A DNA stretch of 64,000 bases from Leptolyngbya sp. PLA1 (GCA_021405315.1 QWIH01000008.1:62001-126000), one strand, 5' to 3'; shown: positions 1 to 64,000, counted from the stretch's first letter. Program-made: numbers and translations. The notes: generated from the letters alone by a model not told the origin.

Positions 1-978
1 GATCTCCGACCCGCGGCGGTTCTTCTCGTCCCGGGCGTTCAGCAACAGGTGCGGCACCCGACCGCCGAGGTCGACCTGCCCGACGGTAATGCTGGCCAGT
101 TCGCCCTTCCGCAGGCCGGTGAGCACGAGCGTCTTGTAGATCAGCGCCCGCTCGCGGCCGATGCGCAGCAGGCTCTCGCGCGTCGCGGCCGACACCTTCG
201 CCTGCGCGTGCCCCTTCGCCTCTCCGCGCCGCACGGTCAGCGCGTCGGCCAGAGGTCGGCGCTGGGCGGCGTCGAGCAGGCGGGCCAGCTCCTCCTCGGT
301 CAGGGCGCGGCGCTGCCGCCGCGTGTCGGCACGCTGGTCGGCCACGGCGACGGCCAGCAGCGGGTTGTGCGTGAGCCGCCCGGCGCGGACGCACCAGTTG
401 ACGAACGTCACGCAGGCCTGCCGATAGCCGTTCCGCGTGCCCGCGGACATGCCCTTGTCTGCCTGATCCCGGAGCCACCGCTCGACCGTCGCAGGTGTGA
501 AGTCGCGGAGGCGCTTCACGCCGCGGTCGGTGGCCACGCGGGCCACCCGGCGGCGGGCCTGGATGTACCAGTGCTCGGTGCTGCCCTTGAGCCGCAGGTG
601 ATCGCGCCACGCGTCGAGGTTCGTCTCGATCGACTCAGCCCCGTGCCGCGAAGCGGCGTCCTCCTCGGGCGTGATTACGCCGGCGCGGATCAGCTCGGCC
701 CGACGCACCAGTTGGGCTAGCACGGCCCGTGCGGCGGTCTCATCGGAACAGCCGGTCGGCCGCTCGACCCAGTATCCGGCCGCGTCGCGGAACTTGGCGA
801 TGTACGACTTGGTCTCGCCGCGAATGCGCACCCGACCGTCGGCAGCGGTGAACACCTCGGCGGTCCGCACTTTGCCGTTGCGGAGTTGGTAGCGGGCCAC
901 GCGCTTGCCGCGCTGAACGATGATCTCCGCGCCGGGCGGCAGGGGTGCGGTCCAGGCTTTGCGGAACACGGTGCCCAT
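1..978 (-). CDS. Tyrosine-type site-specific integrase, 3' end outside window
   Basis: The minus-strand frame is open from an ATG at 978 to the window edge, giving 326 codons without a stop. The N-terminus is a basic arm-type DNA-binding region. It is followed by a SAM-like core-binding domain (about residues 90-190) and the start of the catalytic domain, with the first catalytic arginine in TGLRKGELAS near residue 300. The HxxR box and the nucleophilic tyrosine would lie beyond position 1, so completeness cannot be judged. The same family, with tails reading NVYTDPKLLD, recurs as C-terminal remnants at 20.4 and 22.4 kb, which suggests this is the best-preserved copy of a repeated element. 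It faces away from the operon upstream of it and probably mobilises it. Confidence 0.85.
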   Translation of the reverse strand, partial: MGTVFRKAWTAPLPPGAEIIVQRGKRVARYQLRNGKVRTAEVFTAADGRVRIRGETKSYIAKFRDAAGYWVERPTGCSDETAARAVLAQLVRRAELIRAGVITPEEDAASRHGAESIETNLDAWRDHLRLKGSTEHWYIQARRRVARVATDRGVKRLRDFTPATVERWLRDQADKGMSAGTRNGYRQACVTFVNWCVRAGRLTHNPLLAVAVADQRADTRRQRRALTEEELARLLDAAQRRPLADALTVRRGEAKGHAQAKVSAATRESLLRIGRERALIYKTLVLTGLRKGELASITVGQVDLGGRVPHLLLNARDEKNRRGSEI

Positions 979-1114
979 CGGGCGGGGGTCTCCATCGCCC
1001 CGACCTCGGCGGGTTGCCGGGATCGGGGGTCACAGTCAGGGCTGGCCGGTGGCACGGGTCAAGTCGCTCCCCGGCGGCAAAGCCAGGGGGCGATGCATGT
1101 GGGGATGTGCGGGA

Positions 1115-1804
1115 CTACAGGGCGCTGCGGGCCTTGGCGTGCGCCCGCTCGGCGTCGCTGAGGCGCGCCTCCGCGGCCGCGAGGGCGGCCTTGGCCCGCT
1201 CGAGCTCGGCGTTCAGCCGAGCCTCCTGTTGCTGGCGATCGCGGGAGATGGGGAGCATGCGGAGGTCACGCTCGAGCCGCTGCAGCTCGTCGCGCACTCG
1301 GTTGCGGTCGTTGAAGGCGGTGCACTTGACGGACTCCGCCTCCAGGGCCTTTCGCTCGAGCTCACGACGATCCATGAGTCCGAGCACCTCCTTGGGAAGC
1401 AGCGACTTGGGCAGCAGCCCCTCGTCGTACACCACCATCACGCGGTGGAGCGCTGAGTCGGCCGCGTTCAGCGCCCGCTGAGCATCCTCGGCCGCGAACG
1501 AGGCTGCGTCGGACTCGGCCTCGATCTTGGCGATCTCGGCGCTGCCCTGGGCACGGGTCGCCTCGGCGTGGGCCTTGGCCTTCGCCGCGGCGCGGCGGAG
1601 GGACGCGACGCCATCGGCGGCCTTCATGTCGGCGCGAGCCTCCGTGATGCGGGCGAGGATCTCGTCCGCCTCGGTGGGCTCCATCCCCGCCTCGGCGGCG
1701 AGTTCGGCGAGGCGGTCGGGGGCCTCGCCGGTCCACGCCGACTCGATGAACGAGGCGCGGGCCCGGTGCTTCTTGTTCTGTGCGATCTGAGCGATAGATG
1801 TCAT
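1115..1804 (-). CDS. Alanine-rich coiled-coil protein of the mobile-element operon
   Basis: A 229-residue protein. The start at 1804 overlaps the stop of the upstream gene as ATGA, and a GGAAAGGA ribosome site lies about 7 bases upstream; longer readings from 1978 lack this support. After a short basic N-terminus (MTSIAQIAQNKKHRAR), almost the whole chain is Ala/Glu/Arg-rich heptad-like sequence in two long stretches (about 55-115 and 150-229), so an extended coiled coil is likely. There is no signal peptide, membrane segment or catalytic motif. It is the last gene of an overlapping leftward operon with the DUF3987 replication protein. A structural or packaging role is possible but not shown. 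I do not recognise a family. Confidence 0.7.
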   Translation of the reverse strand: MTSIAQIAQNKKHRARASFIESAWTGEAPDRLAELAAEAGMEPTEADEILARITEARADMKAADGVASLRRAAAKAKAHAEATRAQGSAEIAKIEAESDAASFAAEDAQRALNAADSALHRVMVVYDEGLLPKSLLPKEVLGLMDRRELERKALEAESVKCTAFNDRNRVRDELQRLERDLRMLPISRDRQQQEARLNAELERAKAALAAAEARLSDAERAHAKARSAL

Positions 1805-2325
1805 GGTGCGGTCCTTTCCAAAAGAGGGACTGAGACAACGCCGCGCAGGTACAGCACCCGCGCGACTTCGACGATCTGTGCTTCGTGCTCGCCAACGAGC
1901 CGGGTGGCCAGCCGCGTGATCCACGCGTGCCGCTGCGCCCAGCGCACGGGCTGGTCCTCGATGCCTGAGATGCACCACCGCGCGAGCGAAACGTGGTCGG
2001 GCACGGCCCGGGCGATGTCGACGCTAAGCGCGGCCGCAGTCTCGGGGGTGGCGACGCTTTCGAGCGTGGGCAGCGCCTGCGGCGACAACGACTTCTGGGA
2101 GCCCGACGACGGCTCGACCTCCGGCGGCCCGTGCCGCTCGGCCAGCGACTCGGCGATCGGACCCGCAGCGGTCATGATCGCCCTGTCGGTCGGCGGAAGC
2201 TCCTCGCGCGGCCAGGCCGCGCCACCGCCATCGTTGTGCAGGGTCGCCACGACACGCGTGCCCGTGAGGGCGAAGCCTGCAACGGCGTGACCGGCCTCGT
2301 GGAGCGCAACAGTCCAACGGTTCAT
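1801..2325 (-). CDS. Small HExxH putative metalloprotease-like protein
   Basis: A 174-residue protein starting MNRWTVALHEAGHAVAG. The HEAGH at residues 9-13 is the zinc-binding HExxH signature in the form used by FtsH/M41-type and related peptidases (HEAGHA), placed almost at the N-terminus. There is no AAA ATPase domain or membrane helix, so it is not FtsH. Such short HEAGH proteins occur in phage and element operons and are usually annotated only as M41-like or zinc-dependent. The third zinc ligand is not obvious; a later acidic stretch (PIAESLAERHG) could supply it. The start at 2325 overlaps the stop of the gene upstream, and its own stop overlaps the next start (ATGA). Longer readings to 2595 run through the neighbouring gene and are rejected. 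Confidence 0.65.
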   Translation of the reverse strand: MNRWTVALHEAGHAVAGFALTGTRVVATLHNDGGGAAWPREELPPTDRAIMTAAGPIAESLAERHGPPEVEPSSGSQKSLSPQALPTLESVATPETAAALSVDIARAVPDHVSLARWCISGIEDQPVRWAQRHAWITRLATRLVGEHEAQIVEVARVLYLRGVVSVPLLERTAP

Positions 2326-2585
2326 AGAGCCACCCCCCGGAGCGCCCGCTCCGCCTCGCGCTTGGCCTTCATCACCGTGCCGTAGACGCCGACGGCCTGA
2401 CTGACCCCGCCGTTGTTGACGACCGCCAGGTACAGGTAGCGCTTCCGGCCGCAGGCGTGCGGCATCACCGGAACGCCCGAGATCCGCTCGAGTTGGAAGA
2501 CGCGGGCGACATACTCCGCGCCGCGGCGGCCGTCGATGTGCCGCCCCTCGTCGAAGGCCCTCGTCCAGTAGGAAGTCCAGCGCAT
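2322..2585 (-). CDS. Small basic hypothetical protein
   Basis: An 87-residue protein beginning MRWTSYWTRAFDEGRH. The start at 2585 shares a base with the stop of the DUF3987 gene (TGATG), the usual sign of translational coupling; longer readings extend into that gene in another frame. The body has alternating hydrophobic strands (KRYLYLAVVNNGG) and a basic C-terminal helix (MKAKREAERALRG). No domain is recognised. Its place between a replication protein and an HExxH protein in one overlapping operon suggests an accessory element function. Confidence 0.6.
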   Translation of the reverse strand: MRWTSYWTRAFDEGRHIDGRRGAEYVARVFQLERISGVPVMPHACGRKRYLYLAVVNNGGVSQAVGVYGTVMKAKREAERALRGVAL

Positions 2586-4708
2586 CACGCAGCACCTCCC
2601 GCGGGTGGGGAGGCGGACGTGTCTACAGCGTCTACACAAACGGAATCCCCATTTGCGGCACCGCCAGCGGGGGTTCTGTGGACGTGATCGCCGGAAGCGC
2701 CGGGCAGCACGAACCTCCGGGCCTTGGGCGCGCCGGGTCCGCGCTGCGGCAGGTACACCCACTGTCCGTGGCCCGCATCCACCAGCCGCGAGAGCGCGGC
2801 CTCGGCGTCCTTCACAGTCTTGAACTTCCTGCTCGACTGAACGAGTTCACGCCCGCTGATGCTGCGGCCCTTGCGGCCGACGATGTCGAGCAGTTGACGG
2901 TCCTCGCGGTCGTCATCACCCTCGGCGAGGCGCAGGTAAGTCCTCTCGGCCTCGCGGCGGAACCAGTTCGCCAACTCGATGCCGCGACGCATGGACTCGC
3001 CGTCGACGACACCGGTGATCGCGCCTTCGCACGCGGCAACCCTTCCGAGGTGGACGACGAGGGCCAGACGCGCGGCCGCGCACTCGATCTTCGCCATCAT
3101 CGCGCGAGCCCGCTCATCTTGGCCCGCCATGTCTGCGTTCAGCGAGTTGTAGAAGCTGGCCCAGAGGTGGCTGGCCTTTTCGTCCAGTGAGAGGGCTCGG
3201 GGTACCGGGTTCCGGTGCGAATCCTCGTCGAGCTCGAGGTCGTACAACTTCTCGACCATCGCGCCAAAAGACCGCTCGACGATCGGCGGGATGCCGCCGG
3301 GCTGCCAGCGCCGGGTCGGGGTGGGCGGCATCGACAGGAGGAGCCGGGCCACCAGCCCCGAGTCGAAGTCCGTGCCCGTGAGCGCCGCGGCGAGAACGCC
3401 CGGCTGAACGAGCCCACTGACGATCAGGGCTGCACGCTCGACGCGGATGGGTGGGGCCGTCTTGCGATCGACCTTCAGTGGCTGAGCCCGGTGCATCGGC
3501 AGCCATCGAGACGCCTCACTCGCGGCACGCCCACCATTGGCGGAGTACCTGCCGAAGTTCAACCAGGCGGCGAGTTCGTCGCAGGCCAGCAGCATGCCAC
3601 GGGGGCTGGCGGCCAGCATCGCGGCGAGTGCCTCGAACGTGACGTCCGAAGTGACGAACCTCTCACAGACCGGCGCTTCCGGCGCGACGGGCGGTGTCGC
3701 GGGCAAATTGCCCTTGCCAGCCCCCCCCGCACCCCGCTCCCAGCCCCGCATGGCCTTCTCGTGGAGGGCAAGGGCAGCCGCGTGCTCCTTCATCGCCTCT
3801 TTGTGCTCGCGAAGCGCCTCGGCATCCCGGCGCTCGGCGGGGCGAGTGACCAGTTCGAGGGCCGGTGACTTGCCGCTTCCCGACGGCGCGACGACCACCG
3901 ACCAAATGATGGCGGGCTCGTGCCAGGATGCGTGCAGCGCGATGGTTCTGCTGTTGCCGATACCAGCGCACATCGCCGACAAGGCGAGCGGGCCGAGCAT
4001 CGCCTCACTCACCTGCAGCGACAGTGCGCCGGCCCGTACGAGATCGGCGGCAGCTTTCGGCAGCGCGTCCGTCGGGAAGGGCACGAACTCCGGCACGGGT
4101 GGCCGCTCCGGCGTCGCCGGTGCCGGAGGCGCGTACGTCTGAGCCTGTGCGATCAGCCGAGCGATATCCGCATCACCAGCCCCGCCATCGGCGACCCACG
4201 ACCGCACGTCCTTGTGACCGTCCGGCGGGAACGCGAATCGCACCGAGGCGCACACACCAACGAGCGCGGTGGCCAGGGTCTGGATGCTCTTCCGACCGGC
4301 GTCATCGTTGTCGCCGATGAGAACGACATGCCGATCCCGAAGCAGGACTGCGAGCTCATCCCCACCGCGCCCTGCCATCGGCGCGCCCACCGCCGTGAAG
4401 GCGAACGTGTGCAGGCATGCCGTGTCGCTCGCCCCCTCGGCGACGAGGATCGGATCACTTCCGCTCGTGCCCGCGTAGGCAGGCAGGCCGTCTGCAGGGA
4501 AGATCAGGCCGCGCTTCGACCCCTTTGCCGCGGTGTATCGAGCCCCCGACGCCGGGGCGTCCCAGCGCGTGAGCGTGCCGATCGTCTCGCCCTGGGCGTT
4601 CCGCTCGGGGTAGCGCCAGCCGCCAGCGACACGCTCGCCACCGATGGCGTTCCAACCGTGCGCGGCTGTGCCTGGGGGCATGTTGTTCGCGTCGTGCCCC
4701 TCGCTCAT
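2585..4708 (-). CDS. Toprim-DUF3987 replication/primase-like protein
   Basis: A 707-residue element replication protein. The N-terminal part (about 1-190) is Toprim-like: an acidic EGASDTACL strand near residue 90 and the GDNDDAGR motif near 130 match the DxD metal site of primases. The middle is a DUF3987 P-loop ATPase domain with Walker A APSGSGKSPAL near 270 and a Walker B-like strand GMLLACDELAAW near 365. A winged-helix-like stretch follows at about 620-680 (GRSISGRELVQSSRKFKTVKDAEAAL). I chose the ATG at 4708 because it overlaps the upstream HTH stop as ATGA and has a G-rich ribosome site; a start at 4726 is possible. It probably primes or unwinds DNA for autonomous replication of the mobile element. 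The 3' end carries a sequence resembling the inverted repeat at 14.8 kb. Confidence 0.8.
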   Translation of the reverse strand: MSEGHDANNMPPGTAAHGWNAIGGERVAGGWRYPERNAQGETIGTLTRWDAPASGARYTAAKGSKRGLIFPADGLPAYAGTSGSDPILVAEGASDTACLHTFAFTAVGAPMAGRGGDELAVLLRDRHVVLIGDNDDAGRKSIQTLATALVGVCASVRFAFPPDGHKDVRSWVADGGAGDADIARLIAQAQTYAPPAPATPERPPVPEFVPFPTDALPKAAADLVRAGALSLQVSEAMLGPLALSAMCAGIGNSRTIALHASWHEPAIIWSVVVAPSGSGKSPALELVTRPAERRDAEALREHKEAMKEHAAALALHEKAMRGWERGAGGAGKGNLPATPPVAPEAPVCERFVTSDVTFEALAAMLAASPRGMLLACDELAAWLNFGRYSANGGRAASEASRWLPMHRAQPLKVDRKTAPPIRVERAALIVSGLVQPGVLAAALTGTDFDSGLVARLLLSMPPTPTRRWQPGGIPPIVERSFGAMVEKLYDLELDEDSHRNPVPRALSLDEKASHLWASFYNSLNADMAGQDERARAMMAKIECAAARLALVVHLGRVAACEGAITGVVDGESMRRGIELANWFRREAERTYLRLAEGDDDREDRQLLDIVGRKGRSISGRELVQSSRKFKTVKDAEAALSRLVDAGHGQWVYLPQRGPGAPKARRFVLPGASGDHVHRTPAGGAANGDSVCVDAVDTSASPPAGGAA

Positions 4709-4956
4709 CGACGGGCCCCCCGACATGCCGACGTCGCCCGGGACATGGCCATGTCGCCGCCAGCCTTGCGGTCGAGGTGTTCGCGGATATCAACGAGCCT
4801 CCAACGCAAAATCCTGGGCCCCAGCCGAATCGGGCGGGGAAGCTCGTTTCGCTGACACAGGCGCCAGATCGTGCGGGCGTTGACGCCGAGGAGTTCCGCC
4901 ACCTCGCGGACGTTGATCACCGCGACGTCCGTCTTTCGAACCTGAAGTTCATCCAT
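4705..4956 (-). CDS. AlpA/excisionase-family HTH DNA-binding protein
   Basis: An 83-residue protein with a MerR-like winged helix typical of AlpA/excisionase proteins. The sequence VREVAELLGVNARTIWRL is the helix-turn-helix, and the wing RLGPRILRWRLVDIREHL follows at about 40-60. The start MDELQVRKTD at 4956 puts the HTH at the usual distance from the N-terminus; a start at 5013 would add an unlikely leader. It is the first gene of the leftward operon and overlaps the DUF3987 start by 4 bases, so it is well placed to regulate that operon or direct excision. Confidence 0.8.
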   Translation of the reverse strand: MDELQVRKTDVAVINVREVAELLGVNARTIWRLCQRNELPRPIRLGPRILRWRLVDIREHLDRKAGGDMAMSRATSACRGARR

Positions 4957-5813
4957 GAATGCACCCAGAGTGCCGCCGCGAGCGGTATCAACCGGCTTGC
5001 AGGCGCAGGACAACGAGAACCCCGGCGCACCGTGCGGCAGGGCGGGCTGGTGTTGGATCGCGGCAGGTTGGCTGGATCGGGCTGGGTGGCTGGTTCGGTT
5101 GTGTGCGTAGGCGGGTGAGGCTCTACATCACCCATCTACGCGAAAGCCACGCGGCGTGGCGAAGACTCGGGAGGATTCTCCGGGGCCGCGAGTGACCCCG
5201 GAACCCTCTATATGTGCACGACCCGGCAGAAGTGTCGCGTGAAATCGTGTTCCTGTCGCCGTCCGTCATGGCCTGTCCTGCCCCTGTACCTCTCTGCTGT
5301 TCTCGGTGATCTGTCGCGCGGAAGCGGCCAATTCGTGCGGAAGGTGCATTCCGCCATAGAACACCTAACCCGTTCGCGGGCAGTTTCCCGAAGACGTCGG
5401 TCATTTTCGTGCAGATTCCTGTCATGGCCTGTCCGCGAGGGGCCTGCTGAATCCCTTTATGCAGTTTCGGACCGGCCTGTGCCGGGAAACGCACGGTCAG
5501 TCCCTCGGCTACATACGCCGTCCAGCGGTTCCCTGTCCGCCAGGCCGGCGGCGATTCCGGCTGAGGCGGTAGGGTCGGTGCGAGTCATCGCATGCCCCTC
5601 TATGTGTTCCCTATGCGTCCGAAAGACCATCTGCCCGGAAAATCTCTGGACCGAGCGCCACGAGGCGCGCAAAGTCCGCACTGGTCATCTCGCGTCGGAA
5701 TCTCTTCGTTCACGACGCCCGGCACCAGAATCCCAGCCAATGACCTGCACCACCTCTATGAGTGTCGAGCAAACTCCTCGACCTGCCAACCAGCGGAAGC
5801 AGGAGCGACGCGA
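4957..5813. other. 857-bp gap between hsdM and the replication operon
   Basis: No convincing gene was found. Open frames on both strands (for example 5123-5494 minus and 5212-6048 plus) have Ser/Arg-rich composition without domains. The stretch is upstream of the leftward AlpA-DUF3987 operon, so its promoter should lie here. It contains a 14-base exact direct repeat (separate entry) and is less GC-rich than its neighbours. Several short motifs around CCTGTC and GGCCTGT recur between 5230 and 5500. Confidence 0.5.
5265..5434. repeat. Two 14-bp direct repeats upstream of the replication operon
   Basis: GTCATGGCCTGTCC occurs exactly at 5265-5278 and at 5421-5434, 156 bases apart. Each copy is preceded by a similar TTCCTGTC or ATTCCT sequence. 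The position between hsdM and the AlpA/DUF3987 operon fits regulator-binding sites or part of a replication or transfer origin. The function is inferred only from position. Confidence 0.5.
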
Positions 5814-7421
5814 TTACGGCAACGGCGGCAGCCCCAGTTCCTTCAGGAACGTGTTGTGCTTGGCCGTCGCCGCACGAATCTCTCCATCAAGCTCGACCAG
5901 CCTCCGGTGCGTCTCCGCCAGGTCGACCTCGGGCTCGTCCTGGGCCGTGCTGACGTACCGCGAGATGTTCAGATTGAAGTCGTTCGCCTCGATTTCCTTC
6001 ATCTCGACCCGGCGGGAGTATCGCTCCTCCTCCCTCCGGTGCTGGTAGGTCTCGACGATTTTGGTGATGTGCGCTGGCGTGAGCTGGTTTTGCCGCTTGC
6101 CCCTGTCGTAGTGCTCGCTGGCGTTGATGATCAGCACGTCGTCTGGCTTCTTGCACTTCTTCAGCACCAGGATGCACACGGGGATACCCGTGGAATAGAA
6201 CAGGTTGGCGGGCAGGCCGATGATCGTGTCGATGTGCCCGTCCTTGAGCAGCTTCGTGCGGATCTTCTCCTCCGCCCCGCCGCGGAACAGCACGCCGTGC
6301 GGCAGGATGATCGCCATCACCCCCTCATCCTTCAGATAGTGGAATCCGTGCAGCAGGAACGCGAAGTCCGCCGCCGACTTTGGCGCGAGGCCGTAATTCT
6401 TGAACCGCACGTCCTCGCCCATCGCCTCGCCGGGCTCCCAGCGGTAGCTGAAGGGTGGATTAGCGACGATGGCATCGAAGGCGGGTTTCTTGCGGGGGTT
6501 GGTCTCACGCAGGAAGTCCCATTCGTTCTTCAGCGTGTCGCCGTGATAGATCTCGAACTCGGAATCCTTCACCCCGTGCAGGAGCATGTTCATCCGCGCC
6601 AGGTTGTACGTGGTGATGTTGCTCTCTTGCCCGAGGATCTTCCCGATGCCGTGCGGCCCCATCCGCTTGCGGACGTTCAGCAGCAGCGAGCCGGAGCCGC
6701 ACGCGAAGTCGAGCACGCTGTCCAGTTTCTTCCTCTGGCCGGTCGCAGGCTCCTGGCTGTCCAAGGTGACGATCGCCGACAGGATGCTCGAGATCTGCTG
6801 CGGCGTGTAGAACTCGCCCGCCTTCTTGCCCGAGCCCGCGGCGAACTGCCCGATCAGGTACTCGTACGCGTCGCCCAGCGTGTCGGTGTCGGTTGAGAAC
6901 TCCGCCAGACCCTCGGCAATGCGCGTGATGACCGAGCACAGGCGGGTGTTTCGGTCGGCGTAGGTCTTGCCGAGCTTGTCCGATGCCAGGTTGATCTCCG
7001 AGAACAGCCCCTGGAAGGTGCTCTCGAAGGACTCGGTTTCGATGTACTTGAAGCCTCGCTCCAGAGTCTTGAGCAGATCGCCGCTCTGCGTGCGGGCCAT
7101 GTTGGCGATGCTGGCCCACAGATGCTCGGGCTTGACGACGTAGTGCACCTTGCGGCGCATCTGCTTCTCGAACGCGGCCACATCGTCGGGGTTGTTCGCG
7201 TACCAGATCGCCAGCGGGACGCGACGATCCTCACCCGTGATCTTGGGATAGTCGCGACCAAGCTCCTTCTGCGCCGCGCTCTCGTAGTTGTCCGAGAGGT
7301 AACGCAGGAACAGGAACGCGAGCATGTAGTCGCGGAAGTCGTCGGCGTTCATCGCGCCGCGGAGGTCGTCGGCGATGTTCCACAGGACCTTGCCGAGTTG
7401 TTTCTGATCGTTGTCGGTCAT
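5814..7421 (-). CDS. hsdM: Type I restriction-modification DNA methyltransferase subunit
   Basis: A 535-residue N6-adenine methyltransferase. The N-terminal HsdM helical domain (about 1-140) is followed by the Rossmann methylase domain with the S-adenosylmethionine motif DFACGSGSLLL at 238-248 and the catalytic NPPF at 321-324. The C-terminal helices (LAETHRRLVELDGEIRAA) should pack against HsdS. It forms M2S for modification and R2M2S for restriction. It lies 3 bases after the PrrC-like gene and is the last of four coupled genes transcribed leftward (hsdR, hsdS, ATPase, hsdM). Length and motifs are complete, so an active methylase is expected. Confidence 0.95.
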   Translation of the reverse strand: MTDNDQKQLGKVLWNIADDLRGAMNADDFRDYMLAFLFLRYLSDNYESAAQKELGRDYPKITGEDRRVPLAIWYANNPDDVAAFEKQMRRKVHYVVKPEHLWASIANMARTQSGDLLKTLERGFKYIETESFESTFQGLFSEINLASDKLGKTYADRNTRLCSVITRIAEGLAEFSTDTDTLGDAYEYLIGQFAAGSGKKAGEFYTPQQISSILSAIVTLDSQEPATGQRKKLDSVLDFACGSGSLLLNVRKRMGPHGIGKILGQESNITTYNLARMNMLLHGVKDSEFEIYHGDTLKNEWDFLRETNPRKKPAFDAIVANPPFSYRWEPGEAMGEDVRFKNYGLAPKSAADFAFLLHGFHYLKDEGVMAIILPHGVLFRGGAEEKIRTKLLKDGHIDTIIGLPANLFYSTGIPVCILVLKKCKKPDDVLIINASEHYDRGKRQNQLTPAHITKIVETYQHRREEERYSRRVEMKEIEANDFNLNISRYVSTAQDEPEVDLAETHRRLVELDGEIRAATAKHNTFLKELGLPPLP

Positions 7422-7424
7422 GGA

Positions 7425-8498
7425 TTAGTCCGCATGCAGCACAAACTTGTACCGCTCTTTCAGCTTCCCGAACACGTCTTCAAAGATCTTTCGGCTGTCG
7501 GGGATCAGCATGTCGGACTCGTAGTAGTACACCCGCTTGTGGGAAAGCACATTTATGATGTTCGCGGTTTCGCCGGGATCGTCGATGCCGATCTGCTCCA
7601 GCACGTATCGGAACTGGCCTACACCGAGAAACGAGGCGACGTTCTCGAGCACCTGACGGAGCAGGGCGAGGTGGTAGGCCCGAACGTCGTTGGCTTTCTG
7701 TGCTTTATCGAGAAGTTGGAGCAGTCGGAGGTGGTAGAGCAAAACGTCATCCCGACAGTCTTCCAGTTCGAGGTTGCCGGATCTGTCGCTGAGGATGAAC
7801 ATCTTCGTGTGCTTCTTGAACTTGTCAGCCTTCTCCCCCTTCGTGAGCCAATCCGCGAGAATCGAGAACAATCCGATGTGATGCGTCGTCACGATGATCT
7901 TGCGTTTCTCGAACTGGGACTCGATGAGGTCGAGGAGCGTGGAGGCGGTCACGAAGATGTTGTGGTCGTCGAGGCTGGACACGGGGTCATCGATGAAGAA
8001 GTGCCCAGGCTGTTTGTCGGCCCAGCCCTCGACCTCGAACAGAGCGAGGAAGAAGCACCACACGAAGATGCGCTCCTCGCCACGCGAGATCTTGATCGGG
8101 GCGGCGTCGTCCTTGGCATTCAACGGGTAGAACGAAATCGACTCGATGCCCCGCTCAGTATCCTTGTGGAATGCAAACTCGAAGTCGTACTTGGGTCGGA
8201 ACGGCCTCAGCTTGGCGCGCACGCGCTCCTCGTTAAACAGGGTGTGCAGTTTGTTGAGGCTGCAGTAGTTCACCATCATCCGGATGTTGGCCTCACCATT
8301 CTCGGTATCGTTGTTCCATGGGAACAGGTCTTCGCTGTAAGCGTTGTAGTAGACGCCCGCGTGTTTGCCATCTGCCGACTTGGTCGCGTTCTTGTAGGCG
8401 ACGGAGAGCTTGGTCTTGCCCGTGGAGTTAAACCCATAGGCCAGGATGATCTTGGCAGGGTTGTCTTTGATCGTCTTCGCAACTTCATCAACGGTCAT
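7425..8498 (-). CDS. PrrC-like ABC-ATPase, candidate anticodon nuclease guarding the type I system
   Basis: A 357-residue protein with an ABC-type ATPase: Walker A GFNSTGKT (22-29), signature-like SRGEE (138-142), Walker B and D-loop FFIDDPVSSLDD (167-178) and switch histidines TTHH (204-207). The C-terminal part contains R281-x3-E285 and H320 (LLRQVLEN, LSHKRV). This resembles the Arg-x3-Glu...His triad of the E. coli anticodon nuclease PrrC (R320, E324, H356), with a slightly longer last spacing. As with classical prrC, it sits between hsdS and hsdM. The start overlaps the hsdS stop as ATGA and has a strong GGAGGAG ribosome site. PrrC is held silent by the restriction complex and cleaves tRNA when phage disable restriction. 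The ATPase and location are plain; nuclease activity is inferred. The protein is about 40 residues shorter than PrrC, so another AAA_13 guard ATPase is possible. Confidence 0.7.
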   Translation of the reverse strand: MTVDEVAKTIKDNPAKIILAYGFNSTGKTKLSVAYKNATKSADGKHAGVYYNAYSEDLFPWNNDTENGEANIRMMVNYCSLNKLHTLFNEERVRAKLRPFRPKYDFEFAFHKDTERGIESISFYPLNAKDDAAPIKISRGEERIFVWCFFLALFEVEGWADKQPGHFFIDDPVSSLDDHNIFVTASTLLDLIESQFEKRKIIVTTHHIGLFSILADWLTKGEKADKFKKHTKMFILSDRSGNLELEDCRDDVLLYHLRLLQLLDKAQKANDVRAYHLALLRQVLENVASFLGVGQFRYVLEQIGIDDPGETANIINVLSHKRVYYYESDMLIPDSRKIFEDVFGKLKERYKFVLHAD

Positions 8499-9775
8499 GA
8501 GGGCTCCTCCGGTCGGGGGAACATCGCCTGCATCAGGCCGTGCTTATGAGCCTTCAGTGCGTCGAGGGCGGCTGCCTCGGCAGCGATGGTTGCATCAAGC
8601 GAGGCGAGGCAGTCGGCGACGCGCGTCTGCTCCTCAGGGTGCGGGATCGACACGTCCATCGCCTTTAGCTTGTCTGTATCGAGCCGCCCGGTGCCGTGGC
8701 CCGCCATGTCTACAAGGCGCATGAGGCGTTCACGGCGAGACACGAGAAGGAAGGCCAGGTAGCGGCCATCGGAACCGTCACGCGGCCGCACCGCACGCAC
8801 GTCTTGATTGAAACTCATCGGGCGACGCGGCAAACAGATGGGCACGTCTTTGAGCAGCGTCATGCCGCGCGTGAGGATCAGGATCGTGCCCGGCGGCACG
8901 AGTTTCGCTCCGTCAGCGATCGCCTCATCGGTAATGTGGTCTTCCGTGTCCTCTAGGAAGAGGTGCTTCATGTCCTTGGCAGACACCCATGGGATCGTGC
9001 CGTTCCAGAACGCTGCTATGGACTTAGACGGCGTGCCCCCAGACTGGAAATCCGCTGCCTCTCCCAGCGGTGCCGTCCACCATTTAGGCCCGTCGCGGAA
9101 CTCTGGGAAGCGGAGGCGAGGGACGGTTTGACCATCCTGGGGAAAGAGGTGCTGCATCAGCGTCCGCTTGTGGGCGCCTAGAGCGTCCAGCTTGCGGACG
9201 CGAGTGGTGATCGCCTCGTCCAGCGATATCAGGCAGTCGGCAATCTTCCTTTGCTCGCTGGGGGACGGCACGGGGATCAACTGCTCTGAGAACTGCGCAT
9301 AGCTGATCATCTTGCCGTCGCGGAGGCCCTCGATGTTCCGGTTCAACTGCTTGATGAAGCGGGCGGACTTGAAGAGATGGCGGAAGTAGTCGTCGACACC
9401 CACGCCCTTTCGGCGCAGGATCACGTACGCCGGACTGCAGATGCCGTGGAATCGGGAATACTCGATGCCGCCCTGAAACGAGCGGAGGCTGATGATGAAG
9501 TCTCCGACGCACACCTCCTTGTATGTGGCGATGCTCTCGGCGGTCGCGGAGACGTGGTAGTCGATGTGATCACGCGGGATCGCACCATGCTCCTGCGTGA
9601 TCGCCAGGACTGGCAGACCAGGAGCGGCGGACCGGTTATTGATCGCGTCGAAGAGTGCGTCGCCCCGCTTCAGGTCCCAAGCAGGCGCAGATCGGAATGC
9701 CGGAAACCGCAGCTTCGGCACGAGCCCGGGCTCGCCGTCCCCCTTCACCGAGTTGGGCTTGGGCTTACTGCTCAT
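8495..9775 (-). CDS. hsdS: Type I restriction-modification specificity subunit
   Basis: A 426-residue protein with the two-repeat layout of HsdS: target recognition domain 1 (about 20-160), a conserved helix ending in PSPSEQRKIADCLISLDEAI, target recognition domain 2 (about 215-365), and a second conserved helix HPEEQTRVADCLASLDATI. Each half begins with a similar phrase (PKLRFPAFR and PRLRFPEFR), showing the internal duplication. The two recognition domains differ, so the target should be bipartite and asymmetric. The ATG at 9775 gives an 11-base overlap with hsdR; a GTG at 9781 is an alternative. It overlaps the ATPase gene by 4 bases. Confidence 0.93.
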   Translation of the reverse strand: MSSKPKPNSVKGDGEPGLVPKLRFPAFRSAPAWDLKRGDALFDAINNRSAAPGLPVLAITQEHGAIPRDHIDYHVSATAESIATYKEVCVGDFIISLRSFQGGIEYSRFHGICSPAYVILRRKGVGVDDYFRHLFKSARFIKQLNRNIEGLRDGKMISYAQFSEQLIPVPSPSEQRKIADCLISLDEAITTRVRKLDALGAHKRTLMQHLFPQDGQTVPRLRFPEFRDGPKWWTAPLGEAADFQSGGTPSKSIAAFWNGTIPWVSAKDMKHLFLEDTEDHITDEAIADGAKLVPPGTILILTRGMTLLKDVPICLPRRPMSFNQDVRAVRPRDGSDGRYLAFLLVSRRERLMRLVDMAGHGTGRLDTDKLKAMDVSIPHPEEQTRVADCLASLDATIAAEAAALDALKAHKHGLMQAMFPRPEEPS

Positions 9776-12764
9776 ACGCACTCAGTCCCGAGATGTCGCG
9801 CCCGCTGGCCCGCTTCTTGAGCAGCGGCACCAGGTCCTCCATCAACGCCAGTTCCTTCTGTGTGCGGGCCTTCCAGCCCAGATTGAGCGGGGCAAGCAGG
9901 TCGACAAGTTGCTCGCCGTCGAAGATCATGCGGGCGATGATGCCGTCGACGAACGTCTCCAGTGAGGCGGTCAGCAGGCCGTGCTTCTCGGCGACGGTGG
10001 CGAGCTCACGGGCGTTCTTCTCTGCCTTGAATCTCTGGAACCCGGCGCGAACGGCCTTCTCGTCCAGCGCCCTGCCCGCCTCCAGCGAGCGGACGTACTC
10101 GGTGATCGTCTCTCGCTCGTCCATGAACTTCGCGTCGGATTGGATCAACCCGATGAGCTGATCGCGGCTCATCTTCTGCCGCTTGGGGTCCTGTCCCGTA
10201 AAGCGGGCGATCAGATTCATGATGTAGTCGTAGTCGATGACGGCGGACGCGAAGAGCACGAACTCGAAGTCGAGCTGGTCGATCGCGGGGTTTGGCTCCT
10301 CGCCAGACTTGGCCCGCTGCGCCTTGAGGCGCTGGGCGGTCTCCAGGTACGCACCGCGGAAGGCCTCCAACTGCTCGCGTGGGAGGATCTGCTTGATGGC
10401 CTGCTTGTTATCCTGGGTCAGATCAGTGTACTGATCGAGCTGCGTCTGGAGGCGCTGGACCTCCTTGAACCGGTTGATGAACTGGGCACGGGCATCGTCG
10501 CCCTTGAGGTTTGACACATCCTCGGGCTTGCATGTCAGACCCTGGGACTGCATGAACGCGCCGAGATCGCCGACGGCGGCGCGGAGCTTCTCGATGACCG
10601 TCGGGGCCTTGTCGACCAGCCAGATCTCGCGGGCGCGATCGGCCTTCGCGCCGGAGAACAGGGCGATGGCGGCGTCGACGGCCTCCTGCTGATTGCGGAA
10701 ATCGAGGATGTTGCCGTACGGCTTGGTCGCGTTCAGGACGCGGTTGGTGCGGCTGAAGGCCTGGATCAGGCCGTGATGCTTGAGGTTCTTATCGACGTAC
10801 AGGGTATTCAGATACTTGGAGTCAAAGCCGGTGAGCAGCATGTCGACGACGATGACCACGTCGATCTTCTGCGCGTGCGGCAGGTCGGAGTTCGGGAACT
10901 GCTGGTCCTTGATGCGCTTCTGGACGTCCTGGTAGTAGAGGTCGAACTCCTCGACGCGGTGGTTGGTGCCGAAGAGCGCGTTGTATTCGTCGATGATGCC
11001 CTTGAGGGCCTTCTTCTTCCCCTCGGGATCCTGCTGGTTGTCGGCCCGCTCCTGAGGCAGGTCCTCCTGGATCTGCTTGACATCCGGATCGCCGTCGGCG
11101 GGCGGCGAGAAGACGCTCGCGACGTTCAGCGGCGCGTACTCGGGATCGGCGGCGGCCCGCTCGCGCTGGGCGTCCTTGAACACCTTTACGTACTCGATGG
11201 CGTCGTTGATGGACGAGGTCGCGAGGATGGCGTTGAACCGGCGGCCGCCGGTGGCGGCGTCGTGCTTGGCGATGATGGCGTCGGCAACGGCGCGCTTGGC
11301 GAGGGTCTCACCCGGCTTGATCGTGCGGCCTTCGGGCTTGTAGTAGTCGACGTGGAAGCGCAGGACGTTCTGGTCTTCGATGGCGTGCGTGATCGTGTAC
11401 GCGTGCAGTTCACGCTGGAACAGGTCCTGCGTCGTCCGCAGCGATGCCTGCTCGCCCTCGATCTTCTTGTAGCTCGCATTCTCCTCGAAGATCGGCGTGC
11501 CGGTGAACCCGAAGAGTTGCGCCTTCGGAAAGAACTCCTTGATGGCGTCATGGTTGTCGCCGAACTGGGAGCGGTGACACTCGTCGAAGATGATCACCAT
11601 CCGCTTGCCGCGAAGAGAATCGAGGATCTCTGCGTACGTCTGCTTGCCCTCCGCCTTCCTCTTCGTGTTGCGCTTGCTGCTCTCATCAAGGGCGAGTCCC
11701 AGTTTCTGAATGGTGGTGACGATGACCTTGTCGGCGTAGTCATCGGAGAGCAAACGTCGCACGAGTGCGTACGTGTTCGTGTTCTCCTCGACGCACCCCT
11801 CCTGGAAACGGTTGAACTCCTCGCGAGTCTGGCGGTCGAGGTCCTTCCTGTCGACAACGAATAGGCACTTCTCGATATCCGGGTAGTCCTTCAGCAGCGT
11901 GGACGCCTTGAAGGACGTGAGCGTCTTGCCGCTGCCGGTGGTGTGCCAGATGTAGCCGTTGCCACAGTTCTGATGGATGCAATCCACGATCGCCTTCACG
12001 GCATAGATCTGGTACGGCCGCATCATGAGCAGTTTCTGCTCGCTCGCAACGAGCACCATGTAGCGGCTGATCATTTGGCCGAGCGTGCACTTGGCCAGGA
12101 ACTTCTCGGCGAAGCTGTCCAGGTGCGTGATCTTGGAGTTGTCCTCCGCGGCGAACTGGTACACGGGGAGGAATCGCTCGTCGGCGTTGAAGCTGAAGTG
12201 CCGGTTGTTGTTGTTGGCGAAGTACCAGGTGTCAGTCCGATTGCTCACGACGAACAACTGGATGAAGCACAGGAGCGTCCGGGTGTACCCGTTGCCGGGG
12301 TCATTCTTGTACTCGACGATCTGCTCGATGGCGCGTCGCGGGCTGATGCCGAGCGTCTTCAACTCGATCTGGACGGCGGGCACGCCGTTGATGAGCAGAA
12401 GCACGTCGTAGCGGTGGTGACTGTTGTCGGTGTTGATGCGGAGTTGGTTCACCACCTCGAAAGTGTTCTTACACCAGTCCTTGATGTTCACCAGCGTGTA
12501 GTTCAGGGGCGTCCCGTCATCGCGGGTGAAGGTGTTCGTGTCACGGAGCATGCGGGAGGCGGTGAACACGTCTGGCGTGACGATCTCGTCCAGCAGACGC
12601 TGGAACTCACCCTCCGTCAGGGTGACGTGGTTCAGAGCCTGGAACTTCTCGCGGAAGTTCCGCTCGAGCGCAGCCCGGTCCCGGATGTCCGAGCGGTGTG
12701 CGAACTTCAGTTCCTGAAGCTTCGCGATCAGCTGATCTTCGAGTTCGCGTTCGGTGGACGTCAT
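9765..12764 (-). CDS. hsdR: Type I restriction endonuclease, motor and nuclease subunit
   Basis: A 999-residue protein. The N-terminal PD-(D/E)xK nuclease shows D121 (RYDVLL) and the E-L-K at 135-137 (VQIELKTLG). The SF2 translocase has Walker A TTGSGKT at 276-282 and the DECH box at 395-398. A further helicase motif appears as LLTGFDSKYLNTLYVDK near 650. A helical C-terminus would dock on the methylase. The ATG at 12764 is preferred to the GTG one codon upstream. It begins 8 bases after the stop of a small HTH gene and overlaps hsdS, so the four hsd-locus genes form one transcript. All key residues are present; the system looks functional. Confidence 0.95.
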   Translation of the reverse strand: MTSTERELEDQLIAKLQELKFAHRSDIRDRAALERNFREKFQALNHVTLTEGEFQRLLDEIVTPDVFTASRMLRDTNTFTRDDGTPLNYTLVNIKDWCKNTFEVVNQLRINTDNSHHRYDVLLLINGVPAVQIELKTLGISPRRAIEQIVEYKNDPGNGYTRTLLCFIQLFVVSNRTDTWYFANNNNRHFSFNADERFLPVYQFAAEDNSKITHLDSFAEKFLAKCTLGQMISRYMVLVASEQKLLMMRPYQIYAVKAIVDCIHQNCGNGYIWHTTGSGKTLTSFKASTLLKDYPDIEKCLFVVDRKDLDRQTREEFNRFQEGCVEENTNTYALVRRLLSDDYADKVIVTTIQKLGLALDESSKRNTKRKAEGKQTYAEILDSLRGKRMVIIFDECHRSQFGDNHDAIKEFFPKAQLFGFTGTPIFEENASYKKIEGEQASLRTTQDLFQRELHAYTITHAIEDQNVLRFHVDYYKPEGRTIKPGETLAKRAVADAIIAKHDAATGGRRFNAILATSSINDAIEYVKVFKDAQRERAAADPEYAPLNVASVFSPPADGDPDVKQIQEDLPQERADNQQDPEGKKKALKGIIDEYNALFGTNHRVEEFDLYYQDVQKRIKDQQFPNSDLPHAQKIDVVIVVDMLLTGFDSKYLNTLYVDKNLKHHGLIQAFSRTNRVLNATKPYGNILDFRNQQEAVDAAIALFSGAKADRAREIWLVDKAPTVIEKLRAAVGDLGAFMQSQGLTCKPEDVSNLKGDDARAQFINRFKEVQRLQTQLDQYTDLTQDNKQAIKQILPREQLEAFRGAYLETAQRLKAQRAKSGEEPNPAIDQLDFEFVLFASAVIDYDYIMNLIARFTGQDPKRQKMSRDQLIGLIQSDAKFMDERETITEYVRSLEAGRALDEKAVRAGFQRFKAEKNARELATVAEKHGLLTASLETFVDGIIARMIFDGEQLVDLLAPLNLGWKARTQKELALMEDLVPLLKKRASGRDISGLSAYEQ

Positions 12765-12771
12765 CACGATT

Positions 12772-13002
12772 TCACTTCTTCGACGGGCGAGAGGGCTTGG
12801 CGGAGGACTCCTGGAGCCAACGGTCGATCGACACCTTGTGGAAGCGCCAGTGGCGACCGACCTTGTGGCCGGGCACGCTGCCGCGTTGGACGAGTTTGTA
12901 GAGGGACGACTGCGACATCTGTAGATACACCGCCAGATCGGAGATCGTCATGACCTCCGGCGTGGTCGGCGGATGGCGATGGAGAGTGCGTGCGCGGGCC
13001 AT
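12772..13002 (-). CDS. Excisionase-family HTH protein heading the hsd operon
   Basis: A 76-residue helix-turn-helix protein (HTH_17 type): MTISDLAVYLQMSQSSLYKLV is the HTH and KVGRHWRFHKVSIDRWLQ the wing. Length and layout match excisionase or AlpA-like regulators. It stops 8 bases before hsdR and is transcribed with it, so it is the likely autoregulator of the restriction operon, although a directionality factor for the element cannot be excluded. Confidence 0.8.
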   Translation of the reverse strand: MARARTLHRHPPTTPEVMTISDLAVYLQMSQSSLYKLVQRGSVPGHKVGRHWRFHKVSIDRWLQESSAKPSRPSKK

Positions 13003-13107
13003 CGGCGGAGTGTAGCAGTTATTGTCCGCTGGTGGACGGCCGGATCGGGCCGGGAAGGCGGCGTTGCGGGGGCCAGTGTGGCGATGGGCGGCAGCGCAAC
13101 GAGAAAC

Positions 13108-13125
13108 GCCCCGGCCGTCCGGGGC
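13108..13125 (-). terminator. Intrinsic terminator after the 86-residue gene
   Basis: A perfect 7-bp G+C stem, GCCCCGG with CCGGGGC around a 4-base loop, lies about 30 bases beyond the stop at 13157. On the minus strand it is followed by GTTTCTCGTT, a weak U-rich tail. It would end the leftward small-gene operon before the hsd operon promoter. Confidence 0.6.
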
Positions 13126-13156
13126 ATTGGCGGGTGAGACTGCTGATCCCCGCCTT

Positions 13157-13417
13157 TCAGGTGTCGCGGACGTTCGGGAGCGGGCCGTCGACCGCTTCGT
13201 CCCATTCCAGGGCGTAGCGCTCAGCGATGTCCTCGAGGTCGTGGTCGGTCAGGTACTCGGCGGTCTTGCGCTCTTGGCAGGCGGCGACCGCCCGCGCGAG
13301 GCCGGTCCACTCTTCGATGGTGAGCATCTGGTCTTGGCGTGCGCCGAGCAGGTAAAGCGCCGCCTGGAGCACGCCTTCGAGTTGCGCTTCGCGGTTGGGA
13401 GCGGGCGTCGCGGTCAT
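13157..13417 (-). CDS. Hypothetical acidic protein
   Basis: An 86-residue acidic helical protein (QLEGVLQAALYLLGARQD and TDHDLEDIAERYALEWDEAV). It has no signal peptide, membrane segment or recognised domain. It follows the HARE-HTH gene by 3 bases and is followed by a clear terminator hairpin. A role in the mobile element is inferred from position. Confidence 0.55.
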   Translation of the reverse strand: MTATPAPNREAQLEGVLQAALYLLGARQDQMLTIEEWTGLARAVAACQERKTAEYLTDHDLEDIAERYALEWDEAVDGPLPNVRDT

Positions 13418-13420
13418 GGC

Positions 13421-13780
13421 TCAGGCTTCCTTCCCCGCCACAAAGACGCCGCGCTCGTGCTTCTTGAACCGGGCGGCGGTGCCCTTGGCGGCAATCTCGC
13501 GGATGATGGCGGCGTAGAGCGTGGCCTCGGGGGTCTTGCCGCCGGGGGAGCGCCACAGTCCCTTGGACTCCATCGCGGCGATCATCTCCTTGGCCCGCAT
13601 CGGCACTTCGGATGCGGCGAGCACCTGCGCCGCCGCGTCGAGGGCGCTCATGCGCTTGGCGGGGGCGGGCGTCGTCTCCTTGGCGGGCGGCACGGTCTTC
13701 GCCGCCTTGCGGACCTTTCGCGCATCGCTCATCTCGCGGTGGACCTTGCCCATGTTCTTGATCGTGCCCTTGCGTGCCAT
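13421..13780 (-). CDS. HARE-HTH domain protein with a basic N-terminus
   Basis: A 119-residue protein. The first 45 residues are Lys/Arg/Pro-rich. The C-terminal 75 residues fit the HARE-HTH (HB1/ASXL/restriction endonuclease HTH) winged helix: [39 protein letters not shown] and the final [11 protein letters not shown]. The start at 13780 has a GGAG ribosome site about 7 bases upstream; a reading from 13819 adds an unsupported leader. This domain occurs in eukaryotic chromatin proteins, RNA polymerase delta and some restriction enzymes, and has been proposed to sense modified DNA. The nearby type I restriction system makes a link attractive, but that is inference. Confidence 0.75.
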
Positions 13781-13871
13781 GTCGGACTCCTTCGTGTCGG
13801 GTGCGGAACCCCGTCGCACATCGCGGCGGGGGAAACGTGGCGGCCGCGGTTTCCCGCGACGCCGCGTGGGG

Positions 13872-14126
13872 TCACTCGGCGTCGGCCAGGAAAGCCTCGA
13901 CGTGCTCGCGGTCCATCCCGCTCATGAACCCAACCAGGTCGATCAGGTCGCTGCGGACCTTGCCGAGGTCGCCCGTGCGGCCCCAGTTATGCGGGTCGGC
14001 CTTCGCGGCGTCGGCGTGCTTGTCGAGTTCCATCTGCAGGACGTCCATCAGCCGGGCGATGTCATTGCGCCGCGCGGCGTAGGTCTCGGCGGCAGTCGGT
14101 TCGGGCTTGGTCGTGCGCTTCGTCAT
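13872..14126 (-). CDS. Hypothetical helical protein
   Basis: An 84-residue charged protein with a basic N-terminus ([10 protein letters not shown]) and two amphipathic helices. No recognised domain. It lies between two other small element genes and downstream of a terminator hairpin at 14174-14196, so it may have its own promoter at about 14130-14170. Confidence 0.5.
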
Positions 14127-14173
14127 GGTCGTGCTCCTCGGGGTTGGGGGGGTGTGGTTCTCTGGTAAACAGC

Positions 14174-14196
14174 GAAGCCCGCATCACGCGGGCTTC
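14174..14196 (-). terminator. Intrinsic terminator overlapping a stop codon
   Basis: A perfect 9-bp stem, GAAGCCCGC with GCGGGCTTC around a 5-base loop, begins within the stop codon of the gene ending at 14195. On the minus strand it is followed by GCTGTTTACC, so a short U run is present. It should end transcription of the 115-residue gene upstream. Confidence 0.65.
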
Positions 14197-14542
14197 AGGT
14201 CGTCGGGTCGGTTGTGCGAGTCGTGCTCGGCCGGGCTTTGGGTTGCCCGACCGCATTCAGGTAGTCGATCAGGTCGCCCATGTCCCAGGTGTCGTAATCC
14301 ACAGGGTCGTGCTCGATCGGCGCATCGTCGCGGTCATGGTCGATCTCGAACAGGCGGAAGCCACCCGGCGCTCCGGCTTTCGGCCCCCAATGCCCGTCGG
14401 CATGGCGGGCCCGCCCGGGGGCGACCGTGTCGATGCACCAGCAGCGGCCGTCGGGCGTCTGGATCTCGATGCTCCGTACCGCGAACCCGCGGCGGGCCAG
14501 CGTCCTGGCCATCTCGATCGTCGCTTTCGTCGTGGCGTTCAT
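14195..14542 (-). CDS. Hypothetical protein, first gene of the small-gene group
   Basis: A 115-residue protein from MNATTKATIEMARTLARRGF at 14542. A reading from 14611 is possible but not supported. The sequence has a helix followed by beta strands (AVRSIEIQTPDG) and an acidic C-terminal half (FEIDHDRDDAPIEHDPVDYD). No family is recognised. The terminator hairpin directly at the stop supports a real transcript end. Confidence 0.5.
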   Translation of the reverse strand: MNATTKATIEMARTLARRGFAVRSIEIQTPDGRCWCIDTVAPGRARHADGHWGPKAGAPGGFRLFEIDHDRDDAPIEHDPVDYDTWDMGDLIDYLNAVGQPKARPSTTRTTDPTT

Positions 14543-14652
14543 GTTCGTGGCCTCCGTCGCGGGCGGCGAATCCGCCCGCGCTGTGACACATGAAGCCATG
14601 ACATCCGCCACGAGGCAAGGCCAACCGCAGCGGTTTCGCCGTCATTCCGCGA

Positions 14653-14683
14653 CATGTGGGCAAGTTCGGCCCCATGTGGGCAA
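14653..14683. repeat. Two 11-bp direct repeats with 20-bp period
   Basis: CATGTGGGCAA occurs at 14653-14663 and 14673-14683. The 20-base period is close to two helical turns, so a dimeric protein could bind both copies from one face. The pair lies upstream of the gene starting at 14542, suggesting an operator or origin iterons. Confidence 0.5.
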
Positions 14684-14807
14684 ACGGGCGGATTCGGCCG
14701 GAAATCGCCGATCTCCGCGCGAAACAAACTCTGTCTCCCCGCGCGGCTGTTCCCGTAGGCATCGCGTTCGACCATCCCCCGCCAAGTACCTACGCCGGGG
14801 CAGCCGG

Positions 14808-14871
14808 GCGTCTACGTCTACAGAATCCCCGCCAGCGGGCGCATGGTCGCGGGTTCTGTATGCGTAGACGC
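14808..14871. repeat. Imperfect 18-bp inverted repeat with 28-bp spacer
   Basis: The left arm GCGTCTACGTCTACAGAA (14808-14825) and right arm TTCTGTATGCGTAGACGC (14854-14871) match at 16 of 18 positions when inverted. The spacer holds its own small CCCGCCAGCGGG palindrome. A related run of motifs (GTCTAC repeats, AATCCCC, CCGCCAGCGG, GGGTTCTGT) is present at about 2620-2690 inside the 3' end of the DUF3987 gene. Confidence 0.6.
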
Positions 14872-14878
14872 GTAGACG

Positions 14879-14940
14879 CCGCCCACGTCCCGCCACGTTG
14901 GCCCGACGTGCCGCCGGTTAGCGACGCCCGGGAATCGGGG
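14879..14940. repeat. 62-bp repeat, copy A
   Basis: About 62 bases nearly identical to 21533-21594, in the same orientation, including an uninterrupted identical run of 28 bases. Weaker similarity continues for roughly 100 bases, ending near a shared TTGTGCAAG. The core contains CACGT and ACGTG half-sites forming a short dyad around TGGCCCG. It probably marks the end of a mobile unit. Confidence 0.65.
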
Positions 14941-15005
14941 CCAGCGCGTGCCCCGCCCGCCCGTGGGCGAACGTCGCGGGACGGGCGCGGGGGCGAGAAT
15001 CGCCA

Positions 15006-16214
15006 TCACGCGCACGCTTGTGCAAGCGCGTGTGCAAGCGAACGCGGGGCGCGTCGAAAGTGGCCATATTCACGGGGCTTTCGATCGCGAGCCCGGGCGT
15101 TCCCAAGCTGAATGTCGGGAGTTCGATCCTCCTCGCCCGCTTTCAGGTCACGAGTCGTCAGGACTCGCAAAGCCTCGTCAATCGTCGCACAATTCGAGAT
15201 CTTGGCGATGGCCTCCTCCGAGAAGACGGGGAGCGCCGGGGCGTCTGCCGTCGTCAGGATTGGTCGGAAAAAGTGCTGGGAGTGCTGGGGCCGGTGCTGG
15301 GGCGACTGGACGGCTTCCGGTGCCGTTGCAGAGGTTGGACCGACCGTTGAAGGGCCGTCTGTCCCAGTCGCCTTGAGGTCGCTCGTGGCTGCCGTCCCGA
15401 GTACAGGGCCGAGCTTGGCGACGGCTCGCTTCTGGTCGGCGAGCCCGAGGTCGGCGTAATGCTTGAGCGTGGTCTCGATGCTGGCGTGCCTCATCTGGAG
15501 CTTGACCTCGGGGAGCAACCCACCAGCTTGCAGCAGCAGCGTCCCTGCCGTAGTGCGGAGGGCGTGCCGGTCGATTCGACGCCCCTCGGCGTCGAACTCG
15601 TGGATTCCTGCTCTCTTGAGGTCCGCCGACAAGGTTCGAGTAGTTGGGATCGTCTGGAAGACCCGATCCGAGCCGACAGCATCGCTCGGTTTGAGGCGGC
15701 GAAACGTGGCGATGACCTCGGGGTGGAGGGCAATCCAGTCGTCTCGCTTCGACTTGCTGATGTGGGCAGGGACCAGGAGCGCCGCCGAGTCGAGATGGAT
15801 CTGGCCCCAGGTGAGCGAAGTCAGTTCCTTGACCCGCAGCCCCGTCAGGACGGCGACGAGGTAAAAGTCTCCTCTTGGGCCAGAGGACGTGACCAATCGT
15901 GTCAGTTCTTCAGGAGTGAGAGACCGACGACGGACCCGCTTGGCTCCCGTCTCCGCCAGCTTTTCGAGCGAGGCACAAGGGTTGTACGGAAGTCGCTTTG
16001 TTCGTACTGCCCAGTTCAGAAAGGCGATGACGGCGGAACGGACGCCGTTGGCCGTGGTTGTCCCGATGGAGCGCTCCTCACCCTTGGACGGGCGAAGCTG
16101 CTTCACCGGCGTCTGCAACAGTCGCCGGAGGTGAGCGTCCACCCGCTCGTCGGTCAAGTCGATCAGCCTGTTCGCTTTCGTGTCATCGATGATTTCGTCA
16201 AGCGCTCGAAGCAC
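15006..16214 (-). CDS. Tyrosine integrase with tRNA-Gly attachment site, N-terminus truncated
   Basis: The reading runs from a GTG at 16214, with an in-frame stop just upstream, to 15006 (402 codons). Catalytic residues are present: Arg in TGLRVKELTS, HxxR in DRHALRTTAG, and Tyr in TLKHYADLG. The core-binding domain is partly intact (DEIIDDTKANRLIDLTDERV onward), but the usual 50-100 residues before it are missing. They are replaced at about 16195 by an AbiEii fragment on the other strand. The C-terminal tail EEDRTPDIQLG is the antisense reading of a tRNA-Gly 3' half, typical of integrases whose gene overlaps their attachment site. The catalytic half is complete, but the truncated N-terminus makes function doubtful. 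Confidence 0.8.
   Translation of the reverse strand: MLRALDEIIDDTKANRLIDLTDERVDAHLRRLLQTPVKQLRPSKGEERSIGTTTANGVRSAVIAFLNWAVRTKRLPYNPCASLEKLAETGAKRVRRRSLTPEELTRLVTSSGPRGDFYLVAVLTGLRVKELTSLTWGQIHLDSAALLVPAHISKSKRDDWIALHPEVIATFRRLKPSDAVGSDRVFQTIPTTRTLSADLKRAGIHEFDAEGRRIDRHALRTTAGTLLLQAGGLLPEVKLQMRHASIETTLKHYADLGLADQKRAVAKLGPVLGTAATSDLKATGTDGPSTVGPTSATAPEAVQSPQHRPQHSQHFFRPILTTADAPALPVFSEEAIAKISNCATIDEALRVLTTRDLKAGEEDRTPDIQLGNARARDRKPREYGHFRRAPRSLAHALAQACA
15100..15141 (+). other. Attachment site: 3' half of tRNA-Gly(CCC)
   Basis: The 42 bases match the 3' part of a tRNA-Gly: anticodon loop TTCCCAA (15100-15106, anticodon CCC), anticodon stem strand GCTGA, variable loop ATGTC, T stem-loop GGGAG TTCGATC CTCCT (15117-15133), acceptor strand CGCCCGC and discriminator T at 15141. 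The 5' half is absent; the upstream bases do not pair with GCTGA. Identity therefore begins at the anticodon loop, a common crossover point for tyrosine integrases. The integrase gene reads through it. It is either an attP or the downstream end of an integration. Confidence 0.75.
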
Positions 16215-16405
16215 GCCTCAGAACGGTCGCTGAACAACGAGGAGTTCAGATTCAAGGTCTCCGGCTCAAGGTCGCAATCGAACGACTCCTTGCTCGTCTG
16301 TTCAACGCTGCGAATCCGCCGTGGCTCCTCAAGGGCGGATACTCGATGGAGCTTCGCTTCCGTCCAAAGGCGAGGACAACCCGAGATGTAGACCTGACGG
16401 TTGGA
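16192..16405 (+). pseudogene. AbiEii-type nucleotidyltransferase, N-terminal fragment
   Basis: The plus frame reads FRQALEARLRTVAEQRG, then LKVAIERLLARLF, then WLLKGGYSMELRF and ARTTRDVDLTV. This is the N-terminal third of AbiEii/AbiGii toxins of type IV toxin-antitoxin systems, including the LKGG and RxTxDxDL nucleotidyltransferase motifs. No start codon is visible; a stop precedes the Phe codon. After DVDLTV the frame runs straight into the viperin C-terminal part, so the rest of the toxin is missing. The matching antitoxin AbiEi was not found nearby. Confidence 0.7.
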
Positions 16406-17122
16406 GAACCAACTCTTGCTCCCTTTATGGGCGACCTCCTCGTCACGTCCAAGTCCGTGGAGATGGTCACCAGCATCGTGACGAACGGAGAACGCCTAGC
16501 TCGGCTCGTTGAAACGCACGGTTCGTACCTTGACTGGGTGGGGTTGTCAGTGGACTCGGCGTCGGAGGCGACGGAGATCGCTCTGGGGCGTGGCCGAGGC
16601 GGACATGTCGCTCGCTCGCTAGAACTGTTCGCCCTCTTGCGGGACCGAGGGATTCAGACCAAGCTCAACACCACGGTCACCAGACTGTCCGTGGACGAGG
16701 ACATGTCGGGTTTCGTCCTCGCAGCACGCCCACAGCGCTGGAAGGTGTTCCAGGTCTTGCCCGTTGAAGGACAGAATGACGGCGGGGTCGATGATCTCCT
16801 GATCACGACCCAGCAGTTCGAGGCCTTCGTTCAGCGGCACCTCCATCTGCGAGACAAAGGCATCCACCTCGCTGTCGAAGCCAACGAGGACATGACTGGC
16901 TCGTATGCCATGATCGATCCGCTCGGACGCTTCTTCAGCAATGTCGAAGGTCGTTACCTGTACTCCCAGCCCATTCTGGAGGTCGGCGTGTCCGCTGCCT
17001 TCGAACAGGTCCAGTTCAGCCAACAGCGGTTTCTGCAACGAGGGGGTCAGTACGACTGGACTCCCGCCGTCGTCACCGTGTCCGCTAAGAACATCAAGAG
17101 CGACTCTCGGGGGTGCCTGTGA
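16403..17122 (+). pseudogene. Prokaryotic viperin, C-terminal part (residues about 67 to end)
   Basis: Beginning at the EP of the GGEP motif, the frame gives 238 residues matching the radical SAM viperin family. VDSASEATEIALGRGRG is followed by the KLNTTVTRLSVDEDM and RWKVFQVLPVEGQN strands, then ILEVGVSAAF and FLQRGGQYDW, the family's C-terminal signatures. Viperins convert CTP, UTP or GTP to 3'-deoxy-3',4'-didehydro nucleotides that terminate viral RNA chains. The cluster-binding N-terminus is not here but at 20041-20238. Added together, the pieces give 304 residues, the usual pVip length. Here the piece is joined in frame to an AbiEii fragment, so it cannot be active as placed. The stop overlaps the next gene as GTGA. 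Confidence 0.85.
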
Positions 17123-17661
17123 AGAAGCGCAACAAGAGCATGCCATCCGCTCGTCGCCCGAGCATGGCGGAGCAAGTCGCATCGCTATCCACAGACTTGA
17201 GCAACCGGGCCTTCGCCCGAGCGCAAGAACTGAGCGCCCTTGCCAAGGTGGCGAGAGGTCGTGAGCGCCAGAGGCTGTACATGGGCAAACACAGCATCCT
17301 CTCCTCCCTCGTGCAGCGAGGTTTGGTTCGAGTCACCCTCGACGATTCAAGGCATGTGGGCCTGCTCAGCATCGTCGCTCCAAGCGGCCAGCGATTGCAC
17401 ACATCCGATACATGGCTGGAAGCAGCGGTATCTTCGACGCATCCAGGAAAGTGCGCGGCTGTGGTCTCTGTCCGCCCGACAGGCTGTTCGGAATGCCATT
17501 CGGTCCTCGGATCGCCACCCCGTCGTTGTGGAAGCTCTGGTCAAGAGGTCGGAGATTCTGATGCTCTCGAACGCTTTGCCGACCGGTTCGGTTCTCGCTT
17601 GCCCAGACGACGTTCGAGAAGAGCGCACGCACAAGGACTCGGGCAAGTGGATATCTGCTGA
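17119..17661 (+). CDS. Small protein coupled to viperin, unknown function
   Basis: A GTG at 17119 overlaps the viperin stop by 4 bases (GTGA), so this gene was translated with pVip. The 180-residue reading begins with a basic, helical region (KKRNKSMPSARR, STDLSNRAFARAQELSALAK) and a short beta-rich part (GLVRVTLDDSRHVGLLSIVAPSG). From about 17400 the frame looks unnatural (Cys/Arg/Pro-rich), while the next frame (that of the 17240-17671 reading) gives plausible protein (VVVEALVKRSEILMLSNALP), ending WISAEPL at 17671. A frameshift or a join near 17400-17450 is likely. No domain is recognised; it is not a nucleotide kinase, the commonest pVip neighbour. Confidence 0.45.
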   Translation: MKKRNKSMPSARRPSMAEQVASLSTDLSNRAFARAQELSALAKVARGRERQRLYMGKHSILSSLVQRGLVRVTLDDSRHVGLLSIVAPSGQRLHTSDTWLEAAVSSTHPGKCAAVVSVRPTGCSECHSVLGSPPRRCGSSGQEVGDSDALERFADRFGSRLPRRRSRRAHAQGLGQVDIC

Positions 17662-17676
17662 GCCGCTCTGATCCTC

Positions 17677-18056
17677 AGCAGCTTGCGGATCGCCGCTCGG
17701 TCGAGCGACTTCGGAACTGACTCCTGACGGCGAAGTTCCTTCACGCCCTCCACCGGCGACGACTGAACGTGTCCCTTGTCCTTCAGCCAGCCGAAGAAGC
17801 GGCGCAGCGAGACCAGGTTCCGATTGACCGTCGCCACCGACTGATTGCGTTCACGCCTGAGCGAGTCCCTGAAGTCTGCGCAATCTCGGGTGGTGATCCG
17901 TGACAGATCGAACGCCTCGCGGTTGGCAGCAACGAACCACTTGCCGAACTTGATCAGGTCCGAACGCACCGCTCGACGGCTGGCGGCGGCGTAGTCGGTT
18001 GCCTCCATGAAGCCCTCGATCAGAGGCAGGAGGACGTTTCGTAGAGATGGACTCAC
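17677..18056 (-). pseudogene. Tyrosine recombinase, N-terminal fragment
   Basis: From a GTG at 18056 the minus frame gives an intact SAM-like core-binding domain: FMEATDYAAASRRAVRSDL, ITTRDCADFRDSL, ATVNRNLVSLRRFFGWL and SSPVEGVKELRR. The first helix of the catalytic domain follows (SLDRAAIRKLLR). Similarity stops at about 17677, before any catalytic residue. This differs from the integrases at 1-978 and 15006-16214, so at least three recombinases have been active here. The open frame continues to 17541 as unrelated sequence. Confidence 0.7.
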
Positions 18057-18057
18057 T

Positions 18058-18760
18058 CTTTTCCAGGTGAATGCCGAGGCCCTGAGCAATCTTGCGGGCG
18101 GCGTCGAACTCAAGCACAAACCCAGCGACCTTGCTGCCCTTCTTGCTCGTGGTCTCCTCCTCTTCATCATTCTCGGCTTCTTCGCCGTCTTCACCCTCGC
18201 CGCTCGATTGCGGCTTCCCACCGCCGAGCGTCCAAAGCCACATGGCCGTGAGCCGAGCATCCGGCTCAAGCCCAGCGGCATCGGCATCCTTGAAGATCAT
18301 GGACAGCGCCTCGCTGGAAACGGCGGCCCACACATGCTCCAGGTACTCTCGAAGCGTGACCGCCTCGCCACTCGCCTTCTCGACCCGGCTGTACCGGCTG
18401 AAGATCTCAAGGGCGGGGCCGAGGCACGCAAAGATGGCGTCAGCACCTACAACCCCTTCGTCTGCCAATCTGGGCATCCACTCGCTCAACCGAATGGGGA
18501 GTTCGTTGAGTATTTCACGCCACTCTCCAGCCTCACCCGACGTGGTAGCTCCATCGACACGCTCACGTGGCCGAACGACGAGGTGAACGCTACTTGCCAG
18601 CGCTGCCGAGTCCTGCGCCCGCAGTCTTCCTGGACGCTCCGTGTCGATTGGCCAGGACCCCGTTACCGTCCAGCCTCCGTCAATCATCGCTTTGAGTTGA
18701 GCTTCCCATCCCGCCGTGGACTTGTGGGCAAAGACCACGATCCCGAATCCACTTGGCATC
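18058..18760 (-). pseudogene. DUF1156-type DNA methylase, C-terminal fragment
   Basis: The minus frame reads GFGIVVFAHKSTAGWEAQL, then WPIDTERPGRLRAQDSAALA, ADAIFACLGPALEIFSRYSR, VTLREYLEHVW and DARLTAMWLWTL. These are characteristic of the C-terminal half of DUF1156 methylases, large adenine-specific enzymes of defence-type loci. The catalytic NPPY half is missing upstream (beyond 18760), and the extreme C-terminus is cut at about 18060, where the recombinase fragment begins. A Glu/Asp-rich linker (EDGEEAENDEEEE) is present. Confidence 0.75.
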
Positions 18761-18769
18761 CCCATCCAC

Positions 18770-19909
18770 GTGGATGCGCTCGCTCGACTCTTTGCAGCCA
18801 AGATCAAAGGCTCGGATGAACACACCCTGATTCAGGCCTTTCGACGAGCCGTTGGCGTTGCCTCACTTATCGAGCGGTTCCGGCAGATCGTCGGGCAGCG
18901 CTCCGTTCTTGAGTACGCCGGTGGGTACATCCTCTTCGTTCGATGGACCACCGAGCTTGCGGACGCAGATGTCGCTGCGGACCCTTTGGCTCAGGCACTC
19001 TTCGCCGCCATCTTAGTCCTTGGCACAGCCCATCCGTCCAACGGTCCCGTGCTGATTGACTGGGCCGAGAAAGTCAGGGGCATTCCGTGGATGGACGACA
19101 TCCTCAAGTCTCATCCTGTTGACCGCTCGGCCCGGCTAAAGGAGAGCTTCCGCATCGTTGGAGAAGCGCAGAAGCGGCAAGACGACATGGATGAGGTGAT
19201 CCCTCAGGCGACGCCAGAGGAGCGGCAGTTTGTCTCTGAGCGAGCCGCCTGGCAGGCGCTTGCTTCTCCGGTCCTGCCTCCGGAGCAGCTTGAGAAGCTG
19301 CGGACTGGCGAGCACGTCATGTACAGGATTAAGGCCCGCAATCCTGCTCATGCGGCTGAGAACAGAACAATGCAGGCGTCTCAGGCGGCTGCCAACAAGG
19401 ACTTCCACACCGCCTGCGTTCATGCAGCACGGGCGGCGCATCTACAACCAGAGCGAGCCGACTATCGGTTCTTCTTCGGCTGCTATCTCTGGCAAGCTCG
19501 ACGATGGGCTGAGGCAGTTGAACAACTGCAAGAGGCTTGCAGACTAAAGCCCGATTGGGACCGACCGTTCGTTGAAATCGCCATCGTGCATGCAAACCGT
19601 GGGCTGTATGACAGCGCCATTTACCATCTGGAAACTGCCCCAGAGGCACTTCGGAACGGGTCTGCGTGGCTCCAGTTCGTCCTTGGGAAACTCCATTGGC
19701 AGTCGAAGGCCTATGAGAAGGCTCTGCCCTGCCTTGAGGCAGCGATCAAGCTTGACGACAAGGGTGGCGAAGCATTCGACCTCGCTGCGGATACTGCCTT
19801 TCGGATGGGAAAACGCAGCCTTGGCGAAAAGTACGCCAAGGAGGCCAAACACCGAGGTGTGTTTGCGAGCTTTAAACAGTGGCAAGACGGCGGCTACCCC
19901 ACCCTCTGA
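18770..19909 (+). CDS. TPR protein upstream of viperin, N-terminus probably lost
   Basis: The frame is open from 18716, but the first part is antisense to the DUF1156 fragment, so the native start is unknown; a GTG at 18770 is the first plausible one (about 379 residues). The N-terminal half is helical without a recognised domain (LARLFAAKIKGSD, GGYILFVRWTTELADADV). The C-terminal half (about 210-379) has tetratricopeptide repeats: AANKDFHTACVHAARAAHLQPERADYR, RRWAEAVEQLQEACRLKPDW, KAYEKALPCLEAAIKLDDKG. It ends 131 bases before the viperin start on the same strand and lies in the same block, so it may be part of the viperin locus. A partner or regulator role is inferred. Confidence 0.65.
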   Translation: MDALARLFAAKIKGSDEHTLIQAFRRAVGVASLIERFRQIVGQRSVLEYAGGYILFVRWTTELADADVAADPLAQALFAAILVLGTAHPSNGPVLIDWAEKVRGIPWMDDILKSHPVDRSARLKESFRIVGEAQKRQDDMDEVIPQATPEERQFVSERAAWQALASPVLPPEQLEKLRTGEHVMYRIKARNPAHAAENRTMQASQAAANKDFHTACVHAARAAHLQPERADYRFFFGCYLWQARRWAEAVEQLQEACRLKPDWDRPFVEIAIVHANRGLYDSAIYHLETAPEALRNGSAWLQFVLGKLHWQSKAYEKALPCLEAAIKLDDKGGEAFDLAADTAFRMGKRSLGEKYAKEAKHRGVFASFKQWQDGGYPTL

Positions 19910-20040
19910 TGACTTGGCTGCCTTTGTCCACTCCGTGCCGCCGACAGAACGTCCTCGGCAAGCGAAACTGATCTCCGATTCGAGCGAGTCCATTCGGTTC
20001 ATGTCGAACTGATGCTCGCTCCCGACTCTGGAGACTCAGT

Positions 20041-20265
20041 ATGGGACACGCTCTTCCCCCCGCCGTCAACCTGCACTTCTGGAAGCCCTGCAACTACCGC
20101 TGCAAGTTCTGCTTTGCGACGTTCGACGATGACGCCGCTCTGAAGACCGTTCGAGGCGGACTTGGCCGAGATGAGTGCATTCGGTTGCTTCGGCTCCTTC
20201 GTCAGGCTGGCACAGAAAAGATCAACTTCGTCGGAGGAGACGCGCGTGTTCGTGAATCAGCGTGA
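20041..20265 (+). pseudogene. Prokaryotic viperin, N-terminal part with the Fe-S motif
   Basis: An ATG at 20041, with GGAG about 8 bases upstream, starts MGHALPPAVNLHFWKPCNYR. The radical SAM C-x3-C-x2-C motif follows as CNYRCKFC and then FATFDDD, as in viperins. The helix GRDECIRLLRLLRQAG and the strand KINFVGG lead to the GGEP motif, where the sequence breaks at about 20238. The frame then ends in eight unrelated residues. The remainder of the protein starts at 16403. The two copies of the junction share GGAGA, so a circular molecule would restore GTC GGA GGA GAA CCA (VGGEP) exactly. Confidence 0.85.
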
Positions 20266-20374
20266 AGTGTCGCTGGCCGATCTGATGCCGAAGTCTACAG
20301 AGTGGCTCCAAGCCCTTGCCACGGTGATCGCCAAGACTGAGGAAGGCGGAGCATCGCGACGCGAAGATACATGA
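20237..20374 (+). other. C-terminal fragment of an unidentified protein
   Basis: Directly after the viperin break, another frame is open to a TGA at 20374. It gives about 45 natural-looking residues (RVFVNQREVSLADLMPKSTE, WLQALATVIAKTE). No start or family is recognised. It is not the missing part of the AbiEii toxin as far as I can tell, because joining at the shared GGAGA gives a different frame with an early stop. Confidence 0.35.
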
Positions 20375-20403
20375 AGCGGTGAAGCTGGTGCGGTGCACCG
20401 ATC

Positions 20404-20770
20404 TCAGCGAGCGGCCACCGCTGCCGTTCGCTCGCCAACCCCGCCCAGCGGCAGGTCCGGCAGGCTCGCCACTGCCCCGGCCACGTCGAGGAGTTTGGGG
20501 TCGGTGTAGACGTTGGCCGTCAGGCTCGGGTCGCTATGCCGCATCGCGGCCTGCGCCGTCCGCAGCGGAACGCCCGCCTTGGAGAGGTGGGTGCCGAAGG
20601 TGTGCCGCAGCGCATGGATGTCGATCGTGCGGCCGCGATCGTCGGTCTTGATGACGACCTCCTTGCCGCCGCGACTCTCGACGCGGGCCAGACCAGCGAA
20701 CACCAAGTCGCGGTCGAAGATGCGGATCAGCCCGTCGGGCACGTCGAACAGCGGCTCGTCATTCGCGAGC
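20404..20770 (-). pseudogene. Tyrosine integrase C-terminal remnant
   Basis: The minus frame gives LFDVPDGLIRIFDRDL, the HxxR box DIHALRHTFGTHLS, TAQAAMRHSDPSL and the tyrosine in ANVYTDPKLLDVA, ending GVGERTAAVAAR. This is the last third of an integrase of the same family as that at 1-978. Everything before about residue 300 is missing and the VIT gene ends just upstream at 20799. It cannot be active. Confidence 0.8.
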
Positions 20771-20798
20771 GCCGCCGCGGGGCGCGCTCCGCGTCGCG

Positions 20799-21488
20799 CT
20801 ACAGCCGTGCGCCAAACAGTGCGCCGACGCCCGCCGTCAGTCCCATCGCGAGCGCACCCCAGAAGGTCACTCGGGCGGCGGACTTGAGGACCGGGGAGCC
20901 GCCCGCGCGGGCCGCGACCGAGCCGAGCAGGGCTAGGAAGGCCAGTGATGCGATGGAGACGCCCCACACGAGCCATCCCTTGGGCAACACCAGCACGAGG
21001 AGCAGCGGCAGCGCGGCACCGACCGTGAACGTGCCTGCCGATGCGAACGCCGCCTGCACCGGCCTCGCCGCCAGTTCCTCGGTGATTCCGAGTTCGTCGC
21101 GGGCGTGGGCCGTGAGCGCGTCCTTGGCCATGAGCTGCGTCGCGACCTCGCCCGCGAGCTTCTCGTCGAGCCCGCGCTTGACGTAGATGGCCGCGAGTTC
21201 GGCGTGCTCGCTCTCGGGCTGGGTGGCCAACTCGTGCCGCTCCCGCGCCAGATCCGCGCCCTCGGTATCGGCCTGTGAACTGACGGAGACGTACTCCCCG
21301 GCGGCCATCGACATCGCGCCGGCCACCAGCCCCGCAAGCCCCGCGACGAGGATCCCGCTGCGCTCGGAGTCGGCGGCGGCGACGCCGACGATCAGACTCG
21401 CGGTCGAGACTATGCCGTCATTGGCGCCAAGCACGGCGGCCCGGAGCCAGCCGATGCGGTGGGATCGATGTGATTCGGAGTGCCTCAT
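20799..21488 (-). CDS. VIT1/CCC1-family iron/manganese transporter
   Basis: A 229-residue membrane protein of the vacuolar iron transporter family. It begins with the family's ANDGIVSTASLIVGVAAA segment, followed by AGAMSMAAGEYVSVSSQ (TM2). The cytoplasmic metal-binding helices (ADLARERHELATQPESEHAELAAIYVKRGL) and three more membrane segments complete the five-helix layout. It probably exports Fe2+ or Mn2+. It stands alone on the minus strand, between an integrase remnant and the 62-bp repeat, which suggests it came in as cargo. Confidence 0.9.
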   Translation of the reverse strand: MRHSESHRSHRIGWLRAAVLGANDGIVSTASLIVGVAAADSERSGILVAGLAGLVAGAMSMAAGEYVSVSSQADTEGADLARERHELATQPESEHAELAAIYVKRGLDEKLAGEVATQLMAKDALTAHARDELGITEELAARPVQAAFASAGTFTVGAALPLLLVLVLPKGWLVWGVSIASLAFLALLGSVAARAGGSPVLKSAARVTFWGALAMGLTAGVGALFGARL

Positions 21489-21532
21489 GATCTATTCAGG
21501 GTATCGCCAGCCGGGCGGTGCCTGGGCCTGGA

Positions 21533-21594
21533 CCGCCCACGTCGCGCCACGTTGGCCCGACGTGCCGCCGGTTGGCGACGCCCGGGAGTCGGGG
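21533..21594. repeat. 62-bp repeat, copy B
   Basis: Near-identical to 14879-14940 in the same orientation, with about five mismatches. It starts 44 bases upstream of the VIT gene start. Together with the integrase remnant on the other side of VIT, it frames the transporter as the element at 1-15,000 is framed by its integrase and copy A. Confidence 0.65.
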
Positions 21595-21713
21595 CAAGCG
21601 CTGGGCTGGGCCGCCCGGGGGCAAACGTGGCGGGGCGGACGCGCGAGCGGGAGATCCGATTCATGCGCCGCGCTGCGCAAGCGGTTGTGCAAGGTGTGCC
21701 GGGCCGGGGTCGG

Positions 21714-22313
21714 TTACGCCTCGGCCCGGTGCTCTCCCCGCGCGGCCTCGAAGACTTCCTTGGCGGCCCCGGCGTTCATCACCGCGATCCCCACCCCCAC
21801 GACCAGGTCCGGCCAGATCGACTTCAGCGTGAAGGTCAGCCCGCCCGCCACGATGATGGCGATATTGGCGATCGCGTCGTTGCGGGCCGAAAGGAACGCG
21901 CCCTTGCTCAGGCTGCACTCGCGGTGCCGGTGCTTCGCGAGCAAGACGGCGCACAGCGTGTTGACTGCCAGGGCGCCCGCTCCTGTGATCGTGAGCGGAA
22001 CCGGTGCCGCGGGAACGCCCGACGTGATCTTGCTCCACGCCGCCCACAGCGCTGCGACGGCCGGGACCAGCAACAGCAGAGCCAGCAGCATGCCCACGCG
22101 GGCGCGGGCCCCGGCACTCCACGCCAGCGCCAGCACGATCAATCCATTGACGGATGCGTCCTCGAGAAAGTCGATGCTGTCGGCCAGCAGCGACACCGAG
22201 CCGATCGACAACGCGACCGAGAACTCCACGAAGAAGTATGCCAGATTCAATCCCGCCACGATCAGCGCCGCGCGGCGGAAGGCAGGCATGGTCGGATCGG
22301 GCGATTCGCACAT
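21714..22313 (-). CDS. Cation diffusion facilitator-like transporter
   Basis: A 199-residue protein starting MCESPDPTMPAFRRAAL at 22313; a second ATG at 22289 is possible. Membrane helices alternate with the CDF metal site ADSIDFLEDASVNGLIV, whose D-x3-D spacing matches the first zinc-site pair. It is shorter than typical CDF exporters because the C-terminal cytoplasmic domain is missing, as in the small CzcD-like cation transporters. It probably exports Zn2+, Co2+ or Cd2+. The open frame continues upstream into an integrase remnant; that is read-through, not a fusion. Confidence 0.8.
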   Translation of the reverse strand: MCESPDPTMPAFRRAALIVAGLNLAYFFVEFSVALSIGSVSLLADSIDFLEDASVNGLIVLALAWSAGARARVGMLLALLLLVPAVAALWAAWSKITSGVPAAPVPLTITGAGALAVNTLCAVLLAKHRHRECSLSKGAFLSARNDAIANIAIIVAGGLTFTLKSIWPDLVVGVGIAVMNAGAAKEVFEAARGEHRAEA

Positions 22314-22329
22314 CGAAGGAGCGTAGGGT

Positions 22330-22495
22330 GTGGCATGCCCGCCACCACTCAGCGGGTGGGCGACCGCCCGTACTGGTCCGCCAACCTTCGCCAGCGGCAG
22401 GCTCGCCGCGGCTCGAGCGACGTCGAGGAATCGTGGGTCGGTGTACACGTTGGCCGTGCGGCCCGGGTGGCGGTGGCGCATCGCGGCCCGTGCGG
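22330..22495 (-). pseudogene. Second integrase C-terminal remnant
   Basis: The minus frame reads AMRHRHPGRTANVYTDPRFL and DVARAAASLPLAKVGG, matching the tail of the remnant at 20404 (AAMRHSDPSLTANVYTDPKL). Only about 50 residues survive, directly downstream of the TauE/SafE gene that ends at 22519. Confidence 0.7.
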
Positions 22496-22518
22496 GGCGG
22501 GCCGGGGGATTGTGTCGG

Positions 22519-23286
22519 TCACGCGGGTCTCGCCGCCCGCCACAGCATCAGCCCCGCCGCGACGATGAGCGACCATTCGACGATCCCCACAAACGTGCGT
22601 TGGCTCAGCCGGTCCACAACCCGCTTGCCCAGGTAGGCCCCTCCGATCATGAGCGGCGCGAGTCCGAGGCCGAGCCAAAGAGTGCGCGGCGAGAGAATCC
22701 CTGTTCCGCCGTACGCCGAGAGCTTGGCGACGTGGACCCCCAGCGCCGCGAACGCTTCGGTACCGACGTAGGCGCCCTTGACCAGCCCCGCCGCGAGGAA
22801 GAACGGCCCGGCGATGGGCCCCGCGCCGCCGACCAACGCCGAGAGCGCGCCGGTGAACATGCCGACCACCGAAAGCCTCTTCTCGGACATCGCGGCGTGC
22901 GCCACGGCGGCGTCACGCTTCTTCCACCGTCGCCACGCGACGGCGAGCAGCAGAAACCCGCCCATCAGCCCCGCGAGCAGTCTCGCTGGGGCCGCGGCGA
23001 ATACCAGCGACCCCAACACGGCGGCCGGCACCGCACCGAGCAGGTACCACCACGCGGCCTTCCAGCGCATCTCCGCCCGGTTGAACCAAGACTTGCTGGC
23101 GTTTCCCACAACCTGCGCGATGGTCAGCACCGGCACCGCCTCCTTCTCACCCAGCGCGAAGGCCAGCACCGGCAGCAGCAGCGCGGCGGACCCAAAGCCC
23201 GACACCGCGCTGACCATCGACCCCAGCAACGCCACCGCGCCGACAATCGCGAGTTGCCACAGCGGATTGTCGCCGGACAAGGGCAT
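22519..23286 (-). CDS. TauE/SafE-family (TSUP) membrane permease
   Basis: A 255-residue protein with about eight hydrophobic segments and the two-fold layout of the TSUP family. The N-terminal SAVSGFGSAALLLPVLAF and the central GMFTGALSALVGGAGPIAGP repeat are the family's paired glycine-rich motifs. Members export sulfite, sulfoacetate or other organosulfur anions; the substrate here is not predictable. The minus-strand gene ends against an integrase remnant. Confidence 0.88.
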   Translation of the reverse strand: MPLSGDNPLWQLAIVGAVALLGSMVSAVSGFGSAALLLPVLAFALGEKEAVPVLTIAQVVGNASKSWFNRAEMRWKAAWWYLLGAVPAAVLGSLVFAAAPARLLAGLMGGFLLLAVAWRRWKKRDAAVAHAAMSEKRLSVVGMFTGALSALVGGAGPIAGPFFLAAGLVKGAYVGTEAFAALGVHVAKLSAYGGTGILSPRTLWLGLGLAPLMIGGAYLGKRVVDRLSQRTFVGIVEWSLIVAAGLMLWRAARPA

Positions 23287-23391
23287 GACGAAGGCATGAT
23301 ACGGAACCCGCGAACCACGCCGCCCCCATCAGAAGCGTGTCGGGGCGTCTCCGAGCCGGTTCATGGCTTCGGCGAGCCCAGCCCCAGCGTC

Positions 23392-24363
23392 TCATGCCGC
23401 GGACACCGCCGAGAGCGCGAGAAACCCGACGTACGACGTCAGCAGCACCCCCCCCTCCAGCCGCGACACCGTCTTGCCGAAGGTGCGGCTGATCGGTACC
23501 AGCGCGATCGCAAGAACTCCCATGTACGCCAGGGGGAGGGTGAGCGTGCCGTCCACGCTCGGGAGTGAAACGAGCCCGACGATGCCGAAGATCGCGCCCG
23601 CGTTGAACAGGCACGAGCCGATGGCGTTGCCCATCGCCAGGTCGGTCTGGCCCTTGCGGACGGCCATGAGGCCCGTGACCAGTTCCGGGAGCGTGGTGCC
23701 GATCGAGACAACCGTGACGCCGACGACCGCCGCCGGCACGCCCAGAGACATCGCCATGCCCGAGGCGCCGTCGCTCGCCAGTGACCCGCCCAGCGAGAGC
23801 AGCGAGAGCCCGCCGACAAAGCACGCGGCGATCATCACCCAGCCCATCGGACACTTCTCGCGCGTGGGGTCATCGCCCAGCGGGTCCGACGCGGGCGACT
23901 GCGCCGTGTCGCTCTGTCGCAACGCGGCCATGATCGTCCACATGCTGTACGAGCCGAACACCCCGAGCATCAGCCCCGCCTCCCATTCTTGAAACCCACC
24001 GGTCACGCCGAGAATGGTCATGGAGCCGAGGATCGCCGCGTTCAGCCAGATCTCCACCTTGATCAGTCGCTCCTGCACCACCAGCGGCTTGATCAACGCA
24101 CACAGGCCCAGGACCAGGGCGATGTTGCAGATGTTCGCGCCCACGACGTTGCCCAGCGCGAGATCACCCCGGCCCTTCGAGGCTGAAATGAGGTTGAGTG
24201 CAAGTTCCGGCGCGCTGGTCCCCCACGCGACCAGTGTGAGGCCGACGACCAGCGGCGAGATTCTGAGCCGCTTGGCCGTGTCCACCGAAGCCGAGACCAG
24301 CAGCCGCCCGCCAACGAGCAGGAGCACAAGGCCCCCGCAGAACTGGAGGACATTGGCGAGCAT
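23392..24363 (-). CDS. Calcium/sodium antiporter (CaCA family)
   Basis: A 323-residue protein starting MLANVLQFCGGLVLLL at 24363. The long open frame up to 25086 is antisense read-through. Both alpha repeats are present: LVAWGTSAPELALNL with GNVVGANICNIALVLG, and VVSIGTTLPELVTGL with GNAIGSCLFNAGAI. These supply the acidic and asparagine ligands of K+-independent exchangers such as E. coli YrbG. Ten to eleven membrane helices are expected. It is divergent from the efflux operon; the 147-bp gap at 24364-24510 should hold both promoters. Confidence 0.92.
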   Translation of the reverse strand: MLANVLQFCGGLVLLLVGGRLLVSASVDTAKRLRISPLVVGLTLVAWGTSAPELALNLISASKGRGDLALGNVVGANICNIALVLGLCALIKPLVVQERLIKVEIWLNAAILGSMTILGVTGGFQEWEAGLMLGVFGSYSMWTIMAALRQSDTAQSPASDPLGDDPTREKCPMGWVMIAACFVGGLSLLSLGGSLASDGASGMAMSLGVPAAVVGVTVVSIGTTLPELVTGLMAVRKGQTDLAMGNAIGSCLFNAGAIFGIVGLVSLPSVDGTLTLPLAYMGVLAIALVPISRTFGKTVSRLEGGVLLTSYVGFLALSAVSAA

Positions 24364-24510
24364 GATCGCGGGCAGCGTAGGTGAGAGTCGGCGCCCCCGG
24401 AGGGTGGCACCCGCCGTCGCCGGTCGCCACATGGCCTGAAGCGGGCCCCCCCCGGGTGTCCAGGTCTCGCGAATCCACGGACTCCCCGCGGCCGATATAC
24501 ACTCCCACGG

Positions 24511-24975
24511 ATGTCCCGCCCCTTGGTCAAGCTCATCACGCTGCTCCTGCTCGTTGTGCAGGGGGTCGTCTCCTTGGCTCCGGGACGCGTTCTCTGCATC
24601 CACACCGACAGCCGCGGCACCCACGAGCACGGTGCCTTCGCGCACGGCGGCGAGTGCCACTCGCATGACTGTGCCGCCGACGCGGGTCTCCGCCCCCGCG
24701 CCGGCGTCGAGCACGGCCTGGCCCTCGCCGCCCTCCACCCGGACGACCCCTGCGAGTGCCATCTTCACGTGCCGATTCCGGAGCACCAGCAGGTTCCGAG
24801 CGGTTCGATCTTCGACGGCTTGTCCATCAGGGCCGTCGCCCTCCCGGTGACGGTCGTTGCGGCGGGTTGTTGGAGTATCGACGAACCCGAGGCGGTTGCG
24901 GCTCGGTCCTCGCCGCCGGCATTCACCGACTCCGGTCAGGGCCGCGCGCTCAGGGCTACCCGGCTGCGCATCTAG
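24511..24975 (+). CDS. Small exported His/Cys-rich protein of the efflux locus
   Basis: A 154-residue protein with an N-terminal signal-like helix (LVKLITLLLLVVQGVVSLAP). A His/Cys-rich segment (CIHTDSRGTHEHGAFAHGGE, CHSHDCAAD) and CECHLHVPIPEHQQ could bind metals. No family was recognised. It is the first gene upstream of the RND efflux genes on the same strand, about 200 bp before the OMF start, so a periplasmic metal-sensing or metal-buffering role is a reasonable guess. Confidence 0.6.
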   Translation: MSRPLVKLITLLLLVVQGVVSLAPGRVLCIHTDSRGTHEHGAFAHGGECHSHDCAADAGLRPRAGVEHGLALAALHPDDPCECHLHVPIPEHQQVPSGSIFDGLSIRAVALPVTVVAAGCWSIDEPEAVAARSSPPAFTDSGQGRALRATRLRI

Positions 24976-25178
24976 CAGACGCGGCCCGCGCCCTGTCCGG
25001 CTGAACCCGGAGCCGTTGCCTCCCGCATCGGCGCCGTCGGCAGCCCCCGCACACCCTTTCAGGCTTCCGGTGTGCCACGCAGTCACAACAGAGGTTGACC
25101 GGGATCTGTGGGTGCGGTGCGCCCGTGGCCTCTCAACTCGCGCGAGAGATTCGGGGCTCCTCCCTTCGGAGTGTTCTC

Positions 25179-26666
25179 ATGTTCCGACCCAACTGTGGTC
25201 GCATCTGCACGTGGACCGTCCTCCGCGCGATGAGTGCCGCGGCCTCCGGGCTGGCGTTACTCCTCGTCGGCGGGTGCCAGTCATACCAGCGTCGCCCGCC
25301 CGACACAGCAGGACACTACGCCGAGTTCATGAGGCGGTCGCCCGAGAGCCCGGAGGTGAAGGTGTTCGCCGACGCACTCCGGACGCGAGCCACCCCGGCT
25401 CCGGGCGAGACCGAATCGTTCGACCCCTCCGACGGGCTCACCTGCGCGGAGGCCGAGGTCGTCGCGCTCGTCTTCAACGCGGAGCTCAGGCTCGCGAGGT
25501 TGCGTGCGGGAGTCACACTGGCGACCGCGGAGACCGCCGGAGCCTGGGAGGACCCGACGATCGGCGTGGACCTCTCGCGGATCATCCAAGGCACCCCGGA
25601 ACCGTGGAAGGTCTTCTCCAGCGTCGGGCTCACGCTCCCGATCTCGGGGCGGCTGGAGGTGGAGAAGCAGAGAGCCGGCGCCGAGCACGCCGCAGAGCTT
25701 GCGCGAGTTGCTCAGCAGGAGTGGGCCGTGCGAATGGCGGTCCGGCGCGCGTGGTGCGAGTGGTCCTCCGTGCAGGCGCACCTCGCGGTGACACGCGAGT
25801 TCCTCGCGCGCGTTGATCAGGTCCTTGCGCTCGTGGACCGGATGGAGCAGGCCGGCGAGCTGGCAAGGACGGAGGCGAGGCTGTTCCGCATCGAGAGGGC
25901 GACCAACAACCTCGAACTCCGGACGCTGGAATCTCGCGCGAGGCAGGCCGGGCTGCGTCTGCGCCAGCTCATGGGCCTGCCGCCAGACGCCCAAACGGAT
26001 CTCCGGGCCGGCGCCCTCGGGCCGGCTCGCGCATCCGGAACTCCTGGCGCAGGCGTCGGCACCGACGCCGAGACGCTCGCACGCCGAAGCCCCGCCATGC
26101 TCGTTGCGCAGGCGGACTACGAGGCCGCCGAAAGGACGCTCGAACTCGAGATCCGCGGGCAGTATCCGGATCTCCAGATCGGGCCGGGCTACGGGCGGGA
26201 AGACGGCCAGGACCAGGTGCTGCTGGGCCTCTCGGTGCCGATCCCCGTCCTGAACGCGAACCGTCGCGCCATCGCCGAGGCGAGAGCGCAGCGGGAACTG
26301 GCGAGTGCCGCGGTGCAGACTTCGCTGGAGCAGGTGATCGCCGCGGTACGCGCCGCTGAGGTCAACCTCGACGCCGCCGCCAGACAGCGACAGGCGTGGG
26401 AGTCGGAGGTGGTTCCCCTCACGGATGCGCAGTACGACGATGCGACGCAGGTCGCTCGCCTCGGCGAGGTCAACGCGCTGGTCCTCCTCGAAAGCCTCAC
26501 CCGTCGCCAGGAGGCGAAGGTCGGGCTCGTTCAAGCCGCCCGCGACGAGGCCCTCGCCGTCATCGATCTTGAGGAACTGCTCGGCCCCGAACTCCCCGCC
26601 CCCCCGGGGCCGGCCGGGCCGACTCAAGCCCCGCCCGCTCCGGGAGCCACTCCGTCAGCGCGCTGA
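25179..26666 (+). CDS. czcC: RND efflux outer-membrane factor (TolC/CzcC-like lipoprotein)
   Basis: A 495-residue outer-membrane factor. The ATG at 25179 has CGGAG about 8 bases upstream. The signal ends in a lipobox (ALLLVGGCQ). The body has the two-fold OEP repeat with long coiled coils (QEWAVRMAVRRAWCEWSS, ARTEARLFRIERATNNLELR and AIAEARAQRELASAAVQTSL). It forms the channel through which the next two gene products expel metal ions. It is the first gene of the OMF-MFP-RND operon, 50 bp before the fusion protein. Symbol by family only; the metal is not determined. Confidence 0.85.
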   Translation: MFRPNCGRICTWTVLRAMSAAASGLALLLVGGCQSYQRRPPDTAGHYAEFMRRSPESPEVKVFADALRTRATPAPGETESFDPSDGLTCAEAEVVALVFNAELRLARLRAGVTLATAETAGAWEDPTIGVDLSRIIQGTPEPWKVFSSVGLTLPISGRLEVEKQRAGAEHAAELARVAQQEWAVRMAVRRAWCEWSSVQAHLAVTREFLARVDQVLALVDRMEQAGELARTEARLFRIERATNNLELRTLESRARQAGLRLRQLMGLPPDAQTDLRAGALGPARASGTPGAGVGTDAETLARRSPAMLVAQADYEAAERTLELEIRGQYPDLQIGPGYGREDGQDQVLLGLSVPIPVLNANRRAIAEARAQRELASAAVQTSLEQVIAAVRAAEVNLDAAARQRQAWESEVVPLTDAQYDDATQVARLGEVNALVLLESLTRRQEAKVGLVQAARDEALAVIDLEELLGPELPAPPGPAGPTQAPPAPGATPSAR

Positions 26667-26715
26667 CCAATCGCACTCGGTGGACCCCGCCCCCGCAACC
26701 GCACGCGAGAGAACC

Positions 26716-28104
26716 ATGAACGCCTACTCCCGACACCCGTTGCTCGTCGCGACACTCGTCACCATCGCCGCCCTGACCGCAGGTCTCGCCGGGTGCGACC
26801 GCTCACCGCGACCTCCCGCGGCCGACGACCGTCACGACCACGGACAGGAAGAGGGTCCGCCGCCGGCGGCCCAGACCAACCGTGTCGACATCCCCGCGTT
26901 GGTTCGTCAGAACCTCGGTATCACCTTCGCGAAGGTCGAGTCGCGCAACGTGGCACGCACACTCCGCGTCCCGGGCCGCTTCGAGCTGCTCCCCACGGCT
27001 CGCCGCGAGTACCGAACGCCCATGGCCGGACGGGTTGAACTGCTCGTGAGCCAGTATGAGCCCGTGGAGCCCGGCACGCCGCTCTACAGAGTGGATGCCG
27101 CCGCGTGGCGAGACCTGCACGAGCAGATCGCCGCCATGCAGGCCAAGGTTGATTCCATGGGGCCGCTGCGCGAGGCGCACCGGCGCCACGAGCAGAGCCT
27201 CGCCGACAAGGTCGCGCTCTGGCAGGAGCGACTCAAGCAGCTCGAAGAGCTCCGCGGCGCCGGCGGCGGGAGCGCCTCCCAGTTCACGGAGGCCCGCGCC
27301 ACGCTCAACGCCACCCAGGCCGAGCTCGCGGACGTCATGGAGAAGGACGCCGAACTGCAGGCTCAGCAGCGCCAGTGGGAGGCCGAGCTTCGCTCCCTCA
27401 CATCCAGGCACGATCTGCTCGTGCGCGGCAGCAGTTGCGGAGACAGCCATGCAGGGACGGAGCCGGGGAGCGGCTTTACCGTCTGTGCCGTCGCCCCCGG
27501 AGTCGTCGAGACAATCGGCATCACACCCGGAGGCCTCGCCGAGGAGAACGGCCATGTCGTCACCGTCGTCCAGCCCGAGCAGATCCGATTTCGGGCGCGG
27601 GGCTTGCAGTCGGACCTGGGTCTCCTTCGAGACGGTCTGGCCGCAACGATCGCGCCCCCGCAGGGTGGAAGCATCGCCCTCCACGATGTGATGCGAGGAA
27701 GCCTCCAGCTCGGCCTCGCCGCGGACGCGGATGCACGCACCGTCGATCTCATCGTCAATCCTGCGAGCGTGGCGCAGTGGGCCAGGGCGGGGGTCGCGGC
27801 CCATCTTGAGATCGTGCTGGCGGGCGGTGCCGAGGAACTGGCGATCCCGCTCTCAGCTCTGGTCAGGGACGGCACGCAGGCGATTGTCTTCCGACGCGAC
27901 CCTTCCAATCCGGACATGGCCATTCGCATGGTCGCCGACCTGGGGCTCTCCGACGGACGATGGGTCGTGATCGCCAGCGGGGTCAAGGAAGGGGATGAGG
28001 TCGTCCTGGGCGGCAACTACCAGCTCATGCTCGCCACGAGCGGCACCGCCCAGAAGGCCGGGCACTTCCACTCCGACGGCACGTTCCACGAGGAGGGCCA
28101 CTAG
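26716..28104 (+). CDS. czcB: RND efflux periplasmic membrane-fusion protein (CzcB-like)
   Basis: A 462-residue lipoprotein (TAGLAGCDR lipobox) with a His/Asp-rich linker (DDRHDHGQEEG) that may bind metal. HlyD-type organisation follows: the first lipoyl half with TPMAGRVELLVSQYEPVEPG, a coiled-coil hairpin (about 135-235), and the second half VAPGVVETIGITPGG. Beta-barrel and membrane-proximal domains follow. It ends at 28104, 3 bases before the RND gene, so the two are coupled. The reading from 26425 overlaps czcC in another frame and is rejected. Confidence 0.85.
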   Translation: MNAYSRHPLLVATLVTIAALTAGLAGCDRSPRPPAADDRHDHGQEEGPPPAAQTNRVDIPALVRQNLGITFAKVESRNVARTLRVPGRFELLPTARREYRTPMAGRVELLVSQYEPVEPGTPLYRVDAAAWRDLHEQIAAMQAKVDSMGPLREAHRRHEQSLADKVALWQERLKQLEELRGAGGGSASQFTEARATLNATQAELADVMEKDAELQAQQRQWEAELRSLTSRHDLLVRGSSCGDSHAGTEPGSGFTVCAVAPGVVETIGITPGGLAEENGHVVTVVQPEQIRFRARGLQSDLGLLRDGLAATIAPPQGGSIALHDVMRGSLQLGLAADADARTVDLIVNPASVAQWARAGVAAHLEIVLAGGAEELAIPLSALVRDGTQAIVFRRDPSNPDMAIRMVADLGLSDGRWVVIASGVKEGDEVVLGGNYQLMLATSGTAQKAGHFHSDGTFHEEGH

Positions 28105-28107
28105 CTC

Positions 28108-31100
28108 ATGCTCTCCGGACTCATCGCCTTCTCGCTGCGCCACTCGGCGATCGTCGTCGTGCTCGCCGGCCTTGTCCTCGTCCTTGCGGGGTACAAGGCC
28201 AGGGACATGCCGGTGGATGTCTTCCCTGAGCTCAACGCGCCAACCGTCGTCGTCATGACCGAGGCCGGCGGGCTCGCCGCGGACGAGGTGGAGCTCAACG
28301 TTACCTTCCCCATCGAGACCGCCGTCAACGGGCTGCCCGGAACCCGCCGGGTCCGAAGCGCCTCGACGACCAGTCTCTCTATCGTGTGGGTCGAGTTCGA
28401 CTGGGGCACGGACATCTACCGTGCCAGGCAGCTCGTTTCGGAGAGGCTCGGCGCGGTCCGCGAGAATCTCCCCCCGGGAACCCACGCGGAGATCACCCCC
28501 GTCACCAGCATCACGGGCGAGATCATGCTCATGGCCCTCTCGTCCCCGGACGGCTCGGTCAGCCCGCTCGAACTGCGGTCCTTCGCCGAGTTTGAGCTCA
28601 GGAACAAGTTGCTCGCGGTCCCCGGCGTGGCCCAGGTGGTCGCCATCGGGGGCGAGCTGCCCCAGTATCAGATCAACGTCAGGCAGGATGAACTCGCCCT
28701 TTACGGGCTCACGATCTCGGACGTGGTCGAAGCCGCCAGGGGCGCGCACTCGACGGCGAGCGCCGGCTTCGTGCCGAACTGGGAGAATCAGGAACTCCCC
28801 ATACGCCAGGCCGCCCGCGTGACCAGCCCCGAGGACATCAGGAACACGCTGGTGCGATACCACAACGGCGCCGCGGTCACCATCGGACAGGTGGCGGACG
28901 TGCAGTTGGGGCCGGCGCCCAAGCGGGGCACCGCCGCCGATCGCGCCAGGCCGGCGGTCGTCATCAGCGTGCAGAAATCGCCGGGGACCAACACTCTGAG
29001 TCTCACGACGAAGGTCGATGCGGTCCTCGACCAGATCGAGACCGCGATGCCCCAGGGCATGGTGCTCAACCGCGATCCGTTCCGGGCCTCGCGCTTCATC
29101 GCGCGGAGCCTCAACAACGTGGTCCGGGTGCTTGTCGAGGCCAGCGTGGTCGTCGCCGTCATTCTCGTGCTGTTCCTGCTGAACGTCCGGGCCACCATCG
29201 TGACCCTCACGGCCCTCCCCCTGTCCCTCGCCGTCGCACTCCTGCTGCTCTGGGCCGGTGGGCTCTCGATCAATGTCATGACCCTGGGCGGACTCGCCGT
29301 GGCCATCGGCGAACTGGTCGACGACGCCATCATCGACGTGGAGAACGTGCTCCGCCGGCTCAGAGAGAACGCGGCCCTCCCGGCGGACGAGCGACGATCG
29401 TTCGTAGAGGTCATCTCCATCGCGAGCAACGAAATCCGCTCGTCCGTCGTCTTCGCCACGGTCATCATCGGCATGGTCTTCGTGCCCCTGCTGTTCCTAC
29501 GCGGCCTCGAAGGGCGGTTCTTCCAGCCGTTGGGCATCGCGTACATCATCTCCATCATGGCTTCCCTGGTCGTGGCGCTCACCGTCACCCCCGCACTCTG
29601 CAAGTGGATGTTCGCAGGACCCTTCGGCGAGGCCGCCATCGCCGCCAGGGGCAGGCGGGGCCACGACGGGCGCGAGGCCTGGCTCGTCCGCTGGCTGAAG
29701 CGGCACTACGAGCCGGCGCTGCGGGCCGGCGTTCGCAACCGCGGGCTCGTGCTGGCCGGCGCGGGGCTCCTCACCGGCGCCTCGCTCCTGCTGATGTCCA
29801 CGTTCGGAACCTCATTCCTGCCCTCGTTCAGGGAGGGCATCTTCACGGTCTTCCTGATCGCCCCGCCCGGAACCTCGCTCAGCGAGAGCAACCGCCTTGC
29901 CGCGGGTGTCGAGGCCCAGTTCGCGATGATCGAGGGCGTGCAGAGCGTCACACGCCGCACCGGACGCGCCGAGAGGGACGAGCACGCCGAGCCGGTCAGC
30001 AGTTCCGAGATCGAGGTCACCATGAAGCCCGGTGTCGACCAGGGAAAGGTCCGGGACGGCATCGACCGCATCATCGCGAACATCCCCGGCATCACCACAA
30101 TGGTCGGACAGCCGATCGAGCACCGGCTCAGCCACATCCTTTCCGGCACCCCCGCCGCCATCGCGATCAACGTCTTCGGCGAGGATCTCAACGTCCTCCG
30201 ATCCGTCGCGGCGGAGATCGAGGCCGAGATCAAACGCACGCCCGGCACGCGTGATGTCGCGGCCAACCGAGATGTCATGATCACGTCCCTCCCCATCCGC
30301 TACCGCTCTCAGGACCTCGTCGCCGCGGGCCTCTCCCCGGGCGACGCCGCCCGCCAGGTCCAGCAGGCTCTCTACGGCGAAACCGTCGCCGAGGTGAACC
30401 AGGGAGGTCGTCGATTCGAGATGGTCGTCCGTCTCGCCGAGAGCCAGCGCGACCGCATCGACCTGATCATGGACGTCCAGCTCCGCGGCGCCGGCGGCGC
30501 CATCGTCCGCCTGCGCGATGTTGCCGACATCGGCCCCGAGAAGACCAGCAACCTCATCGCCCGAGAGAACGCCCAGCGCAAGGCCGTGATCAGCACCAAC
30601 GTCGCCGACGGGTACAACCTCGGGCAACTGGTTGCCGCAGTGCGGGAGAGGGTCGACCCCATCGTCCGCAAGCACGGCTGCACCGTCCACTACGGCGGGC
30701 AGTTCGAGGCCCAGCAGTCCGCCAGCCGCACCATCTACGTCATGGGCGCGGGCGTCGCCGTGTTCATGTTCCTCCTCCTCCAGCTCTCCACCGGAAAGAG
30801 CCGCGTCGCCCTCCTCGTCATGCTCAACCTGCCCCTCGCGCTCATCGGCGGCATCGCCGCCATCTATCTCACCGAGAGCCCCTCGCTTGTTGAGAACACG
30901 CTCGCACTCTTCGGTCTTTCCTCCCATCGCTACATCGCGCCCGTCATCTCCATCGCCAGCATGGTCGGGTTCGTGACCCTCTTCGGCATCGCGGTCCGAA
31001 ACGGCATCCTCCTCGTCAACCACTACGACCACCTCCAGAAGCGAGAGAACGTTCCGCTCCCCGACTCGATCATCCGGGGCTCCATGGAGAGGCTGGTCCC

Positions 31101-31362
31101 CATCCTCATGACCGCGCTCACCGCCGCACTCGGGCTCATCCCGCTCGCGCTCGCCAGGGGCAACCCCGGAAGCGAACTGCTCGCGCCGTTGGCTGTTGTG
31201 GTGCTCGGCGGGCTGATCTCGTCCACCATGCTCAATCTGTTCGTCGTCCCGGCGGGCTACGCGCTCGCCTTCGGCGAACGGCCGGCACGCGCCGGCCGTC
31301 CCGGTCCGCTCCGCCGTCTGCTCGGTCGCACCATCGGTCGCATCTCCGCCCGCAATCCCTAA
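28108..31362 (+). CDS. czcA: Heavy-metal RND efflux pump, inner-membrane subunit (CzcA/CusA family)
   Basis: A 1084-residue proton-driven antiporter with the RND layout: TM1, a large periplasmic loop, TM2-6, and the repeat. It begins with the family's RDMPVDVFPELNAPTVVV. The proton-relay segment of TM4 is AIGELVDDAIIDVENVLRRL, with the D-D/E residues of metal-type (HME) pumps. The full length matches the family. It works with the two upstream gene products. Divalent (Zn/Co/Cd) versus monovalent (Cu/Ag) cannot be settled from sequence by eye. Confidence 0.93.
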   Translation: MLSGLIAFSLRHSAIVVVLAGLVLVLAGYKARDMPVDVFPELNAPTVVVMTEAGGLAADEVELNVTFPIETAVNGLPGTRRVRSASTTSLSIVWVEFDWGTDIYRARQLVSERLGAVRENLPPGTHAEITPVTSITGEIMLMALSSPDGSVSPLELRSFAEFELRNKLLAVPGVAQVVAIGGELPQYQINVRQDELALYGLTISDVVEAARGAHSTASAGFVPNWENQELPIRQAARVTSPEDIRNTLVRYHNGAAVTIGQVADVQLGPAPKRGTAADRARPAVVISVQKSPGTNTLSLTTKVDAVLDQIETAMPQGMVLNRDPFRASRFIARSLNNVVRVLVEASVVVAVILVLFLLNVRATIVTLTALPLSLAVALLLLWAGGLSINVMTLGGLAVAIGELVDDAIIDVENVLRRLRENAALPADERRSFVEVISIASNEIRSSVVFATVIIGMVFVPLLFLRGLEGRFFQPLGIAYIISIMASLVVALTVTPALCKWMFAGPFGEAAIAARGRRGHDGREAWLVRWLKRHYEPALRAGVRNRGLVLAGAGLLTGASLLLMSTFGTSFLPSFREGIFTVFLIAPPGTSLSESNRLAAGVEAQFAMIEGVQSVTRRTGRAERDEHAEPVSSSEIEVTMKPGVDQGKVRDGIDRIIANIPGITTMVGQPIEHRLSHILSGTPAAIAINVFGEDLNVLRSVAAEIEAEIKRTPGTRDVAANRDVMITSLPIRYRSQDLVAAGLSPGDAARQVQQALYGETVAEVNQGGRRFEMVVRLAESQRDRIDLIMDVQLRGAGGAIVRLRDVADIGPEKTSNLIARENAQRKAVISTNVADGYNLGQLVAAVRERVDPIVRKHGCTVHYGGQFEAQQSASRTIYVMGAGVAVFMFLLLQLSTGKSRVALLVMLNLPLALIGGIAAIYLTESPSLVENTLALFGLSSHRYIAPVISIASMVGFVTLFGIAVRNGILLVNHYDHLQKRENVPLPDSIIRGSMERLVPILMTALTAALGLIPLALARGNPGSELLAPLAVVVLGGLISSTMLNLFVVPAGYALAFGERPARAGRPGPLRRLLGRTIGRISARNP

Positions 31363-31363
31363 C

Positions 31364-31370
31364 AGGAGGT
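31364..31370 (+). promoter_or_regulatory. Strong ribosome-binding site that decides a TTG start
   Basis: AGGAGGT lies 6 bases before the TTG at 31377 and directly after the czcA stop. It supports a TTG start for the following lipoprotein, which has no better ATG. Confidence 0.75.
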
Positions 31371-31376
31371 TCCAAG

Positions 31377-31889
31377 TTGAATACCGCCCGCACCGCCATC
31401 CTCGTTGCCGCACTCCCGCTCCTCGCCACCGTTTTTCCCATGGGCGCCTGCGAACGGAAGACCCCGCCCGCTCCCCAACAGCCCGCTGGGAGCGGAAATC
31501 ACGCCCAGACCACGGGCACCCCCGCGGGCCAGGGCGACCCCCACGAGCACGCCGACGGCAAGGGGCACGGCGCGACCACCCAGCTTGGCGAGAAGTCCAA
31601 CGCGGGTTGGACCGTCAAGGCCTCACGCGACGGCGAGATCGCTCCGGGCAAGGAGGCTGCCATCGACGCCTGGATCACGGGCGACGCCGCGAAGATCGCC
31701 GCTGTCAGGTTCTGGATCGGCACCCAGGACGCCAAGGGCTCCGTCAAGGCCAGAGCCGAGATCGAAACCGACAACTGGCACACCCACGTTGAGGTCCCCG
31801 GCCCCTTGCCCGCGGGCAGCAAGCTCTGGATCGAGATCGAGTCGGACAAGGGCGAGAAGACCCTCGTTGACTTCGATCTCAAGCTCTAG
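31377..31889 (+). CDS. Small lipoprotein closing the efflux operon
   Basis: A 170-residue protein from a TTG start. The signal ends at a lipobox (FPMGACERK), followed by a His/Gly-rich linker (DPHEHADGKGHG) and a beta-rich domain (GWTVKASRDGEIAPGKEAAI, AAVRFWIGTQ, WHTHVEVPGPLPAGSKLWIE) with an immunoglobulin-like pattern. Proteins of this kind often close CzcCBA operons in planctomycetes. A periplasmic metal chaperone is possible but unproven. Confidence 0.75.
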   Translation: MNTARTAILVAALPLLATVFPMGACERKTPPAPQQPAGSGNHAQTTGTPAGQGDPHEHADGKGHGATTQLGEKSNAGWTVKASRDGEIAPGKEAAIDAWITGDAAKIAAVRFWIGTQDAKGSVKARAEIETDNWHTHVEVPGPLPAGSKLWIEIESDKGEKTLVDFDLKL

Positions 31890-31941
31890 GCCGCCGGACC
31901 CTGAGGCGAACCCCTCAGCGACGTCCTGCCTCTGCGCACTC

Positions 31942-31965
31942 CCGCGAGCCGCCGCCAACTCGCGG
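31942..31965. terminator. Possible bidirectional terminator hairpin
   Basis: CCGCGAG (31942-31948) pairs with CTCGCGG (31959-31965) between convergent genes. No U-run follows on either strand, so it is only a candidate. Confidence 0.35.
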
Positions 31966-32023
31966 CGGGCGTTCGCCGCGCCGCCCGGCCGCCCGCACCG
32001 CGATCAGGCCGTCCTCATGAGAT

Positions 32024-35000
32024 TCAGGGCGCCTTCGCGTCGGTGGGGGCGGGAGCCGCCTCCGCGGGCTGCTCCTTCTTCGACGCCGGCTTGCCCTCCC
32101 CCAGGTGCCGGACGAGGAAGTCCTCGTACTTGCGGTAGCGGCCGATGGTCTTGACGTCGCCGTCGAGCCCGTGGCCTCCCGTCGGATCGATGAAGAGCTC
32201 GACGTTGACCTCCTTGTTCGCCTTCAGGAGCTCGCGATAGACCCGGACCGTGTCCTGGTAGAGAACGTTCGAGTCCTCCACGCCGTGGATGAGCAGCAGC
32301 TTTCCCTTCAGGTTCTTCGCGAGCGGCAGAAGCGAGTACTTCTCGAGGTCGGTCTTACCCGGCTCGTTCGCGCCGATCGTCCCCGTGGAGTACCAGGAGT
32401 TGTAGTTGTGCCACTCGGTGGGGCCCGCGCCCGCAAGGCCCACCGCAAAGACGTCCGGCTCCGTGTACATCACCATCTGCGTCTGAAAGCCGCCGAAGGA
32501 CCAGCCGTGAAGTGCGAGCTTCTTCTCGTCAACGCCCTGGTGCTTCACGAACCACTTCGCGCCATCGACGAGGTCCTCGGTCTGGGGCTTCCCGACCTGC
32601 TCAAAGTTCGCCTTCTCGAACACCGCGCCGTACCCGGAAGCGCCGCGGGGGTCGATGGTGGCCGTGACCCAGCCGTGGTTCTCCGTCATGTACCGGGCAA
32701 AGAAGTAGGAAGGGGCCGCGAACGCTCCCCGGGTCGCCATCTTTCGCTCGCCCAGCGGACCCCCGTAGACATAGATGAGCAGCGGGCGTTTGTCGTCCGG
32801 CGACCAGTCCGCGGGCTTGAACATGTGCCCGTGAATGGTCTGGCCGTGGCGGTTCTCGTAGGTGAAATACTCGGGGGCAGCCGTCGTGAGCGCCCGGGCT
32901 TCCTTCGGATGCGAGTCGGTGAGCTTCCGGGGCGTTGAGGCCTCTCCCGGCGTCGTCAGGTAAAACTCGCCCGGCGATCCGAAGTCCGCATGTATCGAAG
33001 CGACCAGTGACCCATCTTCACGCACCGCCACGTCGCTGTGAACTCCCGCCGCCCCCGTGAGCCGGGTCACGGCCAGCGTGTTGAGGTCGATGCGGCAGAC
33101 CTGCTCCTGGTTCGGGTCGCCCTCCGTGGTCGTCGCGAAGAGCGACGTGTTGTCGCGGGTGATGTGGAAGGGGTACAACTCGTACTGCCCGGACGTCACC
33201 TGCGTGAGCTGCTCGTACCGCGGGTCGAGCAGGTGCAACTGGCGGAACCCGGAAAGCTCCGTGATGAACACCATGCGCCGGCTGTCCGGAAGGTAGAGCG
33301 GCCTCACCATGCCCGGGGTGTTCGGCCCCCCCGCGTGCAGGAACTGGTACACCACCCGCGCGTTCTCGATCTTGAACTCCGGCTCCTTTTCCGTCTCTTC
33401 GGCCTTCTTGTCGCCGGGCTGGGCCGCTGCCTCCGGCTTGGCGTCGGTCTTCGCCTCCGGCCCCTGATCCGCGTCCTTCTTCTCCTTCTTCTCCTTCTTG
33501 TCCTCGACCTTGAAGCCGGCCTCCAGAATCTTCATGACGCCCTGCTGCTGGTCGTACGCGGCAAACGCGATGCGGGAGGAATCAGGAGACCACTCCGGCA
33601 CGCGCATCACGTCCCGCGGGCCGCCGACCTTTCGCGTAAAGACACGCTCGAGCTTCCCCTCCTCCGTCGCGTGCCCCTTCAGGTCGTAGAGATAGACGCT
33701 CGAGAACGACTCCGGCCACGGATCGTCCGGCATGTGCCGGCGGACTTCCTGCGCACGGGCGAAGCGGTCCCGATAGTTCACGATCGTGACGCGCGCCGCA
33801 CGGTCGTTCGTGGTCTGCCCCCGGGACGCCAGGAACACAAGCCGCTTCATGTCCGGGCTGAGCCGGTACCCCACCATCCGCTCTCCGTCCTTCAACTCCG
33901 GGTCGAGCTGAACGATCTGGTGCTCTCCGAACGTGACCCGGATCAGCGCGCCGTCGCGGAGATACGTGTACCCCGAGCCGTCGGGAAGATACTGCACGTC
34001 CGACTCGCGCTCACGCGTCCGGGTCAGCCGCGTCAGGTCGCCCCGATACGGCGTCGCAACCTCCAGAGTCGTCTTCGCACGCTTCGGCTTCTTCTCCGCG
34101 ATCTTCTCTTCCGCCGCAGGCTGGGCGGCGTTCTTCTCTCCCGCGCCCGCGACCGCCCCATCTCCCGACACAGGGGTCACCCCGGCGCCATCCGCCCCGG
34201 GGGTGCCTTCGCCTTCGGGCTTCGCAAGAGGCTCCTCCTTCCCCGCGGCCTGCTCGGGACGGGCCAGCGGCGCGTCCCACTTGGTGAGGTCGATCGTGAG
34301 GCGGTACACGTCCCCCCCGGACTGGACCAGCAACTCGTGGGACTTGGGAGACCACTCGATCGTCGACACGCCGTCGTACCGCGGGGCCGGGTCCTTCACC
34401 GGTTTCCCGTCCTTCTCGTCGTTGATGTCCGCGTCATCCGGGAGAACGACGTCCGCGAGGAACAGCCGTTCACCCAGCGCACCGAGCACGCCGCGGGGCT
34501 CTCCCTCCGGCGGTGGCTCGGGCGGCGTGCGCGTGAGGGAGGCCGTGAGCTCCTGCGCGGGCTCCGTGAGCTTCAACTGGATCCGGAGCCCCGCGCCCTC
34601 GGCGGCGAGCTCCACCGAGCCCTTGACCTTCAGCGCTTTGTCATCGATCGTCGCCCGGCCTGAACCCTTCGATTCGTCAAGATCGACCTCCGAGAGCCCA
34701 AGGGTGGCCAGCCCGATGCGCAGCGAGCCCCCGAACGCTCCCTTGTCGTCCTCCGAGAGCATCAGCACGATCTCGCCCGCCAGCGGCACGTCGCCCTGGG
34801 CGGCCGCGCCCTTCCAGGTGTCCACGAGCAGGCCGTCGTTCCACCCCTGCACGCGATACTGCTCGCGCGCCAGCCGGTTGCCCCCGTAGCCGGCCTTCCG
34901 GGCCTTCTTCTCGCGGTCCTCCCGCACCTTGCGAGCCTCTTCCTGGAACTCGGCGAAGCGGCTGACGCAGGTGATCCGTCTCACGGCGTTGGTGGTCGTG

Positions 35001-35326
35001 TCGAGGATGTACAGATCGCTCCCGTGCCGCCGCTCCTCGAACGGGCGGTACAGAAACGCGAGGAACCGCCCGTCGTGGCTGAAGGTCGCCCCGCGCGCAC
35101 CGGGGCCGAAGAACGACTTCTTCGGAAAGATGCGGTCGAGCGTGAGCTTCTCGGGCTTCTCCGGCCTCGCGCTCTCGCCGGGCGGGTCCATCGTGCCGGC
35201 GAAGGGTGCCGGGAGCGGCTCGAAGGACCCCGCCGCCAAGCCTGTTCCGGCGGCGCCGAGAACGCCCAGTGTGAGCAGCCGGAGCGGGATGCGGCAGACG
35301 CTGGATCGCTGGGTCTTGTGCAACAT
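32024..35326 (-). CDS. S9-family prolyl oligopeptidase-like exported peptidase
   Basis: A 1100-residue protein starting MLHKTQRSSVCRIPL with a signal peptide ending near GTGLAAGS. A WD40-like beta-propeller region occupies the N-terminal two thirds. The alpha/beta hydrolase catalytic domain holds the Ser in HGWSFGGFQTQ, the Asp in IHGVEDSNVLYQD, and the His in DPTGGHGLDGD. It is several hundred residues longer than typical S9 enzymes because of charged, low-complexity insertions (for example KEKKEKKDADQGPEAKTDA near residue 655). It would cleave peptides after proline or acyl-amino acids in the periplasm. It is convergent with the efflux operon. Confidence 0.9.
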   Translation of the reverse strand: MLHKTQRSSVCRIPLRLLTLGVLGAAGTGLAAGSFEPLPAPFAGTMDPPGESARPEKPEKLTLDRIFPKKSFFGPGARGATFSHDGRFLAFLYRPFEERRHGSDLYILDTTTNAVRRITCVSRFAEFQEEARKVREDREKKARKAGYGGNRLAREQYRVQGWNDGLLVDTWKGAAAQGDVPLAGEIVLMLSEDDKGAFGGSLRIGLATLGLSEVDLDESKGSGRATIDDKALKVKGSVELAAEGAGLRIQLKLTEPAQELTASLTRTPPEPPPEGEPRGVLGALGERLFLADVVLPDDADINDEKDGKPVKDPAPRYDGVSTIEWSPKSHELLVQSGGDVYRLTIDLTKWDAPLARPEQAAGKEEPLAKPEGEGTPGADGAGVTPVSGDGAVAGAGEKNAAQPAAEEKIAEKKPKRAKTTLEVATPYRGDLTRLTRTRERESDVQYLPDGSGYTYLRDGALIRVTFGEHQIVQLDPELKDGERMVGYRLSPDMKRLVFLASRGQTTNDRAARVTIVNYRDRFARAQEVRRHMPDDPWPESFSSVYLYDLKGHATEEGKLERVFTRKVGGPRDVMRVPEWSPDSSRIAFAAYDQQQGVMKILEAGFKVEDKKEKKEKKDADQGPEAKTDAKPEAAAQPGDKKAEETEKEPEFKIENARVVYQFLHAGGPNTPGMVRPLYLPDSRRMVFITELSGFRQLHLLDPRYEQLTQVTSGQYELYPFHITRDNTSLFATTTEGDPNQEQVCRIDLNTLAVTRLTGAAGVHSDVAVREDGSLVASIHADFGSPGEFYLTTPGEASTPRKLTDSHPKEARALTTAAPEYFTYENRHGQTIHGHMFKPADWSPDDKRPLLIYVYGGPLGERKMATRGAFAAPSYFFARYMTENHGWVTATIDPRGASGYGAVFEKANFEQVGKPQTEDLVDGAKWFVKHQGVDEKKLALHGWSFGGFQTQMVMYTEPDVFAVGLAGAGPTEWHNYNSWYSTGTIGANEPGKTDLEKYSLLPLAKNLKGKLLLIHGVEDSNVLYQDTVRVYRELLKANKEVNVELFIDPTGGHGLDGDVKTIGRYRKYEDFLVRHLGEGKPASKKEQPAEAAPAPTDAKAP

Positions 35327-35432
35327 GCGTGAACCTCGGTCGATTGGACAGGTACGCCGCGGGGGCCCGGCCCGGGCGTCGGAACCTTCGAGGATACTCG
35401 AAATCGAGACGAGCCGGGCCTCCACCGCCGCG

Positions 35433-36653
35433 CTACGTGCCCCCGACCCCCGGCAAGAATGGGATGACCATCGACGCCGCGATCAGGATGATGATGATCC
35501 ACTCCAGGACTTCCATGCGGCGGGCGCTCGCCTCCTCCGCCAGCTTCTGGTACAGCTCGTCCACCGTCCGGAGCTTGCGGAGAATGCTCAGGTCCCAGTC
35601 GCCCAGGTGAAAACGCCGGGCCGCTGCCGCGTAGAGACGGGCCAGGTGCTCGTCCCCGATCAGCTTCAGCGCGTTATTGACACCTTCAAAGAGGACGGCG
35701 TTCTCCATCTGGAGCGCCGCCAGCCGCCGCCGCTCCGCCCGATTCGGGTCCATAAGAAGGCCGAGAGGCGACCGCGGCATCCGGCCCTTCGAATCTCGCC
35801 GCAGCAGAGCGCTGTACGAGCGGTCGAGCGCCGCGTCCAGGCGGTCGTCAAGCAGCCGCATCTGCAGCAGTTCGACGTTCGCGAACTCCAGCACCGCGAG
35901 CGTGTCCGACTCGTCGGCCCCGAGGGCCAGCGCCGCGTTCCAGTCGATGACCGTCGCGTCCCCGTGCGAGTAGGAGACTCGCGTCGAGAGCGCCGACGCG
36001 ACCGATTGATCCGAGAGTGCCCCCCCGTCCGGCTCCGCCAGCAGCAGGGCGGCGACCGATCGAGAATCGCCCGTCAGAGCCTCCTCCGCGTGCGCGGGCT
36101 GAGCGGTCGTCCAGACCCGCGCGTGGTACACCGTGTAGTCCTCGACGAACGGGTGGAGTGACGGTCTGTCGAAGGCGCCGGCGAGGCGCGATGTCAGCAG
36201 CCGCACCCGGGCCTGCGCGTCCTCGCGGAGGTCCGTGCAGTCGAACAGCCGCTGCGCGAGCGGCGTCAGTGATGTCAGCGGCAGGCCCGTGCCGCCGCCT
36301 TCCAGCGGAATGCGGTACGCCACCGACACGGCCCCGAAGTCGAAGAGCGTGCACTCGACCTGGGGAGAGGCATGGAAGCCCGCCAGGTCCAGCACCCCGA
36401 CCTCCGGGCATGGCTGGTCGATGCGAAGCGGGGCCGGCCTGAACTGGAGGTGCGCCGGCGAACGCTTCTGGTGGGTGATCGCCTCGCGGTGCGTCGCCTC
36501 GCCCGCGCGCGAGCCCCCGAGCGATAGCAGACGCTGCGCTTCGTCCAGATCGATGGCGTAGGCCGCGTCGAGTGCGAAAAACACCCAGCAGTCGCCCTTG
36601 TGCACGCGGATGGTGCACTCCGGGGCGGGGCTGGTTTGCACGACGCTGGTCAT
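35433..36653 (-). CDS. RMD1/DUF155-like protein with C-terminal membrane anchor
   Basis: A 406-residue protein from an ATG at 36653; the open frame to 37397 is antisense to the SDR gene. The C-terminal half carries features of the RMD1/YagE (DUF155) family: a helix with FANVELLQMRLLDDRLD, a further helix GDWDLSILRKLRTVDELYQK, and the final ARRMEVLEWIIIILIAASM, a single membrane segment. The N-terminal half is beta-rich and not recognised. Family assignment is by pattern; the molecular role of bacterial members is unknown. Confidence 0.6.
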   Translation of the reverse strand: MTSVVQTSPAPECTIRVHKGDCWVFFALDAAYAIDLDEAQRLLSLGGSRAGEATHREAITHQKRSPAHLQFRPAPLRIDQPCPEVGVLDLAGFHASPQVECTLFDFGAVSVAYRIPLEGGGTGLPLTSLTPLAQRLFDCTDLREDAQARVRLLTSRLAGAFDRPSLHPFVEDYTVYHARVWTTAQPAHAEEALTGDSRSVAALLLAEPDGGALSDQSVASALSTRVSYSHGDATVIDWNAALALGADESDTLAVLEFANVELLQMRLLDDRLDAALDRSYSALLRRDSKGRMPRSPLGLLMDPNRAERRRLAALQMENAVLFEGVNNALKLIGDEHLARLYAAAARRFHLGDWDLSILRKLRTVDELYQKLAEEASARRMEVLEWIIIILIAASMVIPFLPGVGGT

Positions 36654-36682
36654 CGCTGGTGCCTCGGGCCGGGGTGGTGGGG

Positions 36683-37462
36683 CTAGAGCGTGCCGAGGCG
36701 CCCGCCGTCGACAGGAAGGTTGATGCCGCTGATATACCCCGCGGCGGGTGAGCACAGGAACGCGACGGCGGCCGCAAGGTCCGCCGGAGTCCCCAGCCTG
36801 CCCACCGGGATCGTGCCGATCCACTCCTGCTCGATGGTGGTGGGGGGTACGCCCCGCGCCTTCGCCCGGCTTTCCATCAGCGAGCCCAGACGCTCCGTGG
36901 ACGTGTACCCGGGAAGCACGTTGTTCACCGTGATGCCGAACGCGCCCACCTCCTGCGACAGGCACTTGGCCCACGCCGCGACCGCCGGACGCACGATGTT
37001 CGAGATCGCGAGGTTCGCGATGGGCTGCTTCACGCTGGTCGAAGTGATGTTCACGATCCGGCCGTACCGCGCGCCCTTCATCCCCGGCACCAGCAACTGG
37101 CTCAGCAACTGGGCGGTGACCAGTTGCGCGTTGAACGCCGCGACGAGCTGCGCCGCCGTCGCGTCGAGCACCGCCCCCGCCGGCGGGCCCCCCGTGTTGT
37201 TGATCAGAATGTGGTACGCGCCCCCCGTCAGACTGGCCTCCACAGCGGCCCGCGCCGCCTCCGGGTTCGAAAAATCCGCGACCACCGCGCTGTGCCCGCC
37301 CGGGCCGGGCAGCGCCGCGAGGGCTGCGGATAGCTTCGCCCCGTCCCGGGCCGCCAGGGTCACGGAGGCGCCGAGGGACGCGAGTTCCTGGGCGCACGCA
37401 CGCCCGATGCCCGCGGTGCTCCCGCAGACCAAGGCACGCTTGCCGGAGAGATCGAGGTTCAT
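36683..37462 (-). CDS. Short-chain dehydrogenase/reductase-like protein without the YxxxK pair
   Basis: A 259-residue Rossmann protein. It shows the cofactor motif GSTAGIGRACAQELASLG (TGxxxGIG type), the NNTG strand (ILINNTGGPP, usually NNAG), ITSTS at the catalytic serine, and the C-terminal SGINLPVDGG. The active-site tyrosine and lysine are replaced: the aligned stretch reads IANLAISNIVRPAV instead of YxxxK. The same replacement is seen in a known atypical SDR branch, so the protein may bind NAD(P) but use other chemistry. It is divergent from the FHA phosphatase gene. Confidence 0.85.
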   Translation of the reverse strand: MNLDLSGKRALVCGSTAGIGRACAQELASLGASVTLAARDGAKLSAALAALPGPGGHSAVVADFSNPEAARAAVEASLTGGAYHILINNTGGPPAGAVLDATAAQLVAAFNAQLVTAQLLSQLLVPGMKGARYGRIVNITSTSVKQPIANLAISNIVRPAVAAWAKCLSQEVGAFGITVNNVLPGYTSTERLGSLMESRAKARGVPPTTIEQEWIGTIPVGRLGTPADLAAAVAFLCSPAAGYISGINLPVDGGRLGTL

Positions 37463-37513
37463 GGCGCAGAGGCTAGGCGCGGCTCACCCTTGCCGGTCCA
37501 TACCCTGACCGCG

Positions 37514-39160
37514 ATGCCCAACCCGTCCACCCTCACGCTCGTGACGCTCGCGGGCCCCCCCATCGGCCCCTTCACCGTGCGGGCGGACGGAACCACGAGG
37601 CTCGGGCGCGCCACCGAGTGCGAAATCTGCCTCCTCAGCGACGACGTCTCCAGACGCCACGCCTCACTCCTCCACAAGCGAGGGACCTGGTTCGTTACCG
37701 ACGAATCCAGCAGGGCCGGTACTTTTCTCAACGGCGTCAGATTGCCAAAGGACACCCCGGCGCCGATCGGTAGCGGCGACCTCCTCCGCGTCGGGCCCTG
37801 GGCCTTCAGAGTCGTCGAGGGTGAGGCCCGCACGCGGGCGGCCAAGACCGTCGACGACGCCGGCGTCAAATCCCAACGCATCGACCGGGCCGGCAGCACC
37901 GACGGCACCGGCCGGACCGACCGCCGACTCAGGCTGCTCTCCGAATGCATCGGCCGCCTCGGCGCCGCCAAGGACGAAGACGACGCCGCCCGGACCGTGC
38001 TCGAACTCGCCGTCGCCGGCAGCGGCTACCCGCGTGCTGCCGTGCTCCGACGGCTCGCCGGCCCGCTCGGCACCGTCGGAGTTGTCGCCGAACACCGCGC
38101 CAGCCCCGACGACCGTTCCCCGATCTCCTTCAGCCGAACACTCATCGAGCAGGCCGACGCCGGCGAGTCCGTCGTGCTCAGCACGACCGCCAACGCGAAC
38201 ATCAGCGACAGCCTCGCCGGCGCGGGGGTTCACTCCGCCATGTGCGTCCCCGTCGTCGTCGCCGGCTCGATCACCGAGTATCTCTACATGGACTCACGGG
38301 GCGGAGAGGCGCACGTCCGCGCCGACGCCTCCGGATTCTGCGAGGCGCTGGCGACGGCGTTCGGGCTGGCCCTCGCCAACATCAAGCGTGCAGCCCTCGA
38401 ACGCCGCCAGCGCGACATCCAGTCAGAGCTCGACGCCGCCCGTGAGGTCCAGCAGAGCATCCTGCCACCCTCCCAAGGCGTCATCGGCCCCGCAAGATAC
38501 GCCATGGTCAGCCGCCCCGGCAGCTTTGTCGTCGGCGACCTCTTCGACGCCGTGCTCCTTCCCGACGGCCGCGCCGTCTTCTGTCTCGGCGACGTCGCGG
38601 GGCACGGCGTGGGCGCCGCCATGCTCATGGCCTCCGCGCAGTCGTTCCTCAACGCCGAGCTCCTCCGCCTGGCGCCCGACGACGGGCCTGCCTCCGCCGT
38701 GACCCGCCTCAATCGATACCTCGCCAGCCGACCCCTCGCAGGCCGCTTCCTCTCACTCTGGGTCGGGCTCATCCGCCCGGATGGGCAGATGTCCTACTGC
38801 GATGCCGGGCACGGCCTCTGGCTCCTCCTCCAGCCCGCCGACGACCGCTCGCACGCCCGCCTCGAAGGCGACCTCCGCGGCATCCCCGTCGGCATCGATG
38901 CCGACACCGTCTACCACGACCAGCACTACAGGCTCCAGACCACCGATCAGATCGTCGTCTACTCCGACGGCATCGTGGAGCAGCGAAACCCAGCCGGCGA
39001 GCCCTTCGGGCGAGAGCGACTCCTCGACGCGGTGCTCGTCGGCCGCTCGGCGCAGGAAGACGTCGCACTCGTCATGCGAGAGCTCGACAGGTTCGCCGGC
39101 GTCCCCTCGCTCGAAGATGACGCGACCGTCGCCGCCATCGAGTACGTCCGCCCCGAGTGA
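37514..39160 (+). CDS. FHA-GAF-PP2C (SpoIIE-type) signalling phosphatase
   Basis: A 548-residue soluble protein. The FHA domain (about 1-95) shows GRATECEICL, SDDVSRRHAS and GTFLNG. A GAF-like sensor (about 130-290) follows, then a short coiled coil (QRDIQSELDAAREVQQSILP) and a SpoIIE/RsbU PP2C domain with GDLFDAVLLPDGR, CLGDVAGHGVGAAML, DAGH and YSDGIVEQ. It should read phosphothreonine partners and dephosphorylate an anti-sigma antagonist or similar protein. The ATG at 37514 is chosen over a TTG at 37490. Confidence 0.92.
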   Translation: MPNPSTLTLVTLAGPPIGPFTVRADGTTRLGRATECEICLLSDDVSRRHASLLHKRGTWFVTDESSRAGTFLNGVRLPKDTPAPIGSGDLLRVGPWAFRVVEGEARTRAAKTVDDAGVKSQRIDRAGSTDGTGRTDRRLRLLSECIGRLGAAKDEDDAARTVLELAVAGSGYPRAAVLRRLAGPLGTVGVVAEHRASPDDRSPISFSRTLIEQADAGESVVLSTTANANISDSLAGAGVHSAMCVPVVVAGSITEYLYMDSRGGEAHVRADASGFCEALATAFGLALANIKRAALERRQRDIQSELDAAREVQQSILPPSQGVIGPARYAMVSRPGSFVVGDLFDAVLLPDGRAVFCLGDVAGHGVGAAMLMASAQSFLNAELLRLAPDDGPASAVTRLNRYLASRPLAGRFLSLWVGLIRPDGQMSYCDAGHGLWLLLQPADDRSHARLEGDLRGIPVGIDADTVYHDQHYRLQTTDQIVVYSDGIVEQRNPAGEPFGRERLLDAVLVGRSAQEDVALVMRELDRFAGVPSLEDDATVAAIEYVRPE

Positions 39161-39214
39161 GCCCGCCCCGCCGCTGTGGTACGATGCCCGCGGCCTGACT
39201 CAGGAGTATCTCGC

Positions 39215-40621
39215 ATGATTCACGCGATCGCGGCGGCCTTGCTCGTGCAGGCCCAGCCCATCCCGGCGCTCGTGGTCACCGGGCAGAACAATCACAACTG
39301 GCAGTACACCAGCCGTCTCCTCGCGGACACCCTCGACTCCACCGGCCGCTTCCGCGTGACCGTGACGGACGACCCCGCGAGCGACCTCGCCAGACCCGGC
39401 TTCCTCGCCGGCTTCAAGGTCATCGTCCTCGACTTCAACGATGGCGGCTCGGGCAAACGCTGGGGCCCCGACGCAGAAGCCAACTTCCTCCGCGCGGTCT
39501 CCGCCGGCACCGGCGTCGTCGCGGTCCACGCCGCCAACAACGCCTTCAGGGGCTGGGCCGAGTACGAGAAAATGCTCGGCCTGATGTGGCGCGAGGGGGC
39601 CGGCCACGGGAAGATCCACGAGTTCCACGTCGAGTTCGTGCAGGCGGATCATCCCGTGCTCAAGGGCCTCCCCGCCATGACCGCGCACCGCGACGAGCTC
39701 TACCACGGCCTCACCAACCCCCAGAAGGCCCCCTACACCCTGCTCGCACGCGCCATGTCCAGCAAGGACTCCGGCGGCACCGGCGCCTTCGAGCCCATGG
39801 CGATCTCCCTTGCCTACGGCGACGGACGAGTCTTTGCGACCCCCCTCGGGCACGTCTGGACGGGCGACGACGCCTCCAAGGAAATCGTCTGCGACCCCAA
39901 CTTCAAGGCCCTCATCGCCAGGGCCGCCGAGTGGGCCGCCACCGGCGACGTCACGATCCCAGGCCAGCTCCAGGACGCCCGAACCCACAACGTCCTCACC
40001 CCAGATGAAGCCTCCGCGGGTTGGTCGCTCCTCTTCGACGGCTCGTCGCTCGCGGGCTGGCACGCCTGGGGCAAAAAGGAGGCCCCGGGGTCCGGCTGGT
40101 CCGCCTCCGATGGCTGCCTCACCTTCGCCCCGGGAAAGTCGGGCGGGGACATCGCCACCGACACACAGTTCGGTGACTTCGAACTGACCCTCGAATGGAA
40201 GGTGGGCCCGGGCGGCAACAGCGGCATCATGTACCGCGCCACCGAGGACCACGGCTATCCGTGGGAGACCGGCCGCGAGTGCCAGATCCTCGACAACGCC
40301 CGCCACGCCGACGGCAAGAAGCCCAAGACACGAGCGGGTTGCATGTACGACATGTTCCCCGCCGCCGTCGACGTCGCTCGCCCCGCAGGTGAGTGGAACC
40401 GCGTCCGCATCATCGCCGACGGCTCCCGTCTCGAACACTGGCTCAACGGGTTCAAGATCATCGATATCGACACCGCCTCCGACGAGTACAAGCAGGCTCT
40501 CGCCGCCAGCAAGTTCACCAAGATGCCCGACTACGGCCTCCGCAGCAGCGGGCACATCGCGCTCCAGGACCACGGCGACCCCGTCTGGTTCCGGAACATC
40601 AAGGTCCGCCCCCTCAAGTAG
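39215..40621 (+). CDS. ThuA-like domain fused to DUF1080 (3-keto-disaccharide hydrolase fold)
   Basis: A 468-residue protein with a short signal-like N-terminus; the ATG at 39215 has CAGGAG upstream. Residues about 15-240 are ThuA-like (glutamine amidotransferase-like fold: VVTGQNNHNWQYTS, VVAVHAANNAFRGWAEYE, HRDELYHGL). Residues about 265-468 are a DUF1080 concanavalin-like domain (WSLLFDGSSLAGWHAW, GNSGIMYRATEDHGYPWETG, HIALQDHGDPVWFRNIKVRP). Both families handle modified sugars in planctomycetes and Bacteroidetes. It is followed 4 bases later by a dipeptidase gene. Confidence 0.9.
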   Translation: MIHAIAAALLVQAQPIPALVVTGQNNHNWQYTSRLLADTLDSTGRFRVTVTDDPASDLARPGFLAGFKVIVLDFNDGGSGKRWGPDAEANFLRAVSAGTGVVAVHAANNAFRGWAEYEKMLGLMWREGAGHGKIHEFHVEFVQADHPVLKGLPAMTAHRDELYHGLTNPQKAPYTLLARAMSSKDSGGTGAFEPMAISLAYGDGRVFATPLGHVWTGDDASKEIVCDPNFKALIARAAEWAATGDVTIPGQLQDARTHNVLTPDEASAGWSLLFDGSSLAGWHAWGKKEAPGSGWSASDGCLTFAPGKSGGDIATDTQFGDFELTLEWKVGPGGNSGIMYRATEDHGYPWETGRECQILDNARHADGKKPKTRAGCMYDMFPAAVDVARPAGEWNRVRIIADGSRLEHWLNGFKIIDIDTASDEYKQALAASKFTKMPDYGLRSSGHIALQDHGDPVWFRNIKVRPLK

Positions 40622-40625
40622 TCCC

Positions 40626-41792
40626 GTGCCCGAACGCACGCTCAACACCCCCGCCTGGTGGTTCGACGCCCACCTCGACCTCGCCTACCTCGCCGTCTCC
40701 GGCAGAGACCTCGCCAAGCCACTCGGGGGGCTCCCGAGCGGTGCCGAGGGGCCCCACCCTCCCGCGGCCGTGACCCTGCCTTCCCTCGCCGACGGGCGCG
40801 TGCGCTTCGCGCTCGCCACCATCTTCACCGAACCCCGCGGCGCGGACGCCCCGGCGCTCGAACCCTTCGAGTACCGCGAGGGCGACCCCGAGGGAGCGCA
40901 CCGACGAGGCCGGGCGCAGCTCGAGGTCTACCTCACGCTCGCGGAGCGAGGGCTCCTCTCGATCGATCTCCCTCAGGCGCTTCTCACCCCGGCCGGAACA
41001 GGGCTGACCCGTGGTGGCATGGGAGTGGGGGAGTTCGAGCCCCATCCCCCAGACCGCGCCGCCGCCCGGCTCGCCAGACTGCCGGGCCTGCACGTCGGGC
41101 TCCTCATGGAAAACGCCGATCCCATCCGCGACCCCGGCGAACTGGCTTGGTGGGTTCAGCGGGGTGTGTGCGCCGTCGGCCTCGCCTGGGTGCGCGGATC
41201 ACGCTACGCGCAGGGGAACGGTGCGGAGGCGGGCCCCGGCCCCGGCCTCTCACCCCTCGGCCGTGACCTCGCCCGCGAGATGGATCGGCTCGGTGTTCTC
41301 CACGATGCCTCCCACCTCTCGGATCGCGCGCTCCACGATCTGCTCGAGCTCACCCCCGCCCGAGTCATCGCCTCTCACTCGAACTGCCGCGCCCTCCTCG
41401 CCCGCCCCGACGATCCGCGAAACCTCCAGCGGCACCTCACCGATGCCGCCATCCGCGAGATCGCCAGGCGGGGCGGCGTCATCGGCGTCAACCTCTACTC
41501 GTCCTTCCTCCTCAGGGGCTCGCCCCAGGATCAGCGGGCGAGGATCGATGACGTGCTGGCACACGTCCAGCGCGTCTGCGAGCTCACCGGCTCTCACCTC
41601 CACGTCGGCCTCGGATCCGACGCCGACGGCGGTTTCAGCGCCACGAGACTCCCCGCCGGCATCGATCGGCCCGCCGACCTCTGGCGGCTGGCCGATGCCC
41701 TGCGCCGGGCCGGCTGGCCCCCTGCCCACATCGAGGACTTTGCCTGGCGGAACTGGTGCCGCACGCTCTCCACACCCTCCCCACGCCCCTGA
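40626..41792 (+). CDS. Membrane (renal-type) dipeptidase, M19 family
   Basis: A 388-residue metalloenzyme from a GTG at 40626, just after the ThuA gene stop; no ATG fits before the metal site. Zinc ligands are visible: H-x-D in WWFDAHLDLAYL, Glu in LLMENADPI, and His in VIASHSNCRAL with a preceding DASHLS. HVGLGSDADGG closes the barrel. It would hydrolyse dipeptides or related amides in the cytoplasm, since no signal peptide is seen. It may form an operon with the ThuA-DUF1080 gene. Confidence 0.88.
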   Translation: MPERTLNTPAWWFDAHLDLAYLAVSGRDLAKPLGGLPSGAEGPHPPAAVTLPSLADGRVRFALATIFTEPRGADAPALEPFEYREGDPEGAHRRGRAQLEVYLTLAERGLLSIDLPQALLTPAGTGLTRGGMGVGEFEPHPPDRAAARLARLPGLHVGLLMENADPIRDPGELAWWVQRGVCAVGLAWVRGSRYAQGNGAEAGPGPGLSPLGRDLAREMDRLGVLHDASHLSDRALHDLLELTPARVIASHSNCRALLARPDDPRNLQRHLTDAAIREIARRGGVIGVNLYSSFLLRGSPQDQRARIDDVLAHVQRVCELTGSHLHVGLGSDADGGFSATRLPAGIDRPADLWRLADALRRAGWPPAHIEDFAWRNWCRTLSTPSPRP

Positions 41793-41931
41793 TCGGGCTC
41801 TGTTCGAGCGGCCCCGCGAGAAATCTCTCCAGTTTGCTGGCACTCCCCCGAATCGTGAGGCACTTTACAGGTCAGAGCCGCATGCATGGCGGGTTGGCCT
41901 GCCGCGAGCTCCCGGGGGCTGAGGGAAGTCC

Positions 41932-42639
41932 ATGAAGACCATGTGCCGCACACTGGGCGTCGTCGCCGCGTCGGCCCTCGCGCCCCTCGCGATGGCCGAT
42001 GTCATCTTCCACGCGCAGAACCGAGTGACTCAGGTACAGACCGCCGCCGACGCCAACCTGCTCTCGCAGTCCGCGCCGGACTTCTCCGGCTTCGTTGCCA
42101 CGCTCGATGCGGACACGGGCTTCACCGACCTCAACCAGATCTTCCGCCGCAACCGGGGCCGGTCCTCCATCTCCTGCTTCATCGACTTCAACGCGATCGT
42201 CGCCGCCGGAAACTTCACCACCCAGGGCGGCATCCGCATCGGGCCCGGCGGTGACCCCGAGAACGTCTTCGGCGAGGCCATGTTCCTCCTCGATGTCACC
42301 TTCGAACTCACCGCCCCGACCCCCTTCCGAGCCCTGGGGTCGAACCTCGACATGCGACATCTCCCCGGCGACGAGTTCGAGCTCGAGTTCGAAAACCTCT
42401 CCACCGGGGCCGAGATCTTCCGATTCACCGACGTCAACCCCATCGATACGCTGGACCTGTCCGGCGATCTCCTGCCCGGCATGTACCGCCTGCAGTACCA
42501 CACCGAGACCAGTTCCATCGGCGACGAGTTGTCCCAGGACTACTCGTTCCAGTTCCTCATCCCCAGCCCCGGCGCCGCCAGCCTGCTCATGGCGGCGGCC
42601 GCCGCCTCCGGACGTCGGCGCCGCCGTCAGGCCTTCTGA
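41932..42639 (+). CDS. Exported protein with PEP-CTERM-like sorting tail
   Basis: A 235-residue protein with a Sec signal (MKTMCRTLGVVAASALAPLA, cleaved near MADV), a beta-rich body without recognised domain, and a C-terminus that reads IPSPGAASLLMAAAAASGRR followed by arginines. The Pro-x-Pro, hydrophobic helix and Arg cluster are the PEP-CTERM signal in its planctomycete form. It should be sorted by an exosortase to the cell surface. Its 3' end overlaps the convergent DUF1501 gene by 13 bases. Confidence 0.8.
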   Translation: MKTMCRTLGVVAASALAPLAMADVIFHAQNRVTQVQTAADANLLSQSAPDFSGFVATLDADTGFTDLNQIFRRNRGRSSISCFIDFNAIVAAGNFTTQGGIRIGPGGDPENVFGEAMFLLDVTFELTAPTPFRALGSNLDMRHLPGDEFELEFENLSTGAEIFRFTDVNPIDTLDLSGDLLPGMYRLQYHTETSSIGDELSQDYSFQFLIPSPGAASLLMAAAAASGRRRRRQAF

Positions 42640-43949
42640 GCCAGCACCGGCAGTGCGCGGTAGTTCCCCTCCAGCACGTCCTTGCTTGGTGCCCGGAGCC
42701 AGCCCTCCAGGATTCCCGCGTAGACGCTCCGGAAGTCGATCGCGTACCTGAGGTCGCCCGAATCCAGGTCACGCATCGACGGGTGCTCACCGATCACGCC
42801 ACGCCGGATCATCGGGCCGACGAGGAACATCGGGGCCGCCGTTCCGTGGTCCGTGCCCCCGGACTGGTTCTGCCCCACGCGACGCCCGAACTCAGAGAAC
42901 GACATCGTCATGACGCGCGCGTCGTTCCCCTGCGCCTTCAGCTCGGTGTAGAACGCCTTCAGCGACGCCGCGAGCTGGTTGAGGAGTTGCCCGTGGCGCC
43001 CGTTGCTGCCGCCCTGCCCCGCGTGCGTGTCGAAACCGCCGTGGTTCACGTAGTACACCCGCGTGCGCAACCCGGCCCGGATCATGCTCGCCACCATCGC
43101 GAGTTGCCGCCCGAGGTCGGTCTGCGGAAACTGCGTGGAGGGACGGTTGGCGACCGCCTTTCGGATCATGTCGCTCGAGACCTGCGCGTCCAGCGACGTC
43201 CGCATCAGGAACGCCGCGTTCGAATCGGCCCTGGCCGCCTGCCCCTCCCCGGTCTCTCGCCGGTTGAGCGCGTCGTACGGGCCGCGCAGGGACTCGTGAA
43301 TGTCCTGCCCCGCCCAGCGGAACAGGTCCACGCTCTCGAACGACACCGGCATCACCTTCCGTCCTTGCATCGCCAGCGGGGCGCTCCGCCCGATCGCGAT
43401 GCCCGGGGGGCCGCCCGCCGGCGCCTCGGCCGTGCCGCTCTCCCCCTTCCCGAACCCGACGCACTCGGAGTCAAAGTACTTCCCCAGCCACCCGTCCCCC
43501 GTCGCGCTCGTGTCGCCCGTGTGCCAGATGTCCATCGACTTGAAGTGAGACCGATTCGGGTTCGGGTAACCCACGCCCTGCACCACGCCGACCAGCCCCT
43601 CGTCGTACATCTCCATCAGGGGCCGCAACTGCGGGTGCAGTCCCACGCCCTCCGCTCCCGAGAGCTTCAGCACGTCCTTCTCGGGAATGCCGATCCCGGG
43701 GCGCGCCCGGTAGTACTCCTGGAAGCCGTAGGGCACCACCGTGTTCAGCCCGTCGTTGCCGCCCGAGAGCTGCACCACCACCAGAATCCGCTCGTCCGGA
43801 ACCCCCGGCACCGACGAGAGCCCCCCGAAGGCTCGGTGCATCGCGAGCGCGGAGGCGTTCAGAAACGTTGGCAGCGTGGCCGCGGCGGAGGCCATGATCA
43901 GCCCGCCCCTCAGAAACTCGCGACGCGTGTACGGGTTGGCCTGGGACAT
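42627..43949 (-). CDS. DUF1501 protein with Tat signal
   Basis: A 440-residue exported protein. TRREFLRGG (8-16) is a twin-arginine signal, followed by the DUF1501 sulfatase-like fold: ILVVVQLSGGNDGLNTVVPY near the N-terminus, HFKSMDIWHTGD in the middle and VMTMSFSEFGRRVGQNQSGG with DHGTAAPMF toward the end. DUF1501 genes nearly always travel with DUF1800, here 31 bases upstream. The pair is greatly expanded in planctomycetes; the function is unknown. Confidence 0.92.
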   Translation of the reverse strand: MSQANPYTRREFLRGGLIMASAAATLPTFLNASALAMHRAFGGLSSVPGVPDERILVVVQLSGGNDGLNTVVPYGFQEYYRARPGIGIPEKDVLKLSGAEGVGLHPQLRPLMEMYDEGLVGVVQGVGYPNPNRSHFKSMDIWHTGDTSATGDGWLGKYFDSECVGFGKGESGTAEAPAGGPPGIAIGRSAPLAMQGRKVMPVSFESVDLFRWAGQDIHESLRGPYDALNRRETGEGQAARADSNAAFLMRTSLDAQVSSDMIRKAVANRPSTQFPQTDLGRQLAMVASMIRAGLRTRVYYVNHGGFDTHAGQGGSNGRHGQLLNQLAASLKAFYTELKAQGNDARVMTMSFSEFGRRVGQNQSGGTDHGTAAPMFLVGPMIRRGVIGEHPSMRDLDSGDLRYAIDFRSVYAGILEGWLRAPSKDVLEGNYRALPVLAQKA

Positions 43950-43980
43950 GAATGGATCCTCTCGGTCGTTGCGTGGCCGC

Positions 43981-45558
43981 CTAGCACAACTGGTATTCAG
44001 GCATCGTGGTGATGAGCAGCAGCATGCCCGTCACCGTCCGGTTGTCCACCACACCTTCCTGCGACGCCACGTACTCCACCAGCGTCGCCTTGGGCCCCTC
44101 CGGCGCCCAGCCCAGCGTCAGCCTCAGCAGAGCCTCCGCCACCGGCCCGGGTTCGCGCCGCCCGACCCCCGAATCCTTCGGATAGGGCTCCAGCAACGCC
44201 AGCGAGTCATACGGCTGCGAGTCCGCCGTCGCGTCATAGCCCTGCGGCTTCTTCCCCGCGATCAGGAACGCCAGCACGTTCTGCCGAACGAAGTACGTGC
44301 TCGTGTTGATCCACGATCGCCCGCCGTCCCACCCCTTCACGCTCGGCGGATAAAAGAGCTTCTGCCCCATCAGGTCCATCGCGTCGTTCAGGATGGAAAG
44401 GTCTCGCACCGGCGTGCGCAGCGATCGCACCGCCCCTACCACAAGCATCGCCGGGCTCTTGATCTGGTCGTTGCGGAAACGCGGCTCGTAGAAATGCTCC
44501 GAAAGGAACAGCCGCCTCAGCACCGGCTTCAGCTCGTACCGCCCCCCCCGGAACGCGTCCGCCAGCTGCCGAAGCACCGTCCGCTGCGCGGGCTCCAGGT
44601 CCTTGTCGCCGCCACGCTCGTCCGGCGGCACGTCCGCAACGAAATAGCTGTACAGCTTGCGGGTGATGAACTTCGCGCACGCCTGCTGATCCAGGATGAT
44701 CCGTACAAAGTCATCCCCCGTCCATGTCCCGGTCTGCCCCAGGATCGTCTTCGTCCCCGTGTCGTGGTTGTTCTTCTGGAACCGGAACTCATCGTCCTCG
44801 AACGTGTACCCCGTCAGGGCGCGGGCGCCCTGCTTGATGTCCTCCTCCGTGTAGTTGCCGATCCCCAGCGAGAACAGCTCCATGATCTCCCGGGCCAGGT
44901 TCTCGTTCGGCTTGTTCCGACGGCTGTCGTTGTTGTCCAGGTACGCCAGCATCGCCGGGTCGCGGATCAGCCCCGTCAGCAGTTCCGCGTAGCTCCCCAA
45001 CGCGTGCTTCCGGAAGAGCTGGTTCTGCACGAACATGTGGTAGCTGTTCTCGATCGTGCGGAAGCTGGTCGCCAGCAGCCCGTGCCAGAACAGCGTCATC
45101 TTCTCCTCGAGCGGCCGCGGCGTCTCGATCAGCCGCCTCAGCCACCACTTCTGCACCTCGTTCATCTGCAGCCGGTCCTCGCGCTCCCGCCGCTGACGCT
45201 CCAGTCTGATGCGCGCAAGCGTGTCCTCGTCCTGCATCTGCTGCGCCCGTCGCGCCATCTGCCGCTCTTCCTCGCTCGGCGGCGAGATGATCCTCCCGTC
45301 GAACTGATCCGCCTTTACGGCCTCCGTCGGCACCTTCTCAACATTCAGCAGGGCGTCCACCGCCTTCTCGGGACCGATCTCCGCGAGCCACCTCACCTGC
45401 GACTCATCCCCGCCGAACCCCGCACGCCACAAGAGGTGCCGCGCATGCTCGTACGACCAGTCCGCCTTGCGCACCGGCCGCAGCGAGTTCTCGATCCGGT
45501 CTTCCGGATTGACGGGTGAAGCCCGGGCAGGCTTCGACGGGACAGCAGGCTGAGCCAT
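43981..45558 (-). CDS. DUF1800 protein
   Basis: A 525-residue protein with the DUF1800 helical domain: ARHLLWRAGFGGDESQV, the conserved MTLFWHGLLATSF, NENLAREIMELFSLGIGNYTEEDIKQGARALTGYTF and FVRIILDQQACAKFITRKLY. A Glu/Arg-rich coiled segment (SEEERQMARRAQQMQDEDTL) is inserted at about 85-120. No signal peptide is obvious. It is co-transcribed with the DUF1501 gene. Confidence 0.92.
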   Translation of the reverse strand: MAQPAVPSKPARASPVNPEDRIENSLRPVRKADWSYEHARHLLWRAGFGGDESQVRWLAEIGPEKAVDALLNVEKVPTEAVKADQFDGRIISPPSEEERQMARRAQQMQDEDTLARIRLERQRREREDRLQMNEVQKWWLRRLIETPRPLEEKMTLFWHGLLATSFRTIENSYHMFVQNQLFRKHALGSYAELLTGLIRDPAMLAYLDNNDSRRNKPNENLAREIMELFSLGIGNYTEEDIKQGARALTGYTFEDDEFRFQKNNHDTGTKTILGQTGTWTGDDFVRIILDQQACAKFITRKLYSYFVADVPPDERGGDKDLEPAQRTVLRQLADAFRGGRYELKPVLRRLFLSEHFYEPRFRNDQIKSPAMLVVGAVRSLRTPVRDLSILNDAMDLMGQKLFYPPSVKGWDGGRSWINTSTYFVRQNVLAFLIAGKKPQGYDATADSQPYDSLALLEPYPKDSGVGRREPGPVAEALLRLTLGWAPEGPKATLVEYVASQEGVVDNRTVTGMLLLITTMPEYQLC

Positions 45559-45656
45559 GACGGGGCCTCCGCGGGTGACCGACCGCTCAACGAGCCGTCG
45601 GCCGGAACATTGCAGTCCGGCCCAGTCTATCGGCTTTCAACCGGAGCGCAAATCCC

Positions 45657-47198
45657 CTATTGGCGAGCTGCGCTCCCGGCCTTCTCCTGCCCCGACCGAT
45701 GAATGCCCCGAACCAGCACGAACAGCCCCGCCGTCAGGCCGATCAGCAGGGCCCCGTTCGCCTGGTGCGCGGTCCGCAGCAGCGCCCGCACGGGCTCCAC
45801 GGAGTTCGTATCACCCCGCGCCATGAACGCGATCCAGCCCAGGATGAACTGGAAGGCCACCACCACGCCCACCGCGACCCCCAGCCTCGATGCCCCCCTG
45901 GCCGCCGGATGCGCCGCATCCTCTCCCCGGATGCCCCCCGCCGCGAACCCCGCGAGCATCGCCGCGATCGACACCACGACCGAGAACACCACGTGCGTCC
46001 ACAGCACGTGCGGGCTCGGGAAGTGGCGGTACCACGCCCCCAGCACCAACTGCAGCAGCAGCGAGTGCATCGCCGCCGTCGCCAGTGCCCGGGCACGCCG
46101 GGTGTTCTCGAACCCGCCGCCGCCCGGCAGTGAGCTGAATGCGGTCGACAGGTACGTCGCCAGCATCGCCAGCCCGCCAACCAGCGCCTGCGCCGCGATC
46201 CCGTGGACCATCGCGAGGCCTTGGTTCCTCGCCTCTACCCGCACGCCACCCATGTACCCCTGGATGACGATGATCGCAAGCAGAACCAGCGACCAGACTC
46301 GCACCCAGCGGTCGCCCGGCGGCGTGCGAGAAACCACGACCCCCGCCGCGACGCCGATCCCGGCGAGTGTGAGCGCCAACGCCAGTTCAGAACCCCACCG
46401 GGCCGCGAGCGTGCCCTCCGCCGCGGAAATGCGGAGCCCGAGCATCGCCAGCACGCCGACCAGCGTGACGCCAAACACCCACAGGAACCGCGTGCGGAGC
46501 GAGGCCGCCGCGCCCCGCAGGCAGGTCCAGAGCGCCAGGATCAGAACCCCGGTCCCCGCCAATGTGCCGAAGAGCCGGTGCGAGTGCTCCAGGAACACGC
46601 CCCCAGGAGCCCGCGGGCCGATCGGGTAAAGGAACATGTTGGTCCCGAACGTGTTCGGCCAATCCGGCACTGCCAGGCCCGAGCCCGTGCTGGTCACCAG
46701 GCCCCCCACGAAGATCAGCGGGGCTACCGAAATCGTCACCCAGATCGCCAGACGCCCGAGCCAGTTCGCCGGCCCCTCCGACGCTTTCGCCTTCAGAACG
46801 ATCGCGGATGCCAGGAGGCCGATGACGCACCCCGCGCCGAGGAACGCGACGCAGATCATCCACGCCTGGGGCACCAGGTCCGCCTCCGGCGTCCCCGCCA
46901 CCGTCTGGGCCGGACGCAGCTTCGAGCCGACGATCGCCAGCCCGAGCAGCGCCGTGACCAGCCCGGAGCCCGCCCCGACCTTGAGCCGATTCCCAGGAGC
47001 CACGCGCCGTGCCGTGAGCGCCGCAGCCACAAACCAGACCGCGACCACCATCGGGAGCGAAACAGACTCCGCGAGCCCGAGCCACGGGAGGTGCGTGAAG
47101 AACCAGGCGGTCCACAGCGCGACCGCCGCCGCAAACCCGTTCGCCAGAATCGCGCCGAACTGGGACGCTGAACTCGAGTCGCCGGAGTGTGGAGTCAT
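45657..47198 (-). CDS. ctaA: Heme A synthase (CtaA/COX15) with N-terminal extension
   Basis: A 513-residue membrane protein. The COX15/CtaA core starts at about 150 with GGLVTSTGSGLAVPDWPNTF (165 onward) and EHSHRLFGTLAGTG, whose histidines bind heme; a second half-repeat has MVHGIAAQ and HVLWTHVVF. It converts heme O to heme A for the oxidase encoded on the other side of the divergent promoter region. About 140 residues with three to four extra membrane helices precede the core, making it longer than typical CtaA. No CtaB is seen in the window. Confidence 0.9.
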   Translation of the reverse strand: MTPHSGDSSSASQFGAILANGFAAAVALWTAWFFTHLPWLGLAESVSLPMVVAVWFVAAALTARRVAPGNRLKVGAGSGLVTALLGLAIVGSKLRPAQTVAGTPEADLVPQAWMICVAFLGAGCVIGLLASAIVLKAKASEGPANWLGRLAIWVTISVAPLIFVGGLVTSTGSGLAVPDWPNTFGTNMFLYPIGPRAPGGVFLEHSHRLFGTLAGTGVLILALWTCLRGAAASLRTRFLWVFGVTLVGVLAMLGLRISAAEGTLAARWGSELALALTLAGIGVAAGVVVSRTPPGDRWVRVWSLVLLAIIVIQGYMGGVRVEARNQGLAMVHGIAAQALVGGLAMLATYLSTAFSSLPGGGGFENTRRARALATAAMHSLLLQLVLGAWYRHFPSPHVLWTHVVFSVVVSIAAMLAGFAAGGIRGEDAAHPAARGASRLGVAVGVVVAFQFILGWIAFMARGDTNSVEPVRALLRTAHQANGALLIGLTAGLFVLVRGIHRSGQEKAGSAARQ

Positions 47199-47448
47199 CT
47201 GACCTACCTTCTATCTGATGGTGGGCTAGGCGGACCTGACGGGCCCCGCTGAGAACGAGTCTCATTTACGGTCTGGCAGGAACCGTCACTTGACAGCGTA
47301 GCCCCAATCTGGCCCAATTGCGGTTCTACAGGAAAAGCTCGCTCGGAGTCTGTATGCTGTGCCCCGTCCGGAGGGGTTCGTTTTCGGACGGCAGGGGTTC
47401 GGTCGCGTGTGTGGGCCCAAGGGGCTACCAGAGCCAAGGAGGCCGGCT
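47199..47448. promoter_or_regulatory. Divergent control region of ctaA and the respiratory operon
   Basis: This 250-bp gap separates ctaA (leftward) from actA (rightward), so it should hold both promoters. A TTGACA lies at 47290-47295 and a TATGCT at 47353-47358, but they are too far apart to be one sigma-70 promoter. The 3' part contains the actA ribosome site. Confidence 0.4.
47436..47442 (+). promoter_or_regulatory. Strong ribosome-binding site for a TTG-started actA
   Basis: AAGGAGG lies 6 bases before the TTG at 47449. The next ATG in frame (47473) has no comparable site, so the TTG start is preferred. Confidence 0.75.
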
Positions 47449-48159
47449 TTGTCGGTGATCTTTCCGAAGTGGATGAACGTCCTCCCGACCGTCGCGGCTG
47501 TCGGCACGCTCCTCGGCGGCGTCACCGTCGTCGGCGGGTTCTGGTACTACGCGACGCCCAAGTTCTATCGCGTCGGGTACATGCCCACCCAACCCGGCGG
47601 CGGGTTCAACCACCAGATCCACGCCGGCAAGCTCGGAATGGACTGCAGGTACTGCCACACCAAGATCGAGGAGAGCGCCGAGGCCAACATCCCCAACGTG
47701 GCCACCTGCTACGGCTGCCACCAGGACGGCAGCCTCACCCTCCAGAGCTCCGAGCCCAACGGCCCCCACGCCAAAAAGACCCAGTTCATCCGCGAGGCCT
47801 TCGCCAAGGACGCCACCATCGAGTGGCGCCGGATCCACAAGCTCCCCGACTACGTCCGGAACTTCCCGCACAGCGTCCACCTCAACGCCGGAGTGAGCTG
47901 CTTCTCCTGCCACGGCCGGATCGACACCATGCCCGTCGTCTTCCAGGCCGAGGCGCTCTCCATGAGCTGGTGCCTCGACTGCCACCGCGACCCCGCGTCG
48001 GCGCTCGTGCCCAAGGACAAGGTCACCGACCTCCAGTGGGTCCACGATCAGATGACCCTCCGGACCTCCGGAGACCCGGCCGCGAAGGCTTCCGCCGAGC
48101 AGCTCGTCGATTCTCTGCTGCAGGCACCGCCCCAGAACTGCGGCGCGTGCCACTACTAG
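47449..48159 (+). CDS. actA: Alternative complex III subunit A, pentaheme cytochrome c
   Basis: A 236-residue protein beginning (TTG) SVIFPKWMNVLPTV with one N-terminal membrane anchor (TVAAVGTLLGGVTVVGGFWY). Five CxxCH heme sites are present at about residues 66 (CRYCH), 87 (CYGCH), 151 (CFSCH), 175 (CLDCH) and 231 (CGACH), matching the pentaheme ActA. It accepts electrons from the quinol-oxidising core and faces the periplasm. First gene of the actABCDEF-SCO-cox operon. Confidence 0.93.
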   Translation: MSVIFPKWMNVLPTVAAVGTLLGGVTVVGGFWYYATPKFYRVGYMPTQPGGGFNHQIHAGKLGMDCRYCHTKIEESAEANIPNVATCYGCHQDGSLTLQSSEPNGPHAKKTQFIREAFAKDATIEWRRIHKLPDYVRNFPHSVHLNAGVSCFSCHGRIDTMPVVFQAEALSMSWCLDCHRDPASALVPKDKVTDLQWVHDQMTLRTSGDPAAKASAEQLVDSLLQAPPQNCGACHY

Positions 48160-48255
48160 GCGGCGCGAGGGACCGGCGGCGTCGCCCGTCCCGGCGAGAC
48201 AGACCCCAGCACCACGTCCGAGACATCAGCCACTTCTCTCACTCGTGCGAGCGCC

Positions 48256-51200
48256 ATGACACACGACCAATGCCATTCGACGACTTCCGGTGAAAAGCAA
48301 CTCCCGGGCAAGGACCAGCTGGCAGAGTTCCCGCGCCGCGCGGGCACCGTCAACGGCCAACGCGTCTGGCGGTCCCCGGAGGACCTCGCCGACAACGGCG
48401 AGTTCAGGGACTGGCTCGAGCGCGAGTTCCCCTCCGGAATGGGCGAGCTTGTCACGCGAGAGGCGATCGACCTCTCCGAGGCCGGCAGCGCCAAGGGCGG
48501 CGAGTCGCGCCGCGAGTTCCTCAAGATCATGAGCGCGTCGCTGGCCCTCGCAGGCGCCGCGACCATCCCGGGGTGCCGCCGCCCCGATCACAAGATCCTC
48601 CCGTACTCCAAGGTCGTCCCCGAGGACGTCGTCCCGGGCAGGCCCCTCTTCTACGCCACCAGCTTCGTCCGGCCCGATGGCGGTGCCGAAGGCCTCCTCG
48701 TCGAAACCCACGAGGGACGCCCGACCAAGATCGAAGGAAACCCCCTCCACCCCGCCAACAACGGCAAGTGCTCCATCTGGGCGCTCGCAAGCATCATGGG
48801 TCTCTACGACCCCGATCGCCTCAAGTCCCCTGTCTACAACAACCCCTCTCGCGGCCGCATCGAGGCCACCTGGGACGACTTCCGCGCCTGGGCCGGCCCT
48901 CACTTCGGCCAGAGCACCGGCGAGGGCCTCGCCTTCATCGTCGGCAAGAGCTCCAGCCCCTCCCGCCGCGCCGCCTGCGACGCGCTCAAACGCAAGTTCC
49001 CCAAGGCCGAGTGGGTCGACTGGGCGCCGGCGCAGTCCGCGTCGATGGTCGAGGGCACACGCATCGCCTTCGGCGCCCCGATGCACGAGGTCCTGAACCT
49101 CTCCAAGCAGACCTCGAGGGTCATCCTCTCACTCGACCGCGACTTCCTCCAGTTCGAGCCCTGCGAGCTCACCAACGCCAGAGGGTTCGCCAGGTCCCGC
49201 GAGATCTTCTCCACCGACGACGACATGTCCCGCCTCTACGCCGTCGAGAGCGGGTTCTCCGGCACCGGCGGCCAGGCCGACCACCGCCTCCGCCTTGCGC
49301 CCTCCCGCGTGACCGCTTTCGCCGTCGAACTCGCCAAGTTCATCGCGGCCTCCGCCGGCCCCGGCTTCGCCAAGGTGGCTCAGGCCGCCGCCGCCGTCAA
49401 GGTGCCCGAGGGTGCCGATCTCTCCGGTGAAGCCCGACGCTTCCTCGAAGAGTGCGCCAAGGACCTTGCTTCCCCCGCCAACAACGCCAAGGCCGTGGTC
49501 CTCGCGGGGCCCTCCCAGCCCGCCGCGGTGCACGCCCTCGTCGCCGCCATCAACAGCGCGATCGGCGCCATCGGCTCCGCCGTCTCCTACTCGCCCATGA
49601 CCGCCGACGAGGCCGCCGACTCGGCCAAGGGGCTCGCCGCGCTCACCGCGAAGATGAAGGCCGGGCAGATCAAGACCCTCGTGTGCGTCGGCGCAAACCC
49701 CGCCTACGACGCGCCCGGCGACCTCGACTTCGCCGGCGCCTGGGCCAAGGTCCCCAACACGGTCACCCTCTCCGTCGAGTCCACCGAGACCGCCGCCGCC
49801 TCCACCTGGTCCCTCAACTCCGCGCACTACCTCGAGAGCTGGGGCGATGCCCTCGACGCCCGTGGCGTGCTCTCGCCCGTCCAGCCTGTCATCGCCCCCA
49901 TCTACGAGCCCGCCCTCAGCGAGCTCGAGTTCCTCACCCTCCTCGCCTCGAACGACATCGGCCACGCCGTCGTCAGCGGGCACCAGATCGTCCGCGATCA
50001 CTGGCGCACCGGGCTCCGCGTGGGCGGGACCGACTTCGAAAAGGCCTGGCGCCGGGCCCTCCACGACGGCCTCCTCGCCGGCACCGGCGGCCCGCTCCAG
50101 AAGCCCGCCGTGAACTTCGACGCGGTCGCTTCCGCCGTCGGCGGACTCGCCGTGGGCGCGATGCCCACGCCCCAGTCCCTCGATGTCGCCTTCAGCGTCG
50201 GCCACGTCTCCGACGGACGATTCGCCTCCTGCGCCTGGCTGCACGAGCTCCCCGAGACCGGGACCCGCACCGTCTGGGACAACCCGGCGCTCATGAGCCC
50301 CAAGACCGCAGAGGCCCTCGGGTTGCTCCCGCAGGCCTTCGACGCGCACGACCCAAGCCAGATCTACACCAAGCCCAAGTACCCCATGGCCGCCATGGCC
50401 GAACTCACCGTGCCGGGCGGCGGCAAGGTCATCTCCCCGGTCTGGATCATGCCGGGCATGGCCGACAACACCGTGCTCGTGAAGCTCGGCTTCGGCCGAA
50501 CCGTCAGCGGTCGGGTCGCCGACGGCGTGGGCGTGAACTTCTACGCCGCCCGCCCGTCCGGTGGCGCACTCGCCGCCTCCGGCGCCACCGCCGCGAAGGT
50601 CGCCGGCGAACACATGATCGCCAGCACCCAGAACCACTGGTCGCTCGAGGGCCGCACCGCCATCGTCCGCGCCGTCGACCTCCCCCGCTGGAAGAAGTTC
50701 GGCGGGCACATCGAGAAGATGACCGACACCTTCTACGGCACGCAGAAGGAACTCGGCTTCGGCGAGCAGCTCGGCGAGCTCGCCCACACCCCAGCCAACG
50801 TCTCCATCTACAAAAACCCCTTCAACCGCAGCCCGGGCGACCCGGATCCGCGTGACGTCGCCGCCTCCCCCAAGGGCAAGGCGCCGGAGTTCTCGCAGCG
50901 GTCCCAGTGGGCCATGACCATCGACCAGACCCTCTGCACCGGCTGCGGCGCCTGCACCATCGCCTGCCAGAGCGAGAACAACATTCCCGTCGTCGGCAAA
51001 AAGGAAGTCGCCAAGGGCCGAGAGATGACCTGGATGCGCGTCGACCGCTACTTCACCGGCGACTTCGACAACCCCCAGGCCATGCTCCACCAGCCGGTCT
51101 GCTGCGTCCACTGCGAGAACGCCCCCTGCGAGACCGTCTGCCCGGTGAACGCCACCGTCCACGGGCCCGAGGGCATGAACTACATGACCTACAACCGCTG

Positions 51201-51978
51201 CATCGGCACGCGGTACTGCGCCAACAACTGCCCCTACAAGGTCCGCAGATACAACTTCTTCGAGTACGGCAAGCTCGCCTTCAACGGCGACTACGCCGGC
51301 AAGGACACCATCGACTCCATCGGCGGCGCCGTCCCCGGCCAGGGCGTTGGCCCCAACGGCTCCCCTGCCCACAACCGCATCAACATCAACCTCGTCCCGC
51401 CTCGCCTCCGCGAGAAGATCTCCGAGCTCGAACGCATGCAGAAGAACCCCGACGTCACCGTCCGCATGCGCGGCGTGATGGAGAAGTGCTCCTTCTGCGT
51501 CCAACGCATCAACGGCGCTCGCATCGAGACCAAGCTCAAAGACCTGCCCCACATCCCCGACGGGTTCTTCCAGGTCGCCTGCCAGCAGGCCTGCCCCTCC
51601 GACGCCATCACCTTCGGCGACATGCTCGACCTCGACACCGAGTACCGCTCCGACGAGGCAGAGCCCTTCGCCAAGGCCGGCGTCCGAAAGGGCAGCAAGG
51701 TCGCTCACACCCGCCGCCACGCTCGCAACTACGCCCTCCTCGGGTATCTCAACACCCGTCCCCGCGTCACCCACATGGTGCGCATCATGAACCCCAACCC
51801 CGCCCTCTGCGACGAGGAGCGAAAGCACCTCTGGGATGAGTCCCCCGTCCACCACGGCGGGCACGAAGGCCACGACCACGCACACGACCAGCCACACTCG
51901 TTCGTCGACCCCAGCAAGCACGCCGAAGACCGCGGCTACGCGCTCAGCCTCCGCGTTCTCCCCGGGAGCATGGCATGA
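48256..51978 (+). CDS. actB: Alternative complex III subunit B, molybdopterin-like and Fe-S protein
   Basis: A 1240-residue protein. A twin-arginine-like [19 protein letters not shown] lies unusually far in at 84-102, the TAT-variant form typical of ActB. The molybdopterin oxidoreductase-like region (about 120-860) has no molybdenum in characterised complexes. The C-terminal ferredoxin domain holds cysteine clusters [11 protein letters not shown] (near 894), [26 protein letters not shown], and CSFCVQR with CQQACP. It passes electrons from quinol toward ActA and ActE. Its stop overlaps actC as ATGA. Confidence 0.94.
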
Positions 51979-53528
51979 CCACCCACCCGCACCCCGACGA
52001 GATCACCGCAAAGAGGCTCGCCGGGCTCAGCCCCGCCCCGAAGCCCCCGCACCACGGGGACGCCGCACACGGCGACGGCACCCTCATCGACACCCCCGGC
52101 GTCCGTCCGCCGCTTGTCCTCAACAACCGATCCTTCGGTGAAGTCACCGACATCATCTGCGGCTACGCGGAGAACAAGCCGCCACGCTGGTGGCACCCCA
52201 TGGCCGCCATCACCGGCCTCCTCGCCGCCATGATGGGCGGGTTCATCCTCTACCTCGTCATCACCGGCATCGGCACCTGGGGACTCAACAACCAGGTCGA
52301 CTGGGCCTGGGACATCACCAACTTCGTCTTCTGGATCGGTATCGGTCACGCCGGAACCCTCATCAGCGCCATCCTCTGCCTCCTCAAGCAGAAGTGGCGC
52401 ACCGCCGTCAACCGCTCCGCCGAGGCGATGACCATCTTCGCCGTCATCTGCGCAGCCACCTTCCCCGGCATCCACGTCGGCCGCCAGTGGATGGCCTGGA
52501 TGCTCTTCCCCATCCCCAACGCCAACGCCATCTGGCCCAACTTCCGCAGCCCCCTCCTCTGGGACGTCTTCGCCGTCTCCACCTACGGCACCGTCTCACT
52601 CCTCTTCTGGTTCATGGGAATGGTCCCCGACCTCGCCACCCTCCGCGACCGGGCCGACAAGCGCCTCCGGGCCAGCCCGGACGGCGGGGCGATGCTCCTC
52701 CCCTTCATCCCCATCCGCGTCGACACCATCCGCGCCAGGGTCTACGGCTTCCTCTCCCTGGGCTGGCGATTCAGCAGCCGTCACTGGCACCGCTACGAGG
52801 CCGCCTACCTCGTCCTCGCCGGCATCTCGACGCCCCTCGTCCTCTCCGTGCACTCCATCGTGTCCACCGACTTCGCAACCTCCATCCTCCCGGGATGGCA
52901 CACCACCATCTTCCCGCCCTACTTCGTCGCCGGCGCCATCTTCGGTGGCTTCGCCATGGTGCTCCTGCTGCTCATCCCGGCACGCGAGCTCTACCCCAAC
53001 ATGAAGGACTTCGTCACCACCCGCCACCTCGAGAACATGGCCAAGATCCTCCTGCTCACCGGCATGATGGTCGGCTTCGCCTACTCCATGGAGTTCTTCA
53101 TCGCCTGGTACGGCGGCAACGAGTACGAGCTCTACTGCTTCCAGAACCGCGCCTTCGGCCCCTACTGGTGGGCCTACTGGACCATGATCTCCTGCAACGT
53201 GATCTCCCCCCAGCTCTTCTGGTTCAAGAAGCTCCGCACCACCCCCATCGTCATCTTCACCGTCTCCGTGTTCGTCACCATCGGCATGTGGTTCGAGCGA
53301 TTCGTCATCATCGTCAGCAGCCTCCACCGCGCCTTCCTGCCCGGCGAGTGGGGCATGTTCCACCCCACCGCGGTCGACATCTGCATCTTCGTCGGATCGC
53401 TCGGCCTCTTCACCCACCTGTTCCTCCTCTTCCTCCGGTTCCTCCCCGTCTTCCCGATCGCGGAGATCAAGGCGGTGATGCCGCAGGCCAGCCCCCATCA
53501 TCACGACGACCACCAGGGAGGCCACTGA
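51975..53528 (+). CDS. actC: Alternative complex III subunit C, NrfD/PsrC-like quinol-binding protein
   Basis: A 517-residue membrane protein with about ten helices in the NrfD/PsrC pattern. The segment [20 protein letters not shown] is the conserved quinol-site helix (GxxHAGTxISA), and [20 protein letters not shown] is the matching helix of the second half. It forms the main quinol-oxidising and probable proton-translocating module. It overlaps actB by 4 bases and precedes actD by 3. Confidence 0.94.
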
Positions 53529-53531
53529 CCC

Positions 53532-54101
53532 ATGCCACGCGCGACTGGAAAGGTCTACGTCACAGAGCAGGGCGAGACGATCCACGGGATCCTTGCCGAG
53601 TTCGCCACGCCCGCGGCCCTCTACCACGCCGCGGAGCATGTCCGCGACGCCGGCTACTCCAAGTGGGACACCTTCACGCCCTTCCCCATCCACGGCATGG
53701 AAGATGCCATGGGCGTGAAACGCACCAGGCTCCCGGTGCTCGTCGCCCTCATGGCGTTCACCGGCGCGGGACTCGCGTTCCTCATGCAGCACTGGATGGC
53801 CGGCGTTGATTACCCGCTCATGCACCAGGGCAAGCCCTTCAGTTCCTGGCAGGCCTTCGTCCCCATCACCTTCGAGCTCGGCGTCCTCTTCGCCGCCTTC
53901 ACCTCGCTCATCGGAATGCTCGCTCGAAACGGCCTCCCCCGCTGGCATCACCCCCTGTTCAAGAAGGAGCGATTCCTCTCCAGCAGCGACGACCGCTTCT
54001 TCGTCTGCATCGAGGCGTGCGATGCCAAGTTCGACCCCGACGCAACCCGCGCGCTCCTCGAAAAGGCAGGCGCCACCAGCATCGAACTCGTCGAGGAATA
54101 A
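53532..54101 (+). CDS. actD: Alternative complex III subunit D (DUF3341)
   Basis: A 189-residue protein with DUF3341 features. A soluble N-terminus contains the alpha-beta ACT-like part (GILAEFATPAALYHAAEHVR, YSKWDTFTPFPIHGMEDAMG). Two membrane helices follow (LPVLVALMAFTGAGLAFLM, FVPITFELGVLFAAFTSLIG), then a C-terminal ferredoxin-like tail. It is a structural subunit of the complex. Confidence 0.92.
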   Translation: MPRATGKVYVTEQGETIHGILAEFATPAALYHAAEHVRDAGYSKWDTFTPFPIHGMEDAMGVKRTRLPVLVALMAFTGAGLAFLMQHWMAGVDYPLMHQGKPFSSWQAFVPITFELGVLFAAFTSLIGMLARNGLPRWHHPLFKKERFLSSSDDRFFVCIEACDAKFDPDATRALLEKAGATSIELVEE

Positions 54102-54120
54102 GCACCTCCCCGGTGAACGC

Positions 54121-54831
54121 ATGAACAACCGACTCTCCACAACCCTCGTCATCCTCTCCCTCGCGACCATCGCCGGCTGTCGCGGCGACCGCGAGGACGC
54201 GCCCCCCCGCGAGTTCTTCCCAGACCTCGACACCCAACTCAAGTGGACCCCGCAGGGCGGCAGCGAGATGTTTGCGGATGGCCGCACCATGAGGCAGCCC
54301 CCCGCCGGCGCCGTCCCCTTCGGCCGTCGCGCCACCACCTCCGACGCCCCCTGGGCCACCCCATGGAACGCCGAGAGGGACCGCTTCCTCAAGGATGACC
54401 CCGCCTTCTTCGAAGGCACCGCCGGACGCGACGCCGCCGGCAATCCCATCTTCATCGAAAAGCTCCCCGCCTCCATCTCCGTGGACAAGGCCCTCCTCCT
54501 CCGCGGCCAGGAACGCTTCAACATCTACTGCTCCGTCTGCCACGGCTACCTCGGCGATGGCAAGGGCGTCGTGGGCGTCCAGTACAGCCCCGCCGCCGCC
54601 GACCTCAACAACCCGGCCTTCCTCGCCCCGGGCGCGCCCCAGACCAAGGACGGGTACATCTTCAACATCATCCGCCACGGGAAGCCCAAGCCCGACGGCA
54701 GCGGCGGGTTCACCATGCCCCCCTACGGACACGCCATGTCCGAGGCTGACTCGTGGGCGATCGTGGCCTACGTCCGCGCCCTCCAGGCCGCACGGGGCGC
54801 CCAACCCTCTTCGACTGGAGGCTCGCGATGA
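54121..54831 (+). CDS. actE: Alternative complex III subunit E, monoheme cytochrome c lipoprotein
   Basis: A 236-residue protein with a lipobox (LATIAGCRGD). One heme site is present (YCSVCHGYLGDGKG), with a likely Met ligand in FTMPPYGHAMSE. It carries electrons from the complex to the oxidase. The ATG is at 54121; longer readings in the same frame overlap actD. Its stop overlaps the actF start (ATGA). Confidence 0.92.
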   Translation: MNNRLSTTLVILSLATIAGCRGDREDAPPREFFPDLDTQLKWTPQGGSEMFADGRTMRQPPAGAVPFGRRATTSDAPWATPWNAERDRFLKDDPAFFEGTAGRDAAGNPIFIEKLPASISVDKALLLRGQERFNIYCSVCHGYLGDGKGVVGVQYSPAAADLNNPAFLAPGAPQTKDGYIFNIIRHGKPKPDGSGGFTMPPYGHAMSEADSWAIVAYVRALQAARGAQPSSTGGSR

Positions 54832-56105
54832 GCGCCGCCGTGCATGCGGATCTTTCCGACTCGAACCTCACGCTCGCGCACGGGAGCGGGCGCGGCCTGG
54901 GGATGGCCCTCATCGTGGCGGGCGCCCTCTGTGCGCTCGCCACCGCCGGCGCGGCCTTCAGCGGGGCCGGCGGCATCTCGCTCAAGCAGTGGCTCGCCGC
55001 CTACCACGTCGGCGCCATGAGCGTCCTCGCCATGTGCCTCGGGTCGCTCTTCTTCATCATGGCGTTCCACCTCACCAACGCCGGCTGGGCCTCCGCCATC
55101 CGCCGCCAGTTTGAGAACGTCGCCTCGTTCCTCCCCTTCGCCTTCCTCCTCGTCCTCCCCACCCTGCTCATCGAGGTGCTCACCCACGGCAAGCTCTTCC
55201 TCTGGCTCAGCCACGACATGGCCGGCGATCCGCTGCTGGAGCACAAGAAGGTCTTCTTCTATCTCAACCAGCCCATCGGCGGCCTCCCCGTCTTCTTCGT
55301 GATCCGCGCCGTCCTCTACGCCGTCATCTGGACCTACCTCTCCCGACGCCTCTGCAAGCTCAGCCGCCTGCAGGATGAGTCCGGCGATGTAGCCCTCTCC
55401 GCCCAGGCCCGCCGCACCAGCGCCTGGGGCATGCTGGTCTTCGCGCTCTCCGTGGCCTTCGCCTCATTCGACTGGCTGATGAGCATGGACTTCAAGTTCT
55501 TCAGCACCATGTGGGGCGTCTACTACTTCTCCGGCGCCGCGTTCTCCGCCGCCGGCCTTGTTGCCATCGTTCTCGCCAGGCTCGTCGGCGCCGGCAAGCT
55601 CAAGGGTGTCGTGACCAGCGAGCACTTCCACGACCTCGGCAAGCTGATGTTCAGCTTCACCGTCTTCTGGGCCTACATCGCCTTCTTCCAGTACTTCCTC
55701 ATCTGGTACAGCAACATCCCCGAAGAGACCGCCTTCTACGTCTACCGGAACAACGAGCCCTGGAAGAGCATGGGCGTCTTCCTCATGCTCGGGCACTTCG
55801 TCGTTCCCTTCCTCATCCTCCTCTTCAGGCCCGTCAAGAAGAGCCCCGCCGCCCTCACCGTCATGGGGCTCTGGGCGATCGTCGTTCAGGTCGTGGACAT
55901 CTACTGGGTCGTGAGGCCCATGGTCCACGCGACCGAGGACCACGCCCCCCCCCTCACCCCGACCCTCTGGCTGGACGTGATCGCGATCCTCGGGCCGCTG
56001 CTCGTCCTCGCCGGATACCTCTTCGTCAGAGTCTCCGCGAGCTGCCTTGTGGCCCGCCGTGACCCCTGGATGCCCGAAGCCCTTGCCCACCGCAACTACG
56101 TCTGA
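54828..56105 (+). CDS. actF: Alternative complex III subunit F, second NrfD-like membrane protein
   Basis: A 425-residue membrane protein with about ten helices, weakly similar to NrfD/ActC. Features include the helix FALSVAFASFDWLMSMDFKF and FFQYFLIWYSNIPEETAFYV, which are conserved in ActF. It overlaps actE by 4 bases. It probably contributes to proton translocation or quinol access. Confidence 0.92.
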   Translation: MSAAVHADLSDSNLTLAHGSGRGLGMALIVAGALCALATAGAAFSGAGGISLKQWLAAYHVGAMSVLAMCLGSLFFIMAFHLTNAGWASAIRRQFENVASFLPFAFLLVLPTLLIEVLTHGKLFLWLSHDMAGDPLLEHKKVFFYLNQPIGGLPVFFVIRAVLYAVIWTYLSRRLCKLSRLQDESGDVALSAQARRTSAWGMLVFALSVAFASFDWLMSMDFKFFSTMWGVYYFSGAAFSAAGLVAIVLARLVGAGKLKGVVTSEHFHDLGKLMFSFTVFWAYIAFFQYFLIWYSNIPEETAFYVYRNNEPWKSMGVFLMLGHFVVPFLILLFRPVKKSPAALTVMGLWAIVVQVVDIYWVVRPMVHATEDHAPPLTPTLWLDVIAILGPLLVLAGYLFVRVSASCLVARRDPWMPEALAHRNYV

Positions 56106-56140
56106 CCGATCCCTCCGCGCACCCCGAGCGAGCACACACG

Positions 56141-56515
56141 ATGGGCCATCACGCACACACCCCGGCTCCCCACGAACACGCCGACTCGTGGCACCACCAC
56201 GCGCCCGAAGAAGGCCGGCCCCAGCACGAGCACGCCGCCGTCGTCAACACCATGTCGCTCACCAGGTGGTTCGTGCTGCTGGTGATCGCGCTGGTCACGG
56301 TCATCGTCGTGATCTCCGTCTACTTCACCTCCGCCGTCACGCGGATGAAGGCCCAGCGCATCGAGACCAACACCCTGAGCGCGGACGTCAGCCGCGAGAA
56401 GGCCCGAACCGCCGCCATCCTCGCAACCGGAAAGGACCCGAGCGGCGCCGCCGTGCAACTGCCCATCGAGCAGGCCATGGACCAGGTCGTCTCCAAGTAC
56501 CAGAACCGCAAGTAG
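56141..56515 (+). CDS. His-rich single-pass membrane protein in the respiratory operon
   Basis: A 124-residue protein. The first 35 residues contain eleven histidines (MGHHAHTPAPHEHADSWHHH). One membrane helix follows (WFVLLVIALVTVIVVISVYF), then a periplasmic helical tail (IETNTLSADVSREKARTAAI). No Pfam family is recognised. It lies 35 bases after actF and 4 before SCO, so it may help copper delivery or assemble the complex III-oxidase supercomplex. That role is inferred. Confidence 0.7.
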   Translation: MGHHAHTPAPHEHADSWHHHAPEEGRPQHEHAAVVNTMSLTRWFVLLVIALVTVIVVISVYFTSAVTRMKAQRIETNTLSADVSREKARTAAILATGKDPSGAAVQLPIEQAMDQVVSKYQNRK

Positions 56516-56519
56516 CCCC

Positions 56520-57422
56520 ATGTCGCCACTCTCACGCACATCCCGGTGGTTCGTTCTCCTCGCGGCGGCGCTCGGGGTCGCCTCCGCGAGCCCGGCCACA
56601 GCGCAGGACGAGCGAGCGCTCAACCAACTCCGCGGCGTGGACGTCGAGGAGCACATCGGTCGCACCCTCCCCCTCGAGCTCCAGTTCACCAACGACAAGG
56701 GCGAGAAGGTCACCCTCGGCGACTACTTCGGAAAGGGCGATAGCCGCCCCGTCGTTCTCGGCCTCGTCTACTACAAGTGCCCAGTCGTCTGCGACATCTT
56801 CATGGCCAAGACCGCCGGCATGATGGGCAGCATCGACTACACCCCGGGAACAGAGTACCGCACGCTGCTCTTCAGCTTCGACCCCAGAGAGTCCACCGAG
56901 GACGCCGCCGCCGCGAAGGAACTCTACTTCAAGTCCTTCGCCAAGCCCGTCACCGACTCCGTCCGCAGCGGCTGGATCTACCACTCCTCCGACGCCGAAT
57001 CCTCCCGCCAACTCGCCGACGCCGTCGGCTTCCGCTACAAGCAGATGCCCGACGGCAACTTCACCCACCCCGTCTGCAAGTTCATCATCACGCCCGACGG
57101 CAAGATCAGCCGCTACCTCTACGGCTACGACCAGGAGCCACGCGACCTCAAGCTCGCCATCCTCGAAGCCGCCGAGGGAAAGCTCACCCCGACCGTCGGC
57201 GAGCGCATCATGGCCTTCTGCTACGTCTTCGATCCGAGCCTGGGGAAGTACACCCTCCGGGCACTCCGGGTCATGCAGGTGGGGGGCGGCGCCACCCTCA
57301 TCGGCCTCGGTGTCCTCATTGGCATGCTCTTCCTTGGTGAACGGGCACGCCGCCGCGCATCTCGACTTGTTTCCGACCATGCCGCCGGCGCTTCCGGCGG
57401 GCATTCCGGGGTTCGCCCATGA
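56520..57422 (+). CDS. SCO1/SenC copper chaperone
   Basis: A 300-residue thioredoxin-fold protein with a signal peptide (ending ASPATA). The copper site is CPVVC (C87, C91) plus a conserved histidine in NFTHPVCKF. Unlike the typical single N-terminal anchor, a membrane helix lies near the C-terminus (GATLIGLGVLIGMLFLGE). It inserts copper into the CuA site of subunit II, whose gene starts inside its stop codon region (ATGA overlap at 57419). Confidence 0.92.
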   Translation: MSPLSRTSRWFVLLAAALGVASASPATAQDERALNQLRGVDVEEHIGRTLPLELQFTNDKGEKVTLGDYFGKGDSRPVVLGLVYYKCPVVCDIFMAKTAGMMGSIDYTPGTEYRTLLFSFDPRESTEDAAAAKELYFKSFAKPVTDSVRSGWIYHSSDAESSRQLADAVGFRYKQMPDGNFTHPVCKFIITPDGKISRYLYGYDQEPRDLKLAILEAAEGKLTPTVGERIMAFCYVFDPSLGKYTLRALRVMQVGGGATLIGLGVLIGMLFLGERARRRASRLVSDHAAGASGGHSGVRP

Positions 57423-58549
57423 CCATGACCACACGACTCGCCACGCTCGCCGAAGACCCCACCTTCAAGTGGTGGATGCGCACGCCCGCCGCCACGGAGT
57501 TCGGCAAGGACACCGACAGCATGTACATGTGGCTGTGGTGGTTCTGTGTCGCCTGGTTCGTCCTCCTCATGGGCCTCATGTGCTGGTGGGTCGTCAAGTA
57601 CCGCCGCCGCCCCGGGAAGATCGCCCAGGCCAGCACCTCCCACAACACCCCCCTCGAGATCGCCTGGACCATCGTGCCCACCCTCTTCCTTGTCTACATC
57701 TTCTTCCGCGGCTTCTCCGGGTACCTCGACACCATGGTCGCCCCAGCCGGCGCCATCGACATGGACCTCATCGGGAAAAAGTGGTCCTGGGAGCTCAAGT
57801 ACCCCAAGGGCGCCGTCGCCTCAGAAACCGCCGTCATCGGCCAGCAGCAGGTCCCCGTCTGGTACATCCCCGCCGGCAAGGCCATCCGCCTCAAAATGGT
57901 CTCCAACGACGTCATCCACGCCTTCTGGGTGCCCGACTTCCGCGTCAAGCAGGACGTCATGCCCAACCGCTACACCAGCGTGTGGTTCAAGGTCGCCGAG
58001 CCCTCCGGCCAGAAGCGCATGCCCGAAGTCGCCCCGGGCTCCTTCGACGCGACCTCCAAGGTCAAGGTCGCCCTCTCCGGAGTGCCCTACGAAGATCACT
58101 GGGTCTTCTGTGCCGAGTACTGCGGCGACATGCACTCAGAAATGGCCGCGATCATCCGCGTCATCCCGGAGTCCGCATGGAACAAGTGGCTCGAGGCCGC
58201 CGGCGAGGGCTCTCTCACGCCCGAGCAGCTCGGCGAGCTCATGTGGAAGACCCAGTGCGCCTCCTGCCACACCGTCAACGGCGACAAGAACACCGGGCCC
58301 ACCTGGAAGGACCTCTACGGCAGCGAGGTCGCGCTCTCCAACGGCTCCACCGTGCTCGCCTGCGATGACTTCATCCGCGAGTCCATCGTCAACCCACAGG
58401 CCACCATCGTCAAGGGCTACGAGGGCGTCGTCATGCCCTCCTTCGCCCAGCTCTCCAACGAGCGCATCAACGGCATCATCGCCTACATGCGTTCCATCAG
58501 CGCCAAGGGCGGGGACGACACCCCCTGCAATAAGTCCGAAAAGAAGTAA
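57419..58549 (+). CDS. coxB: Cytochrome c oxidase subunit II with fused cytochrome c (caa3 type)
   Basis: A 376-residue protein with two N-terminal membrane helices. The CuA domain shows the ligands CAEYCGDMHSEM (C231, C235, H239, M242) and the upstream HAFWVPDFR histidine. A C-terminal class I cytochrome c domain has CASCH near residue 280 and a Met in VVMPSFAQL. The fused cytochrome makes this a caa3-type oxidase fed by ActE or ActA. Overlaps the SCO gene by 4 bases. Confidence 0.95.
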   Translation: MTMTTRLATLAEDPTFKWWMRTPAATEFGKDTDSMYMWLWWFCVAWFVLLMGLMCWWVVKYRRRPGKIAQASTSHNTPLEIAWTIVPTLFLVYIFFRGFSGYLDTMVAPAGAIDMDLIGKKWSWELKYPKGAVASETAVIGQQQVPVWYIPAGKAIRLKMVSNDVIHAFWVPDFRVKQDVMPNRYTSVWFKVAEPSGQKRMPEVAPGSFDATSKVKVALSGVPYEDHWVFCAEYCGDMHSEMAAIIRVIPESAWNKWLEAAGEGSLTPEQLGELMWKTQCASCHTVNGDKNTGPTWKDLYGSEVALSNGSTVLACDDFIRESIVNPQATIVKGYEGVVMPSFAQLSNERINGIIAYMRSISAKGGDDTPCNKSEKK

Positions 58550-58585
58550 CACCCCCGCCGCCCCGCGGCCCACGGAGGTTCGAGC

Positions 58586-60625
58586 ATGTCCGGGCACGAG
58601 CATCATCACGGGAGCTACCTCACGTCCAAGGGGTCGCTCTTCACGAACATCGTGGATTGGGCCACCACCGTCGATCACAAGAAGATCGGCGTCATGTACC
58701 TCTTTGCCATCCTCTTCATGTTCTTCCTCGGCGGCATCGCCGCCATCGCGGTCCGGCTCGAGCTCGTCCACCCCGTTCGTGAGAAGGTCGTCCTCACCGT
58801 CTCAGGCCCGCTCGTCGCGCCCGTGATGAACCCCTCGACCCTCACCACTGGCGACGGACGAACCTTCGAGCTCGAGCCCGGAAAGCACATGGTCCGCTGG
58901 ACCGAAAAGGACGGCACCGAAGTCCGACAGGGCGACACCCTCACCATCCCCGCCGGCAAGAAGGTCGAAGTCCTCGACATGAAGGGCAAGCCCCTCGCCG
59001 TCGACGGCAAGGAGGTCTCCGGCACCTTCGCCGCCGAGACCAGAACCGCACCGCCCACCGCCGGCGTCAAGGTCACCTCCGTCGTCAGCGGGCAACTCCT
59101 CCCCAAGGTCTTCGGCAAGACCGACGCCTCCATCGCCGAGGGCAACAACATCTACAACCGCTTCTTCACGATGCACGGCGCCATCATGGTCTTCATGGTC
59201 ATCGTGCCGAGCATCCCCGCCTCCCTCGGAAACATCTTCCTCCCCATCATGCTCGGGGCCAAGGACGTCGCCTTCCCCAGGCTCAACCTCCTGAGCTGGT
59301 ACATCTACGTCCTCGGATCCATCTTCGCCGTCGTCTCCCTCCTCGCCACCGGCGTCGACACCGGCTGGACCTTCTACACCCCGTACTCCTCAACCACCGA
59401 CCCGCATCACTGGCGCGTCGTCTTCATGGTCCTCGCCGCCTTCATCCTCGGCTTCAGCTCCATCCTCACCGGCCTCAACTTCATCGTCACCGTCCACAAG
59501 CTCCGCGCCCCGGGCATGGGCTGGTTCGACATGCCCCTGTTCGTCTGGGCCGTCTACTCCTCCGGCGTCATCCAGGTCCTCGCCACGCCCGTCATCGGCA
59601 TCACGCTCCTCCTCCTCGTCTTCGAACGCGTCTTCGACATCGGCATCTTCGACCCCGCCAAGGGCGGCGACCCCGTCCTCTACCAGCACTTCTTCTGGTT
59701 CTACAGCCACCCCGTCGTCTACGTCATGATCCTCCCGGGAATGGGCATCATCTCCGACGTGCTCGCCGTCCACAGCCAGAAGAAGATCTTCGGCTACCGC
59801 GCCATCGCCTTCTCATCCCTCGGCATCGCGGGCGTCTCGTTCATCGTCTGGGGCCACCACATGTTCTCCAGCATGAGCGAGGTCGCCAGCACCGTCTTCT
59901 CAGCGCTCACCTTCCTCGTGGCCATCCCCACCGCCATCAAGGTCTTCAACTGGATCTCGACCCTCTACAAGGGCTCCATCGCCCTCACCACCCCCATGGT
60001 CTACGTCCTCATCTTCCTCTTCCTCTTCTCCATCGGCGGCCTCACCGGCCTGCCCCTCGGTACCCTCTCCACCGACCTCCACCTCCACGACTCCTACTTC
60101 GTCGTCGCCCACTTCCACTACGTCATGATGGGCGGAACCATCATGGCCCTCATGGCCGGCCTCCACCACTGGTGGCCGAAGATGTTCGGCAAGATGTACA
60201 ACGAGCGGTGGGCCACCATCGCCGCCCTCATCGTCTTCGTCGGGTTCAACGTCACCTTCTTCACCCAGTTCTTCCTCGGCACCCGCGGCATGCCACGCCG
60301 CTACGCCAGCTACCCCGACGAGTTCGCCATCCTCCACCAGGTCTCCACCGTCGGCTCGCTCCTCCTCCTTGTCGGCTTCGTCATCCACGCCCTCGTCTTC
60401 GCCCAGAGCCTCATGGCCGGCCGAAAGGCGCCCAAGAACCCCTGGGGCGGCCTTACGCTCGAGTGGCTCGCCGACTCCCCGCCCAGCGAGCACAACTTCG
60501 ACCACGAACCCATCGTCACCCACGGGCCCTACGACTTCGACACCACCGTCCCGCCGCATTGGGATCCAAAGGACTACCCCATCCCAGCCGAAAACCTCGC
60601 CCGCGCCAAGGCCGACGCTCACTAG
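58586..60625 (+). CDS. coxA: Cytochrome c oxidase subunit I, A2 type with large periplasmic insertion
   Basis: A 679-residue heme-copper oxidase subunit with an AGG ribosome site. Ligands are visible: low-spin heme His in FFTMHG (H197) and H511, CuB His375 with cross-linked Tyr379 in YSHPVVY, H424-H425 (WGHHMF), and H509. The glutamate of HPEVY in A1 enzymes is missing and replaced by YS (Y373-S374), the mark of A2-type oxidases. Between TM1 (ending near 57) and TM2 there are about 100 extra residues (about 65-180), beta-rich and hydrophilic, which should project into the periplasm. Confidence 0.95.
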
Positions 60626-60655
60626 CCTCCCACGACGCACCCGGAACATGATCCC

Positions 60656-61444
60656 ATGACCACCCTCGACCCACATTCCCACCCCGGCAAGGGCGCCGCG
60701 ACCAGGTGGATGCAGTACGTCCACGGGCACCACTGGCGCTCACAGGCCGAGGAGTTCGACGGCTGCAAGCTCGGCTTCTGGCTCTTCCTCACCACCGAGG
60801 TGCTCCTCTTCGGCGGCATCTTCTGTGCCTACGCCATCTTCCGAACCCTCTACCCCCAGGCCTGGGCTGAGGGTTCCCACGCCCTCAACTGGAAGATCGG
60901 CGCCTTCAACACCGCCGTCCTCCTCATCTCCTCCTACACCATGGCCGCCAGCATCTACGCCATCCAGACCAACCAGCAGAAGCGCGCCCAGTTGAACCTC
61001 ATCGTCACCTTCCTCTGCGGGCTCCTCTTCGTCGGCATCAAGTTCGCCCTCGAATACGTCCCGAAGTGGTCCGGCTACTTCCTCGTCTGGGACCCCGCCC
61101 TCCATCACCACACCGCCAGCATCATCGAGGGAAAGACCGCACTCTTCGGCCTCTTCCAGTACGTCGATGGCTACGGCGGCAAACGCCCGGGCGCACTCTT
61201 CGATCACCCCTTCGCCGTCGATCCCCACGTCCCCCTCTGGTGGGCCGTCTACTACTGCGGCACCGCCATCCACGCCGCCCACGTCCTCATCGGTATGGCC
61301 CTCATCGCCCGCGTCTACTTCAAGTCCCGAAACGGTGACTACGGCCCAACCTACTACGCCGGCGTCGAGATCACCGGCCTCTACTGGCACCTCGTCGACC
61401 TCATCTGGATCTTCCTCTTCCCCCTCCTGTACCTCGTCCACTGA
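60656..61444 (+). CDS. coxC: Cytochrome c oxidase subunit III
   Basis: A 262-residue membrane protein of the CoxC family with about five to six helices. LGFWLFLTTEVLLFGGIFCA is the conserved first helix, HAAHVLIGMALIARVY and GLYWHLVDLIWIFLFPLLYL the last two. An insertion (about 140-185, including EGKTALFGLFQYVDGYGGKR) precedes the last helices. It stabilises subunit I. Genes are spaced 30 and 17 bases from its neighbours. Confidence 0.94.
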   Translation: MTTLDPHSHPGKGAATRWMQYVHGHHWRSQAEEFDGCKLGFWLFLTTEVLLFGGIFCAYAIFRTLYPQAWAEGSHALNWKIGAFNTAVLLISSYTMAASIYAIQTNQQKRAQLNLIVTFLCGLLFVGIKFALEYVPKWSGYFLVWDPALHHHTASIIEGKTALFGLFQYVDGYGGKRPGALFDHPFAVDPHVPLWWAVYYCGTAIHAAHVLIGMALIARVYFKSRNGDYGPTYYAGVEITGLYWHLVDLIWIFLFPLLYLVH

Positions 61445-61461
61445 TCCCCCAGGTCCCACCC

Positions 61462-62181
61462 ATGGCACACCACGCCCCAGCCTCGAACACCGACTTCAAC
61501 GAGCTCGACCCCCACGGCGCGGGCTCGCACGGGCAGCACGCGAGCCACGTCATCGTGAGCCCGCTCCAGCTCCGCGCGGTGCTCGCCATCCTCCTGTTCT
61601 TCACCTTCCTCACCGTCGGCTTCGCCTGGGCCGAGCAGTGGGCCGTCGACACCTTCCACATCACCCTCCCCTGGTGGGTGAATGTCTACGGCGCCATGAG
61701 CATCGCCGTCGTCAAGGCGCTCTTCGTCATGGCCATCTTCATGCAGCTCAAGTACGACAACCCCATGAACAGCATCCTCATGGCGTTCACCTTCGCCGCC
61801 CTCGCCGTCTTCATCACCTTCACGGGCATCGACCTCTTCAACCGTGACGCCGTCATCGCCTGGAAGGCCGGCCCGGTCCAGCCCGGTGGCACCGGCAACC
61901 TCGTGAGCTACCCCTACGGCCCGCCCGCCGCCGCCGACACCAACGTCGTCGACGCCGCCAAGCAGCGCCACCTCAAGAAGCTCGAGGAACGCCTCGGTTC
62001 CCCGCAGGCCGCCATGCTCGAGTTCGAGCGCCAGCGCGCAGAGAACTCACACGCGGCGCACGACTCCCACGCCGACCACACCGTGAACACCGCCAGCCGC
62101 TCCCGCCCGCGCGTCGGCCGCACCGACGCCCTCGACTCCGGGACCTCGCCCGCCGCCCCCGCAGCCCCAGGCCACCACTGA
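61462..62181 (+). CDS. coxD: Cytochrome c oxidase subunit IV with long hydrophilic tail
   Basis: A 239-residue protein. The prokaryotic subunit IV domain with three helices spans about 35-130 (AILLFFTFLTVGFAWAEQW, SIAVVKALFVMAIFMQLKYD, MAFTFAALAVFITFTGIDLF). A further 105 residues follow, hydrophilic and partly His/Ala-rich (AHDSHADHTVNTA), roughly doubling the usual length. The N-terminus is also His-rich. It is the last recognised oxidase subunit gene. Confidence 0.88.
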   Translation: MAHHAPASNTDFNELDPHGAGSHGQHASHVIVSPLQLRAVLAILLFFTFLTVGFAWAEQWAVDTFHITLPWWVNVYGAMSIAVVKALFVMAIFMQLKYDNPMNSILMAFTFAALAVFITFTGIDLFNRDAVIAWKAGPVQPGGTGNLVSYPYGPPAAADTNVVDAAKQRHLKKLEERLGSPQAAMLEFERQRAENSHAAHDSHADHTVNTASRSRPRVGRTDALDSGTSPAAPAAPGHH

Positions 62182-62214
62182 CACCCGCCGGGCGGCCCCG
62201 GGAGGTGCGAACTC

Positions 62215-63021
62215 ATGCTTCCCCGCCGCATCACCGCCCTCGCCATCGCCATCCTCGCGGCCCTCGCCGCCTTCTGGTGCGTCCGCGACATGTCCGCGCG
62301 GATCCGGCTCTTCCTCCAAGAGCACCCGCCCAACATCTACGCCTTCCTCCCCCTCCTCGCCCGCGAGTTCACCTTCGCCGACCGCACCGTCTCCCTCACC
62401 GACGAGTCGCCCCCGGGCAAGCCCGCCACGCTCCTGGTCCGCTACGGGGACGCCGAGGTTCGCGTCCCCGTCACCATCCCCCCGCGGCACAAGCTCCCCG
62501 GGCTTGTCACCCATGAGGACTGGCTCCGCGTCATGCTCTTCGCCCCGCGTTCCGGCATGACCATGGAGGCATTCGAAGAGGGCGTGAGGACCGGGAAGAT
62601 CGAGACGCGCCTCGCCATCGTCTCCCGAACCCCCCCGGAGGGCTTCGACCCGGAGGGCTGGGGCGCCGTCCGCAAGAAGGACTGGACCTTCGATTTCTGG
62701 GAACTCAAGACCGACGGCTCCATCGAGCACAAGACGCTCAAGTACCCCACCGCGCGGGGCCTCAAGGAGCCCAGGCCCGGCGAACTCCACGAAAACACCT
62801 GGGAGTTCCAGGCCGCGCTCCTCCTCATGCCAAACGCCGGAAAGAAGGGCCCGACCCACAACTTCTACGGCGATGCCCTCTCCGCCGCGGGGTGGCGCCT
62901 GCCCGCCTCCGCATTCTGCGGGCTCATCGCCACCGTCGCCCTCGCGTTCGCCGCGGCCCCCGCGAGCAGAGGCGGGGGGTTCTCCTGGCGGACGGGCCGT
63001 ACGCCCGGCCCGGTCACTTGA
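62215..63021 (+). CDS. Hypothetical membrane-anchored protein ending the respiratory operon
   Basis: A 268-residue protein with an N-terminal membrane helix (ITALAIAILAALAAFWCV), a periplasmic domain of mixed strands (AREFTFADRTVSLTDESPPG) and a second hydrophobic stretch near the C-terminus (FCGLIATVALAFAAAP). No family is recognised. It has a GGGAGG ribosome site and follows coxD by 33 bases, so it is probably co-transcribed. The last codons overlap the convergent MlaE gene. Confidence 0.65.
   Translation: MLPRRITALAIAILAALAAFWCVRDMSARIRLFLQEHPPNIYAFLPLLAREFTFADRTVSLTDESPPGKPATLLVRYGDAEVRVPVTIPPRHKLPGLVTHEDWLRVMLFAPRSGMTMEAFEEGVRTGKIETRLAIVSRTPPEGFDPEGWGAVRKKDWTFDFWELKTDGSIEHKTLKYPTARGLKEPRPGELHENTWEFQAALLLMPNAGKKGPTHNFYGDALSAAGWRLPASAFCGLIATVALAFAAAPASRGGGFSWRTGRTPGPVT
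62993..63012. terminator. Candidate terminator between convergent genes
   Basis: CGGGCCG (62993-62999) pairs with CGGCCCG (63006-63012) around a 6-base loop, just beyond the MlaE stop and inside the last codons of the opposite gene. No U-run follows. Confidence 0.3.
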
Positions 63022-63895
63022 AGACCGAGTCCACGCCCCCGTTGAGCATGAAGTCGATGTCGTTCAGGCACTTCGCCAGAACCAGGCTCATCAGGATGAT
63101 GGTGATGAAGCTCGTGACGAAGGAGTCCGTGGTCGCCGCACCCACCCCCTCCGCGCCCGGCTTGCACGAAAAACCCTTCCAGCACGCCACAAGTCCGATG
63201 CCCCCGCCGAAGAACAGCGACTTGACCATCCCGCTGAACACGTCATACCACGTGATGAACTGCGCCGAATACCGCCAGTACAGGTCCGGATCCGCGTCGT
63301 AAAACCGCGTCGTGATCAGGAAGCCCCCCAGCACCCCGCACAGGTTCGACACCACCGTCAGCGCAGGGATCACCAGCACGCACGCCAGAAATCGCGGCAC
63401 GACCAGCACCCGGATCGGGTCCGCCGCCATCGCCCGCATCGCGTCGAGCTGCTCCGTCACCCGCATGGTCCCAAGCTCCGCCGTCAGCGAGCACCCGACG
63501 CGCCCCGCCAGCATCACCGCCGCCAGCACCGGGCCCAGTTGCTTGACCAGCCCCAGGTTGATGACCCCGCCCAGCCGGGCCTCCTGCCCGATGGTCTGGA
63601 ACTGCCGGTACCCCTCGAGCGCCAGCAGCATCCCGATGAACGCGCCCGTGAGCCCGACCACCGGCACGGACATCGTCCCCACCAGATACAACTGCTTCAG
63701 CAGGCGGTCGCGACGCAGCCATGCCGCCCGATCGAGCAGGCCCGTCCCGACACCCGCGCAGAACGCCGCGAACCGACCGAACCCCGCAACCCCGTCATAC
63801 AAATCAAACCGCAGCCCCGCGAACAGCACAAACGGCGTCATCAACGCCTCGAGCATCGGGTGCGGGCGGCGGGCGTCTCCGGGCGGGGTCACCAT
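63014..63895 (-). CDS. MlaE-family ABC transporter permease
   Basis: A 293-residue permease with MlaE (DUF140) features: VGTMSVPVVGLTGAFIGMLL, GPVLAAVMLAGRVGCSLTAE, LGTMRVTEQLDAMRAMAADP and VPRFLACVLVIPALTVVSNL. It would move phospholipids or other lipids between membranes. The partner ATPase and MCE protein are not in the window, although this gene ends convergently with the respiratory operon and its partners may lie beyond the divergent gene at 63977. Confidence 0.9.
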   Translation of the reverse strand: MVTPPGDARRPHPMLEALMTPFVLFAGLRFDLYDGVAGFGRFAAFCAGVGTGLLDRAAWLRRDRLLKQLYLVGTMSVPVVGLTGAFIGMLLALEGYRQFQTIGQEARLGGVINLGLVKQLGPVLAAVMLAGRVGCSLTAELGTMRVTEQLDAMRAMAADPIRVLVVPRFLACVLVIPALTVVSNLCGVLGGFLITTRFYDADPDLYWRYSAQFITWYDVFSGMVKSLFFGGGIGLVACWKGFSCKPGAEGVGAATTDSFVTSFITIILMSLVLAKCLNDIDFMLNGGVDSVFK

Positions 63896-63976
63896 CCGCG
63901 AAGGCTAGGCCGCGCGCAGCGTCCCTCGCGCCCGGAATCTCTGGACATTTGTGCCCCGTGAGTTACGCTGTTCCGC

Positions 63977-64000
63977 ATGAACAGCCGCACCCTGCTCCTC
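63977..64000 (+). CDS. Possible start of a gene running out of the window
   Basis: An ATG at 63977 opens MNSRTLLL to the window edge, divergent from the MlaE gene. Too short to judge; a Sec signal-like start is all that is seen. Confidence 0.3.

What the first reader, a model, noticed from the sequence alone, without database searches (positions are those of the whole stretch)
16403..20265. A prokaryotic viperin gene split into two pieces in the wrong order
The viperin N-terminus with CNYRCKFC lies at 20041-20238, and the remaining 238 residues start at 16403, upstream on the same strand. The break is inside the GGEP motif. Both ends carry GGAGA, and joining 20240 to the bases after 16407 restores VGGEPTLAP in frame and a protein of 304 residues, the normal pVip size. 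That is what is expected if a circle of about 3.84 kb (TPR-viperin-small gene) opened inside viperin and inserted here. It implies either a circularising defence module or a collapsed assembly.
Basis: partly seen in the sequence, partly recalled or inferred. Interest (0 to 1): 0.85.

Follow-up and report, generated by a model that had tools for sequence, protein, structure and literature searches.

The report
Viperin split within scrambled defence-gene fragments
A bacterial antiviral gene (viperin) really is broken in two with its halves in the wrong order, but it sits in a 4-kb patchwork of truncated defence and integrase genes at a defence-gene landing site, so it looks like stitched-together debris of defence DNA rather than an intact circularising defence module.

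Summary
The two pieces (20041-20240 and 16403-17119) are the halves of one prokaryotic viperin. Joined, they score 282.8 bits against NCBIfam viperin (cut-off 180) and align without a gap to intact viperins across the break. No other copy was found in the genome.

The stretch is not a TPR-viperin-small-gene module. Between a truncated integrase (to about 16190) and the last 43 codons of a nuclease (from 20239) lie fragments of AbiEii, viperin plus a truncated small gene, an unknown 194-aa gene, a second integrase, the HmaB (DUF1156) methylase, and a TPR protein lacking roughly its N-terminal third. Seven junctions fall in 4.05 kb, all inside or beside genes, with about 0-5 bp of possible overlap. 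Coding pieces remain open. The locus is a defence-cargo slot next to tRNA-Gly integrative elements. A same-genus genome has an intact nuclease there, 97% identical to the window from exactly base 20239.

Best explanation: recent end-joining of broken defence-island DNA, with one break in viperin supplying both ends. A captured circle, or a tandem duplication trimmed twice, cannot be excluded. A collapsed assembly would not by itself create these junctions. Reads would decide.

The parts
15100..15143 (+). Right attachment site: 44-bp exact copy of the 3' part of tRNA-Gly(CCC), whose intact gene lies at contig C34:60353-60424 (about 1.6 kb left of the window)
   Evidence: blastn 44/44 identity; ARAGORN tRNA-Gly
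15006..16187 (-). int1: tyrosine integrase next to the attachment site, N-terminus missing (junction J1 at about 16187-16193)
   Evidence: Phage_integrase 9.5e-15; 51-53% aa identity to integrases beside tRNA-Gly in G270 and G441, DNA match ends at 16187/16193
16193..16402 (+). AbiEii toxin gene, residues about 15-84 only
   Evidence: PADLOC AbiEii 1.1e-24; 83% aa identity to G402/G409 AbiEii; match ends at 16402-16404; no other AbiEii in the genome
16403..17119 (+). Viperin C-terminal part (residues 67-304), in frame with the AbiEii piece (open frame of 309 codons)
   Evidence: NF038283 6.8e-65; joined protein 282.8 bits
17122..17456 (+). Small unknown gene directly after viperin, cut off at about 17456
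   Evidence: open frame; no family; DNA after 17456 belongs to another gene in two relatives
17457..17676 (+). C-terminal 70 codons of an unknown 194-aa gene
   Evidence: 94% DNA identity to G420 and G408, where the gene is whole
17677..18050 (-). int2: N-terminal about 125 codons of a second tyrosine integrase; about 540 bp (catalytic half) deleted between this and the 194-aa-gene piece
   Evidence: 91% DNA identity to the whole 318-aa integrase in G420
18050..18756 (-). HmaB (DUF1156 adenine methylase) fragment near the C-terminus, about 235 codons
   Evidence: PADLOC HmaB 3.5e-23; 65% aa identity to G420:C451; plasmid DUF1156 DNA match spans 18059-18756; no other HmaB in the genome
18757..19909 (+). 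TPR protein, C-terminal about 383 residues of a family about 570-650 aa long
   Evidence: TPR domains; relatives of about 600-650 aa open frame in G418, G458, G538, G524; whole relatives next to viperin in L046 and L049
20041..20240 (+). Viperin N-terminal part (residues 1-66), ends inside GGEP
   Evidence: NF038283 1.5e-14, PADLOC pVip-kinase 1.1e-16
20239..20376 (+). Last 43 codons of a nuclease-like cargo gene (intact, 427 aa, in same-genus G395)
   Evidence: 97% DNA identity to G395 over window 20239-20500; first 42 residues identical; alignment
20404..20790 (-). int3: 3' end of an integrase of the same family as int0 (C34:61530-62979)
   Evidence: 90% DNA identity to the int0 3' end; 96% aa identity to G430 and G440 integrases

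Best explanation
The stretch is a patchwork of broken defence-island DNA in the cargo slot of integrative elements at tRNA-Gly(CCC). A piece of DNA carrying AbiE, a TPR-viperin operon, an Hma system and a 194-aa gene plus integrase was broken into short pieces, and the pieces were end-joined, out of order and with little or no microhomology, between the remnant of one element (int1) and the tail of another element's nuclease cargo. One double-strand break inside viperin gave both viperin ends: the downstream piece was joined to AbiEii and the upstream piece to the nuclease. The local product is dead as viperin, AbiE, Hma and nuclease. Shown: the pieces, their truncation, the junction positions, the unoccupied relative, and the absence of other viperin, AbiEii and HmaB copies from the assembly. 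Inferred: a single recent episode, end-joining as the chemistry, and a common donor.
For: Seven junctions in 4.05 kb with at least six source genes. The piece boundaries seen by unrelated relatives coincide (int1 to 16187/16193 and AbiEii from 16193; 17680 and 17677; 18051 and 18050; HmaB to 18756 and TPR from 18758). None of the coding pieces has an internal stop in its frame, suggesting recency. Piece G+C is 57-62% against 68% in the rest of the window. No junction resembles the att site or another junction. The remainder of AbiEii and HmaB is absent from the assembly. Same-genus G395 has the intact nuclease, matching from exactly 20239. Insertion of DNA pieces of 30 bp to 18.8 kb at double-strand-break repair sites has been measured in Streptomyces (PMC5869714).
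Against: Ku was not found in this assembly (92% complete), although 2 of 7 same-genus genomes have it, so classical NHEJ is unproven here. The order and orientation of the 194-aa gene and int2 are native, with only about 540 bp missing, so at least that junction looks like an ordinary deletion. Separate events over time cannot be told from one episode without intermediates. The donor island was not found.
Confidence: 0.5

Rival explanations
1. Circle capture: a 3.84-kb segment that already held the HmaB, int2 and 194-aa-gene scraps next to TPR-viperin closed on itself (the closing joint could be 18050), was linearised once inside viperin, and was captured between the AbiEii and nuclease stumps.
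For: The two viperin ends fit one cut with no base lost and at most 5 bp shared. Joining them restores a full-length viperin.
Against: The unit is not an intact module and carries no working recombinase (int2 lacks its catalytic half). No similarity of the viperin site to att or to other junctions. The flanks are fragments of two different genes, so integration alone does not explain the locus. No circle or plasmid carrying it was found in the collections searched.
Confidence: 0.25
2. Tandem duplication followed by two deletions: the unit was duplicated (joint at 18050 or nearby), then one deletion ran from AbiEii into the first viperin copy and another from the second viperin copy into the nuclease.
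For: Uses only ordinary events; the junction pattern is the same as for a circle.
Against: Both deletions would have to stop within 5 bp of the same point of viperin. By simple arithmetic that is about 1% if both ends are random within the gene and about 0.2% within the unit.
Confidence: 0.12
3. Artefact: chimeric template or mis-assembly in a draft genome (3.4 Mb, 93 contigs).
For: Draft assembly; no reads available; complex junctions; no second genome carries the same patchwork.
Against: Overlaps of 5 bp or less cannot mislead a k-mer assembler. All pieces are single-copy, whereas chimeras should leave the parent copies in the assembly, and none were found. The right flank is contiguous with the same sequence in an independent genome.
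Confidence: 0.13

Closest known systems
Prokaryotic viperin (pVip; NCBIfam NF038283, PADLOC pVip)
   Same: CxxxCxxC and GGEP motifs, full profile coverage when joined, 59-60% identity to intact pVips in L118, L171 and L172
   Different: Split in two pieces in permuted order; no full-length product can be made from the locus
Defence-cargo hotspots of phages and satellites (P2/P4 hotspots, PMC9122126)
   Same: Small variable slot between conserved borders of an integrative element; cargo differs between genomes: TIR/ThsB-like here, PD-T4-3-like in G430 and a near-identical gene in G440, PDC-S11-like nuclease in G395
   Different: Here the second slot holds scrambled fragments instead of intact systems; the element lies in Phycisphaerales-like planctomycetes at tRNA-Gly, between the tRNA and the 3' end of the integrase
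Insertion of DNA pieces at double-strand-break repair sites in Streptomyces (PMC5869714)
   Same: Foreign or ectopic pieces joined at break sites with little or no microhomology
   Different: There one insert per break from the same genome; here about six pieces of defence and integrase genes, and no Ku found in this assembly
Integrons and other cassette arrays
   Same: Several gene pieces in a row near tyrosine integrases
   Different: No shared recombination sequence at the joints; pieces are truncated genes in both orientations

Membership tests
Prokaryotic viperin | Radical SAM CxxxCxxC and GGEP, profile score over the curated cut-off | tested here: met
   Joined protein 282.8 bits against cut-off 180; C17, C21, C24 and GGEP invariant in the alignment
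Prokaryotic viperin | One intact gene that can make the enzyme | tested here: not met
   Two pieces in permuted order, no other copy in the genome
Prokaryotic viperin | ddh-nucleotide synthesis / anti-phage activity | not testable with these tools
   needs biochemistry with an intact relative
Circularising mobile module | Own working recombinase within the unit | tested here: not met
   int2 in the unit lacks the catalytic half; no other recombinase inside
Circularising mobile module | Recombination site shared by both ends or with the host att site | tested here: not met
   Best 15-mer match of each junction to att is at background level
Circularising mobile module | Same unit found free, or inserted elsewhere | tested here: not met
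   No such unit in 151 relatives by DNA, or in the plasmid and phage collections; no close viperin hit in viral contigs
Defence-cargo slot of a tRNA-integrated element | Conserved borders with variable cargo | tested here: met
   tRNA-Gly with leader and integrase 3' end conserved; TIR, GIY-YIG or nuclease cargo in different genomes
Defence-cargo slot of a tRNA-integrated element | Cargo shown to defend | not testable with these tools
   profile assignments only
Integron cassette array | attC-like repeat at each junction | tested here: not met
   Pairwise junction comparison shows no shared sequence
End-joining product | Junctions with 0-5 bp overlap and no long homology | tested here: met
   Alignments at J1, J2, J3b, J4 and J6; J3a and J5 lack a close parent on one side
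End-joining product | Ku/LigD present | tested here: inconclusive
   Ku not found in this 92%-complete assembly; present in 2 of 7 same-genus genomes; LigD not tested

The most novel reading that the evidence does not exclude
Tandem tRNA-Gly elements in these planctomycetes may have a process that repeatedly collects short broken pieces of defence genes and joins them in the cargo slot, sometimes making in-frame chimeras such as the 309-codon AbiEii-viperin frame: a fragment-capturing shuffler of defence genes.
Probability: 0.05. Interest if true: 0.8.

Novelty: new variant of a known kind. Interest (0 to 1): 0.4.

Why it matters
Defence islands are known to turn over fast, but the intermediates are rarely caught. 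A recent patchwork with seven mappable joints and an unoccupied same-genus locus shows how defence cargo can be destroyed and restitched, and offers a testable case of multi-piece end-joining in a bacterium. It also warns against annotating the pieces (pVip, AbiEii, Hma) as working systems.

Tried and rejected
A single-protein scan for the joined viperin in genome and viral contigs found nothing; an alignment-based scan then found many intact pVips. Intact duplicate elsewhere explaining the pieces: rejected. Pieces from different radical SAM families: rejected. Site-specific recombination at GGAGA using the att core: rejected. Integron-like array: rejected (no common joint sequence). Rfam families in the window: none. 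The repeat at 14879-15038 / 21533-21693 as borders of the patchwork: rejected, because in relatives the same sequence is part of the right end of the element. My first gene calls for 'small gene' (182 aa) and 'int2 248 aa' were chimeric frames and were withdrawn after the relatives were seen. Literature searches for bacterial shattering or multi-piece joining gave no direct precedent beyond break-site insertions in Streptomyces.

Full report
WHAT IS THERE. The window is contig C34:62001-126000 of a planctomycete draft genome (3.41 Mb, 93 contigs, completeness 92%). That it is Phycisphaerales-like is my reading of the gene content and relatives, not a taxonomy call. 20041-20238 encodes the first 66 residues of a viperin up to VGG, and 16403-17119 encodes GEPTLAP... 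to the stop. Each piece finds viperin profiles on its own. Joined, they reach 282.8 bits with the NCBIfam prokaryotic viperin model against a cut-off of 180, and they align without a gap over the joint to intact viperins from many phyla. Same-family and same-order genomes G455 and G475 carry intact viperin, and a viral contig (L118) has a 59% identical one. In this genome the place is unique.

THE PATCHWORK. A DNA search of 150 relatives, with the loci fetched afterwards, cut the stretch into pieces whose ends meet almost to the base. int1 (integrase, minus strand) runs to 16187-16193. AbiEii residues about 15-84 run from 16193 to 16402-16404. Viperin C-part plus the start of a small unknown gene runs to about 17456. 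The last 70 codons of an unknown 194-aa gene plus its downstream spacer run from 17457 to 17680. The N-terminal about 125 codons of a second integrase run from 17677 to 18051; in G420 the 194-aa gene and this integrase are whole and about 540 bp more lie between the matching parts. A fragment of HmaB, a DUF1156 methylase, runs from 18050 to 18756; cyanobacterial plasmid DUF1156 genes match exactly 18059-18756. A TPR protein from 18758 lacks its N-terminus: relatives have open frames of about 600-650 aa, and family members lie directly after viperin in two Chloroflexi loci, L046 and L049. Viperin N-part runs to 20240. From 20239 the last 43 codons of a nuclease-like gene follow, then the 3' end of an integrase (int3). 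None of the coding pieces has an internal stop in its frame. The pieces are 57-62% G+C against 68% in the rest of the window. The missing parts of AbiEii and HmaB were not found elsewhere in the assembly.

THE JOINTS. At J2 the AbiEii relatives read GAC-CTG-ACG-(C/A)TC-GGC and the window reads GAC-CTG-ACG-GTT-GGA-GAA-CC, so GG is shared for certain and up to GGAGA is possible. At J6 the nuclease of G395 reads GCG-TGG-ACG-CGC and the window GGA-GGA-GAC-GCG-C, so GA is shared. The GGAGA at both ends therefore need not be a recombination site. The two viperin ends are what one cut in viperin, with no base lost, would give. The other joints with known parents show about 0-2 bp of overlap, no more than expected by chance. 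No joint resembles the attachment site or another joint.

THE PLACE. tRNA-Gly(CCC) lies at C34:60353-60424 and a 44-bp exact copy of its 3' part at window 15100-15143. They bound a 16.7-kb integrative element (int0, a primase-like gene, a type I restriction system). G430 holds a relative of this element, 78% identical over 5.1 kb, with the same att repeats. Between the tRNA and the integrase 3' end these elements carry one cargo gene that changes from genome to genome: a DUF1883-TIR protein close to ThsB/PDC-S66 here, a GIY-YIG PD-T4-3-like protein in G430 and a near-identical gene in G440, and a nuclease with a PDC-S11 match in same-genus G395. The patchwork occupies the corresponding slot of a truncated neighbouring copy: to its right lie the tail of the G395-type nuclease and an integrase 3' end of the int0 family, and to its left the attachment site with int1, an integrase that sits beside tRNA-Gly in other genomes. 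The window matches G395 at 97% identity from exactly 20239.

HOW IT LIKELY AROSE. The locus is a dead patchwork. The coincidence of the two viperin ends calls for one cut in viperin. Three histories give that. (1) DNA of a defence island was broken and its pieces were end-joined in the slot, so that the two viperin pieces ended up in different neighbourhoods. (2) The unit was circular (or closed by the joint at 18050), was cut once in viperin and captured. (3) A tandem copy was trimmed by two deletions that happened to stop within 5 bp of each other. I prefer (1) because six or more source genes, seven joints and no shared joint sequence within 4 kb need multi-piece joining anyway, and viperin then needs nothing special. 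Insertion of pieces at break sites is documented in Streptomyces (PMC5869714). Against a Ku route, Ku is not found in this assembly, though 2 of 7 same-genus genomes have it. (2) remains open; its signature would be reads joining 20240 to 16408. A collapsed circle in the assembly is not a good explanation, since it would leave no AbiEii|viperin or viperin|nuclease joint, and overlaps of 5 bp or less do not mislead assemblers. Chimeric library DNA cannot be excluded without reads, but all pieces are single-copy.

VERDICT. It is an unusual, probably recent case of defence-cargo destruction and restitching in a known kind of place.

Noticed in passing
L005:5684-6484 (contig C34:60683-61483, left of the window): DUF1883-TIR protein (PADLOC PDC-S66 2.5e-71, ThsB 1.7e-44) as cargo between tRNA-Gly and int0; the same slot holds PD-T4-3-like and nuclease genes in relatives, so this slot could be mined for defence genes.
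   Followed up: partly
L118:5853-8885, L171:3248-6580, L172:3534-6773: Viperin preceded by a 590-670-aa gene without Pfam or PADLOC match in the three closest relatives (L172 also a DUF2325-like gene after viperin; L171 a similar small frame between the two); in L118 it appears to sit between portal- and terminase-like genes of a phage contig (portal/terminase by my reading).
   Followed up: partly
L046:8791-11433 and L049:8890-10602: TPR proteins with a TSGQIIGALV-type N-terminus directly after viperin in two Chloroflexi loci; a candidate viperin partner family to which the truncated TPR in the window belongs.
   Followed up: partly
L170:5524-6872 (G408): The 194-aa gene is whole there, but the int2 relative is reduced to its C-terminal half and abuts the C-terminal half of another integrase in opposite orientation: a second, simpler truncated-integrase chimera in this family.
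   Followed up: partly
window 14879-15038 and 21533-21693: 160-bp direct repeat, 82% identical; in relatives it belongs to the right end of the tRNA-Gly element, so the copy at 21.5 kb probably marks another element remnant.
   Followed up: partly
window 20395-20601, 22395-22493 and C34:61521-61726: Three copies of the integrase 3' end along the contig, two of them beside inorganic-ion transporter genes (VIT-like, cation efflux, by my reading); suggests repeated integration and truncation.
   Followed up: no
window 5829-12770: Type I restriction system inside element 1 with an AAA-like gene (7437-8504) between the methylase and specificity genes (assigned by reading the translations).
   Followed up: no
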